A stretch of DNA of 51,537 nucleotides from Candidatus Zixiibacteriota bacterium (GCA_030615745.1 JAUWYR010000016.1:1-51537); one strand, 5' to 3'; counted from the stretch's first letter, positions 1 through 51,537 are shown. Translations and numbers: made by a program. Notes: a model not told the origin generated them from the sequence alone.

Positions 1-290
1 GGTCTCATTTTTGCGATGTTAAATTTTTATTAATAATAAAATGATTCCTTTTAACTCAATTTTAGTTTCGGCATCTTTGGATAAATCTTGATTACCCACC
101 TATTTACTCCACAAGGGAAAAGAAGTGGATAAGACCCTTTGTTTTATAAGTTTACCTGAATAAGAAGAGATATTTTAATGAAGGTTTTGTGAGAAGGTCA
201 AATAAGATTGCTGGGAGCTGATCTTACAGGGTTTCCAAATCCAAATCGAAGGTTCTTCGAGATCTTCCCATTTGCAGTAATCACAAAGGG
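1..290. other. AT-rich stretch with gene remnant
   Basis: I see no intact gene here. On the minus strand, 208-290 can be read as a continuation, in another frame, of the broken gene at 291-572. That reading contains a Cys-x2-Cys-Lys-Trp-Glu-Asp pattern resembling the second half of a CPCC-type zinc domain. The similarity is weak and by eye only. Confidence 0.35.
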
Positions 291-572
291 TCAGAAAATC
301 AGATTCCCCTCTATAGACGGGGCAAACTGTCTGGACTTTGAAAAAAAGACAGAAACTTTCAGGTGCAAATCGAATTTCGATCTTATCAAATCCAAAAGCT
401 CCAGATATTCATCCAAAGTCAAATCACCCTGCTCAAGCCCCTCCTTTAAATCTTCTTCGGTCTCGTAAATCTCAGGGGAGATGACTTGAGCTTTTAGGGG
501 GAAAGTTAAGATTATAAAAATTAAAAGAGGGAAAATTAAAAGCTGAAATTTTTTTAATTCTTTTTTGCCCAT
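291..572 (-). pseudogene. Truncated small exported protein, probable 5' gene fragment
   Basis: Reading from ATG at 572 gives about 93 residues. It has a basic start (MGKKELKK), a hydrophobic segment at about residues 11-28 ending in LKAQ, which looks like a signal peptide, and then an acidic helix-rich stretch (YETEEDLKEGLEQGDLTLDE). The composition changes abruptly after about residue 65, and the frame closes at a TGA soon afterwards. This suggests that the 5' end of a longer exported protein was cut off or frameshifted. The longer ORF starting at 632 uses repeat sequence as its N-terminus, so 572 is preferred. Function unknown. Confidence 0.35.
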
Positions 573-583
573 CCCCGAAATTT

Positions 584-610
584 GGAGTGCAAGCCTTTCA
601 GGCTTGCTCC
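584..610. repeat. Hairpin of the GGAGTGCAAGCC type
   Basis: A near-perfect inverted repeat, GGAGTGCAAGCC then TTTCA then GGCTTGCTCC, sits just upstream of the 572 start codon. Related GGAGTGTAA and TTACACTCC arms occur at 50980-51047, and a half copy lies near 4697-4715, so this is one of several dispersed repeat types in the window. Confidence 0.6.
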
Positions 611-613
611 TGT

Positions 614-682
614 TCATCGGGGATGTTATCACCCCCGATAAGATTCACTTTTTAGCAGATGCCTGCCCCTGGCCGGGCAGGC
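614..682 (+). repeat. Direct repeat copy 1 (pair with 806-875)
   Basis: Two imperfect direct copies of about 70 bp. Each carries an outer hairpin (CGGGGATGTTATCACCCCCG here, CAGGGATGTTATCATCCCTG in copy 2) followed by the shared block CCCCTGGCCGGGCAGGC. Changes in the hairpin arms are partly compensatory, which suggests that pairing has been kept. Confidence 0.65.
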
Positions 683-805
683 AACCTGTGTTTTTCTAAT
701 TACTGCACGTAATATTTTGTTATTTATAAATAAATAAAAAAGGAGAGAAAAACAAAGAAGTTTTTTGAAAAAAATTTGAGAGTCATTTTTGGTTTGAACC
801 TTCGC

Positions 806-875
806 TCATCAGGGATGTTATCATCCCTGAAAAACGTCTTTTTCTTAGCGTATGACTACCCCTGGCCGGGCAGGC
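806..875 (+). repeat. Direct repeat copy 2 (pair with 614-682)
   Basis: Second copy of the 614-682 unit, with the same order of hairpin, T-rich linker and CCCCTGGCCGGGCAGGC block. The GCCTGCCCGGCCAGGG core recurs near 42152-42170, and a related CCTGGCCGGGGAGGC at about 28890, tying it to the larger repeat network. Confidence 0.65.
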
Positions 876-887
876 TGGCCATAAATT

Positions 888-941
888 ACTGACATTTTTA
901 ATTTGCAAAAAACTGACATTTTTAATTTGCTTTGACATTCT
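888..941 (-). mobile_element. Solo ISNCY-like terminal repeat
   Basis: On the minus strand this reads as reiterated AATGTCAG blocks separated by TTTGCAAATTAA. The same arrangement (AATGTCAGTAGTTTGCAAAT, then AATGTCAG) occurs at 51249-51280, just before an ISNCY-like transposase. The orientation places a missing element body to the left, where only repeats are found, so this is probably a decayed or excised IS end. Confidence 0.5.
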
Positions 942-953
942 GTGAATTATTTC

Positions 954-982
954 TTGACAGTAATTGTTATTTGTATTAATAT
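954..982 (+). promoter_or_regulatory. Putative sigma-70 promoter for the PaaK/cyclase cassette
   Basis: TTGACA at 954-959 and TAATAT at 977-982 are separated by 17 bp. It lies immediately outside the IS end and implies a leader of roughly 130 nt before the 1122 start codon. The -10 match is only moderate. Confidence 0.4.
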
Positions 983-1121
983 ATTGTTCTAATTGTTTTG
1001 TTGATATTATGCAAGTTTTTAGTTATTTCAGTATTTGGCTAATCAACTACGATGCAGGAACTTACTAAATAAGAGATGAAAGAGCACCAGACTACAGTTC
1101 GCAATCCAATTAGAACTTAGA

Positions 1122-2033
1122 ATGAAGTATGAGTATATGATGAGTCAGAAAAGGACGCAAAACTCTGATCCTCCCGCTGCAAATCAGAAGCTGTTTCTTG
1201 GTAGCAAGACTTTGAACTTGAGAGAGATCATAAAACGTCTTCATAACCTTGTATCAGAAGCCGCTTCGAAAATACCTATGTATCAAGCACTATATGGAAA
1301 AACTCCGTCTATTAAAACCTTAACCGATTTCCGGCAACTGCCAATTATCAACAGGCAAACATTCGCGGAACTGGGGGACGTAAGCAAGGCAGTCTCCGAT
1401 CCGTGGGACATCGTAGGTCCCTACGCTCCCTGGAACGCCGAGCGGAACCGTTTCCCTCTTCCGGTACTCCATAACGATACTGATGAAGAAGGCTTGATCG
1501 AACGACTCAGTTGGATCATGGAATATATTGGTTTCGAAAGAAGTGAAAGGATAACATTTTTGGTGTCCCCCCCTCACCAATATGGTGTCGCAGAGCTTGC
1601 CGATCTGTTGATTTATCTTGGTTTTCAGTGTCAGATAATTCAAGTGACGCACCAACCCCGCGGGAACTTGCGAAGGCTGCTGAACGAGGCCGGCGTAGTA
1701 AAGTTTTTTGTGGCGGCTGAACCAGAGTTGCTCGCAGAAGAATGGGCAGAGGGTGTTTCCGCAATCGTTACTTTCAATCACCCAAGGGACTTAAAAGGGC
1801 AATTCAGACATTTTGACATTCTTCATCTCGATGAAATTCCTTTGCTTGCCGTGCGGCAACAACCGATCCCTTATGCTTGGCTACAACACCATTTCTACTT
1901 TGAAGAAAGTGTCATTGGAACGCTGATCGTCACTACTCTTGGTCATGATTGTGGGCCACTTATACGATACGATACTGGCATTCGTGCTCGGCTGAATGGT
2001 CACAAGCTTTTTTTACCGGATGACTTAATATGA
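1122..2033 (+). CDS. PaaK/LuxE-like adenylate-forming protein lacking the P-loop
   Basis: A 303-aa protein resembling the phenylacetate-CoA ligase/acyl-protein synthetase superfamily in its N-terminal helices (residues about 35-85, ASKIPMYQALYG...LPIINRQTF) and in the late core (GTLIVTTLGHDCGPLIRYDTG), which matches the GELVVTTL...PLIRYRTGD block of PaaK enzymes. The Ser/Thr/Gly-rich ATP loop (SGTTG) is absent and the C-terminal lid domain with its catalytic lysine is missing. It may be a catalytically dead partner or a half-enzyme. It overlaps the next gene by 4 bp (ATGA), so the two are probably translationally coupled. No strong ribosome site precedes 1122, and ATG at 1137 is an alternative start. 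G/C use is higher than in the genes from 4722 onward. Confidence 0.6.
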   Translation: MKYEYMMSQKRTQNSDPPAANQKLFLGSKTLNLREIIKRLHNLVSEAASKIPMYQALYGKTPSIKTLTDFRQLPIINRQTFAELGDVSKAVSDPWDIVGPYAPWNAERNRFPLPVLHNDTDEEGLIERLSWIMEYIGFERSERITFLVSPPHQYGVAELADLLIYLGFQCQIIQVTHQPRGNLRRLLNEAGVVKFFVAAEPELLAEEWAEGVSAIVTFNHPRDLKGQFRHFDILHLDEIPLLAVRQQPIPYAWLQHHFYFEESVIGTLIVTTLGHDCGPLIRYDTGIRARLNGHKLFLPDDLI

Positions 2034-3355
2034 AAAAACTCAAGCAAAGCCACTTCTTTCCCCCGGAGGTGGAAGATAAGCTGAGGTATCTCTTTCGCAG
2101 GGTTCACAAAGAGCATCCATTCTACCGACACATCTTTGAAGAAGCGAAACTGAGTCCAGACGATGATCCGATTTCGGTCCTTGATCGTTTCCCCGTTATG
2201 GATAGGAAGGGTTACTTGGAACTTCAGAGAGATATCTTTTTTCGACTGAAGGGTGGACACTTTCTGACTGAGCGCACATCTGGAACTACCGGCCCTAAGA
2301 AAATCCGTTTTGTCACTCAACGGGATGAAGCCGCAGAGGAGGAATTATGTCTTCGCTTCTTCAGACAGTGTGGCCTTGCGCCATCGGACCGCGTTCTGGC
2401 AATCGACATCGACAGCCCGGAGATATATCTCTTTTATTCGCGGGCGCTTTTACGTATGGGGATTCATGACTTTTCATACGTGAACTTCGCTGGTTCTGGG
2501 GACGAGGCGCTTAAGCCACTGTTCACGTTTCGACCTACGGTCATCTTGACCGTCCCGTCTGTTCTATCCCGCTGTAAGGCTAAATTAGCTCATGCATCCG
2601 GACCGGATGGTGAAAGGTACCTGAAAAAGGTGCTCTACATAGCCGAGAATATGAGTCCCGAACTTAGGCACACGCTGTCTGAGGATATGGGTCTCGAAGT
2701 CTTCTCTTTCTACGGGAGTACTGAAATCGGATCAATGGCGGGGGAATGTCAAAAACATGAAGGTATTCACTTGTTTAATGATGCAGTTGTGCCCACGCTA
2801 ATCGATCCGGTTGATGAGCGCAATTGTATAACTGGGCAAGTTGCCTGGACGACTCTCCACTTCACAGACCAACCCCTTATAAAGTACGTCAATGGTGACG
2901 TTATTTCAGTTGCCAAGGGTGAATGTACCTGCTGCCGCCATTATCCATTGATGACGCACATATCTAGAATAGACGACATCTTTACAATCTACGGTCAGAA
3001 ATTCAGATACGACGACTTTAAGCGAGCCATAACGAGAGAATTGGGGGGCATTGAATCTCTCACAATCATAATTACTTCAGGGGATAAATGCGATAGAGTG
3101 GTATTTCGGGTGCCTGACTACCTGATCAAGGAAAGAGACGTTATCTTGAGGGCTGTTCATTTAATTGACGATTTCCATTACTTCCTAAAGATGGGCTTTG
3201 TTGTGACTGATATAGAGGTTGATTCAGGCTATGAAATTGTCAAGAGAAAATCAAATCGGGTGGTAGATCTTCGCGGTGAAGTATCGCCGCGACGCAATCG
3301 CCTGAGTTGTCGCCGTGTTTCTGTCCCAGTCAACGAAATATGCGGTCGACAATAA
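2030..3355 (+). CDS. PaaK-like AMP-forming ligase (complete active site)
   Basis: A 441-aa adenylate-forming enzyme of the phenylacetate-CoA ligase/LuxE type. It has the ATP-binding loop at residues about 83-91 (TSGTTGPKK), the core motif FYGSTEIGS at about 227-235, and PLIKYVNGD at about 282-290. A cysteine cluster (CTCCRHYP, about 299-306) followed by ISRIDDIFTIYGQKF corresponds to the CxCGR...GRxDD hinge of PaaK proteins. Such enzymes activate a carboxylic acid as acyl-AMP and pass it to CoA or a protein thiol; the substrate cannot be read from sequence. It is the catalytic-looking paralogue of the preceding gene, overlaps it by 4 bp, and is followed 16 bp later by a nucleotidyl cyclase gene. 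Confidence 0.75.
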   Translation: MKKLKQSHFFPPEVEDKLRYLFRRVHKEHPFYRHIFEEAKLSPDDDPISVLDRFPVMDRKGYLELQRDIFFRLKGGHFLTERTSGTTGPKKIRFVTQRDEAAEEELCLRFFRQCGLAPSDRVLAIDIDSPEIYLFYSRALLRMGIHDFSYVNFAGSGDEALKPLFTFRPTVILTVPSVLSRCKAKLAHASGPDGERYLKKVLYIAENMSPELRHTLSEDMGLEVFSFYGSTEIGSMAGECQKHEGIHLFNDAVVPTLIDPVDERNCITGQVAWTTLHFTDQPLIKYVNGDVISVAKGECTCCRHYPLMTHISRIDDIFTIYGQKFRYDDFKRAITRELGGIESLTIIITSGDKCDRVVFRVPDYLIKERDVILRAVHLIDDFHYFLKMGFVVTDIEVDSGYEIVKRKSNRVVDLRGEVSPRRNRLSCRRVSVPVNEICGRQ

Positions 3356-3371
3356 AGAAAGGAGGCGCGGA

Positions 3372-4439
3372 ATGACTGAAGATAAAGTGCAGGCAAATTC
3401 AGAACACAAGCTGACAAAGGTTGATAAACTGGATTTCTGGAATAAGGACACAGTACCAGAAGATCAACACGAAGTTCCGTTGATCGACGATAAGGCAATT
3501 AAGAGGGGAAGTTGTCTTGAAGATACACAACGCGAAGCTTTTCAAACTAACCTAGCCGTACGAGGCCGCGACAATTACTGTGAGGTCATTGCCCTCTCCG
3601 TGGATATTCGAAAATCAGCCATTACCCTTGTGAACGTGGAAGACTTTGCTGAGTATAACAGGGTTCTCGCTGACTTCATCTGCTATGTAAAGGATACCTG
3701 GCGTAGTGAGCCAGGGAGATTCTTTGATAAATTCACAGGGGACGGAGCACTATGCTTTTGGGTCCTCCCTGAAGAGCCGCCCGCCTCAGAAAAGGACGAG
3801 GACGGGAAACCTCTTATCGACCATTATTATTCTATTTGGAACGACCGGGTCAAAAAAACGATCAAGTTTTCCATTGAAATAACGTGCAAGTTTATGGAAA
3901 TTTTCTTGCCCAGTATTCGCAAAGCATGCGGACTCATACCAAAGGATTTCGGTTTCTCAACTGGTATCGACGTGGGTCAATGTTTCTTGACAGAATTGCG
4001 ATCATCAAAAGAAGAGGAAGCTCCCAAGGATCACTACAAAGCACGGTATGGCCCGATCAAGTGTAAAGATTATGAGGAGATTGTTGTTTCCGACAATGTC
4101 ACTATGATCGGGCGGGCAGTTATCGGTGCAGCCAGAATGACTAGAGCCGCCAATGCCTATGAAATACTTGTCAATTGTTATCCTGGCTCCGAGTTAAAAG
4201 CCAGAATCGACGATCCCAGTGAGCATGAGATCCGTGAAAACCTCCACTTCGGACTTGAGCTCACCTTCAGGAAGATTAAAGACTATTGTTACTGTCCCGT
4301 TGAGGTTTACCGAGTAAACACTGATCGGATAGAAAACCTTAAGAAAGAATTGGGCTTGGTTGAAGAAGACGAAGACACTTCTAAAAAGAGCGAAAAAGAG
4401 CCAGACGACACAACCTGCAAGCAGTCGAAAAATGAATAG
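3372..4439 (+). CDS. Class III nucleotidyl cyclase domain protein
   Basis: A 355-aa soluble protein with one class III (adenylate/guanylate-type) cyclase domain. Visible active-site elements are the first metal aspartate D78 in ALSVDIRKSA, K120 and the second metal aspartate D124 in FDKFTGDGALCFW, and the later GRAVIGAARM segment (247-256) with R255. The usual transition-state Asn of the VNxAAR motif is replaced here (VIGAAR). Inserts near 135-165 and 208-240 make the domain longer than typical. There is no membrane segment or receiver; the N-terminal about 65 residues and the charged Lys/Glu tail look unstructured. The start at 3372 is chosen for its AAAGGAGGCGCGGA ribosome site; the longer ORF from 3315 overlaps the upstream gene. 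Standalone cyclases of this kind occur in Pycsar-type phage defence, but no known Pycsar effector is adjacent. Confidence 0.75.
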   Translation: MTEDKVQANSEHKLTKVDKLDFWNKDTVPEDQHEVPLIDDKAIKRGSCLEDTQREAFQTNLAVRGRDNYCEVIALSVDIRKSAITLVNVEDFAEYNRVLADFICYVKDTWRSEPGRFFDKFTGDGALCFWVLPEEPPASEKDEDGKPLIDHYYSIWNDRVKKTIKFSIEITCKFMEIFLPSIRKACGLIPKDFGFSTGIDVGQCFLTELRSSKEEEAPKDHYKARYGPIKCKDYEEIVVSDNVTMIGRAVIGAARMTRAANAYEILVNCYPGSELKARIDDPSEHEIRENLHFGLELTFRKIKDYCYCPVEVYRVNTDRIENLKKELGLVEEDEDTSKKSEKEPDDTTCKQSKNE

Positions 4440-4480
4440 TGAGTTGTTGATAATTAATACGACATTTCGTACCGCTAAAA

Positions 4481-4690
4481 GCGGGACGGCTACCTTAATC
4501 GAGGTTTTACGATACCTTGATAACATCGCCAAGAGCTGATAGGTAGCCGCAACCTTTCCGCCAGAGGCGGATCCACCTACGGTGGATAGGTTGCGTGATT
4601 CCAACATTTGCGTCCCGCTGCAAGCGGGACGGCTACCAAGACCACGGTTTTACGATATCCTAGAATATTCACCAAGTGCTGAAATATTAA
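4481..4690. repeat. Structured direct-repeat block
   Basis: Two copies, each of about 58 bp (4481-4538 and 4624-4681), share GCGGGACGGCTACC, GGTTTTACGATA and a TCACCAAG/TCGCCAAG end. Between them is a nested structure. The outer arms CGCAACCT (4548-4555) and AGGTTGCG (4588-4595) enclose two adjacent hairpins, TCCGCC-AGA-GGCGGA and TCCACC-TAC-GGTGGA, giving a three-way-junction fold. A further perfect hairpin, CGTCCCGCT-GCA-AGCGGGACG, spans 4611-4631. The block separates the convergent genes ending at 4439 and 4722, and no gene is seen in it. Confidence 0.7.
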
Positions 4691-4721
4691 GTAAAGCTGA
4701 AGCTTTACACTCCAAAAAGAT

Positions 4722-6206
4722 TTATCTCACATCCTTCAACCCATACCTATCTATCTTCCGATACAAAGTCCTCTCCCCGATACCCAAAATCTTAGCTGCT
4801 TTCTTCCTGTTCCCCCCGACGTTTCTCAAAGTCTTTTCAATCAGCTCCTTTTCCACATCCTCCATGCTCAGATTTTGCTCCACTTCACCGGGTTTAACCT
4901 CTTTTCCCCACTCTGAGCTGACATCAACTCTATCTTCTGGTTTAAGCTCCTTTACGCCGGTTATTGCTCTTCTTAGCTCTGTTATCTCTTTTCTCAAACC
5001 TAAAAGCGCCTGGTAGATAAGCTCGTGCTCTGCTGTCTGAACTGATTTGCCGGTTATTACTGGAAGTGTTCTCTGGGATTCAAATTGTTTCTCCACATAT
5101 CCCCTGACATCTTTTCCTTCTATTATCCTGTTAGGTGCTAAAACAAGCATACTCTCCAAAAAGTTCTTAAGCTCCCTCACATTTCCAGGCCAGTGATACC
5201 TTAAAAGCAACTCCATTGCCTCATCGCTTACCCCTGTTATCTTTCTTTCGCTCTCTTGATTTAGCTTTTGAATAAAATCATATACTAAAAGTGGAATATC
5301 CTTAGTCCTTTCCCTTAAAGGTGGAACATCGATTTTTACCACACATATTCTATAGTATAGGTCTGCCCGGAAAGAGCCATCCCTGACCATAGAGTCGATA
5401 TCACGATTGGTAGCTGATATAACCCTCACGTCAACATTTATATCCTCAGTTCCACCAACCCTTAAAAAGCTTCTCTCCTCTAATACCCTTAAAAGTCTCA
5501 CCTGGGTTTGAAGAGGAATCTCTGTTATCTCATCTAAAAATATTGTCCCTTTATCTGCTCTCTCGAAAAGTCCAGCTCGTCTGGATATTGCTCCGGTAAA
5601 GGCGCCCTTCTCATGACCGAAAAGCTCAGATTCTAAAACCCCTTCAGCTAAAGCCCCGCAGTTTGCCGCAACAAAAGGCTTTGTTTTCCTCAGGCTGTTT
5701 TTATGAATGGCACGGGCTATCAACTCCTTCCCGGTTCCACTCTCCCCGGTTAACAAAACAGTGATAACAGTCGGAGCAGCTTGCATAATAGCCTCTGCAA
5801 TCCTTTTCAGCTCAGTCGACTTTCCAACAAGACCACACGATTTTAAAAAACTCCTCTGTTTTGTAGCTTTATTTATCTTCAGGTGAACTTCCTCTTTTTT
5901 TAGAGGAAGCCTTAAGGTCTCATCAGCTCCATAGCCCAAAAAGCTTTTAGAGTCTTTTTCGGAATCTATTGCTACAAAGAGCTCGGAGTGTGGACTTTTT
6001 AAATTGATCTTTTTTAACAAGCTCTCGCAGGGCAAATCTCCTATCCTTGAGTCCAAAAGGATGAAATCGAACCTTTGTTCTTTTAAAAGCTTAAGAGCAA
6101 AAGTTGAATTTATTGCCTTTTTTGTAAAAAGATTTAGATCACTTAATATATCTTTTATCTCTTGAACAAAATCGTCTCTATCACTTATCAAAAGGAGAGT
6201 TTCCAT
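4722..6206 (-). CDS. Sigma-54-dependent response regulator (NtrC family)
   Basis: 494 aa with the classic three-part layout. The receiver-like domain (1-115) keeps a candidate phospho-acceptor at D52 (ILLDSRIGD) and acidic residues near 9-12. The AAA+ sigma-54 activator domain (about 130-355) has Walker A GESGTGKE, the sigma-54 contact loop GAFTGA and Walker B IFLDEI. The C-terminal Fis-type helix-turn-helix is GNRKKAAKILGIGERTLYRK. It should activate sigma-54 promoters in response to phosphorylation, but no histidine kinase lies alongside, so the signal and targets are unknown. It is 45 bp downstream of rnr on the same strand. Confidence 0.95.
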   Translation of the reverse strand: METLLLISDRDDFVQEIKDILSDLNLFTKKAINSTFALKLLKEQRFDFILLDSRIGDLPCESLLKKINLKSPHSELFVAIDSEKDSKSFLGYGADETLRLPLKKEEVHLKINKATKQRSFLKSCGLVGKSTELKRIAEAIMQAAPTVITVLLTGESGTGKELIARAIHKNSLRKTKPFVAANCGALAEGVLESELFGHEKGAFTGAISRRAGLFERADKGTIFLDEITEIPLQTQVRLLRVLEERSFLRVGGTEDINVDVRVISATNRDIDSMVRDGSFRADLYYRICVVKIDVPPLRERTKDIPLLVYDFIQKLNQESERKITGVSDEAMELLLRYHWPGNVRELKNFLESMLVLAPNRIIEGKDVRGYVEKQFESQRTLPVITGKSVQTAEHELIYQALLGLRKEITELRRAITGVKELKPEDRVDVSSEWGKEVKPGEVEQNLSMEDVEKELIEKTLRNVGGNRKKAAKILGIGERTLYRKIDRYGLKDVR

Positions 6207-6251
6207 CTGAAATCCTTTTTAGCTCTCTTTTAAAAATTGTAGATAAAAAAC

Positions 6252-8399
6252 TCACTTTGCAAACTTTTTTCTTCTTTTCCTTGGGAAATCTTTTTCTTTA
6301 AAAAGAACAAAATCGAGATATTTGTTTTTTCGGTCAACCTTTGCCACCTGAACTTTGACTTTTTCTCCTAATCTGAAGACTTTTTTGGTGTATCTACCTT
6401 TTAGCTGCTCTTTTACCGGGTCGTGGATATAATAATCATCAGAAACAGAACTCAGATGAACAAGACCCTCTACAAGAATATGGTCTAACTTAACCCAGAA
6501 ACCAAAAGGCTTAACTCCAGAGATTATTCCACAAAAGACCTCACCTAATCTTTTCTCCATATACTCAAGTTGTTTAATTCTTAAAGATTCCCTCTCTACC
6601 TCATCTGCAATCCTCTCCTTCTCCGATGCGAGCTTTCCGATTTTGTGCAGACTCTTTTTTAATTTTTGGATTCTTTCAGAAGATAAGCTTTTCTGGATCA
6701 ACTCTTTTAATATCCGATGAGTTAAAAGATCTGGATACCTTCTTATAGGGGAGGTGAAGTGTGTGTAGTGCTTGAAAGCCAGACCAAAATGCCCGATATT
6801 TTTTGGCTGATAACACGCCTTCTGAAGTGAGCGCAATAAAAGCTCATTTATAAGCTCCTCCTCTGGTTTCCCCTGAACCGACATTAAGAAATTTTGAATC
6901 TGTTTTGGTTTTAAACCATCACCAAAACCACAGTGAAATCCCAGATGGGAGACGAACTCACAGAAAGCTTTGATCTTCTCTCTTTCCGGCTTATCGTGAA
7001 CCCGATATAAAAGAGGGATTTTTTGTAGGGTTAGGTGCTTCGCCACAATTTTGTTGGCCAAGAGCATAAACTCCTCTATTAAACGGTGGCTTTCCAATCT
7101 CGCCACCTGATATATATCCAGAACCTCTCCATCCTCTCCAAGAACTACTTTCGCCTCTGGAAGGTCGAAATCCAAACTTCCAGACCTCACTCTATTCTGA
7201 TATAAGATCTTGCTTAATTTAAGCATAAGGCTCAAATCATTTTTCAAACCAGCTAAATCACCCTTGCCTTTTTCTGTGTCAAAAAACTTCTGCACCTGTT
7301 GATAATCCAGTCTTGCCTTACTTTTGATAACAGATTCAACTAACTTATAGCTTAAAACTTTTCCTTTTGGGGTGATTTCCAAAAGGCAACTTAACGTCAA
7401 TCTATCCTTTTCAGGTTTCAGACTGCAGATATTATTTGAAAGCCCTTCAGGGAGCATCGGGATGACCCTATCAGATAAATATACGCTTGTTCCCCTTTCT
7501 ATAGCTTCCCGGTCCAGTTTCGAATCATCCTTAACATAATGGGAGACATCCGCAATATGAACCCCTAAAAGGAAGTTACCATCTTTTGTCTTTTCCAGAG
7601 AGACTGCATCATCATAGTCTTTGGCATCAACAGGGTCAATGGTAAAACATCTTTTTTTTCTAAAATCAAGCCTTCTTCTTATCTCTTTTCTTTCGATTTT
7701 ATCCGAAAGCGCCTCTGTCTCCTTCAAGATTTCAACAGGAAAACTGTCTTCAAGCCCGTATTCTGCAATCAAAGATAAGGTCTGGACCTCCGGGTCATCC
7801 CATTCGCCCAGTATCTTAACAACTTTCCCCTGTGGGCTTAAATGGAGGTCTTTTAAATCCTCAAGTTGCACCACCACCTTTTCACCAGGTCTTGCACCCT
7901 TTGAATTCTTGTCTGCTATGTATATATCCTTAAGGATTTTTGGATCATCTGGCTTTACATAGGCAAAATGTCTTTGTTTTTTGTAAATTCCAACTACCCT
8001 TTTTTGACCTCTTTCTATAATCTTTATTATTTCTCCCTCTGGATTTTGTCCACCTCTTTTTCTTTTGAGCCTGACAATCACTCTGTCACCGTGAAATGCT
8101 TTGCTGGTATCTTCAGGGTTGATAAAAATCTCTTTGCCATCATCCGTTGACACAAATCCGAATCCCTTTCTGTTGGTAGAAAGTGTGCCCACAACTAAAT
8201 TTAGCTTATCCGGAAGCCCGAGCCGATTCTTTTTCAACTTCACTATATCTCCATCCTTCAAAAGCTCCCTTACAATCCTTCTGAAAGTTCTATATTTTGC
8301 CTCAGAAACTTTCATCATCTTTGCCAATTCCCTCACTTTCAAGGGACGGTAAGTTCTCTCAGAGATAAACTTAACTATTTTGTCCTTATCAATTTCCAT
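6252..8399 (-). CDS. rnr: Ribonuclease R
   Basis: A 715-aa 3'-to-5' processive exoribonuclease of the RNase II/R family. In order: an N-terminal winged-helix region (about 1-60), cold-shock OB domains (GTLSTNRKGFGFVS and following), the RNB catalytic domain with the Asp-rich site TIDPVDAKDYDDA (about 254-266) and the substrate-gating block GTSVYLSDRVIPMLPE, and a C-terminal S1 domain (about 630-705) with a basic tail (RKRRKK). Length and domain order are normal for RNase R, which degrades structured RNA in mRNA turnover and rRNA quality control. Confidence 0.97.
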   Translation of the reverse strand: MEIDKDKIVKFISERTYRPLKVRELAKMMKVSEAKYRTFRRIVRELLKDGDIVKLKKNRLGLPDKLNLVVGTLSTNRKGFGFVSTDDGKEIFINPEDTSKAFHGDRVIVRLKRKRGGQNPEGEIIKIIERGQKRVVGIYKKQRHFAYVKPDDPKILKDIYIADKNSKGARPGEKVVVQLEDLKDLHLSPQGKVVKILGEWDDPEVQTLSLIAEYGLEDSFPVEILKETEALSDKIERKEIRRRLDFRKKRCFTIDPVDAKDYDDAVSLEKTKDGNFLLGVHIADVSHYVKDDSKLDREAIERGTSVYLSDRVIPMLPEGLSNNICSLKPEKDRLTLSCLLEITPKGKVLSYKLVESVIKSKARLDYQQVQKFFDTEKGKGDLAGLKNDLSLMLKLSKILYQNRVRSGSLDFDLPEAKVVLGEDGEVLDIYQVARLESHRLIEEFMLLANKIVAKHLTLQKIPLLYRVHDKPEREKIKAFCEFVSHLGFHCGFGDGLKPKQIQNFLMSVQGKPEEELINELLLRSLQKACYQPKNIGHFGLAFKHYTHFTSPIRRYPDLLTHRILKELIQKSLSSERIQKLKKSLHKIGKLASEKERIADEVERESLRIKQLEYMEKRLGEVFCGIISGVKPFGFWVKLDHILVEGLVHLSSVSDDYYIHDPVKEQLKGRYTKKVFRLGEKVKVQVAKVDRKNKYLDFVLFKEKDFPRKRRKKFAK

Positions 8400-8532
8400 A
8401 AACTTCAGGATTTAAAATCTCTTTTAACAATAATAGTATAAGTAAAACTTTCTGTCAAATAAAAAACAAAAACATTTATATCTCCCTTTGTGACGATTTT
8501 TAGCTTTTGAACCCGAATTCTATCTATAACAC

Positions 8533-8554
8533 TGTCAGGAGGTAACTCCTGACA
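8533..8554. repeat. TGTCAGGAG palindrome, copy 1
   Basis: A perfect 22-bp palindrome: TGTCAGGAG, GTAA core, CTCCTGACA. Four further copies are at 27769-27790, 28745-28766, 42348-42369 and 44888-44909, all in noncoding DNA. Here it sits alone in the 272-bp gap between the Spy-like gene and rnr. Confidence 0.8.
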
Positions 8555-8610
8555 GCACGTGGGGAAATCTTATCTCATCGGGAATACAGGTTGCTTCACC
8601 ATGTGTTTTT

Positions 8611-8640
8611 CGAAACAAAAACCCCGCATTATGCGGGGCT
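8611..8640 (-). terminator. Rho-independent terminator of the sigma/Spy operon
   Basis: Read on the minus strand, an 8-bp GC-rich stem (CCCCGCAT/ATGCGGGG, 8622-8638) is followed by TTTTTGTTT. It lies about 32 bp past the stop codon of the last gene of the ECF sigma factor operon. Confidence 0.85.
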
Positions 8641-8671
8641 TTATAAAAAAACTCTGAAGATTAGTCCGAAA

Positions 8672-9226
8672 TTAAAGGTCCGATTCCTCCTCTAACATCC
8701 GCACTCTATTTCTCATTGGAGCGAACTCTTCCTCTTCTGGTGAAAGATCGCGTAACCCTTCCAACATCATCCTTTTTTCCAATTTTGGACGACCAATCTT
8801 TTTTCGCCCTTCTAATCTTTTTTCGCGCCAGAGTCTTTTATGCTTTAGGGTCTGAAGTTTCTCGAACTGCTCCGGGGTCAATATCTCCTTTATTGTCAGT
8901 CTTTTGTCAACTCGATTCTTCTGAAGCTTAACTCTTAAATCTCCCATCTGTTCGATTTTTCTGTAGACCTCTCTTTTAACAGGTCTATCTTCGATCAAAA
9001 GGTCCTCAAGCTCCAATCTAACTATTTTCAGGTCAGCTTTCAGTCTGATCTTCTCCTTTTCAGAATCCAGCAGAAGGTCTCTTATTTTTTCCTTCTGCTC
9101 CGGAGCCAAATTCAGTTTTTCGGACAAAAGGAGCAATCTCTGATGTTGACCATACGAAAAAGAACCTGCGATAAAGACTAACAAAAAGACAAAGAGGGCA
9201 ATTTTTAAAAACTTCTGTTTAAACAT
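8672..9226 (-). CDS. Spy/CpxP-like periplasmic protein
   Basis: 184 aa with an N-terminal signal peptide (KIALFVFLLVFIAGSFSYG). The mature protein is helical and highly charged, with two LTxxQ-type motifs: LAPEQKEKIRDLL near residue 41 and LTPEQFEKLQTL near 118. This is the signature of the Spy/CpxP/heavy-metal-resistance fold, whose members act as ATP-independent periplasmic chaperones or stress sensors. It is last in an operon of sigma factor, anti-sigma factor and two Spy-like proteins, so its expression is probably driven by that ECF sigma factor. The C-terminal 40 residues are Arg/Lys/Glu-rich and specific to this protein. Confidence 0.8.
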   Translation of the reverse strand: MFKQKFLKIALFVFLLVFIAGSFSYGQHQRLLLLSEKLNLAPEQKEKIRDLLLDSEKEKIRLKADLKIVRLELEDLLIEDRPVKREVYRKIEQMGDLRVKLQKNRVDKRLTIKEILTPEQFEKLQTLKHKRLWREKRLEGRKKIGRPKLEKRMMLEGLRDLSPEEEEFAPMRNRVRMLEEESDL

Positions 9227-9245
9227 TTTTCACCTCCTTTTTAGA

Positions 9246-9755
9246 TTATAATTTTCCCCTTCTTCTTTTTACCACTCTTTTTATCATGTCCTTGATGTGC
9301 TCAGCGAATCTCTCCTCAAAAAGGATTAGTCGAGCCTGCTGTTCCAATGATAAAACCTCTTTTGCCGCAAAAAGGAATTTTTCTCTTTTCTTTTCAAACA
9401 ACACTCTGTTCTCTTTCAGATCATTCAAAATCTTTTCTATTTTTCTATGATCCATCTCTTCTTTACTTATCTCCTCTTTCAGCATTTTTAAGCTTTCTCT
9501 TTTTGCCTTCTCAAGCTCTTTTTGCTCTTTTTGAAAATCATTTAAAATAGGCAAAAATCTTTCAGACTGCTCAGTAGAGAGGTCCAAAGCCTCTAAAAGC
9601 CTCCACATCCTCAACATCTCAATTCTTTCTCTTATCTTTTGTTCTGCTTTTAATCTCTCAGCTTCTTTCTGGTGGAACCTCTGTGCTAAAAGCTCACCCT
9701 GTATCCAAAAAAGAGAAATAATAAAAATTAAAATCAAATACTTAAACCTAAACAT
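9246..9755 (-). CDS. Second Spy/CpxP-like periplasmic protein
   Basis: 169 aa. A signal peptide (YLILIFIISLFWIQGELLAQ) is followed by an almost wholly alpha-helical, Lys/Glu-rich chain, with LDLSTEQSERFLPIL near residue 57 and LSLEQQARLILFE near 137 in the positions of the two LTxxQ motifs. It is a divergent paralogue of the downstream gene (19-bp gap) and follows the anti-sigma gene by 15 bp. It is probably a periplasmic chaperone or sensor in the same envelope-stress circuit; the assignment rests on fold-like features and context. Confidence 0.7.
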   Translation of the reverse strand: MFRFKYLILIFIISLFWIQGELLAQRFHQKEAERLKAEQKIRERIEMLRMWRLLEALDLSTEQSERFLPILNDFQKEQKELEKAKRESLKMLKEEISKEEMDHRKIEKILNDLKENRVLFEKKREKFLFAAKEVLSLEQQARLILFEERFAEHIKDMIKRVVKRRRGKL

Positions 9756-9770
9756 ATTTTCTCCTTTTTT

Positions 9771-10385
9771 TTAAATTTTTAACTGTTCGAGTTTTTTTTC
9801 AAGGATCAAAAGCTCATCTGGGCTCAAATCCTCAATAATTGTATTGATTTCACTCTCTTCCCAGTATCTTTCATCTAAAACTTTCTCCAGAAGGTCAAAA
9901 GTTTCTATCTCATCTTCTTCTGAAAGAATAAAGGTCCAATCCAAATCTTTCTCAGAAGACAAAAGCTCGGATAGTCTTTCAGTTGAGCTTTTGTATGAAT
10001 AGAAAGTATAGTAAGTATCCTCTAAGTAGAATGATTCCACTCTGCTCCTATAATCCCTGTTGAAAAGGAATATCCCTAACAGTAAAATCACCAAAATCGT
10101 CGCAGAAAAAGAGATAAGCTCCGGTTTAAAGACAAAAGCTTTTTTAGTTGCCCTTTTATCCTCGATTCTTTTTCTGACCTCAGGTAAAAAGTTTGTCCAG
10201 AAAATATCAGGAGGCACCTCGGTTTTCTCTTTTTCCAAAATCTCAAATGTCTTTTGAATCTCTCCCAATTTCAATCTGCATTTAAAACAGGACTCAAGAT
10301 GTTCTTCAGCGAGTTTTTTTTCTTTTGTATCTAATACATCCTCATAAAAGTCCACCAAAAGAAAAGAAATTTTCTTACAATCCAT
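9771..10385 (-). CDS. Membrane-anchored zinc-finger anti-sigma factor
   Basis: 204 aa. The N-terminus carries a zf-HC2-type zinc-binding anti-sigma motif (C3, H29, C33, C36 in HLESCFKC). One transmembrane helix lies at about 90-108 (LISFSATILVILLLGIFLF), followed by an acidic extracytoplasmic domain of about 95 residues. It lies 12 bp downstream of the ECF sigma gene, the usual arrangement in which the cytoplasmic zinc finger sequesters the sigma factor until an envelope signal is sensed by the outer domain. The Spy-like proteins encoded next are candidates for that signal or output. Confidence 0.85.
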   Translation of the reverse strand: MDCKKISFLLVDFYEDVLDTKEKKLAEEHLESCFKCRLKLGEIQKTFEILEKEKTEVPPDIFWTNFLPEVRKRIEDKRATKKAFVFKPELISFSATILVILLLGIFLFNRDYRSRVESFYLEDTYYTFYSYKSSTERLSELLSSEKDLDWTFILSEEDEIETFDLLEKVLDERYWEESEINTIIEDLSPDELLILEKKLEQLKI

Positions 10386-10397
10386 TTTAATGCCTCT

Positions 10398-10943
10398 TTA
10401 AATATAATCAGACAAATACTTTTTCAATTTTTTCAACGCTTGAAAATAGTTCGATTTAACCGCTCCCTCTGTTTTCCCTAAAACCTGAGCAATTTGATGA
10501 TGGGATAGATTCTGGTAGAATCTTAAAACGAAAACTTCCTTTTGCTTTTCAGGGAGCCTTAAAATCGCCTGGTCAATATCTTTTTGAAGCTTTTCCTTCT
10601 CCATTTCTCTGGCAGGAGAATTGCTTGTGACCAAAGGCTTAGTTACCTCAAAAAAAGAGATAAATGATTTCAACTTTTTCTTTCTATTGAAATTAATGCA
10701 AGAGTTTATCGCAACTCTTATAAGCCAGGTTCTGAAACTCGATTCTCCTTTAAAATCCTTCAAATTACGGTAAGCTTTCACAAAGACCTCCTGGGACAAA
10801 TCCTTGGCATCCTCTGTATTCCTTATCATCTTCAAAATAAGTCTAAAAATGGCTTTTTTGTATTTGCAAACCAGTTGGTTAAAAGCCTTTTGGTCTCCAT
10901 TTTTAAATCTTTCAACTAAAGCCCAGTCTGGATCCTGGTTCAT
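10398..10943 (-). CDS. ECF RNA polymerase sigma factor (RpoE-like)
   Basis: 181 aa, normal for group 4 sigma factors. Region 2 (about 20-85) contains the -10-recognition segment DAKDLSQEVFVKAYRNLKDF and FRTWLIRVAINSCINFNRKK. Region 4 (about 125-178) contains LPEKQKEVFVLRFYQNLSHH and the helix-turn-helix QIAQVLGKTEGAVKSNYFQAL. It heads a four-gene operon with its anti-sigma factor and two Spy-like proteins, ended by the terminator at 8611-8640. The A/T-rich 93-bp upstream gap shows no promoter I can identify with confidence. Confidence 0.93.
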   Translation of the reverse strand: MNQDPDWALVERFKNGDQKAFNQLVCKYKKAIFRLILKMIRNTEDAKDLSQEVFVKAYRNLKDFKGESSFRTWLIRVAINSCINFNRKKKLKSFISFFEVTKPLVTSNSPAREMEKEKLQKDIDQAILRLPEKQKEVFVLRFYQNLSHHQIAQVLGKTEGAVKSNYFQALKKLKKYLSDYI

Positions 10944-11036
10944 CTTCTTTTTAATTGGACAAAAAATCTTAAAAAAGGTTTAAAAAAATAAAAAAAATTT
11001 TAAGAAAAATAAAGTGAGGCAAAAAGGATATAACAC

Positions 11037-11657
11037 CTACCCCTTTCCCATATAAGTCCTCTCAATCCCCAAAAGTATCCTTAGAGACATAGCTGCTGCT
11101 CCTAAGGCTGCGCCGATTAAGATTCCACGTTGAACCGCCATATTCGGATAAGCCATAATCCAATCGGTTAAAGGTGGAAGCTTTTTCCAGATGAATAGTC
11201 CCAGAGGAGTCCTTCCCATCATCACCACCACAGATGTTATGAGAAGTAATGTCGCCTCCTTAGTCCTGGCTCTAAATGCCCGGTAAGCTGCTGAGGCAAT
11301 GAAAAATGCCAAGATGGAAAACATAGTCGACATCATCGGCTTCTGAATATTGTGGAACAAATAATCATAAGGGGTATTCTCTTGCGTTCCCCAGATTATT
11401 GCTGAGACTGCCATGACAAAAAGAAAAAATAAAAGGATAACTTTATAGCCCCAGCCCTTCTCTTTGTTTTTTATAGCATCTAAATTTGCCCTGGTGATAT
11501 TCACTATCCCTAAAAGAAGGGTGAACCCTCCAACTATGATCACCCAGGTTAAAAGTCTCTGGCTGAAATCTACTATCCCCTTTTTAGGAACAAAGAAAGC
11601 AAAAACCATAACAAATCCAGCAAGAAATGCGATAAAAGCTGGAAATTGACGCCTCAT
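11037..11657 (-). CDS. Polytopic membrane protein of unknown function
   Basis: 206 aa with about six hydrophobic segments, for example FPAFIAFLAGFVMVFAFFVP, LLTWVIIVGGFTLLLGI, VILLFFLFVMAVSAIIWG, MMSTMFSILAFFIASAAY and AVQRGILIGAALGAAAMSL. I recognise no named family. It follows the DUF6754-like gene by 6 bp on the same strand, and the two are probably a co-expressed inner-membrane pair. Paired genes of this sort are familiar from uncultivated FCB and WOR-3 genomes, but their role is unknown to me. Confidence 0.65.
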   Translation of the reverse strand: MRRQFPAFIAFLAGFVMVFAFFVPKKGIVDFSQRLLTWVIIVGGFTLLLGIVNITRANLDAIKNKEKGWGYKVILLFFLFVMAVSAIIWGTQENTPYDYLFHNIQKPMMSTMFSILAFFIASAAYRAFRARTKEATLLLITSVVVMMGRTPLGLFIWKKLPPLTDWIMAYPNMAVQRGILIGAALGAAAMSLRILLGIERTYMGKG

Positions 11658-11663
11658 ATATTT

Positions 11664-12848
11664 TTACCTTTCCAAAAATAGTTTATAAAAGAATTTTTCA
11701 CCCCATCCCAAAGTGATAGAGATTGCACCAAGAATAATGAATATCACTAAAATTATCTTCATAAGGTCTTGAGCCTTTAAGCTTCCTAACAAAAGAGGTT
11801 CTTTAGAGAGGTAGGCTGAGGCAGCATAAAGCTCCTCACCCATAAGAGTGTAATCACAGGAGGCGATGAAAAATGGAAGCTGATGGGGATTAGCTGTGCC
11901 AGCTATCTGAATTGCCCCGGTTGACTGACCGGTCTCTGCTAAAAGCAAAGATTCAGCATAAAAAGCCCCCATAAAAATATTTGCCGCAGGTTTTTCCCTA
12001 AGCATTATACCGCCAACAGCAGCAACATAGGCGAACTGCTCCCCTGCAACATATTTGACCATATCCTTTTTGTAATTTTCTGGTTTACCCGCATCTAAAT
12101 AAGACTCCCTTACAATCTCCTGACCAGCAGCCAAAGCCATGGGATACAGAATCGGCACGATAAGAGGAGTATCATAGGTGGCGGTAATTTTCGCAACTTT
12201 GCCTAAAATTGAAAGACCAGCAATTGTCTGAATCTCATCTATCTCCTGAATTCCAGGGATGAATAAGACAGGCTTTCCCATCTCAGTGGCTCTTCCAACA
12301 GCCTCCTCAACCGCTTCCAGACCACCGATTTTTCTTATAAAAAGTGGTTTCCCCTTTTTAGCTGATTGAATATAAAAGATTACACTCATGCAAAACACTA
12401 TCAAAAGAACAAACATATTTACTCTATCAGCTCGAAACCAGTTGACCTCTGGTTTGGCGTAGTTCGAAAATGAAAGGTTTGAAAAAAAATCTTTCTTTTT
12501 CGCCCTGACAGCATAGATGTATTCTACTGTGTCGATCAAGCCAATATCTTTATATTTACCTACATTATCATCTACAAAGGCGATGGGTTTTAAAACCGAA
12601 TCGTTTTTGGTAGCTCTTAAAATCTGGTAACCATCGATATGCGTATGCATGCGTTCCGCATCTTTGTCATCCGAGGATAGGTCCCAAGAGAGCTTTAAAG
12701 CTTTTCCATCATCCCACAGGACATCTTTTGCCACTACATTTGAGGGTGGTGAAATTATTTTATCATTTTGAGAAAAAGTTTTGGTAAAGAAAAAAAATAA
12801 AAAAACTAAAAAAAATCCTACAATTTTTGAATTAAACAAAAGATTCAT
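11664..12848 (-). CDS. Fibronectin III-like membrane protein (DUF6754-like)
   Basis: About 394 aa. A signal peptide or first TM helix (IVGFFLVFLFFFFTKTFS) precedes an extracytoplasmic fibronectin type III-like module (PPSNVVAKDVLWDDGKALKL...YIYAVRAKK, about 35-135). Then come a TM helix (MFVLLIVFCMSVIFYIQSA), a globular domain (GGLEAVEEAVGRATEMGKPV...QIAGTANPHQLPFFIASCDY) resembling DUF6754, and a last TM helix near the C-terminus. ATG at 12848 is preferred over TTG at 12863, which would overlap the upstream gene. Function unknown. Confidence 0.6.
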   Translation of the reverse strand: MNLLFNSKIVGFFLVFLFFFFTKTFSQNDKIISPPSNVVAKDVLWDDGKALKLSWDLSSDDKDAERMHTHIDGYQILRATKNDSVLKPIAFVDDNVGKYKDIGLIDTVEYIYAVRAKKKDFFSNLSFSNYAKPEVNWFRADRVNMFVLLIVFCMSVIFYIQSAKKGKPLFIRKIGGLEAVEEAVGRATEMGKPVLFIPGIQEIDEIQTIAGLSILGKVAKITATYDTPLIVPILYPMALAAGQEIVRESYLDAGKPENYKKDMVKYVAGEQFAYVAAVGGIMLREKPAANIFMGAFYAESLLLAETGQSTGAIQIAGTANPHQLPFFIASCDYTLMGEELYAASAYLSKEPLLLGSLKAQDLMKIILVIFIILGAISITLGWGEKFFYKLFLER

Positions 12849-12849
12849 T

Positions 12850-13917
12850 TTATTCTTTTTCAAGCTCTTTTTTCAAATAATCGATGAGTCTAACAGGTGT
12901 GGGGTCTACCCCATTCAGAATTGCAAGATAAAAGCTTACAAAATCACCTAACTGAATCAGAGAAAAAATCCTTGCCAAAAGATTAGGACCTGAGCTTTCA
13001 ACCTTAACTACTTTTATATTCTTATCTTGAATAATTTTTTTCACAATATCCATTCTCTTTTTAATCTTTAGAAAATCATCTTTATCTTTTAAAAATATAA
13101 CTATCAGTCTATCCTCCAATCCCGATAAGATTTCCCAGCCGACCAGCTCGTTATGACCCAACTCTGGAAAAACGTTAGAGAATGCCAAAATCTTGGAGTT
13201 CTCGCACAACTGACCTTTCCATCTATAAGCCACAGCATCGAAAAAGTCGTTGGAGGAATAGATTATTGGAAGTTTATGGAAAATCTTTTCTGCTAATCTT
13301 TTGGCAATGTTAAAAGAAACCTTTGTCTCCATTCTGAACAAAGATAGATTTTCAGATAAAAATTCGATGGTCTTTTTAACATCACTTTTTTTATCTGGAC
13401 AAAACTTCAGTCGGGAAAGAATCAAAAGGATGGGAACAAAGGAGTATCCTAAAGCTGCCCTGGGCTGATATCCAGTGGGAATCTCAACGAAACAAAAACC
13501 ATTATTTTTGGTTAATTTTTTTAATTTTCCACCAGAGCTTAAAGCTATGATTTGTGCTTTTCTTTTTTTCGCTTGATCATAAGCAGATAAGGTCTCCTCA
13601 GTGTTTCCTGAATAGCTTGAGACAAAGACCAAGCTTTTCTCATCCACGAAATCTGGAAGAAAGTAATTTTTAGAGATAAAAAATGGGACCTTTATCTGGT
13701 CAAAAAGATAAGACCTCACCAGTTCACCACCAATGGCAGAGCCACCCATTCCAGCCACTATTATATTTTTTATTTTATCAGGGACGATTTTAGAAATGCT
13801 AACTGATTCTGCGATTTTAAAAGCATCTTCTATTTGTGAAGGGAATTTTAAGATTAAATCATACATCCCTTTCCGGTCAACTTTTTTGACCACATCTTTT
13901 TTATCTAATAAAGACAT
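12850..13917 (-). CDS. Bifunctional phosphoglucose/phosphomannose isomerase
   Basis: A 355-aa SIS-domain sugar-phosphate isomerase. The first SIS half has the phosphate-binding loop GMGGSAIGG and SSYSGNTEET (about residues 56-110). The C-terminal half has the family-typical WKGQLCENSK and FPELGHNELVGWE block, with likely catalytic His and Glu. Members interconvert glucose-6-P or mannose-6-P with fructose-6-P. It overlaps ptsI by 13 bp, linking hexose-phosphate interconversion to the PTS proteins encoded just upstream. Confidence 0.88.
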   Translation of the reverse strand: MSLLDKKDVVKKVDRKGMYDLILKFPSQIEDAFKIAESVSISKIVPDKIKNIIVAGMGGSAIGGELVRSYLFDQIKVPFFISKNYFLPDFVDEKSLVFVSSYSGNTEETLSAYDQAKKRKAQIIALSSGGKLKKLTKNNGFCFVEIPTGYQPRAALGYSFVPILLILSRLKFCPDKKSDVKKTIEFLSENLSLFRMETKVSFNIAKRLAEKIFHKLPIIYSSNDFFDAVAYRWKGQLCENSKILAFSNVFPELGHNELVGWEILSGLEDRLIVIFLKDKDDFLKIKKRMDIVKKIIQDKNIKVVKVESSGPNLLARIFSLIQLGDFVSFYLAILNGVDPTPVRLIDYLKKELEKE

Positions 13918-15668
13918 ATTATCCCCTCAGAGCCGAACCTTTTTTTGTAATCCTCTTCTAAGAGCTTTTTTATCTTTTGCAGGTCAGATATTTTTAAAAC
14001 CTTTTGGGCAAATTCTTTTGCCTCGATGTAGGTCACAGACCTCACTATCTTTTTTATCTGAGGGATAGCCATAGGAGAGGTGGAGAGCTCATCGATTCCC
14101 ATGCCTATCAGAAGAACAGTTGCAAATGGGTTAGCCGCAATCTCTCCACAAAGACCTACCCAGATTCCGTTTCTGTGTGCTGCCTCGATTGTCAACTTTA
14201 TCAAGTTTAAGACCGAGGGATGAAAACTCTGATAAAGATGAGAAACCCTTTCGTTACCACGGTCAACTGCCAATGTGTATTGAATCAAGTCGTTAGTCCC
14301 GATACTGAAAAAATCGCACTCTTTAGCTAAAGAGTCAGCCATCAAAGAAGCAGATGGAATCTCTATCATTATCCCTATCTTTATCTTCTGATCAAAATTT
14401 ATTTTTTTTAACAAAAGTTCCTCTTTTACCTGGTTTAAAATCGATTTTGCTTCTTTAAGCTCCTCAACTCCTGATACCATGGGGAACATAATCTTGAGAT
14501 TCCCCTTGGCGCTTGCTTCAAGCATTGCCCGAAGCTGGATTTTGAAAAGCTCGGGAAGGTCAAGGCAGGCACGAATAGCTCTCCACCCTAAGAATGGATT
14601 AGCCTCAACTATATCTGACCTATCTCCGGCAAATTTATCCCCACCTAAATCGAAAGTCCTTAAAACCACGGGCAAAGGATAGATCTTCTCAGCTATCCTT
14701 TGATATGCTTTTTTTTGCTCCTCTTCTGAAGGAAGCTCCGATCTGGCTAAATACAAATACTCTGTTCGGTAAAGTCCTATTCCTTCTGCACCATATTTAG
14801 TAGCCATCTCAACATCTTCTAAAAGCTCGATATTTGCCTGTATTTCTATTTTCTTTTTATCTTTTGTTTCGCCGGGCAAAGACTTAAGACTTAAAAGTTT
14901 TCTTTTCTTTTTTAGGATATCTTTTTGTTTTGCTTCATATTGAAAAATAGTTACCTCATCTGGCGAAACTATCACTACTCCTCTATCCCCATCTATTATA
15001 ACAAAATCACCTTTGTTCATATTTTTCAGTCCATCCTTTAACCCTACCACTGCAGGAATACCCAAAGATTTAGCCAGAAGTGCCACATGAGATGTTCCTC
15101 CTCCCAAATCAGTGGCAAATCCTGAGAGCTTATCCTTTCTTATATTAACCAGATCGCCAGGTGAAAGAGAATGAGCCATCAAAACCGCGGGTCTTTTTAT
15201 CCTATCTAAAGCCTTTCTTCTTTTTCCCAAGAGGTGAGAAAGCAACCTGTTGCTAACAGCCTCTATATCATAAACTCTCTCCTTTAAATATTCGTCTTTT
15301 GAGGAGGAGATAGAATTTATAGTCTTTTCGATAGTTTTTTTATAAATCCATTCAGCGTTGAATTTATTTTTTTCTATTTGCCTTATCACCTCACTATTTA
15401 TCACCTTATCCTCTAAGATCAGAAGCTGAGCATCGAAAATTTTAGTCTGTTCCGGGTCAACCCTTTTTTTAATCCTTTCTTTTATCACCTGAATTTCTTT
15501 TCTTGTCTTTTCTAGGGCATTTTTAAATCTCTCGATCTCCTTTTTAACCTGATGTTTTTCCAATCTTTGTTTTTTTATCTCAATCTCTTCTTTATCCAGA
15601 AGAAAAACCTCTCCCATAGCTATTCCTGGGGAAGCGGGTATACCTGAAAGTGAAATTTCTTTTCTCAT
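13905..15668 (-). CDS. ptsI: Phosphoenolpyruvate-protein phosphotransferase (PTS enzyme I)
   Basis: 587 aa. It transfers phosphate from PEP to HPr. The N-terminal HPr-binding/phosphohistidine domain has the active-site His in GGGTSHVALLAKSLG. The C-terminal PEP-binding TIM-barrel domain has GIGLYRTEYLY, GTNDLIQYTLAVDRGN and the catalytic Cys in GLCGEIAANP. ATG at 15668 is preferred to the TTG at 15695 because GGCGAGGAG lies just before it and it falls within the end of ptsH. ptsH is immediately upstream. No sugar-specific enzyme II is encoded nearby, so the pair could serve regulation or a permease elsewhere. Confidence 0.95.
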   Translation of the reverse strand: MRKEISLSGIPASPGIAMGEVFLLDKEEIEIKKQRLEKHQVKKEIERFKNALEKTRKEIQVIKERIKKRVDPEQTKIFDAQLLILEDKVINSEVIRQIEKNKFNAEWIYKKTIEKTINSISSSKDEYLKERVYDIEAVSNRLLSHLLGKRRKALDRIKRPAVLMAHSLSPGDLVNIRKDKLSGFATDLGGGTSHVALLAKSLGIPAVVGLKDGLKNMNKGDFVIIDGDRGVVIVSPDEVTIFQYEAKQKDILKKKRKLLSLKSLPGETKDKKKIEIQANIELLEDVEMATKYGAEGIGLYRTEYLYLARSELPSEEEQKKAYQRIAEKIYPLPVVLRTFDLGGDKFAGDRSDIVEANPFLGWRAIRACLDLPELFKIQLRAMLEASAKGNLKIMFPMVSGVEELKEAKSILNQVKEELLLKKINFDQKIKIGIMIEIPSASLMADSLAKECDFFSIGTNDLIQYTLAVDRGNERVSHLYQSFHPSVLNLIKLTIEAAHRNGIWVGLCGEIAANPFATVLLIGMGIDELSTSPMAIPQIKKIVRSVTYIEAKEFAQKVLKISDLQKIKKLLEEDYKKRFGSEGIICLY

Positions 15669-15669
15669 T

Positions 15670-15936
15670 TTACTCCTCGCCAAATTTAGACTCAAAAAGC
15701 TGAATTAATTTTTCCAAAGCTTGGGCTTCGTCTTCTCCCTCGACTCTGATTTTTATAGTGCTACCCTTTTCCGCAGCCAGCATCATAACACCCATAATGC
15801 TTTTCCCGTTAATCTCCAGGTCATCTTTTATCAATCTTATCTCGGATTTGAACTTTGACGCAGTCTGAACCACCATAGCTGCGGGTCGGGCATGTAGTCC
15901 TAACTTATTAGTGATTTGAACCTCTTTCTCAACCAA
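15670..15936 (-). CDS. ptsH: Phosphocarrier protein HPr
   Basis: 88 aa. The phosphorylatable His15 is in GLHARPA, and Ser46 is in NGKSIMGVMMLAA, the site targeted by HPr kinase where that enzyme exists. Start is TTG at 15936, with AGGGG upstream partly inside the end of dprA; no ATG lies in a better place. The stop codon overlaps the region just before ptsI, so the two genes are translationally linked. Confidence 0.93.
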   Translation of the reverse strand: MVEKEVQITNKLGLHARPAAMVVQTASKFKSEIRLIKDDLEINGKSIMGVMMLAAEKGSTIKIRVEGEDEAQALEKLIQLFESKFGEE

Positions 15937-15937
15937 A

Positions 15938-18838
<2,901 letters not shown>

Positions 18839-18842
18839 CTGT

Positions 18843-19673
18843 CTATCTTCCTTTTTTTATCGAATCGACTATCTTCGCGACCTTTTTGCTCTCCTTCACA
18901 TCATGCACTCTCACTATGTTTGCTCCATTCATTACAGCAACTGCTAAGGCGGCTAAACTCCCTTCCAATCTCTTTTCCTCGGGCAAATCCAATATTTTAC
19001 CGATGAAAGATTTTCGAGAAGGTCCAACTAAGATGGTTTTTTTTAAGTTTTTTAAAAAGCTTAAGTTTTTTAGTATCTCTAAATTATCCTCCAGCCTTTT
19101 GCCAAATCCTATTCCCGGATCTATTATAATTTTATTTTCATCTATGCCTGAGTTTTTTGCAACTCTTATAGCTTCTTTTAAATAGCTGGTTATCTCTTCA
19201 AAAAGGTCATCATAATATGGATTTTTCTGCATATCTTTTGGTGTTCCCTTGATATGCATCAGGACAACCGGGACATCAAAATCTTTTATAACTTTTCTCA
19301 TCTCAGAATCAAACCTTAAGGCGGATATATCATTGACCATTGAAGCACCTATATCCAAGGCTTTTTTTGCCACTTCTGATTTATAAGTATCCACAGATAT
19401 TGGGATATCAATCTCCTTTGCCAGACCTTCTATCACCGGAATCACTCTTTTTAATTCCTCCTCAACTGAAACCGGGTCGGACCCGGGTCGGGATGATTCT
19501 CCGCCCACATCGATAATATCCGCACCATCCTCTGCCATCTTCATCCCCTGTTTTAAAGCCTCTTTTGTATCTAAAAATCTTCCACCATCATAAAATGAAT
19601 CCGGGGTAACATTTAGGACACCCATTAGGTAGGTTCTTTTGGAAAAATCAAAGTTTTGATTTTTAATCTTCAA
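18843..19673 (-). CDS. folP: Dihydropteroate synthase
   Basis: 276 aa, TIM-barrel. The family signatures MGVLNVTPDSFYDGG and GADIIDVGGESSRPGS are present, as are SVDTYKSEVAKKAL, VNDISALRFD, DPGIGFGKRLEDNL and the C-terminal RVHDVKES. It condenses p-aminobenzoate with dihydropterin pyrophosphate in folate synthesis. The start is a TTG (19671-19673) overlapping the stop of the accessory HhH gene by 4 bp. folE lies 3.4 kb upstream, across an inserted cassette. Confidence 0.95.
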   Translation of the reverse strand: MKIKNQNFDFSKRTYLMGVLNVTPDSFYDGGRFLDTKEALKQGMKMAEDGADIIDVGGESSRPGSDPVSVEEELKRVIPVIEGLAKEIDIPISVDTYKSEVAKKALDIGASMVNDISALRFDSEMRKVIKDFDVPVVLMHIKGTPKDMQKNPYYDDLFEEITSYLKEAIRVAKNSGIDENKIIIDPGIGFGKRLEDNLEILKNLSFLKNLKKTILVGPSRKSFIGKILDLPEEKRLEGSLAALAVAVMNGANIVRVHDVKESKKVAKIVDSIKKGR

Positions 19674-20878
19674 GAAGAAATTCCTCCTCCACCACCTTCG
19701 TTAGTCTTTCCACTCTTCCACCCTGTTCTTCCTTCAATTGAAATACTTTTAGGAGCATTTAGTATTTTTCTCTCTAACTGACAAACTTCACTAAAAATAC
19801 AGTACCTGTCAGATCTAAAAATCAACCTATTCTGTGGGATTAGACTTTCTAATTTCTTCTCAGCTATTTCTTTCTCTGGTGGACAAAAGCGTTTGTTTGG
19901 TCGACAGGATATCTTGCCAAGTTTAAAGATTAGGTAGTCCATTGATGCTGGGGTGGGGGGTCTATGATTATTAGAAAGTTTGCCCCATTCTTCCCATATC
20001 TTTCTCCATGCTTCACGGTTTAATCTATCTACTATAGAATACTGATAACAATAAACATCCAAGAAACTTGCAAGTAAAGGGATGCGAAATTGGAGAATCC
20101 CAGTTCTCAAAGCTACTCTCATAGTATTTTTGTCACTCATCACATCCAATTTCTCTATGTTTCTTTTGTATTTCCATACTCCTAAATCAGCCATATCTCT
20201 CAAGAACATGTGAGCCTTCTTAGTAGAAAAGCCATATCGTTCCTCGGCTGCCAGTGCTTTAACAATCTCAACTACATCTCCATCGTAAAACTCATTAATT
20301 TTGTATGCTGATGAGTCATATTTTTCTACCAGTAATCTTGCAGAATTCAACATCCACGGCTTTCTTTTATCTCTCTGTGATTGTGCACCAAGAAAATTAA
20401 GAAGTTCGTCTACCAACAAATCATTGTCCTTTACTTTTTCAGGATTGAAACAGTCTGGGTGTCTCTTATAAAATTCAAAAGGATTACTTTTTGCATGGAC
20501 ATCAATATTAAAATCCTGAATTGCTGTAAAAAATCTTACATTGGCGATTTCCTCCTTAGTCAAATCAAGGGTATCTAACTGAACTTTAATGATATTACTT
20601 TTGTAAATGCCTTCTAATACTTTGGCTACAGCCAGACACTCTCCATTAGGATTAATCTGTGGCGACAATACCTTTTCATGGTTTTCTTTCCAGTATTTGT
20701 GGAATTCGGAGATATATTCTAGAGACAGAGTAGCTTTTTTCTGATAGAGGTACTTATTAATTTCATTCAATATATTTGCGGCTAGTTCATATTCATCTTC
20801 GCCTTTAAATTTTTCAGCCTCAAACGTGAACCCGCAATGTTTCGCAAGTTTTTCGAGAAAATTGAGAAAATTAGACAT
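19670..20878 (-). CDS. HhH-GPD DNA-glycosylase-like protein with split Cys4 motif
   Basis: A 402-aa soluble protein. Residues about 212-262 resemble the helix-hairpin-helix/GPD core of endonuclease III-type glycosylases: GFSTKKAHMFLRDMADLGVW, then SDKNTMRVALRTGIL, with D249 where the catalytic Asp of the VDxxVxR motif would be. Near the C-terminus are C325-x6-C332 and C360-x5-C366. Spacings of 6 and 5 match the outer pairs of the FeS loop in MutY/Nth enzymes, but with a 27-residue insert where two residues are usual. The N-terminal 200 residues are unrecognised. The tail is Gly/Ser-rich. It is third in a cassette after a methyltransferase and an ART-like gene (8-bp overlap) and overlaps folP by 4 bp. 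It could be a base-excising restriction effector or a repair enzyme; the family call is by eye. Confidence 0.5.
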   Translation of the reverse strand: MSNFLNFLEKLAKHCGFTFEAEKFKGEDEYELAANILNEINKYLYQKKATLSLEYISEFHKYWKENHEKVLSPQINPNGECLAVAKVLEGIYKSNIIKVQLDTLDLTKEEIANVRFFTAIQDFNIDVHAKSNPFEFYKRHPDCFNPEKVKDNDLLVDELLNFLGAQSQRDKRKPWMLNSARLLVEKYDSSAYKINEFYDGDVVEIVKALAAEERYGFSTKKAHMFLRDMADLGVWKYKRNIEKLDVMSDKNTMRVALRTGILQFRIPLLASFLDVYCYQYSIVDRLNREAWRKIWEEWGKLSNNHRPPTPASMDYLIFKLGKISCRPNKRFCPPEKEIAEKKLESLIPQNRLIFRSDRYCIFSEVCQLERKILNAPKSISIEGRTGWKSGKTNEGGGGGISS

Positions 20879-21431
20879 GTTGTGCCATTTTGCTAAACTT
20901 TTTCCAGCCTCTCATTCTCGAAAGGTAATTGGTCATATCAGATACATCATTATCTGAGAGATATCTTTCTGAAAAGAAACAGTATTCAATACCTTTTCTT
21001 TCAAGTATTTTGATAAGACCCTCAAATTTTGTTTCTCTAAAAAGTTTGCTTTTTATGAGGAGCACTTTATTGATATCCGCTAAATCAAATTTTAATTTCT
21101 TAGGTATCACCCATTCGTTTTCAAAAAGAGGAATTTCTTCATACAATTTTCTTATATTACTTCCATAATTTTTTGGAGAAATTGCTTTATTCCTTTTGTA
21201 AAGCCCGATTGCGTCAAATTTAAAAGTAACATTACCAAAGAATTCAACAATTCCTTTAGTTATCCTATCTGATAATGAAACCAGTCCATTTTTCGCACCA
21301 CATATAGATTCACCTTTATTAGCTACAATCGTTTGTTGTTTTAGAATTAGAGGTGCATTTTCAATGAATGTTGTATGATAAAATACTGGTGTCAACTTTG
21401 CTTTTTCCCATCTTGAAGCTAACTGATCCAT
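20871..21431 (-). CDS. Putative DarT/ADP-ribosyltransferase-like protein
   Basis: 186 aa. The opening TPVFYHTTFIENAPLILKQQ (about 14-33), followed by GLVSLSDRITKG, resembles the YHxTxxxNLxxIL start and NAD-binding segment of DarT/DUF4433-type ADP-ribosyltransferases. The hydrophobic/charged remainder contains KVLLIKSKLFRET and GIEYCFFSERYLSD. ATG at 21431 is preferred to 21449 because GAGG stands 7 bp before it, leaving a 1-bp gap after the methyltransferase stop. It lies between a DNA methyltransferase gene and a glycosylase-like gene. DarT enzymes modify DNA bases or nucleotides, so a DNA-directed role would fit. There is no antitoxin-like macrodomain alongside. Function is tentative. Confidence 0.45.
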   Translation of the reverse strand: MDQLASRWEKAKLTPVFYHTTFIENAPLILKQQTIVANKGESICGAKNGLVSLSDRITKGIVEFFGNVTFKFDAIGLYKRNKAISPKNYGSNIRKLYEEIPLFENEWVIPKKLKFDLADINKVLLIKSKLFRETKFEGLIKILERKGIEYCFFSERYLSDNDVSDMTNYLSRMRGWKKFSKMAQHV

Positions 21432-21432
21432 T

Positions 21433-22992
21433 TTATTTCCTCTTTTCATACACTATCAAATATTGATGATTTATTTTTAAATATTCGCTTGTATTTCGAG
21501 TCTCTAAGTTTTGCTTTTCCTGAGTTACAACCACAATTTCCTTTAGCCAGAAATCATCGTTTGAGATTAAATCTACTATCCTCTTAGCAAGAGGTTCTAT
21601 ATATCCATTTATTCTTACATCTTGAGTCTGGATGACAATGAATCCTTCGTCAGTTATGGTAGATAACGCACTATTTAAAATTTTTCTTATCTCCTCAAAG
21701 TAAAATTCAATGTTTGAATGAGTGGGGTTATTGCTCAAAAAAGGCGACTTAATAAAAAGTAGTCCTTTATTCTTTTGACCTTCTCCCTTAGCGAGTTGTA
21801 TTTTTTTCTTAGACTTAAAATCAAAAGTTAGAGTTGAATGCCCATCAGAATTTGAATATCTATCGATTACATTCTTATTTAAACGCTTTTCAAAATCTTT
21901 ATGCGGAAAAACCCATACTGTTGTGGTTTCAAGTTCATCTAATTTTCTTTTTAGCGGTGGTTTCTCACGAGTAGGGGCAATCAAACCATATTTCAATCCT
22001 CTTTCTCTTATCGTTAAAGGAACTGGAGTCTTAGGTTTTTCAAAAATTGGAAGATACTCGTGTGCCAGAAGGAGAAAATTGTATTTTATACTGTTTGAAT
22101 ACCAAAATCCTGTAGTCTTGCAATTATGTTGCCTTTTGATAACAAGTTCCCTCAATTTAAATCCAACATTTAAATAAACATCTATGAGTCTAAAGCCTAA
22201 TGGAATCACATGTTTTTTTCTTCGCGTATCTCCTATCAAAATTGCACATTGTCTCCCTGGCTTTAGGATTCTAAAACTCTCTTTAGCAACTTTTGACATC
22301 TCCTCTAAGAAATCATCAATATCAAAAAATGATAAATCACCTTCTTTAGAATTAGTATAGTGGATTATATTTGCATAAGGAGGATGGGCACAGATTAAAT
22401 CAACGGAGTTATTTTGCAAAAAAGACAAATCTCTTGCATCACCAACTGATAGTTTGGGTTCATAGATTTTAGGGTTAGCTTTCTGGTTAATAAATTCTAA
22501 CAATTGTTCTTGATCGATCTTAAAGCTCACATTCCTTTTCGCCAATTCGATCGCTTTATCGTTAATATCAAAGGCAATACATCTCCTGCTCAATAATTTG
22601 GCTTCGACTGCCGTAGTGCCTGCACCACAAAAATAATCAAGTACAACCTCCCTTGGTTTTGAATATCTAAGAATTACATTTCTCGGTATATAAGGTGACC
22701 AGTTTCCTCTATATTCTCCACTATGAGTTGCCCAATTGCCCCTTCGTTTGAAACTCCAGACTGTTGTTTTCTCTCCTTTAAAATTCTTTGGATAAAAAGT
22801 CTTTGCTTTCTTGGAACCTTTTAAAACACTGACGTTAACTCCTTCTGCTTTGGTAATAAGTCGCTCAATATATCTATAGGTAACCCCGTATTTCTGTCCA
22901 ATCTCCAAATCAGAAACTCCCCTTGCCTTTTCCCGCAAGATAGCTTTCTCAAGCTCCTTTTCTGTTTTGAATCTTTTTTTTTGATTAGACAC
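21433..22992 (-). CDS. N4/N6-type DNA methyltransferase with HTH and second half-domain
   Basis: 519 aa. Residues 10-50 form a helix-turn-helix (GVSDLEIGQKYGVTYRYIER). The methyltransferase core has GNWSPYIPRNVILRYS (about 96-111), SAM motif I LDYFCGAGTTAVEA (118-131), DINDKAIELA and the catalytic motif IV HPPY (203-206, in place of DPPY/NPPY). From about 355 a second unit appears, with TTVWVFPHKDF, IKSPFLSN and a closing VVVTQEKQ...HQYLIVYEK, resembling a methyltransferase half without motif I. It may be a degenerate duplication or a target-recognition region. Start is GTG with GGGAG upstream. It heads a three-gene cassette wedged between folE and folP and is probably the modification arm of a defence system. 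Confidence 0.8.
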   Translation of the reverse strand: MSNQKKRFKTEKELEKAILREKARGVSDLEIGQKYGVTYRYIERLITKAEGVNVSVLKGSKKAKTFYPKNFKGEKTTVWSFKRRGNWATHSGEYRGNWSPYIPRNVILRYSKPREVVLDYFCGAGTTAVEAKLLSRRCIAFDINDKAIELAKRNVSFKIDQEQLLEFINQKANPKIYEPKLSVGDARDLSFLQNNSVDLICAHPPYANIIHYTNSKEGDLSFFDIDDFLEEMSKVAKESFRILKPGRQCAILIGDTRRKKHVIPLGFRLIDVYLNVGFKLRELVIKRQHNCKTTGFWYSNSIKYNFLLLAHEYLPIFEKPKTPVPLTIRERGLKYGLIAPTREKPPLKRKLDELETTTVWVFPHKDFEKRLNKNVIDRYSNSDGHSTLTFDFKSKKKIQLAKGEGQKNKGLLFIKSPFLSNNPTHSNIEFYFEEIRKILNSALSTITDEGFIVIQTQDVRINGYIEPLAKRIVDLISNDDFWLKEIVVVTQEKQNLETRNTSEYLKINHQYLIVYEKRK

Positions 22993-23032
22993 TAAATCTC
23001 CCTATCTTATCAATCCGCCGCTTCCCCCCATC

Positions 23033-23602
23033 CTATGCAGATAAATATTTATCTTTAATCAAAGCCAAAGCCAAAGCCTTTTTTTTGTCATCTTTTAAAG
23101 TCCCTCTTGAAGCTGTGGTGATGGTCTGTGCTCCTAATTTTTTGACCCCTCTTAAGGTCAGGCAGAGCTGTTCTGCCTCCATTATGACTAAAACTCCTCT
23201 TGGTTTCAACGCCTCCATCAAAACATCAGCTACCTGGGAGGTGAGCCTCTCCTGAAGTTGAGGTCTATGTGCCAGAACCTCAATTACCCGAACTAATCTC
23301 GAAAAACCGGTTATCCTGTTATTGTCAGGTATGTAAACTATATGAACCTTTCCGAAAAAAGGGAGAAGATGATGCTCACACAAGGAATTAAAGAATATAC
23401 CTTTGGCGATTACCATCTCATCATGATTTGGAAAAAAATAGTGCTTGAGCTCTTTTTTTGGGTCTTTTTTAATACCGGAAAAAAACTCCTGATATAATTC
23501 CGCCACCCTTTTCGGAGTTCCCTTCAGACCATCCCTTTTGGTATCCTCCCCAACAGCTTCCAAAATCATCTTTATCGCTTTCTCGATCTTTTTTTTGTTC
23601 AT
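23033..23602 (-). CDS. folE: GTP cyclohydrolase I
   Basis: 189 aa. The catalytic zinc and active-site segment [20 protein letters not shown] is intact, as are [25 protein letters not shown] and the later [22 protein letters not shown] with the zinc-ligating Cys. It makes dihydroneopterin triphosphate, the first step of folate/pterin synthesis. It overlaps ftsH by 4 bp. The next folate gene, folP, lies beyond the inserted accessory cassette. Confidence 0.96.
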
Positions 23603-25626
23603 TTCTCTTGATCGCTGCCGATCTTTTGATCGTTGCCGATCTCTTGATCTTTACCGACTTTTTTCTCATCTTTTAATTCCAAAGGTTTAAGTTCTTCACC
23701 CTTTAAAATTCTATCGATCTGTGAGCCGTCCAGAATCTCCCTCTCTAATAAAGCTTTAGCTAAACGGTGGAGCTTGTCCATATTTTTACTCAAAAGCTCA
23801 GTGGCTTTTTGTTCCGCTTTCCCCACAATACCTCTTACCTCCTCATCTATCTGTTGAGCAGTCCTTTCACTGTAATCTCTGTGTTTAGCGATTTCTCTGC
23901 CCAAAAAAATTTCCTGTTCCTTTTTTCCGAAGGTCAAAGGACCGAGTTTTTCACTCATTCCCCATTCGCAAACCATCTTTCTCGCAAGTGCAGTTGCTTT
24001 TTCGATATCATTTCCTGCTCCAGTAGTCAGGGAGTCAAACACAAGCTTCTCTGCCACCCTTCCTCCTAAAAGATGGACTAACTTGATCTCCAGATATTCT
24101 TTTGAATAGGTGTGTTTCTCATCTATGGGAAGATAATGGGTAAGTCCAATAGCCATTCCACGAGGGATGATGGTCATCTTATGAACTGGGTCCGAACCAG
24201 GAATAAGCTTTGACACCAGCGCATGACCAGACTCATGACAAGCGGTGATTTTTTTCTCCTCATCTGAAATGACTAAACTTTTTCTCTCAGCACCCATCAT
24301 CACCTTATCCTTCGAATCTTCGAAGTCCTTCATGGTTACCTCGTTGTGATTCCTTCTCGCAGCCAAAAGAGCAGCCTCATTTACCATATTAGCTATATCC
24401 GCTCCGGTAAAACCTGGGGTTCCCCGGGCTAAAACCGAGAGGTTCACATCTTTTCCTAATTTGATTTTTCTGGTATGAACTTCAAGAATTCCTTCCCTGC
24501 CCCTGACATCTGGAATATCCACAACTATCTGACGGTCGAATCTCCCTGGTCTTAAAAGAGCAGGGTCTAAAACATCCGGGCGGTTAGTAGCCGCAAGGAG
24601 TATCACACCCTCGGTCGATTCGAATCCATCCATCTCCACCAAAAGCTGATTTAAAGTCTGTTCCCTTTCATCATGTCCTCCCCCTAATCCTGCTCCCCGG
24701 TGTCTTCCAACTGCATCTATCTCATCGATAAATATTATACAGGGAGCACTTCTTTTTCCCTGGTCGAAAAGGTCTCTTACCCTTGAGGCTCCTACACCAA
24801 CGAACATCTCGACAAAATCTGAGCCGCTCATGCTAAAAAATGGCACCTCAGCCTCACCTGCAACCGCTCTTGCTAAAAGAGTTTTTCCGGTGCCAGGAGC
24901 TCCCAAAAGCAAAGCTCCTTTGGGTATTTTCCCACCCAATTTTTGAAATTTGCTCGGGTCTTTTAAAAACTCTATTATCTCCTTAAGCTCCTCCTTGGCC
25001 TCATCTGCACCAGCCACATCGCTGAAGGTAACCTTTGGTCGGTCACCTGACAAAAGCTTCGCCTTGCTTTTACCGAAAGTGAAAATCCCTTTTGACCCTC
25101 CCTGCATCTGCCTGAACAAAAATAACCAAAAAACCAGTATCAAAATCCAAGGCAATGAGGTTAATAATATTCCGGACCAGTTAGTGGTAGGAGCTTCTGC
25201 ATCTATCTCCACACCCTTTTGCTCTAACCTCGTCAAAAGTTCTGGGTCCTCAAAGGGGAGATGAAGCTTGAACTTCTTATACTCTTTGGAGATTCCTCTC
25301 TCTTGATAAGTTACAAAATTTCTGAACTCACCCTCCACATCCTTCTCAACCAATTTCACTTTGAAAATGTTGGAGTCATCCAATTCCTGGATGAATCTGG
25401 AGTAGGAAATTGGGAGAACATTCTTTTTGCTCCGGGAATAATATTGGAAAACAGTTACCGAAATTAAAATCAGAAAAACCCAGAAGAGAAGAGTTCGGGT
25501 AGCCCTTTTCCAGGGAAACTGGTCTTTGCCCTCTGGGGGAGCACCTTTGGGGTATCTACCCCTTCTATCTTCCCTTTTTCTTTGAGGAGGAACTCTTTTT
25601 GAGTTTTTTTCTTTTGGCTTGTTCAT
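23599..25626 (-). CDS. ftsH: ATP-dependent zinc metalloprotease FtsH
   Basis: 675 aa. TM helices (about 45-65 [18 protein letters not shown], and about 150-168 [19 protein letters not shown]) flank a periplasmic domain. The AAA+ module has Walker A GAPGTGKT, Walker [12 protein letters not shown] and the arginine-finger region [21 protein letters not shown]. The M41 protease site is HESGH (commonly HEAGH) with the downstream acidic ligand in [13 protein letters not shown]. It degrades membrane and short-lived regulatory proteins. The last about 20 residues are a 6-aa tandem repeat ([18 protein letters not shown]) encoded by an 18-bp tandem repeat related to the copies at the ends of obg. Confidence 0.97.
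23604..23658 (-). repeat. 18-bp tandem repeat x3 in the ftsH tail
   Basis: Three units at exactly 18-bp spacing (23604, 23622, 23640) with consensus ATCGGCAACGATCAAGAG on the minus strand. They keep the ftsH frame as a GNDQEI-type hexapeptide and end at the ftsH stop and folE start. The consensus equals the 19-mers at both ends of obg. Confidence 0.85.
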
Positions 25627-25632
25627 ATGATC

Positions 25633-26175
25633 TCACCAGGCTTTCGATTTTTTTTCATCCATCTTAGCTATATACGGTAAGTTTCGGTAATTTTCATTAT
25701 AATCTAACCCATAACCTACAACAAAATTATTTGCAATCCTAAAGCCTATGTATTTAATCGGTATTTTTGCTTTACGTCTTTGTTTTTTATCCAAAAGTGT
25801 AACGATCTCTAAACTTTTTGGTTTTCTGGTTAAAAGATTTTGACGGATGTAGTTTAAGGTTAACCCTGTATCCACAATATCCTCAACGATTATAACGTCT
25901 CGCCCTTCGATATTGGAACTCAAATCCTTCAAAAGTCTTACCACACCGGATGCCTTTTTTTCTGAGCCATAAGATGCCACTGAGATGAAGTCGACCTCAT
26001 GAGGAATTTTTATCTGTCTCATAAGATCTGAAAGGAAAACAAAGCTCCCTTTTAAAATACCTACTAAAATTGGATTTTTATCCTTATAATCTTTGGCTAT
26101 TTTTCTTCCGAGCTTTTTTACTTTACTTTTTACCTTCCATTGAGGAATTATCTTTTTCAACTCTATCTTTTCCAT
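25633..26175 (-). CDS. hpt: Hypoxanthine phosphoribosyltransferase
   Basis: 180 aa, purine-salvage PRTase. Visible features are the flexible-loop region VDFISVASYGSEKKASG, the PRPP-binding loop VIIVEDIVDTGLTL and the base-binding segment YIGFRIANNFVVGYGLDYNENYRNLPYI. It lies between tilS and ftsH, a common gene order. The ATG at 26175 makes it overlap tilS by 53 bp, unusually long for this window but consistent with the conserved N-terminus. Confidence 0.94.
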   Translation of the reverse strand: MEKIELKKIIPQWKVKSKVKKLGRKIAKDYKDKNPILVGILKGSFVFLSDLMRQIKIPHEVDFISVASYGSEKKASGVVRLLKDLSSNIEGRDVIIVEDIVDTGLTLNYIRQNLLTRKPKSLEIVTLLDKKQRRKAKIPIKYIGFRIANNFVVGYGLDYNENYRNLPYIAKMDEKKSKAW

Positions 26176-27571
26176 CTTTTGTTACTTTGATCTTTAAAAC
26201 TTTTTTTGTCTTTTCAGTGACTTTGAAATCTTCAGAGATTCTATGTCCTGTCACCCAGGCGATTTTTTTATCCGAGACTAAAAGCAAAACATCATCCCGC
26301 TTATATGAAGGGATTTTTTTATCTATCAAAAAATCAGATAGGTTTTTTTTCCCTTTCATTCCCAGGGGCTTAAACCAGTCTCCATCTTTTCTACTCCGTA
26401 ACCTTAAAGGAAATTTGAGCTTATCTAAATCTAAATGTGCCTGGTATGGGTCTTTGTTTTTTTTAATATCATCTAAAGAGAAAATTTTTAAAATCTGAGA
26501 CTTGACCTCTAAGCCCGAAGATTTCAAGTTTTTTTCTCCAGGAGAGTGAAAAACAAAGCTATGCTTTTTCTTTTTCCCCTTCTTGTAAAAACAAAGATAA
26601 TCCTTTGAAACATAAGAAGACAGTCCTTTTCCGAAATCGATTTTTTTGCCTGTCTGGTTTTTTTCAACAAGGTTTAAAAGCCTTTCTGCTGGCTCAAATC
26701 CGATTTTTTTCAAACTCCCTTCGAGCTTCTCCAGACAGATTCTTATAATGATTCTTTTTAAACTTTTATCATAATCAAAAAATTTTTTCAAATCAAGGAT
26801 AATTTCTATCTCATTTTTTTCAATAAGACTTTTCTTAAAAAACTCTAAAGCCTTTTTTTTGAGATATTTTTCCTCCTCTGATAGTAAATATGAGGTTCGA
26901 CCTAAAACCTTCTTGATCTTAGGATTATATTCCCTCTCGATCAAAGGCAAAAGTTTAAGCCTCAGTTTATTTCTTAAAAAATCGGGTCTTAGATTAGAGG
27001 AATCTGTCCGGAATTTTATTTTTCCCCCCTTTAAAAAACCTTCGACCTCTTCTCTTTTAACCTCGATCAAAGGCCTTATAAGTTTATCCCCCTTTGGTGG
27101 AATTCCAGATAGACCTAAAGAGCCTGAACCTCTTAGGAGTCTCATCAAAACAGTTTCTGCCTGGTCGCAAGCGGTATGACCTAAAGCAATCTTTTGAGCC
27201 TTAACTTTACTTGCCACCTGATTAAGATAATCGTATCTTGCAACCCTTGCACCCTCCTCCAATGAAAGCCTTTTCTTTTTGGCTAATTTTTTAACATTAA
27301 AGGACTTGGAATAAAATTTTAAGCCTAATTTCGAAGCTAAATTAAAAACAAACTCTTGGTCTTTATCTGATTCTTTTCCTCTTAATTTGTGATTTAGGTG
27401 TGCTATGAAAAGTTTTAAATCATACTCTTTTTTAATTTCTGTTAAAAGATAAAGTAAAGCCACAGAATCAGGACCACCTGAAACTGCAACTACAACCCTA
27501 TCTCCTTTATTTAACATAGAATGTTTTGTTATGGTTTTTTTAACCTTTTCCAATAAACCGTATCTATTCAT
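26123..27571 (-). CDS. tilS: tRNA(Ile)-lysidine synthetase
   Basis: 482 aa. The N-terminal PP-loop ATPase has VAVSGGPDSVALLYLL, HLNHKLRGKESDKDQEFV and LGHTACDQAETVLMRLLRGSG. The substrate-binding and C-terminal TilS domains (KFPLRLRSRKDGDWFKPLGMKGKKNLSDFLID) follow. It converts the wobble C of CAU-anticodon tRNA-Ile to lysidine. The last about 18 residues overlap the start of hpt in another frame. It is the first gene of the tilS-hpt-ftsH-folE run. Confidence 0.95.
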   Translation of the reverse strand: MNRYGLLEKVKKTITKHSMLNKGDRVVVAVSGGPDSVALLYLLTEIKKEYDLKLFIAHLNHKLRGKESDKDQEFVFNLASKLGLKFYSKSFNVKKLAKKKRLSLEEGARVARYDYLNQVASKVKAQKIALGHTACDQAETVLMRLLRGSGSLGLSGIPPKGDKLIRPLIEVKREEVEGFLKGGKIKFRTDSSNLRPDFLRNKLRLKLLPLIEREYNPKIKKVLGRTSYLLSEEEKYLKKKALEFFKKSLIEKNEIEIILDLKKFFDYDKSLKRIIIRICLEKLEGSLKKIGFEPAERLLNLVEKNQTGKKIDFGKGLSSYVSKDYLCFYKKGKKKKHSFVFHSPGEKNLKSSGLEVKSQILKIFSLDDIKKNKDPYQAHLDLDKLKFPLRLRSRKDGDWFKPLGMKGKKNLSDFLIDKKIPSYKRDDVLLLVSDKKIAWVTGHRISEDFKVTEKTKKVLKIKVTKDGKDRVEKDNSSMEGKK

Positions 27572-27697
27572 ATTAGAAGAATCCTTCGGATTTGATTTCC
27601 CAAGTGATTATCCAATAATATGATAACCACAAAAGTTATTTTTGTCAATTAAAAAGCAAAGGGGTGGAGATAAACTCCACCCTCCTAAAGCTTTCCC

Positions 27698-27880
27698 GTT
27701 GTTGCCGAATTTGTAATTCGGTAAATTAGACTTTTCTGCATTGAAAATGCAGAAACAACTTAAAGTGGTGTCAGGAGTTACCTCCTGACACCTAAGCGGT
27801 CGGGAGGTAACTTTTGACAGCACAGGGAAGTTTTTTGTAACGTCTGGGTTTATCCCAGACGTTTAACTTGTAGGGGAGGG
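27698..27880 (+). repeat. 184-bp composite repeat, left copy
   Basis: About 184 bp, highly similar and in the same orientation to 28674-28857. In order: GTTGTTGCCGAATTTG hairpin, CTGCATT.GAAAATGCAG hairpin, TGTCAGGAG palindrome, GGTAACTTTTGACAGCAC, a CGTCTGGG/CCCAGACG hairpin and GTAGGGGAGGG. The two copies bracket the ArsR/Cys-rich genes. The 472 bp upstream of arsR contains this repeat, a CTCCACCC hairpin at 27662-27682 and a Gly/Cys-rich inverted block near 27895-27935; no gene is seen. Confidence 0.85.
27769..27790. repeat. TGTCAGGAG palindrome, copy 2
   Basis: A near-perfect 22-bp palindrome inside the left 184-bp repeat. See 8533-8554 for the family. Confidence 0.8.
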
Positions 27881-27980
27881 ACTTGTTGAGCCTGGCGAAA
27901 TCCCCCCGCCTCTGGCGGGGGGGTTTCCTCCCGTCATTCGGGAAGCGATGGTCATTTCCAAAAGCTCAATGAAAAAAAAC

Positions 27981-28032
27981 TTGACAAAATCTTTTTTCCT
28001 TCGTATAAATATATAGAAGATTATCTATATAT
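27981..28032 (+). promoter_or_regulatory. ArsR promoter with overlapping palindromic operator
   Basis: TTGACA (27981-27986) and TATAAA (28004-28009) have exact 17-bp spacing. Directly after the -10, overlapping the start region, is the inverted repeat ATATATAG-N8-CTATATAT (28009-28032). A palindrome at this position is typical of autoregulation by ArsR-family repressors. AGGAG at 28034-28038 precedes the ATG by 5 bp. Confidence 0.75.
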
Positions 28033-28043
28033 CAGGAGCCAAA

Positions 28044-28343
28044 ATGGAAAAACGTTGCATCTTAATTTTTCAGGCGCTATCGGATGAAACCCGGCAGAAA
28101 ATACTTAAGATGCTCAAGAAGAAGAGGATGTGCGTCTCGGATATCAAAAAACAATTTGACATGACTCAGCCTTCAATCTCCCACCATCTGGATATTTTAA
28201 AGAGGGCAGGTCTGGTCAGCTATGAAAAAAAGGGGAAAGAAGTCTACTATTGCTGTGACTGCTGTTGTATAGAGGTAGAATGCAAGGATTTCTTGGAAAA
28301 GTTAGGAATGGTGATAAAAGAGAAAAAGAAGAAAAAAAAGTAA
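28044..28343 (+). CDS. ArsR/SmtB-family metal-responsive repressor
   Basis: A 99-aa winged helix-turn-helix protein: recognition region VSDIKKQFDMTQPSISHHLDILKRAGLV (31-58) and beta wing SYEKKGKEVYYC. The C-terminal segment is exceptionally cysteine-rich (C70, C71, C73, C74, C75, C80), with C5 and C30 elsewhere. This suggests thiol coordination of a soft metal or metalloid; the Cys placement differs from the CxC of ArsR itself. Such repressors leave DNA on metal binding. It has its own promoter and operator and is followed by a 57-aa Cys-rich protein gene. The pair sits between 184-bp direct repeats. Confidence 0.88.
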   Translation: MEKRCILIFQALSDETRQKILKMLKKKRMCVSDIKKQFDMTQPSISHHLDILKRAGLVSYEKKGKEVYYCCDCCCIEVECKDFLEKLGMVIKEKKKKKK

Positions 28344-28359
28344 TTTTTTTTAAGATGAC

Positions 28360-28395
28360 AGATAGACATATTTAAATTACTAAATATGTCTATCT
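28360..28395 (+). promoter_or_regulatory. Perfect 15-bp inverted repeat between arsR and the Cys-rich gene
   Basis: Arms AGATAGACATATTTA (28360-28374) and TAAATATGTCTATCT (28381-28395) are separated by 6 bp. The T-run lies before rather than after the stem, so it is not a canonical terminator. It could be a second repressor site or an RNA hairpin protecting or attenuating the downstream message. Confidence 0.6.
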
Positions 28396-28417
28396 AAACG
28401 AAAGGAGGTGAAAAAAG

Positions 28418-28591
28418 ATGTTCTCCTTCTGTTGCGATTCCAAAAGCTTTGCTGAAAACTTCGAGTATAAATCCGAGGAGGTCAAAGACGGAATCCAGAT
28501 AAAGATAACCGCCAGGGACCCTGAGAAAGCAGAGGCTTTGAAAAAGCTTTTCTCTGCCTGTAAGACCCTCGGCGGCAAATGCTGCTGTTAA
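28418..28591 (+). CDS. Small cysteine-rich protein (57 aa), putative metal binding
   Basis: A 57-aa ORF with a strong ribosome site (AAAGGAGGTG, 7-8 bp before ATG). It begins MFSFCCDSKSF and ends KTLGGKCCC, with Cys at positions 5, 6, 48 and 55-57 around a short alpha/beta core (VKDGIQIKITARDPEKAEAL). The terminal Cys clusters and the adjacent Cys-rich ArsR repressor suggest a small soft-metal chaperone, buffer or sensor. No transporter or reductase follows. A strong terminator closes the unit. I know of no named family for it. Confidence 0.75.
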   Translation: MFSFCCDSKSFAENFEYKSEEVKDGIQIKITARDPEKAEALKKLFSACKTLGGKCCC

Positions 28592-28605
28592 GCAAAGCTT
28601 TTTGC

Positions 28606-28638
28606 GGCGCAGGTTTTTTTCACCTGCGCCCTTTTTTA
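28606..28638 (+). terminator. Rho-independent terminator after the ArsR/Cys-rich unit
   Basis: Stem GGCGCAGGT (28606-28614)/ACCTGCGCC (28622-28630), 7-nt T-rich loop, then TTTTTT. It is 15 bp after the stop codon of the Cys-rich gene. Confidence 0.9.
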
Positions 28639-28673
28639 TTTTATAAACGAAAACTTCCTCTACTTTATTTTTT

Positions 28674-28857
28674 GTTGTTGCCGAATTTGAAATTCGGCAA
28701 ATTAAATTTTTCTGCATTAAAAATGCAGAAACAACTTAAAGTGGTGTCAGGAGTTTCCTCCTGACACCTACCGCTTTTGAGAGGTAACTTTTGACAGCAC
28801 AGGGAAGTTTTTTGTAACGTCTGGGTTTATCCAAGACGTTTAACTTGTAGGGGAGGG
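28674..28857 (+). repeat. 184-bp composite repeat, right copy
   Basis: Right-hand partner of 27698-27880, in the same order and orientation. It includes a TGTCAGGAG palindrome at 28745-28766. The 477 bp between the terminator and the tRNA also hold a GGGG-rich hairpin near 28850-28870 and an inverted copy of the AAAGGAGTGCGAAAACTTGTT element at about 28898-28947. No gene is seen. Confidence 0.85.
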
Positions 28858-28897
28858 GTTTATCCCCTCTCGTCCTTCGGGAGACCACCCTGGCCGG

Positions 28898-28947
28898 GGA
28901 GGCAAGGGTCTCCCCTACTTTGCAAAAACAAGTTTTCGCACTCCTTT
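28898..28947 (-). repeat. GGAGTGCGAAAACTTG element, minus-strand copy
   Basis: On the minus strand it reads AAAAAGGAGTGCGAAAACTT followed by GTTTTTGCAAAGTAGGGGAG. Forward copies are at about 42107-42145 and 44716-44765. It contains the internal palindrome AAAACTTGTTTT. Confidence 0.75.
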
Positions 28948-29031
28948 TTATCGAAATACACAAAACCCCACACTTTCTTTTCAAAGCCGTATTTATTTAG
29001 AAATAACTGAATTGGTAAGCCTTTATTTCCC

Positions 29032-29060
29032 TTGACAAAAGACGATATTTTTATTATAAG
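29032..29060 (+). promoter_or_regulatory. tRNA promoter
   Basis: TTGACA (29032-29037) and TATAAG (29055-29060) with 17-bp spacing lie 8 bp before the first base of the tRNA. Confidence 0.75.
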
Positions 29061-29068
29061 AAAAATGA

Positions 29069-29142
29069 GGCGGTGTAGCTCAGTTGGTTAGAGCAGCGGA
29101 ATCATAATCCGCGAGTCGGGGGTTCGAGTCCCTCCACCGCTA
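29069..29142 (+). tRNA. tRNA-Met (anticodon CAT)
   Basis: A 74-nt cloverleaf: acceptor GGCGGTG/CACCGCT (G1-U72 pair), D arm GCTCAGTTGGTTAGAGC, anticodon stem GCGGA/TCCGC with the 7-nt loop ATCATAA giving CAT at 34-36, and T arm GGGGG TTCGAGT CCCTC. The discriminator is A and CCA is not encoded. CAT could also mark a lysidine-modified tRNA-Ile2, since tilS is 1.5 kb away, but the body resembles elongator Met tRNAs. Confidence 0.93.
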
Positions 29143-29381
29143 TTTTTTACGAGAAACTCGAATTCCCCTTTTTTTGTCACCTCTTTTGTCACCTCCGACC
29201 TTTATCTCCTCATAAGTTTTTTAACACGAATAAAGCTTAAAATTCTTCTTAAACCTCTATCTTATCTTCAAACCGCAAAATAGACAGAGTTTACCTAAAT
29301 AATTAAAAAGATTTGCCGATAAATTAAAAGAATTTCGATGTTAATGACTATACAAGCATTTAGAAATCAAAAGGAGTGGAT

Positions 29382-31469
29382 ATGAAAAGAGTAAAAAAAA
29401 TTTTTAAGGGAAACGAAATTATCATCACTTTTATTCTTTTAATTTTTGTGATGGTCTTCCTCTCCTGTGGAAAAAAGATCACCGAACCACCAGAACCGGT
29501 TGAGATTTTTGTTTACTCCATAAGCGTTGCTCCTCAAATAATTGATGAAGGGGAAAATTCAACTGTTGATGCTTGGATTACTGATCAGAACAATAATCCT
29601 TTGGCAGATGTGGAAGTCCATTTTTACATCACACCTGATTCTTTAGGCTGGTTCTCACCGAGCTTAGCCACAACCGATTCACAGGGAAAAGCTACAACTG
29701 TGTTCCACTCCTTTTTCAGTGGGACAGCCTTGATAGAGGCGAAAGCCGGGGGTGATTCGAAATCGACCCAGCTAACCATACAGGAACCAGCTATAAGTGG
29801 AGCTAACCTCATCACCATAGAGATAACCCCCTTAACACTCATAGCAGATGGAGTTTCTTCTGCGGAGGTAAAGGTAACAGTTACAGACTCTTCTGGAAAC
29901 CCGGTGGAGGATGGGACAGCGGTCAAACTGGCAGCCGGGGAGAAGTTTGTGGATATCGATTGCGATGGATATTTTACTCAATTTGTGGATTCATTGGTTT
30001 ATGATGCTAATGACAACGGTAGATGGGATCCAATAGGTTTGATTTCTCCAGCGGAGACCACAGTCTCAGGAGTTGCACAGGCAATCTATACTGCTGGTGT
30101 TTACGCAGGTCAGGTATATATTAAAGCCACAGTTGAGAAAGAATCAAAAGTTACTCAAAATGAGAAAACTCTTCAACTGACCCCAAACACCGAGGTTTCA
30201 AGTATAGCCTTAGAAAGTGAAGAGGTCTCCATTCAGGTTAAAGGGACAGGCGGGATTGAATCTGCTGTTATTATTGCAACCGCATATGATGAATATGGTA
30301 ACAGAGTTCCAGGAGGAATATCTGTTGATTTCGTGATAACAGAGAGTCCACAAGGTGGAGAGAATATCAGTGGAGAGGGTTATGGACCGGTTAGTGCAAC
30401 CACCAATGCCTTGGGCGAAGCAAATGTTACCCTTAACAGTGGGATTATCTCAGGAACAGTTAAACTGAAAGCTATTGTTGGCTCCATCCAGTCTCAGGTG
30501 ACCAAAGTGACCATATCTGCAGGTCCTCCTGCATTTTTATCCCTGGGAGCAGACCCATTGAATATCAGAGGTTGGGATTATGTGAATGTAACATCGGATA
30601 TAGTAGCGATGGTGAACGACATCTATGGAAATCCGGTTCCTGACCATACCTCAGTCTATTTTTCAACAGAGGAGGGGATGGTCGATGCTCACTCGGAAAC
30701 TGTAGGAGGTTTAGCTAAAAGCGTTTATCATTCCGGAGACCCGAGAAATGATGGTATTGCCTTGATCTACGCTTCCACCTCTGGTGGCACAGTTGCTGAT
30801 ACTTTAGGTATAATCGTTTCAGGACCCCCCTACTTTGTCGATTTTCTCACCTATCCATCCTCGCTTGTGGCTAACGGAGTTGACAAGGGTGATGTGGTGG
30901 TGAGGGTTTTAGATGTTAATCAGAATTTCGTGGTAGGAGGAACCCCTGTTAAAATGGAGACTAACTTCGGTTCAGTCGCATCCGGAGTTACTCAAGATGG
31001 AATTTATAACAGTATATTGGAGACCGAACTTTTAAGTTCTGTTTTGACTCAGGACTATTCCCCGGCATCGCCGGATGATGGTATCGGAGCGGTGGCTACA
31101 GTTGAGGCAAGATCAGGGTGGGTCTCAAACTGGGTCTCTGTTCCTTTCTTGACCGGAACTGCATATAGCAAGAATTGTGCTATCGACATGCCCGGGGATA
31201 TCCAATATGGGAGTTCAGTTCCCATTGAGGTAACGATAAAGGATAGATATGGAAATCCTTTGGGCGGGCATCAGCTTCTTGCAAGCTCTTTTGGTTGCGG
31301 GATAACAGGAGCAATCCAGACCACAGATGGATATGGAGTTGCCGCAGGTTTCACCTTCGTAGCAACAACTGATACGACTTTGAAATCCGCAACAGTAACT
31401 GTGGTGGACCAAGACCCAAGAGGAGGAATAGTCTTAAGCAAAAAGGTGAGCTTGAAATCTGAGGAATAA
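29382..31469 (+). CDS. Lipoprotein with tandem bacterial Ig-like domains
   Basis: 695 aa. The signal peptide ends in a lipobox, VFLSC, with lipidated Cys29. The rest consists of repeated bacterial Ig-like (Big_1/invasin-type) domains, recognisable from recurring phrases such as VDAWITDQNNNPLADVEVHF, VKVTVTDSSGNPVEDGTAVK, IATAYDEYGNRVPGGISVDF, VAMVNDIYGNPVPDHTSVYF, VRVLDVNQNFVVGGTPVKM and VTIKDRYGNPLGGHQLLAS, about six in all. It is probably outer-membrane anchored, in an adhesive or structural role. Start is ATG 29382 with AAGGAG 5 bp upstream, rather than the GTG at 29376. A terminator follows. Confidence 0.88.
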   Translation: MKRVKKIFKGNEIIITFILLIFVMVFLSCGKKITEPPEPVEIFVYSISVAPQIIDEGENSTVDAWITDQNNNPLADVEVHFYITPDSLGWFSPSLATTDSQGKATTVFHSFFSGTALIEAKAGGDSKSTQLTIQEPAISGANLITIEITPLTLIADGVSSAEVKVTVTDSSGNPVEDGTAVKLAAGEKFVDIDCDGYFTQFVDSLVYDANDNGRWDPIGLISPAETTVSGVAQAIYTAGVYAGQVYIKATVEKESKVTQNEKTLQLTPNTEVSSIALESEEVSIQVKGTGGIESAVIIATAYDEYGNRVPGGISVDFVITESPQGGENISGEGYGPVSATTNALGEANVTLNSGIISGTVKLKAIVGSIQSQVTKVTISAGPPAFLSLGADPLNIRGWDYVNVTSDIVAMVNDIYGNPVPDHTSVYFSTEEGMVDAHSETVGGLAKSVYHSGDPRNDGIALIYASTSGGTVADTLGIIVSGPPYFVDFLTYPSSLVANGVDKGDVVVRVLDVNQNFVVGGTPVKMETNFGSVASGVTQDGIYNSILETELLSSVLTQDYSPASPDDGIGAVATVEARSGWVSNWVSVPFLTGTAYSKNCAIDMPGDIQYGSSVPIEVTIKDRYGNPLGGHQLLASSFGCGITGAIQTTDGYGVAAGFTFVATTDTTLKSATVTVVDQDPRGGIVLSKKVSLKSEE

Positions 31470-31490
31470 AAAGATTAAAAAGAAAAAAAT

Positions 31491-31526
31491 AAGCCGCCAC
31501 AATTTCTTTTTGTGGCGGCTTTTTCT
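31491..31526 (+). terminator. Rho-independent terminator of the Ig-like lipoprotein gene
   Basis: 12-bp arms AAGCCGCCACAA (31491-31502) and TTGTGGCGGCTT (31510-31521) followed by a T-rich run. The A-run before the stem could let it also terminate minus-strand transcription, which would come from the convergent GNAT gene. Confidence 0.9.
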
Positions 31527-31555
31527 TTTTAGCATCTATAAACAACTTTTCTGAT

Positions 31556-32050
31556 CTATTCTAACCATTTGCTCATTATCACAAAATCTATCTTGTACCA
31601 GTGTTTTCTAAGATAGGCTTCCAGAATGAATCCTGATTTAATATAAAAGTTTAAAGCAGGAGCTAAAAAAGGGAAGGTGTATGCAAAGATTTTGTGACAG
31701 CCTCTTTTTTTACTGTATTCAAGAACTTCTGAGATAAGCTTTTTTCCAACCCCCTTTTTCTGAACCAGAGGATCGGTGCATATCCAGGAAAGGTCCGAAA
31801 GACCTCCCTCTTGTATTCTACCTATTGCCAAACCAACAATCCCGCGTTTTTCCGCAGCTACAAAGCCGAAGCTGTTTTCATTCTCTATGAATCTAAGAAA
31901 CGTTTCTGGACAATAGCGTTTCAGCTCCTCTTCAAAGAGTTTTTCAGGATAAAATTCCTTTTCATACTTTTCCTACGATTCCCTTCTTGCCCGATAGGAG
32001 ATATCCACACAAGCTTCTATGTCATCTTTGTTCATTTCTCTAACTACCAC
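31556..32050 (-). pseudogene. GNAT N-acetyltransferase interrupted by an in-frame TAG
   Basis: Read in one frame from GTG 32050 (AAGGAG 6 bp upstream) to 31556, this is a 164-codon GNAT protein with an amber codon at 31973-31975 (codon 26, after VDISYRARRES). Downstream the acetyl-CoA site is intact: LSWICTDPLVQKKGVGKKLISEVLEYSKKRG (motif A, QKKGVGKKL), then ALNFYIKSGFI. Nothing else is broken, so this may be a very recent nonsense mutation, a read error, or a protein restarting downstream (TTG 31831 gives only a 91-aa C-terminal piece). Substrate unknown. Confidence 0.75.
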
Positions 32051-32166
32051 TTAATTCTCCTTATATTCCTATGATCATTTTCACTTAAGATCAATTTGTG
32101 TAATGTGTCTGTGCAGACGACACTTTATCTTGGTAGCCTTTGGCTCCTCGTACGTGAGCGGATATA

Positions 32167-32889
32167 TTAAAGAGTGCTTTCTTGTATTTTTTCAAAATCT
32201 GCCTTTATATTTTCAATGATCTGCTTGATCTCCGGCTTTCTCCTTAAGGTCGGAATCTCTGAACACGAAATCTTTAACGAGCGAATATAATTAGTCAAGT
32301 ATCCAACCCAGTCCAGAAGCTTTAAGTGACCGTTGATCTTCTTTTTTAGCTGTTCTAACTTATTATTTTGTCTCTGATAGAATTCTTTACACTCGCCCTT
32401 GCTCTTTTCTTTTATCTTGAAAAAATTTTCGATATTCAAAAACAAATCTTGTTGAAAATAAAACGTTTGCATCCCAGACAGTTCACCAAAGAAGTAAGCC
32501 GTCCATCGAGTGATTGTTTCGTCGCCGACCAAATAATTAACCTTATAGAGATAATTGTAGGCAAGGTTTCGAGGTCTATAAATATCGAATTTTCTATCTA
32601 ATCTGCTAACATCTACAACATAGCCGATGATTTGCCAGTCTCGAACCAATCTAAGCAATTGATGAGCTCGTTCCCAGTTAATTTGGAAAGCAGAATGAGC
32701 TCCAGCTAATTCATTATATAATGCTTCCAAACCTTCATCTACATATTTTTTTCTAAATTCATCATAGCTTCTTTGTTTTCTAAAGGTCTTTAAGCCAAAC
32801 CAATAGACCAAAATCGCACCAAATACTATTCCTAATAAGTTGCTACTCAATATCTTATCCAAGATATATGCAATATTGAGAAATACCAC
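32167..32889 (-). CDS. Hypothetical protein with N-terminal TM helix
   Basis: 240 aa. One transmembrane helix near the N-terminus (ILSSNLLGIVFGAILVYWFGL, about 13-33) precedes a hydrophilic, mainly helical cytoplasmic region rich in Lys, Glu and aromatic residues, with coiled-coil potential near 165-190 (RQNNKLEQLKKKINGHLKLL). Start is GTG with GGAGG 7 bp upstream. I recognise no family. It is the last of three accessory genes in one direction, near a TM-anchored phosphoribosyltransferase gene. The 179-bp gap to the next gene holds no clear signal. Confidence 0.6.
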   Translation of the reverse strand: MVFLNIAYILDKILSSNLLGIVFGAILVYWFGLKTFRKQRSYDEFRKKYVDEGLEALYNELAGAHSAFQINWERAHQLLRLVRDWQIIGYVVDVSRLDRKFDIYRPRNLAYNYLYKVNYLVGDETITRWTAYFFGELSGMQTFYFQQDLFLNIENFFKIKEKSKGECKEFYQRQNNKLEQLKKKINGHLKLLDWVGYLTNYIRSLKISCSEIPTLRRKPEIKQIIENIKADFEKIQESTL

Positions 32890-33068
32890 TTTAAACCTCC
32901 AATACCTAAATAAGTTAGATGGGTAGATTTAAGTAATACCACCCATAGGTCGATGTTGTTTGTTGAATTGGGATATTGTTATCCCGGTATTAATTTAGTT
33001 TTATCACCTCCTCAAGGTGCAAGAAACCTCATACTACCTCGCTTTTTCACCTTTCCAGATGTTCACTC

Positions 33069-33686
33069 TTAAGCCTTTGGAAACAGTTTGCCTCTAGCCC
33101 ATTTCACGGTATACTTGTAGGCGTCTGTCCATTCCCATGGCATTTCTATAGGGAACTTGAGGTTATAGATATTCAAATCTGGATCGAAAATCGAAGGAGC
33201 ATGTTTGAAAAGCACTACAGTCTTAATATCGCCAACTTCTAGTTTTTGATACAGATATTCTGTTATCTCTTTCATTGTTCGACCCGTATATAACTCGCTA
33301 TCAATCAGCAAGATCTTTTTCCCTTTCAAATCACACCCAAGATGATCGTAAAGTTTTATTTCTATAGCTCCTTTTTCCTTCCATTCAAAAATCCTATCGA
33401 TAATTCCAAATATGTACCTGGGTGGGATTAAACGCAAGTTGCCAGCAACCAAGGAGGCGACAATACCTCCAGATCTACCTATCCCAATTATCGCATCAGG
33501 ATCAAACTCACCTCCTTGAATCCATGTGCAGATTTTCAGTATACCTTTTTTTACTGTTCCCCAAGAGGCTCTCCGCCTTATCAGTATTTTGAATGGACCT
33601 ATTTGCCCAAAAAGGTAGGTTAACAGTGCTAACACACTAGCTAGCACGCCCACTACTATTAAGATATTTTTGAGAGTTTCAGACAT
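33069..33686 (-). CDS. Membrane-anchored phosphoribosyltransferase-like protein
   Basis: 205 aa. An N-terminal TM helix (NILIVVGVLASVLALLTYLFG, about 7-27) and a basic linker (ILIRRRASW) precede a type I PRTase fold: DAIIGIGRSGGIVASLVAG (about 64-82) and the PRPP loop ILLIDSELYTGRTM (125-138, in place of the usual DDxxxTG). There is no base-specific hood I can assign, so the substrate is unknown. A PRTase tethered to the membrane is not typical of nucleotide salvage and suggests a signalling or effector role. RBS AGAGGTG precedes the ATG. Confidence 0.75.
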   Translation of the reverse strand: MSETLKNILIVVGVLASVLALLTYLFGQIGPFKILIRRRASWGTVKKGILKICTWIQGGEFDPDAIIGIGRSGGIVASLVAGNLRLIPPRYIFGIIDRIFEWKEKGAIEIKLYDHLGCDLKGKKILLIDSELYTGRTMKEITEYLYQKLEVGDIKTVVLFKHAPSIFDPDLNIYNLKFPIEMPWEWTDAYKYTVKWARGKLFPKA

Positions 33687-33864
33687 AGTAATTCACCTCT
33701 TTTTGACCTCCTTATTTGTTATCTTTGATTCAAAATGTTTCGCTCTGAACCAAAATTAACTATATTATATGTAAGATTTAAGCCGTATATGAGCTGGTAT
33801 TCCCTCGATTCAGATTTTTTTATCAGCATGACCTCACCATCCTCAGAATGGCTGTTCCAGGCCC

Positions 33865-34701
33865 CTATATTTTCTTAGCAACATATTCCCAGTCAGAAAT
33901 TAATTTCCAACTCCTATTTTCAATCGAGCCTTTCATATCAGGGAAAAGAGTGATAAAATCTCTGATAGATAATCCTGTATATAAAGTCGCATACTGGACT
34001 GTCGTATCTATTATGTTTAAAGACTCCTCTTCACCAGTGTTAAATTTTGCTATTTGTGAAATGGAAAATGGATATGTATGAACGTATTGCGAGAGATATT
34101 TATAAGTTGCCCTATAATATTCCCGATTTATACCTGCCTTCTCAGCAATTTTGCTATTGGTTAAGAATATGCCCTTTTCACCCTTTCGTATTTTAACTCT
34201 CTCGCCTTTCTCCAGCTTTCTTTCTATACTCTTAAAAAAAGAATTTTTTTCTAAATCACCTTTAGTTTTTGCTTTCTCTAACCTTATATTTGTAATTTCT
34301 GGACTGTTGGACTTTATAAGCTCTAACATTTTTAATCTCTCGCTGTTTGCGTGATATTCCCACAGCACGTATCTAAAATCCCTTTCCTCTTTTGGGATTT
34401 CATCAATTGTTAAATAATAAAAAACCAAATAAGTTTCAATCAAGCTTCTACATAAAACACAAATAGAGGAAATATCCCAAATTTCTTTATTAGTATCTTT
34501 AGCTTTCAACAAAGGACTATTGGGCAACAATATAATCATTGCACGAACCGTTAAGACAATTTTGACAAAAATGTTAGAGGCGTAGTATTCTTTTATCGTG
34601 CACTTCCTACCTGTAGTGTTAATTGAAAGCTTATAAGCCTCGTCATATAGAAGCTTCAAGTCCTTTAAATGCTTTAAGTATTCCTTAAAGTTATCACTCA
34701 T
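33865..34701 (-). CDS. DUF5677-like protein
   Basis: 278 aa, soluble and helical, resembling the DUF5677 family. Typical features are a buried hydrophobic segment (NIFVKIVLTVRAMIILLPN), ICVLCRSLIETYLVFYYLT (about 83-101) and a late YKYLSQYVHTYPFSISQI with conserved His. Members are often found in accessory islands and resemble HEPN-like helical proteins, but no catalytic RxxxxH is evident here. First of three same-strand accessory genes; the 178-bp gap after it shows nothing notable. Confidence 0.6.
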   Translation of the reverse strand: MSDNFKEYLKHLKDLKLLYDEAYKLSINTTGRKCTIKEYYASNIFVKIVLTVRAMIILLPNSPLLKAKDTNKEIWDISSICVLCRSLIETYLVFYYLTIDEIPKEERDFRYVLWEYHANSERLKMLELIKSNSPEITNIRLEKAKTKGDLEKNSFFKSIERKLEKGERVKIRKGEKGIFLTNSKIAEKAGINREYYRATYKYLSQYVHTYPFSISQIAKFNTGEEESLNIIDTTVQYATLYTGLSIRDFITLFPDMKGSIENRSWKLISDWEYVAKKI

Positions 34702-34761
34702 AAAAACCTATTCTTCTCGATGTTCTGAGATTTGAAAATACAAAACCAATATAAACTTACA

Positions 34762-36087
34762 CTATTCCCAAATTCTCCTTACCAGCTCCTGTCTTAAATC
34801 ATCAATTTTCACCCTATCTTGCTCCATCGAATCCCTTTCCCTCAAAGTGACCGTATCATCCTCAAAAGTCTGGGAATCAACAGTTATGCCAAAAGGTGTT
34901 CCGATCTCATCCTGACGACGATAACGTCTGCCAATTGCTCCACCTTCATCATAGAAGACTTTAAAATGGGGTCTTAAAATCTTCTCTATCTTTTTTGAAA
35001 CCTCAGGCATATTATCACGCTTAACCAGAGGAAAAACACCCGCTTTTATCGGCGCTATCTTAGGGTCCAAGCCTAAAACCGCCCTTTTTTCTCCCTTTAC
35101 CTCCTCCTCATAATACCCATCGATCAGACAAACCAAAAGTGTCCTATCTACTCCAGCTGAGGTCTCAATTATATAAGGGATAAATTTTTCCTTGGTCGCC
35201 TCATCGAAATAGGAGAGGTCTTTCTTAGTTGCCTGAGAATGCCTGGAGAGGTCAAAATCGGTGCGGTTGTGAATCCCCTCGATCTCCTTCCATCCGAAAG
35301 GAAAATTATACTCTATATCATAGGCTATCTTTGCATAAAAAGCTAATTCCTTTTTTTCGTGCTGATGGATTATCAGATTCTCTTTTTTTATACTTAATGA
35401 AAGATACCATCTCATTCTTTCCTCTTTCCAGTAATCGATCCATTTATCATCTTCTTCTGGATTTACAAAATATTGCATCTCCATCTGCTCGAACTCCCTT
35501 GAGCGGAAGATGAAATTTCCTGTTGTGATTTCGTTTCTGAAAGCCTTGCCGATCTGGGCTATTCCAAATGGTATTTTTCTTCTGGATGGACCCAAAACAT
35601 TCAAAAAATTAACATAGATACCCTGAGCAGTCTCAGGTCTTAAGTATACAACAGATGCATCATCCTCAACTGGTCCAATGTGAGTTTTGAACATCAAATT
35701 GAACTGCCTGATAGATGTTAACTCCCCTCCACACTCAGGACACCTATTATCTTTTATCTCATCTGCCCTGAATCTCTGCTTACAATTTTTGCAATCGACC
35801 AGAGGGTCGGTGAAGCTCTCAACATGACCGGAGGTTTCCCAGACCTTGGGATGCATTATAATTGATGCGTCCACACCCTCTATATCATCCCTATCCTGGG
35901 TCATCGACTTCCACCAGAAATCTTTTATATTTTTTTTCATCTCCACACCCAAGGGACCATAATCCCAGCAGGAGGTTATTCCTCCATAGATCTCAGACGA
36001 TTGAAAGATAAATCCTCGCCTTTTGCACAGGGCCACAAGCTTCTCCATCAAATCAGGCTCTTTCTCTTGATCTTCGATTTTCTTCAA
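34762..36087 (-). CDS. glyS: Glycyl-tRNA synthetase (dimeric, alpha2 type)
   Basis: A 441-aa class II synthetase of the eukaryote/archaeal-like dimeric type. Motif 1 region YGPLGVEMKKNIKDFWW, a zinc-ribbon insert (CKNCKQRF...CPECGGE), motif 2 FRNEITTGNFIFRSREFEQME and motif 3 ETSAGVDRTLLV are present, followed by a C-terminal anticodon-binding domain. Start is TTG 36087 with AAAGGAGG 4-5 bp upstream, overlapping the recO stop. It charges tRNA-Gly. Confidence 0.95.
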   Translation of the reverse strand: MKKIEDQEKEPDLMEKLVALCKRRGFIFQSSEIYGGITSCWDYGPLGVEMKKNIKDFWWKSMTQDRDDIEGVDASIIMHPKVWETSGHVESFTDPLVDCKNCKQRFRADEIKDNRCPECGGELTSIRQFNLMFKTHIGPVEDDASVVYLRPETAQGIYVNFLNVLGPSRRKIPFGIAQIGKAFRNEITTGNFIFRSREFEQMEMQYFVNPEEDDKWIDYWKEERMRWYLSLSIKKENLIIHQHEKKELAFYAKIAYDIEYNFPFGWKEIEGIHNRTDFDLSRHSQATKKDLSYFDEATKEKFIPYIIETSAGVDRTLLVCLIDGYYEEEVKGEKRAVLGLDPKIAPIKAGVFPLVKRDNMPEVSKKIEKILRPHFKVFYDEGGAIGRRYRRQDEIGTPFGITVDSQTFEDDTVTLRERDSMEQDRVKIDDLRQELVRRIWE

Positions 36088-36881
36088 CTTTCCTCCTTTC
36101 CCAAGGATATTTTCTTCAAAAACTCAAGAGATTTAAGCTCTTTTCCAAATCCTGTGTGATATGAAAGGAAATCCAATATCAAATCTCCTATGTTTTTTAC
36201 TTCCCTTTTTTCGAGCTCTAACTTTTCTATTCGGTCTAAACTTGAATCCAGAACTCTTCTGATCCAATTTAGTTGGCTTCGGGTTAATCTGAAATAAAGT
36301 TTATCACCTTTGGCACATGTAGGGCAAACAATACCCCCTAAATCAGAGCTGAAAAACAAAAAACCAGAAGAGGTAGCTTTTAGAGATTTCCCCCTTTTCC
36401 CACATTTCACGCATTCATCAAATCTCGGCTTATATCCGAGAAGACTTAAAAGTTTCAAAGAATATGCCCACAAAAACTTCTCTAAATTTTTCTTGTCTAA
36501 ATCTTGAACTTTAGATAAAAAATCGACAAGCAAAGAATATATATCCTCGTTTTTTTCCTCCCCGGCTAATAGCTTATCTAACAATTCTATTCCAGCTGAA
36601 GCAACTCCATACCTTTCAACAGATGAGAAGATTAAAGGATATGAGCTTACCAAATCAGATGAGCTTAATATGTAAAGGTTTTTTTTCCCCCTTTTATAGA
36701 AGACAAAATCTATTAAACCAAAAAGCTCCAATCCTCCGGAAAAACTGCTTTTGAGTCTTTGAACACCCTTGGCTAAAAGTTTTAACTTTCCAAAATCTTT
36801 TGAATACAAAGTTACGATATTTGAGGTCTCGCTCCATTTTATCTTTTTTAAAATTATCCCCTCTGTTTTCTTTATGCTCAT
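36084..36881 (-). CDS. recO: DNA repair protein RecO
   Basis: 265 aa. The N-terminal OB fold (TEGIILKKIKWSETSNIVTLYSKDFGKLKLLAKGVQ) and a helical domain with a four-Cys zinc site (FDECVKCGKRG...GIVCPTCAKG) match RecO, which loads RecA with RecR in the RecFOR pathway. It sits between glyS and a DivIC-like gene; the recO-glyS pairing is common in bacteria. Confidence 0.92.
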   Translation of the reverse strand: MSIKKTEGIILKKIKWSETSNIVTLYSKDFGKLKLLAKGVQRLKSSFSGGLELFGLIDFVFYKRGKKNLYILSSSDLVSSYPLIFSSVERYGVASAGIELLDKLLAGEEKNEDIYSLLVDFLSKVQDLDKKNLEKFLWAYSLKLLSLLGYKPRFDECVKCGKRGKSLKATSSGFLFFSSDLGGIVCPTCAKGDKLYFRLTRSQLNWIRRVLDSSLDRIEKLELEKREVKNIGDLILDFLSYHTGFGKELKSLEFLKKISLGKEES

Positions 36882-36886
36882 CTCAG

Positions 36887-37240
36887 TTATTCTTTAACCT
36901 TGGTCGTATCCACGAACTTATAAATCTTCTCACCTTTCTTTGCCATACCCAACCTTTCTCTTGCCTGTTTTTCAATATAAAAATCATCATTTTTCAAAAG
37001 ATTTTTCTTTGTCTTTAAATCGACAATTTTAGCCTCAAGTGACTTGGATTTCAATTCTAAGTTCTCCTTCTCACGGAAAAGGGCATAGATTCTAAAAAAT
37101 CCATACGGACCTGAAAAAAAAGAGTAGAGAATAAATAAGAAGACTACAAGGATAAAGAATCTAAAGAAAAACTTTTTACTATCGTGTTTTATTTTCTCAA
37201 AAAGACCAGAGCCTGAAGTTTTCTTTTTTCTTTTTGGCAT
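36887..37240 (-). CDS. FtsB/DivIC-type septum formation initiator
   Basis: 117 aa. A basic N-terminus, one TM helix (FFFRFFILVVFLFILYSFF, about 24-42), a coiled coil (ENLELKSKSLEAKIVDLKTKKNLL) and the family ending FYIEKQARERLGMAKKGEKIYKF. It is a small bitopic cell-division protein that links early and late divisome components. It lies next to eno, as is common for ftsB/divIC genes. Confidence 0.9.
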   Translation of the reverse strand: MPKRKKKTSGSGLFEKIKHDSKKFFFRFFILVVFLFILYSFFSGPYGFFRIYALFREKENLELKSKSLEAKIVDLKTKKNLLKNDDFYIEKQARERLGMAKKGEKIYKFVDTTKVKE

Positions 37241-37247
37241 AAATTTT

Positions 37248-38555
<1,308 letters not shown>

Positions 38556-38648
38556 TTATAAAGTTAGCTCATCTAATTTTAGTTTTTAATTTAAACTATA
38601 AAAAATATTTTTCAAGGAAAAAATGTTAAAAACAAGTAGACAAAGAAG

Positions 38649-38675
38649 ATGTCGATTTTAGAAAATCGACCTACG
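38649..38675. repeat. TGTCGATTTTAGAAAATCGACCTACG element
   Basis: A hairpin (GTCGATTTT/AAAATCGAC) with the tail CTACG, in the gap between eno and the VWA gene. An identical unit is at about 42289-42314. Confidence 0.75.
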
Positions 38676-38724
38676 TTTTTTACTAATCATATCATTAAAA
38701 AACAATTCTCAGAATAAAAAATAT

Positions 38725-40890
38725 TTAAGGAAGCTGAAGTCTTCTTCTTATTGCCCATTCAACTGATAAGCAGGCTATAACAATTAAAAGCAGATAAGGG
38801 CTTGTCCAAAGGTTCATTTTTATTTCTTTTTTCTCCTCTTTTTCCTCCAACTCCAAATCCGAAAGAGTAAAATCCTTTAGCTCATAATATTTCCCCTTTG
38901 AAACCTCTGCTATCTTTTTCAAAAGGTCTTTATCCGGATTTTGGTTTTGGTCCTCTAAGCTGAACTGTTCAACTGTGAACTCACCTTTTTTGGTTCCGAA
39001 AATCTTGCCATCTAATTTCACCTCTCCGACAAAAGAGTATTTACCAGGGGGTAAAGATGTAACCGAGCCGGTATAATTTAAGTTTTTATCCAGAGTCAAA
39101 TCCAGAGCTAATGTTTTTTGGTCTAAGCTTTTGCCAAAGGGGATTATATTTAAAGAAACATCAGCTAAGGTTATCTTTTGATAATTTTCATCGAAAATCT
39201 TTGCAACAAATGAGATTCTCTCACCTGATTTGTAAACAATCTTGTCAGATTTGATCTGAACCTTCTCCACATCCTCTTCGGTGGTAAGCCAGCGAATCGA
39301 GTTTTTAAAAAAATTCTTATAATACCTGTTATCCTTGCCCACGCCCCACAGAAGGAAATCCCATCTCCAAAAGGGGAAACAGGTAACAGCCATAACCTTG
39401 CCCTTGTCTTTTTTAACCACAATTCCTGGAACAACTTCCCCTTCAAAGGGAGAATAAAAAGCTAGCTCCTTTGCTTTTTTAGAAACATCCTTTATTCTAA
39501 TTATTCCCAAAAAAGGCGGTTGATTAGCCCAAATTTTTGCATTCTCAAAAGGGTCTTTTTCAAGGGAGGTTACTGGGTGAAATCTGCCATCTGGGGTAAG
39601 CTTTAACAAAATATTATGAGGCAAAAAAGATACCTCCTTGAAATCGAAGGGCAAAACTCCTAAAAATTCACCGAAATCCCTTCCTTTGTAAAATTCGTTA
39701 CCTAATAGAAAAAGAGCTGACTTTTTTTCATTTAAAAAATCTATCACTTCTGTTTTGTATCTTTTGAAAATGGTTGCTGGAATATCAACAAAGATTAAAA
39801 CATCAAAATCAGAAAACTTTTCTTTTTCTAAGAAATCTCCTATAAGTGGAATTTGATTTTTACCATAGACTAAAGTTTTTACCTCGAAATTTTCATCGGA
39901 TTCAAAATCGTCAAGATGCTCCGCAAATCTCCTCAAAAAAGTGTATTCCCAGTCCAGTCTCGAAGCGATGATAAAAAGCTTGAGCTTTGATTTCAAAACC
40001 TTTAAAAAAATAGACCTCTTATTGTTCTTTTGATTAGACTCACCCTCCTGCACCGGCAAAATAATATCATATTGAAATAAACCTTCCTTTTGAGGAACAA
40101 TCTCAAACTTAAATTTTTGAGTAAGACCTGATGGGGGGATTTCTATTTCCAATTGATTCAATATTTCTTTCCCCTCTTTTAAAAACAAAGGGAGTTTTTT
40201 ACCTTCAAATCCCTCACCAGTTACAAAAACCTCAATTTCTGTTTTTTTCCCGGAGTAAGCTATATCCGGATGGGTAACCTCATCTATGGAAAGGTCAAAA
40301 GTTTTAGTATATTCACCTATTCCACAAGCATATATTGGGATGCCAAGATTTTTTGCCACCTCTATTGGGTCTTTTCCGTAATTGTTTGCTCCATCAGATA
40401 AAACAAAGACAGCATTCAAATTAAAATCCTTAAGTTTCTCTTTGACATTCTCCAAGGCGTTCCCTAAAGATGTGACCTCTCCAGAAAAATCTATTTCATC
40501 TTTTTTTATATCAAAAGAAGTTAAGGTGTCGGAGAAGGTATAAGCTCTCAGCTCAGCTTTTTCCCAAAGCTTCTTTATTTCCTCAGATTTAATCAATTCC
40601 TCTAAGAGCTTTTTGCGGGTTGTCTTTTCACTTTTAAAATTCATGCTTTTGGATGAGTCCAGAAGAAAAGCGACAACAGGTTTTTTTAACTCAACTCTAA
40701 AAAAAGCAAATACTGCTTCAGATAAGGCTAAAAATAAAGTTAGAAAAGCTACAGATCTCAGAGTTAAAAGAAATATTTTCTGTATATTTTTCAAAGGAGG
40801 ATAGGTTTTTCTGTAGTGGAGAAAGGAAAAAATAAGAAAAAAGATTAAAAGGATTACACAAAGCCAGAATCTTTGCGCTAAAAAAAACAT
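38725..40890 (-). CDS. VWA-domain membrane protein
   Basis: About 721 aa. Two N-terminal TM helices (WLCVILLIFFLIFSFLHY and IFLLTLRSVAFLTLFLALSEAVFAFF) precede a von Willebrand A-like domain (VVAFLLDSSKSMNF, NAVFVLSDGANNYGKDP) with a MIDAS-type DxSxS. A large extracytoplasmic region with beta-rich modules and a glutamine-amidotransferase-like segment (KFSDFDVLIFVDIPA, SALFLLGNEFYKG) follows, and then one C-terminal TM helix (YLLLIVIACLSVEWAI). Such proteins resemble BatA/B-type envelope proteins of FCB bacteria. The start is set at ATG 40890 because the minus-strand terminator at 40901-40928 covers the alternative GTG at 40917. Confidence 0.7.
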   Translation of the reverse strand: MFFLAQRFWLCVILLIFFLIFSFLHYRKTYPPLKNIQKIFLLTLRSVAFLTLFLALSEAVFAFFRVELKKPVVAFLLDSSKSMNFKSEKTTRKKLLEELIKSEEIKKLWEKAELRAYTFSDTLTSFDIKKDEIDFSGEVTSLGNALENVKEKLKDFNLNAVFVLSDGANNYGKDPIEVAKNLGIPIYACGIGEYTKTFDLSIDEVTHPDIAYSGKKTEIEVFVTGEGFEGKKLPLFLKEGKEILNQLEIEIPPSGLTQKFKFEIVPQKEGLFQYDIILPVQEGESNQKNNKRSIFLKVLKSKLKLFIIASRLDWEYTFLRRFAEHLDDFESDENFEVKTLVYGKNQIPLIGDFLEKEKFSDFDVLIFVDIPATIFKRYKTEVIDFLNEKKSALFLLGNEFYKGRDFGEFLGVLPFDFKEVSFLPHNILLKLTPDGRFHPVTSLEKDPFENAKIWANQPPFLGIIRIKDVSKKAKELAFYSPFEGEVVPGIVVKKDKGKVMAVTCFPFWRWDFLLWGVGKDNRYYKNFFKNSIRWLTTEEDVEKVQIKSDKIVYKSGERISFVAKIFDENYQKITLADVSLNIIPFGKSLDQKTLALDLTLDKNLNYTGSVTSLPPGKYSFVGEVKLDGKIFGTKKGEFTVEQFSLEDQNQNPDKDLLKKIAEVSKGKYYELKDFTLSDLELEEKEEKKEIKMNLWTSPYLLLIVIACLSVEWAIRRRLQLP

Positions 40891-40900
40891 TTTTTGCAAC

Positions 40901-40928
40901 AAAAAACCACTGCACACCCACAGTGGTC
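40901..40928 (-). terminator. Rho-independent terminator of the polyprenyl synthase gene
   Basis: Minus-strand stem ACCACTG/CAGTGGT with an 8-9 nt loop, then TTTTTTG. It follows the gene at 40954-41925 and sits just before the VWA protein start. Confidence 0.8.
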
Positions 40929-40953
40929 TTTTCTTAAAAAGGCTTTAAAAATT

Positions 40954-41925
40954 TCATCTATCTCTTTTGATTGCGAACTCAACCAATGAGCTAAGAGATT
41001 TTTTATATTCTGAATCCTCGATCTCAAAGATGTTTTTCTGTGCTTTCTCTCCGAACTCTGAGGCTTTGGATTTAGCATATTTCAATCCACCCTCTTTTTG
41101 AATGAACTCTAAAACTTTAAGGAAATCATCATGGTCTACGTTTTTCTCCAAGATTTTTATTATCCCCTCTTTGGTCTTTTTTTTAGTCTTTTTCAAAGCA
41201 TAGATTAAAGGCAAAGTTGCCTTTCCCTCCCGCAAGTCGTTCCCTTTTTCCTTACCTGTTTTCTTTTTATTCCCCACAAAATCCAATAGGTCATCTGCTA
41301 TCTGAAATGCAATCCCGAAGTTTTCCCCATAAGCTTTAAGATTTTTCAGGTGATTTCCCTTAGCTTGCGAAAGTATAACACCAGCTCCACAAGATACTGA
41401 GAAAAGGGAGGCTGTTTTTTCCTTTATGATATCCAGATATAATTTTTCATCCAGCTCATAGTTAAAGCATTCCTGGACCTGCAAAAGCTCGCCAATGCTG
41501 ACCCTTTCCGTTGCCTTGGAAATAGCAGAAAGCAAAGGTTTAGATTTTAGCTCCATCATCATCTTAAAAGCCTTGGCAAAAAGATAATCCCCCATCAGAA
41601 CCGATATCAGATTATTCCATTTGGCGTTAACCGTGGGCTTCCCTCTTCTGGTTTTGGATTGGTCAACCACATCGTCGTGCAATAAGGTGGCGTTATGGAT
41701 AAGTTCAATTGATAAAGCAGCCCTGGTGAAATTCGACTCATTTTTCCCAAAAGCACCACCTGAAAGATAGACCAGAGCAGGGCGTAATCTTTTACCTTTT
41801 GTTCCAAAAAGATGGTTTGCAACCTGATAAATCAAGGGAGAATCTGGGGATATATATTCTTTTAGCTTTCTGTCAAAATCTATGAGCTCCTCTTTTATCG
41901 GAGAAAGAATCTTTTCTAATTTCAT
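40954..41925 (-). CDS. Trans-isoprenyl (polyprenyl) diphosphate synthase
   Basis: 323 aa. Both catalytic Asp-rich motifs are present: LLHDDVVDQSKTRRGKPTVN (first, DDxxD-like) and FQIADDLLDFVGNKKKTGK (second). GTKGKRLRPALVYLSGGA near the N-terminus binds the allylic/IPP phosphates. It makes a long prenyl diphosphate, probably for a quinone side chain or undecaprenyl-like carrier; chain length cannot be read reliably. ATG 41925 is preferred to GTG 41937. Confidence 0.9.
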   Translation of the reverse strand: MKLEKILSPIKEELIDFDRKLKEYISPDSPLIYQVANHLFGTKGKRLRPALVYLSGGAFGKNESNFTRAALSIELIHNATLLHDDVVDQSKTRRGKPTVNAKWNNLISVLMGDYLFAKAFKMMMELKSKPLLSAISKATERVSIGELLQVQECFNYELDEKLYLDIIKEKTASLFSVSCGAGVILSQAKGNHLKNLKAYGENFGIAFQIADDLLDFVGNKKKTGKEKGNDLREGKATLPLIYALKKTKKKTKEGIIKILEKNVDHDDFLKVLEFIQKEGGLKYAKSKASEFGEKAQKNIFEIEDSEYKKSLSSLVEFAIKRDR

Positions 41926-42036
41926 AAGAAAAACCACTTATAAATTCAATACGCAAATATAATTTATTTAGCTTAAAAGTCAAACAAAAATTTACACAAT
42001 AAAAAAACATAAAGCTGGGCGAGGGTTAAACCCGTA

Positions 42037-42370
42037 AGTTGTTGCTTTATTTGAAATGCAGAAAAATCTAATTTGCCGAATTTCAAATTCGGCAACAACG
42101 GGTCAATAAAAAGGAGTGCAAAAACTTGTTTTTGCAATGTAGGGGAGCCCCTTGCCTGCCCGGCCAGGGTGGGCTCCCGATAGGGAAGGGACCCCGATAA
42201 ATCGGGATTTCGCCAGGCTCAATAAACCTCTCCCTTACTGGGTGAGAAAAAGAAGTAGGTCGAAATTCCAATTTCGACAAAATAAAAATGTCGATTTTAG
42301 AAAATCGACCTACGAACTGTCAAAAGTTACCTTAAGACCGCTTAGGTGTCAGGAGGTAACTCCTGACAGG
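42037..42370. repeat. Repeat cluster between the polyprenyl synthase and rhodanese genes
   Basis: The 697-bp gene-free gap holds, in order, an inverted copy of the CTGCATT...GCCGAATTTG...CAACAAC part of the 184-bp repeat (42037-42100), an AAAAGGAGTGCAAAAACTTG element (42107-42145), a GCCTGCCCGGCCAGGG block, an ATCGGGATTTCGCCAGGCTC block, TCGAAATT/AATTTCGA (42257-42279), the TGTCGATTTT element (42289-42314), and TGTCAAAAGTTACC followed by the TGTCAGGAG palindrome (42348-42369). The remaining 250 bp is AT-rich with no clear gene. Confidence 0.8.
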
Positions 42371-42622
42371 GCTGAATTATAGCTATTTTTCCCTTGACAA
42401 ATAAGGTTTTTTTATTAAATTATAAAAAAGACCTGATAAAAAAATATTTTGAATTTGGTCTTTTGCTTGGAGAACAGTTCTTTTAGCAAGATATCAGGTC
42501 TTTGGTTTTTGGGTTTTGTTCAGATTGGTAAAAAATTGGATTTAGGTTATGTAGGAATTGATTTAATGTTTTCAATTTTTTCAATGTTAAAGGTCTTTAA
42601 TATATTTCAAGAAAGGAGTTTT

Positions 42623-44572
42623 ATGCGGTTTATGAGGAAGGTTGTAATTCTGACGGGGCTATTGAGTTTTTTAATCACCGTATCTGTCTACTCTCAGACT
42701 ATCCTGAATTCTTTTCCATCTCCGGGTTCTGAGCCCAGAGGGTTAGCCTGGGATGGGTCATTCCTGTGGTGTGCTGAGTATTCGTCTGGAAAGATCTATA
42801 AACTGAACCCATCAAGCGGTGTCAAGGTGGATTCGGTTTCCTTTCCATTACAGAGTAGCTTTGGAGGAATCACCTGGGGCAGTGCTGACCAAATATGGGC
42901 GGCTAACGGCAGTTATGTTTATGAAATTACCCCGGCTTCAGGTGATACCCTCTCTTCTTTTCATTGCCCTGGTGGGTGAGGTGCCACATCTTGTGGACTG
43001 ACCCGTGCGGCCAGTTACCTGTGGGGCTCAGACCGTAACCTTCTTGTGATTAGGAAGATGTCTACTGCAGGCGGAGAGCTCTTCTTTTTTAACGTAGAGG
43101 AGGAAAACCCCAGGGATTTAGCCACTGATAGCACATATCTCTGGCTGATCACCTCAGAGGGAAGATTAAAGAAATATCTTATGAACGGTGTTTTGGTCGA
43201 CTCGATCATAGGCTTTTTCTCCAGCGGCTGGGGCTTAACCTGGGAAAACAATCGTTTATGGGTTTCAGATCCTGTTTCCGACTCCATCTACCAAGTGAAG
43301 CTACCTGAATATCAGAACATAACCGCCGATAGTGTTAAGAATTGGATAGATAGCGGGGATAGTCTGGTGATATTGGATGTGAGGGAGTTATACGAGTTTG
43401 AAAGCTATGGTAGAATTCCTCACGCTGTTAACCTGCCCTGGAACTCAGGAGTGCTGGATACAGCTTACACCCAACTTTCCCTGGATGACACCATAATTGT
43501 GGTCTGTCGAAGTGGAAACAGAAGTAAACAGGCAAGCAATTTCTTGGATGGAAAAGGGTTCGAGCATATTTACAATATGTTAGGAGGGATGAATGACTGG
43601 CATTATCCTGTGGAGGTAAGTGGCCACATTTCTGTGAATGTCACCTGGGAAATAGATAAGAGTCCTTTCATCGCAGTAGCCGACATTATCGTTGATAGCG
43701 CTAAATCCCTTACCCTACAGCCAGGAGTAAGTGTGCAATTCGATGGGCTCTTTTCTTTACAGGTCTACGGTGCCCTTTTGGCCCAAGGGGCAGTTGATAG
43801 CAACATCCACTTTACATCGTATGGTTCTCTTCCTACCGGATGGGAAGGAATAAAAATATTTGGGGAGAACAGTTCTTCTTTCAACTATTGTAGAATCGAT
43901 AGCTCGGAAAATGGCATCCTTTGTTTCAACTCCTCTCCCACTATTAGAAATTCATGGGTTTCCGGAAATCAGACCGGCTTGTATCTTTCTGGTCCGGACG
44001 CCAATCCATCTATCGAAGGTTGCGTATTGGATGGGTCCAGCGATAACACTCCTATTTTAATCCTTTGTGATTCTTCGTCAGCCCCGACCATAACCAACTG
44101 CAGTATACTGGGTGGATTAAAAGGGGTGGTGGCTAAAAATGGCGCTAACCCGCAGCTGAATTACAACAATATATATAATAATAGCGATTATGGTGTATTG
44201 AATGAGGATTCAACACTGACCCTTGATGCACAATACAACTGGTGGGGAGATAAAAGTGGACCTTTTGATCCTTTGGATAATCCTGAAGGTCAGGGCGACA
44301 GGGTGAGCCAGTGGGTTGATTATAGACCCTGGCTCAATTCTCCCCTTCCTTATATTTGTGGCGATGTTAATGCTGATGCTGTCGTTAATTTATCAGATGT
44401 CATCTACTTGGCAAACTATCTCCTGAAAGGCGGAGACCCACCCCCTGTCTCAATTTGTCGAGCTAATGCCAATGGAGATGATGCAATTAACCTATCAGAT
44501 GTGATATACATAGCGAACTATCTCTTAAAAGGTGGTCCTGCACCGCATGATTGTGAAAATTGCCAACTGTGA
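42623..44572 (+). pseudogene. Secreted rhodanese/beta-helix/dockerin protein with an in-frame TGA
   Basis: One frame of 650 codons from ATG 42623 (AAGGAG upstream) to 44572, broken only by TGA at 42977-42979 (codon 119, CPGG-stop-GATSCGL). Order: signal peptide (VVILTGLLSFLITVSVYSQ); a propeller-like region with repeated GLAWDGSFLW, GGITWGSADQIWA and GLTWENNRLWVSD phrases on both sides of the stop; a rhodanese domain (about 232-335) with the active-site loop VVCRSGNRS, Cys295; parallel beta-helix repeats (FNYCRIDSSENGI, NCSILGGLKGV); and two dockerin-type calcium repeats (NLSDVIYLANYLLKGG, NLSDVIYIANYLLKGG). If the stop is real, only a 118-aa secreted fragment is made. Confidence 0.8.
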
Positions 44573-44715
44573 GTAGCTGTAGTGTGGGGTTTAATGGTGG
44601 ATGGAATAAGACGCCCGGGAAAAACCGAGACCCTACGGCTATCCAGAAAGGTAGTTGCTCGATTTGCGAAGCTCGAAGAGTCCTTCGGACATCCTTCGAA
44701 TATGCCCGACGATAA

Positions 44716-44972
44716 AAAAGGAGTGCGAAAACTTGTTTTTGCAAAGTAGGGGAGTCCCTTGTGGGCTCCCAAAGGACGGGAGGGGATAAACCCCTCCCCT
44801 ACAAAGTGCGAAAAAAAGAATTTGGAAAATCTACTAAGAACTACTGTAATTTTGTGCTGTCAAAAGTTTCCTCCGGACAGGAATATGTGTCAGGAGGTAA
44901 CTCCTGACACCACTTTTAAGTTTCCTCCGGAGACCACTTTTGTTAGGGCAGGGGTTAAACCCCTGCCCTAAC
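44716..44972. repeat. Repeat cluster downstream of the dockerin gene
   Basis: The 452-bp gap contains an AAAAAAGGAGTGCGAAAACT element (44716-44765), a GGGAGGGGATAAACCCCTCCC hairpin near 44779-44799, TGTCAAAAGTTTCC, the TGTCAGGAG palindrome (44888-44909), and a 13-bp-arm hairpin GTTAGGGCAGGGG-TTAAA-CCCCTGCCCTAAC (44942-44972). None has a T-run typical of terminators. No gene is seen. Confidence 0.8.
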
Positions 44973-45024
44973 ATTGATGTCCCTAACATTAAGATTTATG
45001 CTATTATAAGGATTTTAACATCCG

Positions 45025-46737
45025 CTAAGAGCTCAAAATAAGGTTAAGTAAGCCACCTACTACCAAAGCTGAAATAATCATAATCAAAGCGGATTTCAAC
45101 ATATCCTTTATTCCCAATTCCTTGATTAAAACTGCAAAAGTCGCCACACAGGGGAAATACATCGCCAGAACTACACTTGCAACTATAATCTGGGACAGAT
45201 TCAAACCTAAAGGCAAAAGCATTCCAACAGCAACGTCCTTTCGCAGAAATCCGATAATAAGTGCACCGACTGCTTCCTTTGGAAGCCCTAAGATTCCGGT
45301 TACTATCGGGGCGGTAAGTTTACTTACAAATTCAATTATCCCCAAGCTATAAAGGACATTTACAAAAAAGACTCCGAGAAGAACATAGGGAATCGCTTGC
45401 CTTAAGAAACCTTTGGTTCTCATCCACAATTTCTTCAAAAGTGCACCTAAATAAGGTAATCGGTAAGGAGGAATCTCAACAAAAATTTCAGGACTTTCCC
45501 CTTTCATAATTTTATTAAGCAAAATGCCCAGGACTATCCAGACTATAAATAAAGTTCCAAAGACTGTTCCCATCCCTTTTGCCCCAAATCTTCCGATTAG
45601 CCCGACTATAATGGCTATCTGTGCCATGCAGGGAACAGATATTGCCATTAAGGTTGCGGAGATAAATCTCTCCCTTTTTGTCTCTAAGACACGCGTCGCC
45701 ATAGCTCCGGGGACATTACAACCCAAACCGAGCATCATCGGAATTATAGCCAAGCCGTGCAAACCAAGTTTGTGCATAACATTATCCACCAAAACCGCAA
45801 GCCGAGGGAGATAACCTGAGTCCTCCAAGAAGCTTAAAACCAGGTAAAAAGCAAAAACATAAGGCAGCACCGCGGCAAAAGGAACAAATAATCCGGTAGT
45901 TAAAAGTCCCAGCGATTCAAAGAAGTCTATCTTACCCTGGACTAATTTCCCGATAAGAATATCGTGTATGAAACCCTGATTTCCCAAAAGATTCGATAGC
46001 CTCATTATCAATGGGGCCCAGAGGTTTTCAAATATCGGTTCGAAAATATAGCTGATCAAACTCTCACCAATAAATCTTATGACTGTGAATGTGGCGGAAA
46101 TGATTAAAAGAGCAATGGGGATTCCGGTAACAGGTTTTATCGAGGCATCTTCCAAACTATCTAAAAAAGTATGATGGCGATGGACTACCCTTTGCACCTG
46201 ACCGATAATCTCGCCAACTTTCTCCCATCTTTTATCCTCTTCGTAATGGATTGTCCCTGCCTTGGCATTGAAAAACTGTGATACTAATCTTCTGATTCCC
46301 TCCCCGGTTATGGCGCAGGTCGGTATGACCGGCACACCTAAAATTCGCTCAAGCTTTTTCACATCGATATGTATGCCGATATGCTTGGCTTCATCCCAGA
46401 GGTTTAGTGCTATAATAACTGGTATTCTATCTTTGAGAAGTTGCAATGTAAGGTTCAAATTTCTCTCGAGATTTGTGGAATCAACGACATTGATAACCAG
46501 ATCACCATCTTTTAGCATCTGGACTGCAACCTCCTCTGCTTTTGAGTTGGGGTCAAGGCCATAGGTTCCTGGCACATCGATGATCTCAGTTTTTTCATCT
46601 CCCAATCGCATGTATCCCTTGGTGAATTCAACTGTTGTGCCCGGATAATTTGAAGCAATCACATTTACACCGGTGAGTCGGGAAAAGATCACGCTTTTGC
46701 CAACATTCGGATTTCCAATTAAAAGTATCTTTTTCAT
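45025..46737 (-). CDS. feoB: Ferrous iron transport protein B
   Basis: 570 aa. The N-terminal GTPase domain has G1 GNPNVGKS (7-14), the FeoB-specific SNYPGTTVEFTKG, G3 DVPGTYGLDP and G4 ALNLWDEA. Two gate-type membrane regions follow, with GLGCNVPGAMATR and FLRKDVAVGMLLPLGL. Shorter than the 700-800 aa common in the family, but it ends in a complete-looking TM helix (ALIMIISALVVGGLLNLIL). It imports Fe2+ across the inner membrane; it starts on the last base of feoA and lies downstream of fur. Confidence 0.95.
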   Translation of the reverse strand: MKKILLIGNPNVGKSVIFSRLTGVNVIASNYPGTTVEFTKGYMRLGDEKTEIIDVPGTYGLDPNSKAEEVAVQMLKDGDLVINVVDSTNLERNLNLTLQLLKDRIPVIIALNLWDEAKHIGIHIDVKKLERILGVPVIPTCAITGEGIRRLVSQFFNAKAGTIHYEEDKRWEKVGEIIGQVQRVVHRHHTFLDSLEDASIKPVTGIPIALLIISATFTVIRFIGESLISYIFEPIFENLWAPLIMRLSNLLGNQGFIHDILIGKLVQGKIDFFESLGLLTTGLFVPFAAVLPYVFAFYLVLSFLEDSGYLPRLAVLVDNVMHKLGLHGLAIIPMMLGLGCNVPGAMATRVLETKRERFISATLMAISVPCMAQIAIIVGLIGRFGAKGMGTVFGTLFIVWIVLGILLNKIMKGESPEIFVEIPPYRLPYLGALLKKLWMRTKGFLRQAIPYVLLGVFFVNVLYSLGIIEFVSKLTAPIVTGILGLPKEAVGALIIGFLRKDVAVGMLLPLGLNLSQIIVASVVLAMYFPCVATFAVLIKELGIKDMLKSALIMIISALVVGGLLNLILSS

Positions 46738-46973
46738 TATCTTTTTACTCTTACAATAATTTTTCTTGCCATCCCGAATCCCAAGGCGACCTGAAAATTA
46801 TCTATCCTCACAGTTATCGGACCACGCATGAACTGCGAGCTTATCTTGGTCAATTTTTTGCCAACCCTTATTCCCAGAGATTCCAGGCGTCTGACCAGAC
46901 CAAAGCCACCCTGAATCTCAACAACTGTTCCCCACTCCCCTACCTCTAATTGGGTTAAATCGACTCTATACAT
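46737..46973 (-). CDS. feoA: FeoA-domain protein
   Basis: 78 aa, SH3-like FeoA fold: LTQLEVGEWGTVVEIQGGFG, RRLESLGIRVGKKLTKIS, GPITVRIDNFQVALGFGMARKIIVR. It assists FeoB and overlaps its start by 1 bp. Part of the fur-feoA-feoB unit. Confidence 0.93.
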   Translation of the reverse strand: MYRVDLTQLEVGEWGTVVEIQGGFGLVRRLESLGIRVGKKLTKISSQFMRGPITVRIDNFQVALGFGMARKIIVRVKR

Positions 46974-47014
46974 TTCTTTTTATAAAAACTTTCTCGAACT
47001 AAATTTTTAACAAT

Positions 47015-47443
47015 TTATTTTCTACATCGGCTACAATATCCATAAAACTCCAAGCTATGCCTCATGATTTGGAAATTGTTTCTTTTAGCTTCCTCATTTT
47101 TCAACTTTCCGATTTTTTCATTCTCAAATTCTATAATCTTTCCACATTTAAGACAAACCAAATGACCGTGATACTCTTGCTCTAAAATATGTTCGTAATG
47201 GCTATGTGCCTCGCCAAAATTGATCTTGCTCACCGATCCAGATTTAACTAAAAGGTCCAAGGTGCGATACACTGTGGCTCGTGAAACTCTTTTTTTCTTT
47301 TTTCGCAAAGAGAACAATAAATCCTCCGCCTCAAAATGACCCGAGGTAGAGAAGACCTCATCTAAAATGATCTTTCTCTCTTTAGAAAAAGCCAAACTTT
47401 TGGATTTCAGATATTCCTGAAATTTTTTCTTCTGGTTAAACAT
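47015..47443 (-). CDS. fur: Fur-family transcriptional regulator
   Basis: 142 aa. The N-terminal winged helix (KSKSLAFSKERKIILDEVFSTSGHFEAEDLLFSLRKKKKRVSRATVYRTLDLLVKSGSV) is followed by the dimerisation domain with metal-site His (HYEHILEQEYHGHLVCLKCG) and structural-zinc Cys pairs CLKC and CSRC. Its place directly upstream of feoA-feoB indicates an iron-sensing Fur. The palindrome at 47454-47472 lies 11 bp before its start and is probably its own operator. Confidence 0.92.
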   Translation of the reverse strand: MFNQKKKFQEYLKSKSLAFSKERKIILDEVFSTSGHFEAEDLLFSLRKKKKRVSRATVYRTLDLLVKSGSVSKINFGEAHSHYEHILEQEYHGHLVCLKCGKIIEFENEKIGKLKNEEAKRNNFQIMRHSLEFYGYCSRCRK

Positions 47444-47453
47444 ATCCTTAACA

Positions 47454-47472
47454 ATTGAGATTCAGTCTCAAT
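47454..47472 (-). promoter_or_regulatory. Fur-box-like operator upstream of fur
   Basis: A 19-bp palindrome ATTGAGA-TTCAG-TCTCAAT, also readable as a 7-1-7 site, with another CTCAAT half-site just beyond (47473-47478). Its position over the presumed start of fur-feoA-feoB fits iron-dependent autorepression. Confidence 0.6.
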
Positions 47473-47584
47473 CTCAATCATACGAAATTATTTTCAAATT
47501 TGTAAAAATTTTTTTGTAGTTGTAAATTAAAACTAAAAATGTGGGCGAGCTGGAAGGTTAGTCCCATCTAAGACACAAATTATC

Positions 47585-48715
47585 TTAGACTTTGATTCTC
47601 ACCAGCTCATATTCCCTTTTCCCCAATCCTAACTCCTCTGCTGCCTCTATTTGTTTTTTGGCATCCTTTCCGTGAATTGCGGTTAGAACGTCTGTACCTT
47701 TTTTCAACTCTAATCCCTCAGCTCTGGACTGGGGCAGAGGCTTTGCACCTCTTATAATCTCCAATGAGGCATGCTCAACAGCCACTATATCATCCGATAT
47801 TAAAATTCCCTGATCCTGGATCACCGGTGTATCGGACATAAGCATACAGTCGCACTCTGGCTGAACGTCCAAAATGAAGTTAATATATAAAACTTTTTTA
47901 GGCTTAAAGGTGCTTAACACAGCTTTGGCAGCCTCAGCTAAGGAGACCTGAAATCTGTCATAGGAGATGGGAACAGATAACGCACCTTCTGGGCAGACCC
48001 TCACACATCTTCCGCATCTCCAGCACTTAGCATCATCCACTTCAAAGAGATTCTCTTCAACCCTTATAGCATCCTGAGGACAATTGTTAGCGCAGATGGC
48101 ACAGAAGTTGCAAAGATCTGAATTCCAGGTCATGATCTCATCCAATTGAAAATGCATCTTTCCCCTTCCACCATCCTTCCAATCAAGACCTCTTGGTCTG
48201 GGACTCACACATCCCATAGCAATGTTTTTTATCGCCCCGGCATAGGAGGAATCTATATGCCCTTTGACATGGGTTAAAACCATCATAGTTTTCGCATCGT
48301 AGATAGCTGAAGGTATTTGCAACTCTCCCAGAAGTTCTCCTGCTTTTGCCTTGACTGAATCAAGACCGAAAATTCCATCAGCTATTATAACCGGGACTCC
48401 CAAGGTGAGCTGATTGTATCCGAAATCAGAAGCAACCTCAAGATACTGGTAGGGATTAAGGCGGGCTGAATCTGTAACAAAAGGCTTTGCACCAACTTTT
48501 TTTATCTGTTCAACAACAACTTTAACAAAATTAGGTCTTAACACCCCATGCCCACCAGGATTGCCCAGATGCATCTTCACCGGAACTAACTCATCTTTTG
48601 AGAAATAGTTTGAAAGGTCGATCTTTTCGAGTGTTTTTTCCAATCTTCCAATAACGGAGAATTTATAATCGAACCTCTCCACCCTTGAATCGATGAAATA
48701 GACCTTAGGTTTCAT
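47585..48715 (-). CDS. DUF362 domain protein with two 4Fe-4S clusters
   Basis: 376 aa. The N-terminal DUF362-type domain (VPVKMHLGNPGGHGVLRPNFV, PFVTDSARLNPYQ, KTMMVLTHVKGHIDSSYAGAIKNIAMGCVSPRPRG) surrounds a bacterial-type ferredoxin module at about 195-245: CNFCAICANNCPQDAI and CWRCGRCVRVCPEGAL, i.e. two CxxCxxCxxxCP motifs. It is probably a soluble electron-transfer or oxidoreductase protein, reaction unknown. It lies alone, between fur and the GIY-YIG gene, with about 60-140 bp on each side. Confidence 0.9.
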   Translation of the reverse strand: MKPKVYFIDSRVERFDYKFSVIGRLEKTLEKIDLSNYFSKDELVPVKMHLGNPGGHGVLRPNFVKVVVEQIKKVGAKPFVTDSARLNPYQYLEVASDFGYNQLTLGVPVIIADGIFGLDSVKAKAGELLGELQIPSAIYDAKTMMVLTHVKGHIDSSYAGAIKNIAMGCVSPRPRGLDWKDGGRGKMHFQLDEIMTWNSDLCNFCAICANNCPQDAIRVEENLFEVDDAKCWRCGRCVRVCPEGALSVPISYDRFQVSLAEAAKAVLSTFKPKKVLYINFILDVQPECDCMLMSDTPVIQDQGILISDDIVAVEHASLEIIRGAKPLPQSRAEGLELKKGTDVLTAIHGKDAKKQIEAAEELGLGKREYELVRIKV

Positions 48716-48776
48716 ATCATTCTCTCATAAAAAATTTATGCGCTTTTGGTTTTGTTTTGAAATCGTCAAGATGTCG

Positions 48777-49199
48777 TCAAAACTCTTCGAGCTCCGCATA
48801 TACAAGATGGGTTTCGCATCTGCAATCAGAGGAGCCAAATTTTGGCATAATTATTTTTACATTTTTTTGACTTAACATCCTTTGATTGATCTCACATTCA
48901 CTTCTTTTATTTTCAGGATAAAGTAAAATATCAACTACTTTTCCGTATCTTAAAAGGTAATCGATATGCCAGAAAAGTTTTTTTCCTTTTCTGAGATGTC
49001 TTTTGATTCTTGATTTTAAGCCATTTTTAGCACTTCCGGTGTAAATATAATAGCCTCTGGGAAATTCAAAACTGCCTTTTTTGCCAACCTGCATTTTCTT
49101 TTTTCGAGATAAGTAAATCAATAATTGATAAATTCCGTTGCTCGTTACTCGTTGCTCGTTTTCCGTTTTACGTTTCCCGTGACTCGTTTTAAATCGCAT
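48777..49199 (-). CDS. GIY-YIG nuclease-like protein (DUF123 type)
   Basis: 140 aa. The GIY...YIY pair is GIYQLLIYLS and RGYYIYTGSAKNGLKSRIKRHL, followed by FWHIDYLLRYGKVV and DCRCETHLVY, as in the DUF123 branch of GIY-YIG endonucleases. The first 21 residues (MRFKTSHGKRKTENEQRVTS) are encoded by a dispersed ACGAG/ACGGGAAACG-type repeat, so the present start codon comes from repeat or neighbouring DNA rather than the family's usual N-terminus. It overlaps the S23 gene by 11 bp. Confidence 0.8.
   Translation of the reverse strand: MRFKTSHGKRKTENEQRVTSNGIYQLLIYLSRKKKMQVGKKGSFEFPRGYYIYTGSAKNGLKSRIKRHLRKGKKLFWHIDYLLRYGKVVDILLYPENKRSECEINQRMLSQKNVKIIMPKFGSSDCRCETHLVYAELEEF
49136..49192. repeat. 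ACGAG/AACGG simple-motif repeat, in the GIY-YIG 5' end
   Basis: Minus-strand reiterations of CACGGGAAACG, AAAACGGAAAACGAGCAACG and AGTAACGAGCAACG. The same motif family fills 49540-49750. Confidence 0.8.
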
Positions 49200-49536
49200 T
49201 TTTTAATTTAGTTAACATTTTTGCTACTCTTATATAACCATTCTTAAGATCATTGTAATCTTCATCTTTCAAATAATTAAGATCTTTTGAGAGCTTGACA
49301 AGATACTGAATTTCTCCGGATGAACCTTTGGCAAAGCTGATGAAACGTTTGAACTCTTTCTTGCCAGCTCTGTTCGCACCCTCGGCTAAGTTTGCGGGGA
49401 TGGAAATACTGGCTCTTCTGAGTTGGCTTGTCAGTCCATACATCTCTTCTTTTGGAAAAGACTCTGTAACCTTATAAACCCGCAAGACAAGTGAGTGAGC
49501 TAATTTGAAAACATCTAATTCGGTTATGTCTTTCAT
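49189..49536 (-). CDS. Four-helix-bundle protein (23S rRNA intervening-sequence type)
   Basis: 115 aa from ATG 49536. It has the S23/IVP family pattern: LDVFKLAHSLVLRVYKVTESFPKEEMYGLTSQLRRASISIPANLAEG, then KEFKRFISFAKGSSGEIQYLVKLSKDLNYL. These small helical proteins were first found inside 23S rRNA intervening sequences and are widespread and unlinked to rRNA in candidate-phylum genomes, often beside repeats like those flanking this copy. Exact function unknown. The longer ORF from 49599 begins in repeat sequence. Confidence 0.9.
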   Translation of the reverse strand: MKDITELDVFKLAHSLVLRVYKVTESFPKEEMYGLTSQLRRASISIPANLAEGANRAGKKEFKRFISFAKGSSGEIQYLVKLSKDLNYLKDEDYNDLKNGYIRVAKMLTKLKNAI

Positions 49537-49539
49537 GGA

Positions 49540-49750
49540 AACCGTTTTTCGTTTCCCGTTATCTGTTGACCGTAAAAGTTCCTGCGAGAAACGGCTCACG
49601 AATAACGAGTTACGAACAACGAGAAACGTCTTTATTCAATTTTATCAAACGCCTGTTTCAAATCCTCTGTTAAGTCGTTTTCCGTTTCTCGTTACTCGTG
49701 GACCTTAAAAGTATTTACGGAAAACGAGTCACGAACAACGAGAAACGTCA
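49540..49750. repeat. ACGAG-type repeats with a duplicated 3' end of the PLP-enzyme gene
   Basis: Blocks of CGAGAAACG, AACGAGTTACGAACAACGAG and ACGGAAAACGAGTCACGAAC alternate with a second, diverged copy (about 49636-49672) of the last codons of the PLP enzyme (original at about 49756-49793). The unit of repeat plus gene tail appears duplicated with about a 120-bp period. Confidence 0.75.
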
Positions 49751-50935
49751 TCACCTAATTTTGTCAAGCGCCTGTTTCAAATCCTCTATCAAATCCTCGC
49801 CATCCTCTATTCCGCAGGAAAGCCTTATCATACCAGGGACAACGCCTGCTCTTTTTAAGTCCTTTTCAGAAAAACCATAATGCGAAGTCAAAACAGGAAT
49901 AGAAGCTAAGGATTCAACACCTCCTAAACTTGTCGCATTCAAAAATAACTTGAGATTATCCATAACTTTTATAGCTTTTTTTAAATCTAAAACCTCAAAG
50001 CAGACCATCCCTCCAAATCCTTTCATCTGCGATTTAGCGAGTTGGTGTTGTGGATGGGAAGGAAGTCCAGGATAAAAGACTTTCTTTATTTTTGGGTGTT
50101 TAGATAAAAACTTAGAAATCTTTTCCCCGTTCTGATTCTGTTTTTCAACTCTTATTGCCAGAGTTTTTAAACCACGTAAAAGGAGAAATGCACCAAAAGG
50201 GTCTAAGCAACCTCCCAACATTTTCATAGTCTCAACCGCAGATTTTATGAATTTCTTCCTTCCAACAATGACTCCAGCAACTAAATCGCTGTGCCCTCCT
50301 AAGTATTTAGTTGCACTGTGAACAACGATATCTGCACCCATATTTATCGGATTCTGATTATAAGGGGTGGCAAATGTATTATCGATAACAGAAGCCAACT
50401 TATGCTTCTTTGCGATTTTTAAAAGCTTTTTTATATCAACGACCTTCAGATTGGGATTGGTCGGCGTCTCAGAAAAAAAGAGCTTAGTATTCCCCTTTAT
50501 CAAGTTTTCCGCTCTATCTAATTTCAGTGGATCGACAAAATGAACTTTTATCCCCAAATTAAAAAACAGCTTTTGAAAAAGATTAAGGGTCCCACCGTAG
50601 ATCGGCTCAGTTGAGATCATCTCATCTCCTGTTTTGCATAGTGTTAAAACCGTTGTGGTAACCGCAGCCATACCAGAGGACAGAACCAGACCAGCTTCAG
50701 CACCCTCCAAGACCGCCATTTTATTTTCAGCAAGTTTTAATGTGGGATTCCCATACCTGGTATATAAATATTTATCAATTTTGCCCTCCTGATATTTTTT
50801 TAGCTCATCTGAGTCCTTGAACACAAAAGTTGAGGTTTGAAAGATAGGCTCAGCTGCTGAGCCAAAAGGAAAATGTGCCTCTTTTTCCCCATGAATTGCC
50901 AAAGTGGGAAAAGAACGCTTTTTTGTTTTTTTCAT
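49751..50935 (-). CDS. Cys/Met metabolism PLP enzyme (cystathionine synthase/lyase type)
   Basis: 394 aa. Fold-type I PLP enzyme: start TLAIHGEKEAHFPFGSAAEPIFQTSTFVF, then YTRYGNPTLKLAENKMAVLEGAEAGLVLSSGMAA, Asp in VIDNTFATPYNQNP, the Schiff-base lysine in VVHSATKYLGGHSD, and SLGGVESLASIP. It handles homocysteine/cysteine transsulfuration; the sequence does not distinguish gamma-synthase, beta/gamma-lyase or methionine gamma-lyase. ATG 50935 has AAAGGAG upstream; the ORF extends to 51085 without a better start. A long inverted repeat (50980-51047) lies in the leader. Confidence 0.9.
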   Translation of the reverse strand: MKKTKKRSFPTLAIHGEKEAHFPFGSAAEPIFQTSTFVFKDSDELKKYQEGKIDKYLYTRYGNPTLKLAENKMAVLEGAEAGLVLSSGMAAVTTTVLTLCKTGDEMISTEPIYGGTLNLFQKLFFNLGIKVHFVDPLKLDRAENLIKGNTKLFFSETPTNPNLKVVDIKKLLKIAKKHKLASVIDNTFATPYNQNPINMGADIVVHSATKYLGGHSDLVAGVIVGRKKFIKSAVETMKMLGGCLDPFGAFLLLRGLKTLAIRVEKQNQNGEKISKFLSKHPKIKKVFYPGLPSHPQHQLAKSQMKGFGGMVCFEVLDLKKAIKVMDNLKLFLNATSLGGVESLASIPVLTSHYGFSEKDLKRAGVVPGMIRLSCGIEDGEDLIEDLKQALDKIR

Positions 50936-50979
50936 TGAAATCTCCTTTATCTTTGATAATGCTCGCCTTAATGACAAAT

Positions 50980-51047
50980 CTGGAGTGTAAACCTTTAGGT
51001 TTACCAAATAAACTTGTATGAAGTAAAGCTTTTGCATTACACTCCAG
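50980..51047. repeat. Inverted repeat in the PLP-enzyme leader
   Basis: 11-bp arms CTGGAGTGTAA (50980-50990) and TTACACTCCAG (51037-51047) enclose an inner AACC-TTTA-GGTT hairpin. It is related to the hairpin at 584-610, so it is more likely a dispersed repeat than a riboswitch. From here to 51323 no gene is seen apart from the IS end. Confidence 0.65.
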
Positions 51048-51248
51048 AGTAAACTATAATCAAATGAATTTGATGAAAAAATCAACTAAAAAATTAAATA
51101 AGAAAAGTCCAATTGAAAAAAGTTTTCTTTACTTCCCTAAGGGTAAAGGTTACGACATCACTGAAAAGATTTGATTGAGGAATTTACCAAAATTGGCTTC
51201 CTTTTTAACTCGAAGCTGTGATCAAATTCCTGTCATCGCAATATAATA

Positions 51249-51280
51249 ATGTCAGTAGTTTGCAAATAGAGAATGTCAGG
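51249..51280 (+). mobile_element. Left terminal repeat of an ISNCY-like element
   Basis: Two AATGTCAG blocks flank AGTTTGCAAATAGAG, 44 bp before the transposase start. The same pattern, inverted, occurs at 888-941. Confidence 0.6.
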
Positions 51281-51323
51281 TTATAATCGCCCATATGGGT
51301 GATGAGTATTGTTTAGCCTGACA

Positions 51324-51537
51324 ATGAGAGAGGCAGATAGATATGCGTATGCCGAAGGTCAAGAGACATCAAGAGATAAAGTAATCTCGGAGGTGAATGA
51401 GGGTTATCTTAAGGTTGGAGAGGCTGCTTTTATTTTAGGATTGAGCCAGCGTCAGATATACAGGATAAAAGCACGTGTGCAGAAAGAAGGGCCCAGAGGA
51501 GTAATCCATAAGAGCAAGGGGAAAAGGCTCCTCGCCA
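51324..51537 (+). CDS. ISNCY-family transposase, 5' part (cut by window end)
   Basis: 71 complete codons to the window edge. MREADRYAYAEG...SRDKVISEVNEGYLKVGEAAFILGLSQRQIYRIKARVQKEG, then RGVIHKSKGK, is the N-terminal helix-turn-helix of ISNCY-type transposases (commonly MREKDRLKV...LSxRQxRRLxKR...GLxHRSRGR). The catalytic DDE part lies beyond the window. Confidence 0.85.
   Translation, partial: MREADRYAYAEGQETSRDKVISEVNEGYLKVGEAAFILGLSQRQIYRIKARVQKEGPRGVIHKSKGKRLLA

Follow-up and report, generated by a model that had tools for sequence, protein, structure and literature searches.

In the window, by which we mean the whole 51,537-nt stretch of Candidatus Zixiibacteriota DNA analysed here, folE and folP are separated by three minus-strand genes that we refer to as M, the ART-like gene and R. 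The flanking genes (tilS-hpt-ftsH-folE on one side and folP-cdaA on the other) were named from their translations, and the features of the locus are:

18843..19673, minus strand: folP, host flank gene downstream (ORF)
19670..20878, minus strand: R, 402 aa, HhH-GPD-glycosylase-like, predicted restriction arm
19670..19735, minus strand: conserved C-terminal Gly-rich tail of R, TGWKSGKTNEGGGGGISS, overlapping the folP start
20871..21431, minus strand: ART-like gene, 186 aa, ART/DarT-like N-terminus, optional accessory
21433..22992, minus strand: M, 519 aa, GTG start, DNA amino-methyltransferase with an HTH-like N-terminal region, a catalytic domain (FCGAGTT and HPPY motifs) and a degenerate C-terminal copy of the methylase domain
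23033..23602, minus strand: folE, host flank gene upstream (ORF)

The 186 aa of the ART-like protein are counted from a conserved second Met and become 192 aa if the start is placed at 21449. M and the ART-like gene are separated by a gap of 1 bp, the ART-like gene and R overlap by 8 bp and R and folP by 4 bp, so that the three-gene arrangement and all three spacings are as the initial annotation of this DNA had given them. The G+C content of the cassette is 0.31–0.36 versus 0.40–0.43 for its flanks, and none of the three proteins has a match in one same-genus genome (86% complete). At the 3′ end of ftsH (23604–23663 of the window) there are three repeats with GATC at an 18-bp spacing.

By its profile matches M is clearly a DNA methylase (PF01555 in Pfam, 4.9e-33; MTase_II in PADLOC, 5.4e-98; HTH_23 matches weakly), in agreement with the DNA methyltransferase that had been called here. 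Its C-terminal third aligns to M's own catalytic domain (hhalign probability 96.6, E 5.4e-10) and, judged from this alignment, is a degenerate copy of it. The initial annotation contained neither this internal duplication nor the partner swapping and the link to GATC via DpnII and MutH neighbours that are described below.

Scanning an M alignment against GTDB contigs yielded 80 loci. A full-length R lies just downstream of M, with at most one small gene between them, at 13 loci including the window, and these span about nine phylum-level labels, as taken from the record titles: Zixiibacteriota (the window and L005/L034, one genome), Deltaproteobacteria (L027), TA06 (L031), Caldisericia (L036), Chloroflexota (L035, L045 and L078), Planctomycetota (L042), Omnitrophota (L047), WOR-3 (L051) and Elusimicrobia (L054), with L037 unclassified. 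Fragments of R are found near M at L073, L074 and L091. Identity to the R of the window is 84–100% in 10 of the 13 (window included; other genomes mostly 84–88%) and 37–40% in the other three (alignment A4). The host neighbours differ, being for instance purA-like in L005 and tRNA-synthetase-like in L042 and L045 (named by eye), and because M and R recur as neighbours at unrelated loci in a dozen other genomes we regard the pair as a mobile cassette. R is under purifying selection (dN 0.05–0.10 versus dS of 0.68 and above), and this, together with the recurrence of M-R at unrelated loci in many genomes, indicates that the association is more than chance, although most members of the R family were reached via M, which biases the estimate of their linkage. 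An adjacent methylase and putative restriction gene that are transferred together, here to unrelated sites at 13 loci, is a trait of type II restriction-modification (RM) systems. A divergent R of 446 aa (L119:6654-7994) has no M within about 5 kb and lies near a 246-aa HTH-like gene. Relatives of R or the ART-like protein were found neither in viral contigs, using single-protein pattern scans, a two-row R alignment and a trimmed R, nor on plasmids or phages by tblastn.

M also occurs with other partners. A DpnII-family gene precedes or follows full-length M at 11 loci (L039-L041, L050, L059, L063, L066-L069 and L077), with PF04556 matches beside M of 1.5e-85, 8.4e-96 and 2.6e-15, and queries with Dam, beta-methylase, MutH and DpnII returned no methylase besides M at any of them. 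Being the sole methylase found with these queries beside DpnII is what is expected of a GATC methylase, and GATC is most likely the target of M. Additionally, a short M in one relative adjoins a MutH-type nuclease gene (1.1e-13), and Dam-like and DpnII-like genes (named by eye) accompany short Ms of Fusobacterium and of a phage-like contig. The same queries found no DpnII, MutH or Dam relative at the R loci. The methylase and the glycosylase-like protein that the initial annotation had placed in one restriction-like system recur together outside this lineage, and do so in the slot where sister loci hold a restriction nuclease. At L026, L028-L030, L033, L043, L044, L048, L055, L060, L061 and others the slot beside M is taken by a third kind of partner, which we call SmallP (about 180–200 aa, with a C-terminal region in common and varied N-termini) and for which neither a known family nor a PDB match was found. 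None of the loci combines R with DpnII or SmallP, or DpnII with SmallP. We placed 50 Ms on a tree and labelled the partner of 44. At least 16 changes of partner class are needed on it, against 18–25 (mean 22.7) with shuffled labels, which indicates partial inheritance of the partner and frequent swapping.

Further relatives of M stand in other surroundings. A same-class relative has a short M and a MutH-like gene (L024:5519-7478) at a distance of about 4–5 kb from folP-cdaA, the neighbourhood that also surrounds the cassette of the window; this may be chance. A relative of M (78% identity, split over frames) and more methylase fragments, without R, are found on an IMG/VR contig that also has a DNA polymerase-like gene (L006:5929-8138) and is possibly a phage protecting its own DNA. 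In L072, L073, L074 and L120, M ends early at residue 190–300 and is followed by a 275-aa HTH/REase-like gene, with an 85–98-aa gene also following the broken M in L073, L074 and L120; another cassette seems to have landed inside M, and in L120 R has decayed to a 63-aa ORF. Archaeal relatives of M (L095-L105 except L100 and L101; Bathyarchaeota/Crenarchaeota by title) have a conserved gene of ~167 aa upstream.

If M methylates GATC, its presence may be reflected in how often the site occurs in the host. In six Chloroflexota with intact or near-intact M (three of them with R) the observed/expected ratio (O/E) for GATC, which throughout was computed on partial genomes, is 0.21–0.53, and GATC is the lowest palindrome by this measure in all six. 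Nine other Chloroflexota, with a broken M, with an R that lacks M beside it or with no known M, and with a G+C that differs from that of the M-bearing genomes, have ratios of 0.73–1.12 (p=0.0002). Across 12 genomes with R the median is 0.30 and only CTAG is rarer, and the window's own genome has a ratio of 0.56 versus 0.78 for its congener. Outside the Chloroflexota the control comparisons are mixed: the R-bearing G006 (0.65) is level with its R-lacking congener G002 (0.66), and several R-lacking genomes from the G139 group (Omnitrophota by title) are equally GATC-depleted. The avoidance is also equally strong with SmallP and DpnII loci. As the depletion tracks M and equals that at the SmallP and DpnII loci, it speaks to M and not to R.

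The slot between M and R holds the ART-like gene in the window, L027, L078 and L031, where the copy has a stop and a frameshift. The M-ART-R trio of the initial annotation itself recurs in this way, yet the slot instead contains a 96-aa gene in L005 and L045 and an 84-aa Cys-rich gene in L035, and is empty in L036, L037, L042, L047, L051 and L054. Two more copies lie elsewhere: one follows a SmallP gene in L046 and is cut after about 30 aa, and the other, truncated, sits between two SmallP genes in L256 and thus belongs to a different partner set. Three of the six copies (L031, L046 and L256) are interrupted or truncated. Because most M-R pairs lack it, other small genes can take its place and its copies are often broken, we consider the ART-like gene an optional accessory, and the same findings, with the different partners in L256, speak against the earlier proposal that it is a required arm of the system. 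The resemblance to DarT or an ADP-ribosyltransferase that had also been suggested survives as a short, weak local profile match (hhalign 26.5 compared with a maximum of 20.5 in 40 shuffles, spanning 33 columns only). The protein does not match PF14487 at the curated cut-off, has no Pfam, NCBIfam, PHROGs, PADLOC or PDB match at useful E-values, and its AlphaFold model (pLDDT 35) is too poor for structural support. It may resemble DarT (PF14487) over a short N-terminal stretch but differs in being optional and below the Pfam threshold, and no DarG antitoxin was seen among its neighbours. A toxin-antitoxin-like module with the ART-like protein as effector would be in keeping with this local match and with the intact copies in the window, L027 and L078, which are under purifying selection (dN/dS about 0.13–0.21). 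Such a module is nevertheless very improbable given that most M-R pairs lack the gene, that it is broken or short in L031, L046 and L256, and that R is conserved better than it is.

No family of Pfam, PADLOC, NCBIfam or PHROGs matches R itself at threshold (PADLOC gives a weak cyclase match), and even with the cut-off relaxed to E 10 PF00730 is not among the Pfam matches of any member. Compared as a profile with 23 HhH-GPD enzymes from relatives, R scores 27.9 in hhalign, which none of 150 column shuffles reaches (maximum 23.0), and its scores against the DarT, DpnII, SmallP and M alignments are 12.9–16.9. The R/HhH-GPD alignment sets GFSTKKAHMFL against GVGRKTANVVL and DVMSDKNTMRVALRTG against VDTHVxRxxxRLG. 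R K220 aligns with K120 and R D249 with D138 of EndoIII, the HhH lysine and the catalytic aspartate of that enzyme. K220, K221 and D249 are invariant in the 13 members of alignment A4, and R thus has the HhH-GPD trait of profile similarity with Lys and Asp in register. C325, C360 and C366 are likewise invariant in A4, and a further Cys lies at or next to C332, shifted in three divergent members. The second and third of these Cys are 27 residues apart versus 2 in the Fe-S branch loop CX6CX2CX5C, and on its sequence the set resembles this loop with a longer insert. The AlphaFold model of R has a mean pLDDT of 61 and is confident mainly from residue 100 to 235. In a Foldseek search of the PDB with this model the ten top matches are all Qng1/DUF2419 N-glycosylases, with a best E of 0.11 and probabilities reaching 0.99, and OGG1, MutY and TAG follow at lower ranks among unrelated low-probability helical proteins. 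Together the profile score, the Foldseek matches and the conserved residues bear out the DNA-glycosylase-like protein of the initial annotation as one with HhH-GPD features. A search for Qng1 (PF10343) across the phylum gave none, and the controls likewise gave none. DUF2400 was considered as a family for R (one member, E 0.004) and rejected, as the hhalign score of 21.0 is below the shuffle maximum of 22.2.

Given that the fold assignment of R is moderate and that R occupies the place of DpnII in sister loci, R could also restrict by cutting the backbone, with the HhH-like fold only binding DNA and the nuclease centre elsewhere, for example in the C-terminal tail. T385, W387 and G396–G398 of this tail (TxW...GGG) are invariant in 13/13 members of A4, the tail is conserved as much as the HhH core, and we know of no counterpart to its TGW...GGG in glycosylases. 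However, Pfam, PADLOC and PDB searches place no nuclease family in R (it has no PF04556 match, and its hhalign score of 16.9 against DpnII is inside the range of unrelated families), and the Lys and Asp are invariant at glycosylase/lyase positions. We consider backbone cutting unlikely, though far from negligible.

The Qng1 matches, as R's best structural neighbours are queuosine-5′-phosphate N-glycosylases, would fit a type IV-like R that excises unusual phage bases such as 7-deazaguanines, M being a separate marker that travels along, and Brig1 is a precedent for a phage-defence glycosylase directed at modified bases (PMC11078745). This is improbable in view of the constant place of R beside M, the mutual exclusion of R and DpnII within one M family and the avoidance of GATC where M occurs.

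R could also be a repair helper of the methylase and not a restriction enzyme. HhH-GPD repair enzymes do occur beside RM genes, and the MthTI system is adjoined by a mismatch glycosylase. M is however an amino-methylase (PF01555, HPPY), the product of which is not deamination-prone 5mC, and no separate DpnII or MutH nuclease was found in the R loci, which makes a repair role for R quite improbable.

With slightly better than even confidence, we propose that M-R is a mobile RM-like GATC system in which R is an HhH-GPD-type restriction arm acting by base excision. M would methylate GATC and so mark self DNA, whereas R would bind unmethylated GATC, flip out a base and excise it, methylation of the site blocking this attack. 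The excised base would probably be adenine, by analogy with R.PabI, and the abasic site left behind may be nicked through the conserved lysine of R. The ART-like gene would be a passenger, optional to the system and decayed in several relatives. More tentatively, and at somewhat less than an even chance, R stands for a second class of restriction glycosylase with an evolutionary origin of its own, in which a DNA-repair-type HhH-GPD enzyme serves as an exchangeable arm of a GATC methylase and swaps with DpnII across bacterial phyla.

Restriction by base excision is already known, and the novelty here would lie in the fold, in the presumptive site and in a single methylase family that exchanges R for DpnII. 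The restriction glycosylases of a 2023 review are the R.PabI superfamily, with HhH enzymes unmentioned; the R.PabI family acts on GTAC by base excision and abasic-site cleavage, and the host genomes of R.PabI, R.HpyAXII and R.CcoLI avoid the target site (PMC10273834). The literature we searched held no report of an HhH-GPD restriction arm, an absence that is no proof. R shares with this HALFPIPE group a methylase-plus-partner organisation and, as proposed here, base excision blocked by methylation. It differs in having HhH-GPD features and in its predicted site (GATC versus GTAC), and PDB sequence and fold searches gave no PabI match, the leading structural matches being HhH-GPD-type enzymes. 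If our reading holds, a repair-type fold unrelated to that of R.PabI has become a restriction arm, and base-excision restriction has evolved more than once. R is similar to EndoIII, MutY, OGG1 and Qng1/DUF2419 in its predicted fold, in the positions of the HhH Lys and catalytic Asp and possibly in its Fe-S-like Cys. It is, however, larger (402–459 aa), falls short of the Pfam thresholds, ends in a Gly-rich tail of its own and comes coupled to a methylase. Brig1 is also a glycosylase directed against phage DNA, a role that is only predicted for R, but belongs to another superfamily, that of uracil-DNA glycosylases, and acts on alpha-glucosyl-hmC, with a methyltransferase unmentioned in the paper (PMC11078745). 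Finally, the DpnII/MboI-type systems (PF04556) have the same M family, the same slot and, by prediction, the GATC site in common with M-R, but DpnII is a nuclease family to which R has no similarity. If our reading is correct, DpnII and glycosylase-like arms that swap on a common methylase would allow strand cutting and base removal to be compared directly at one and the same site.
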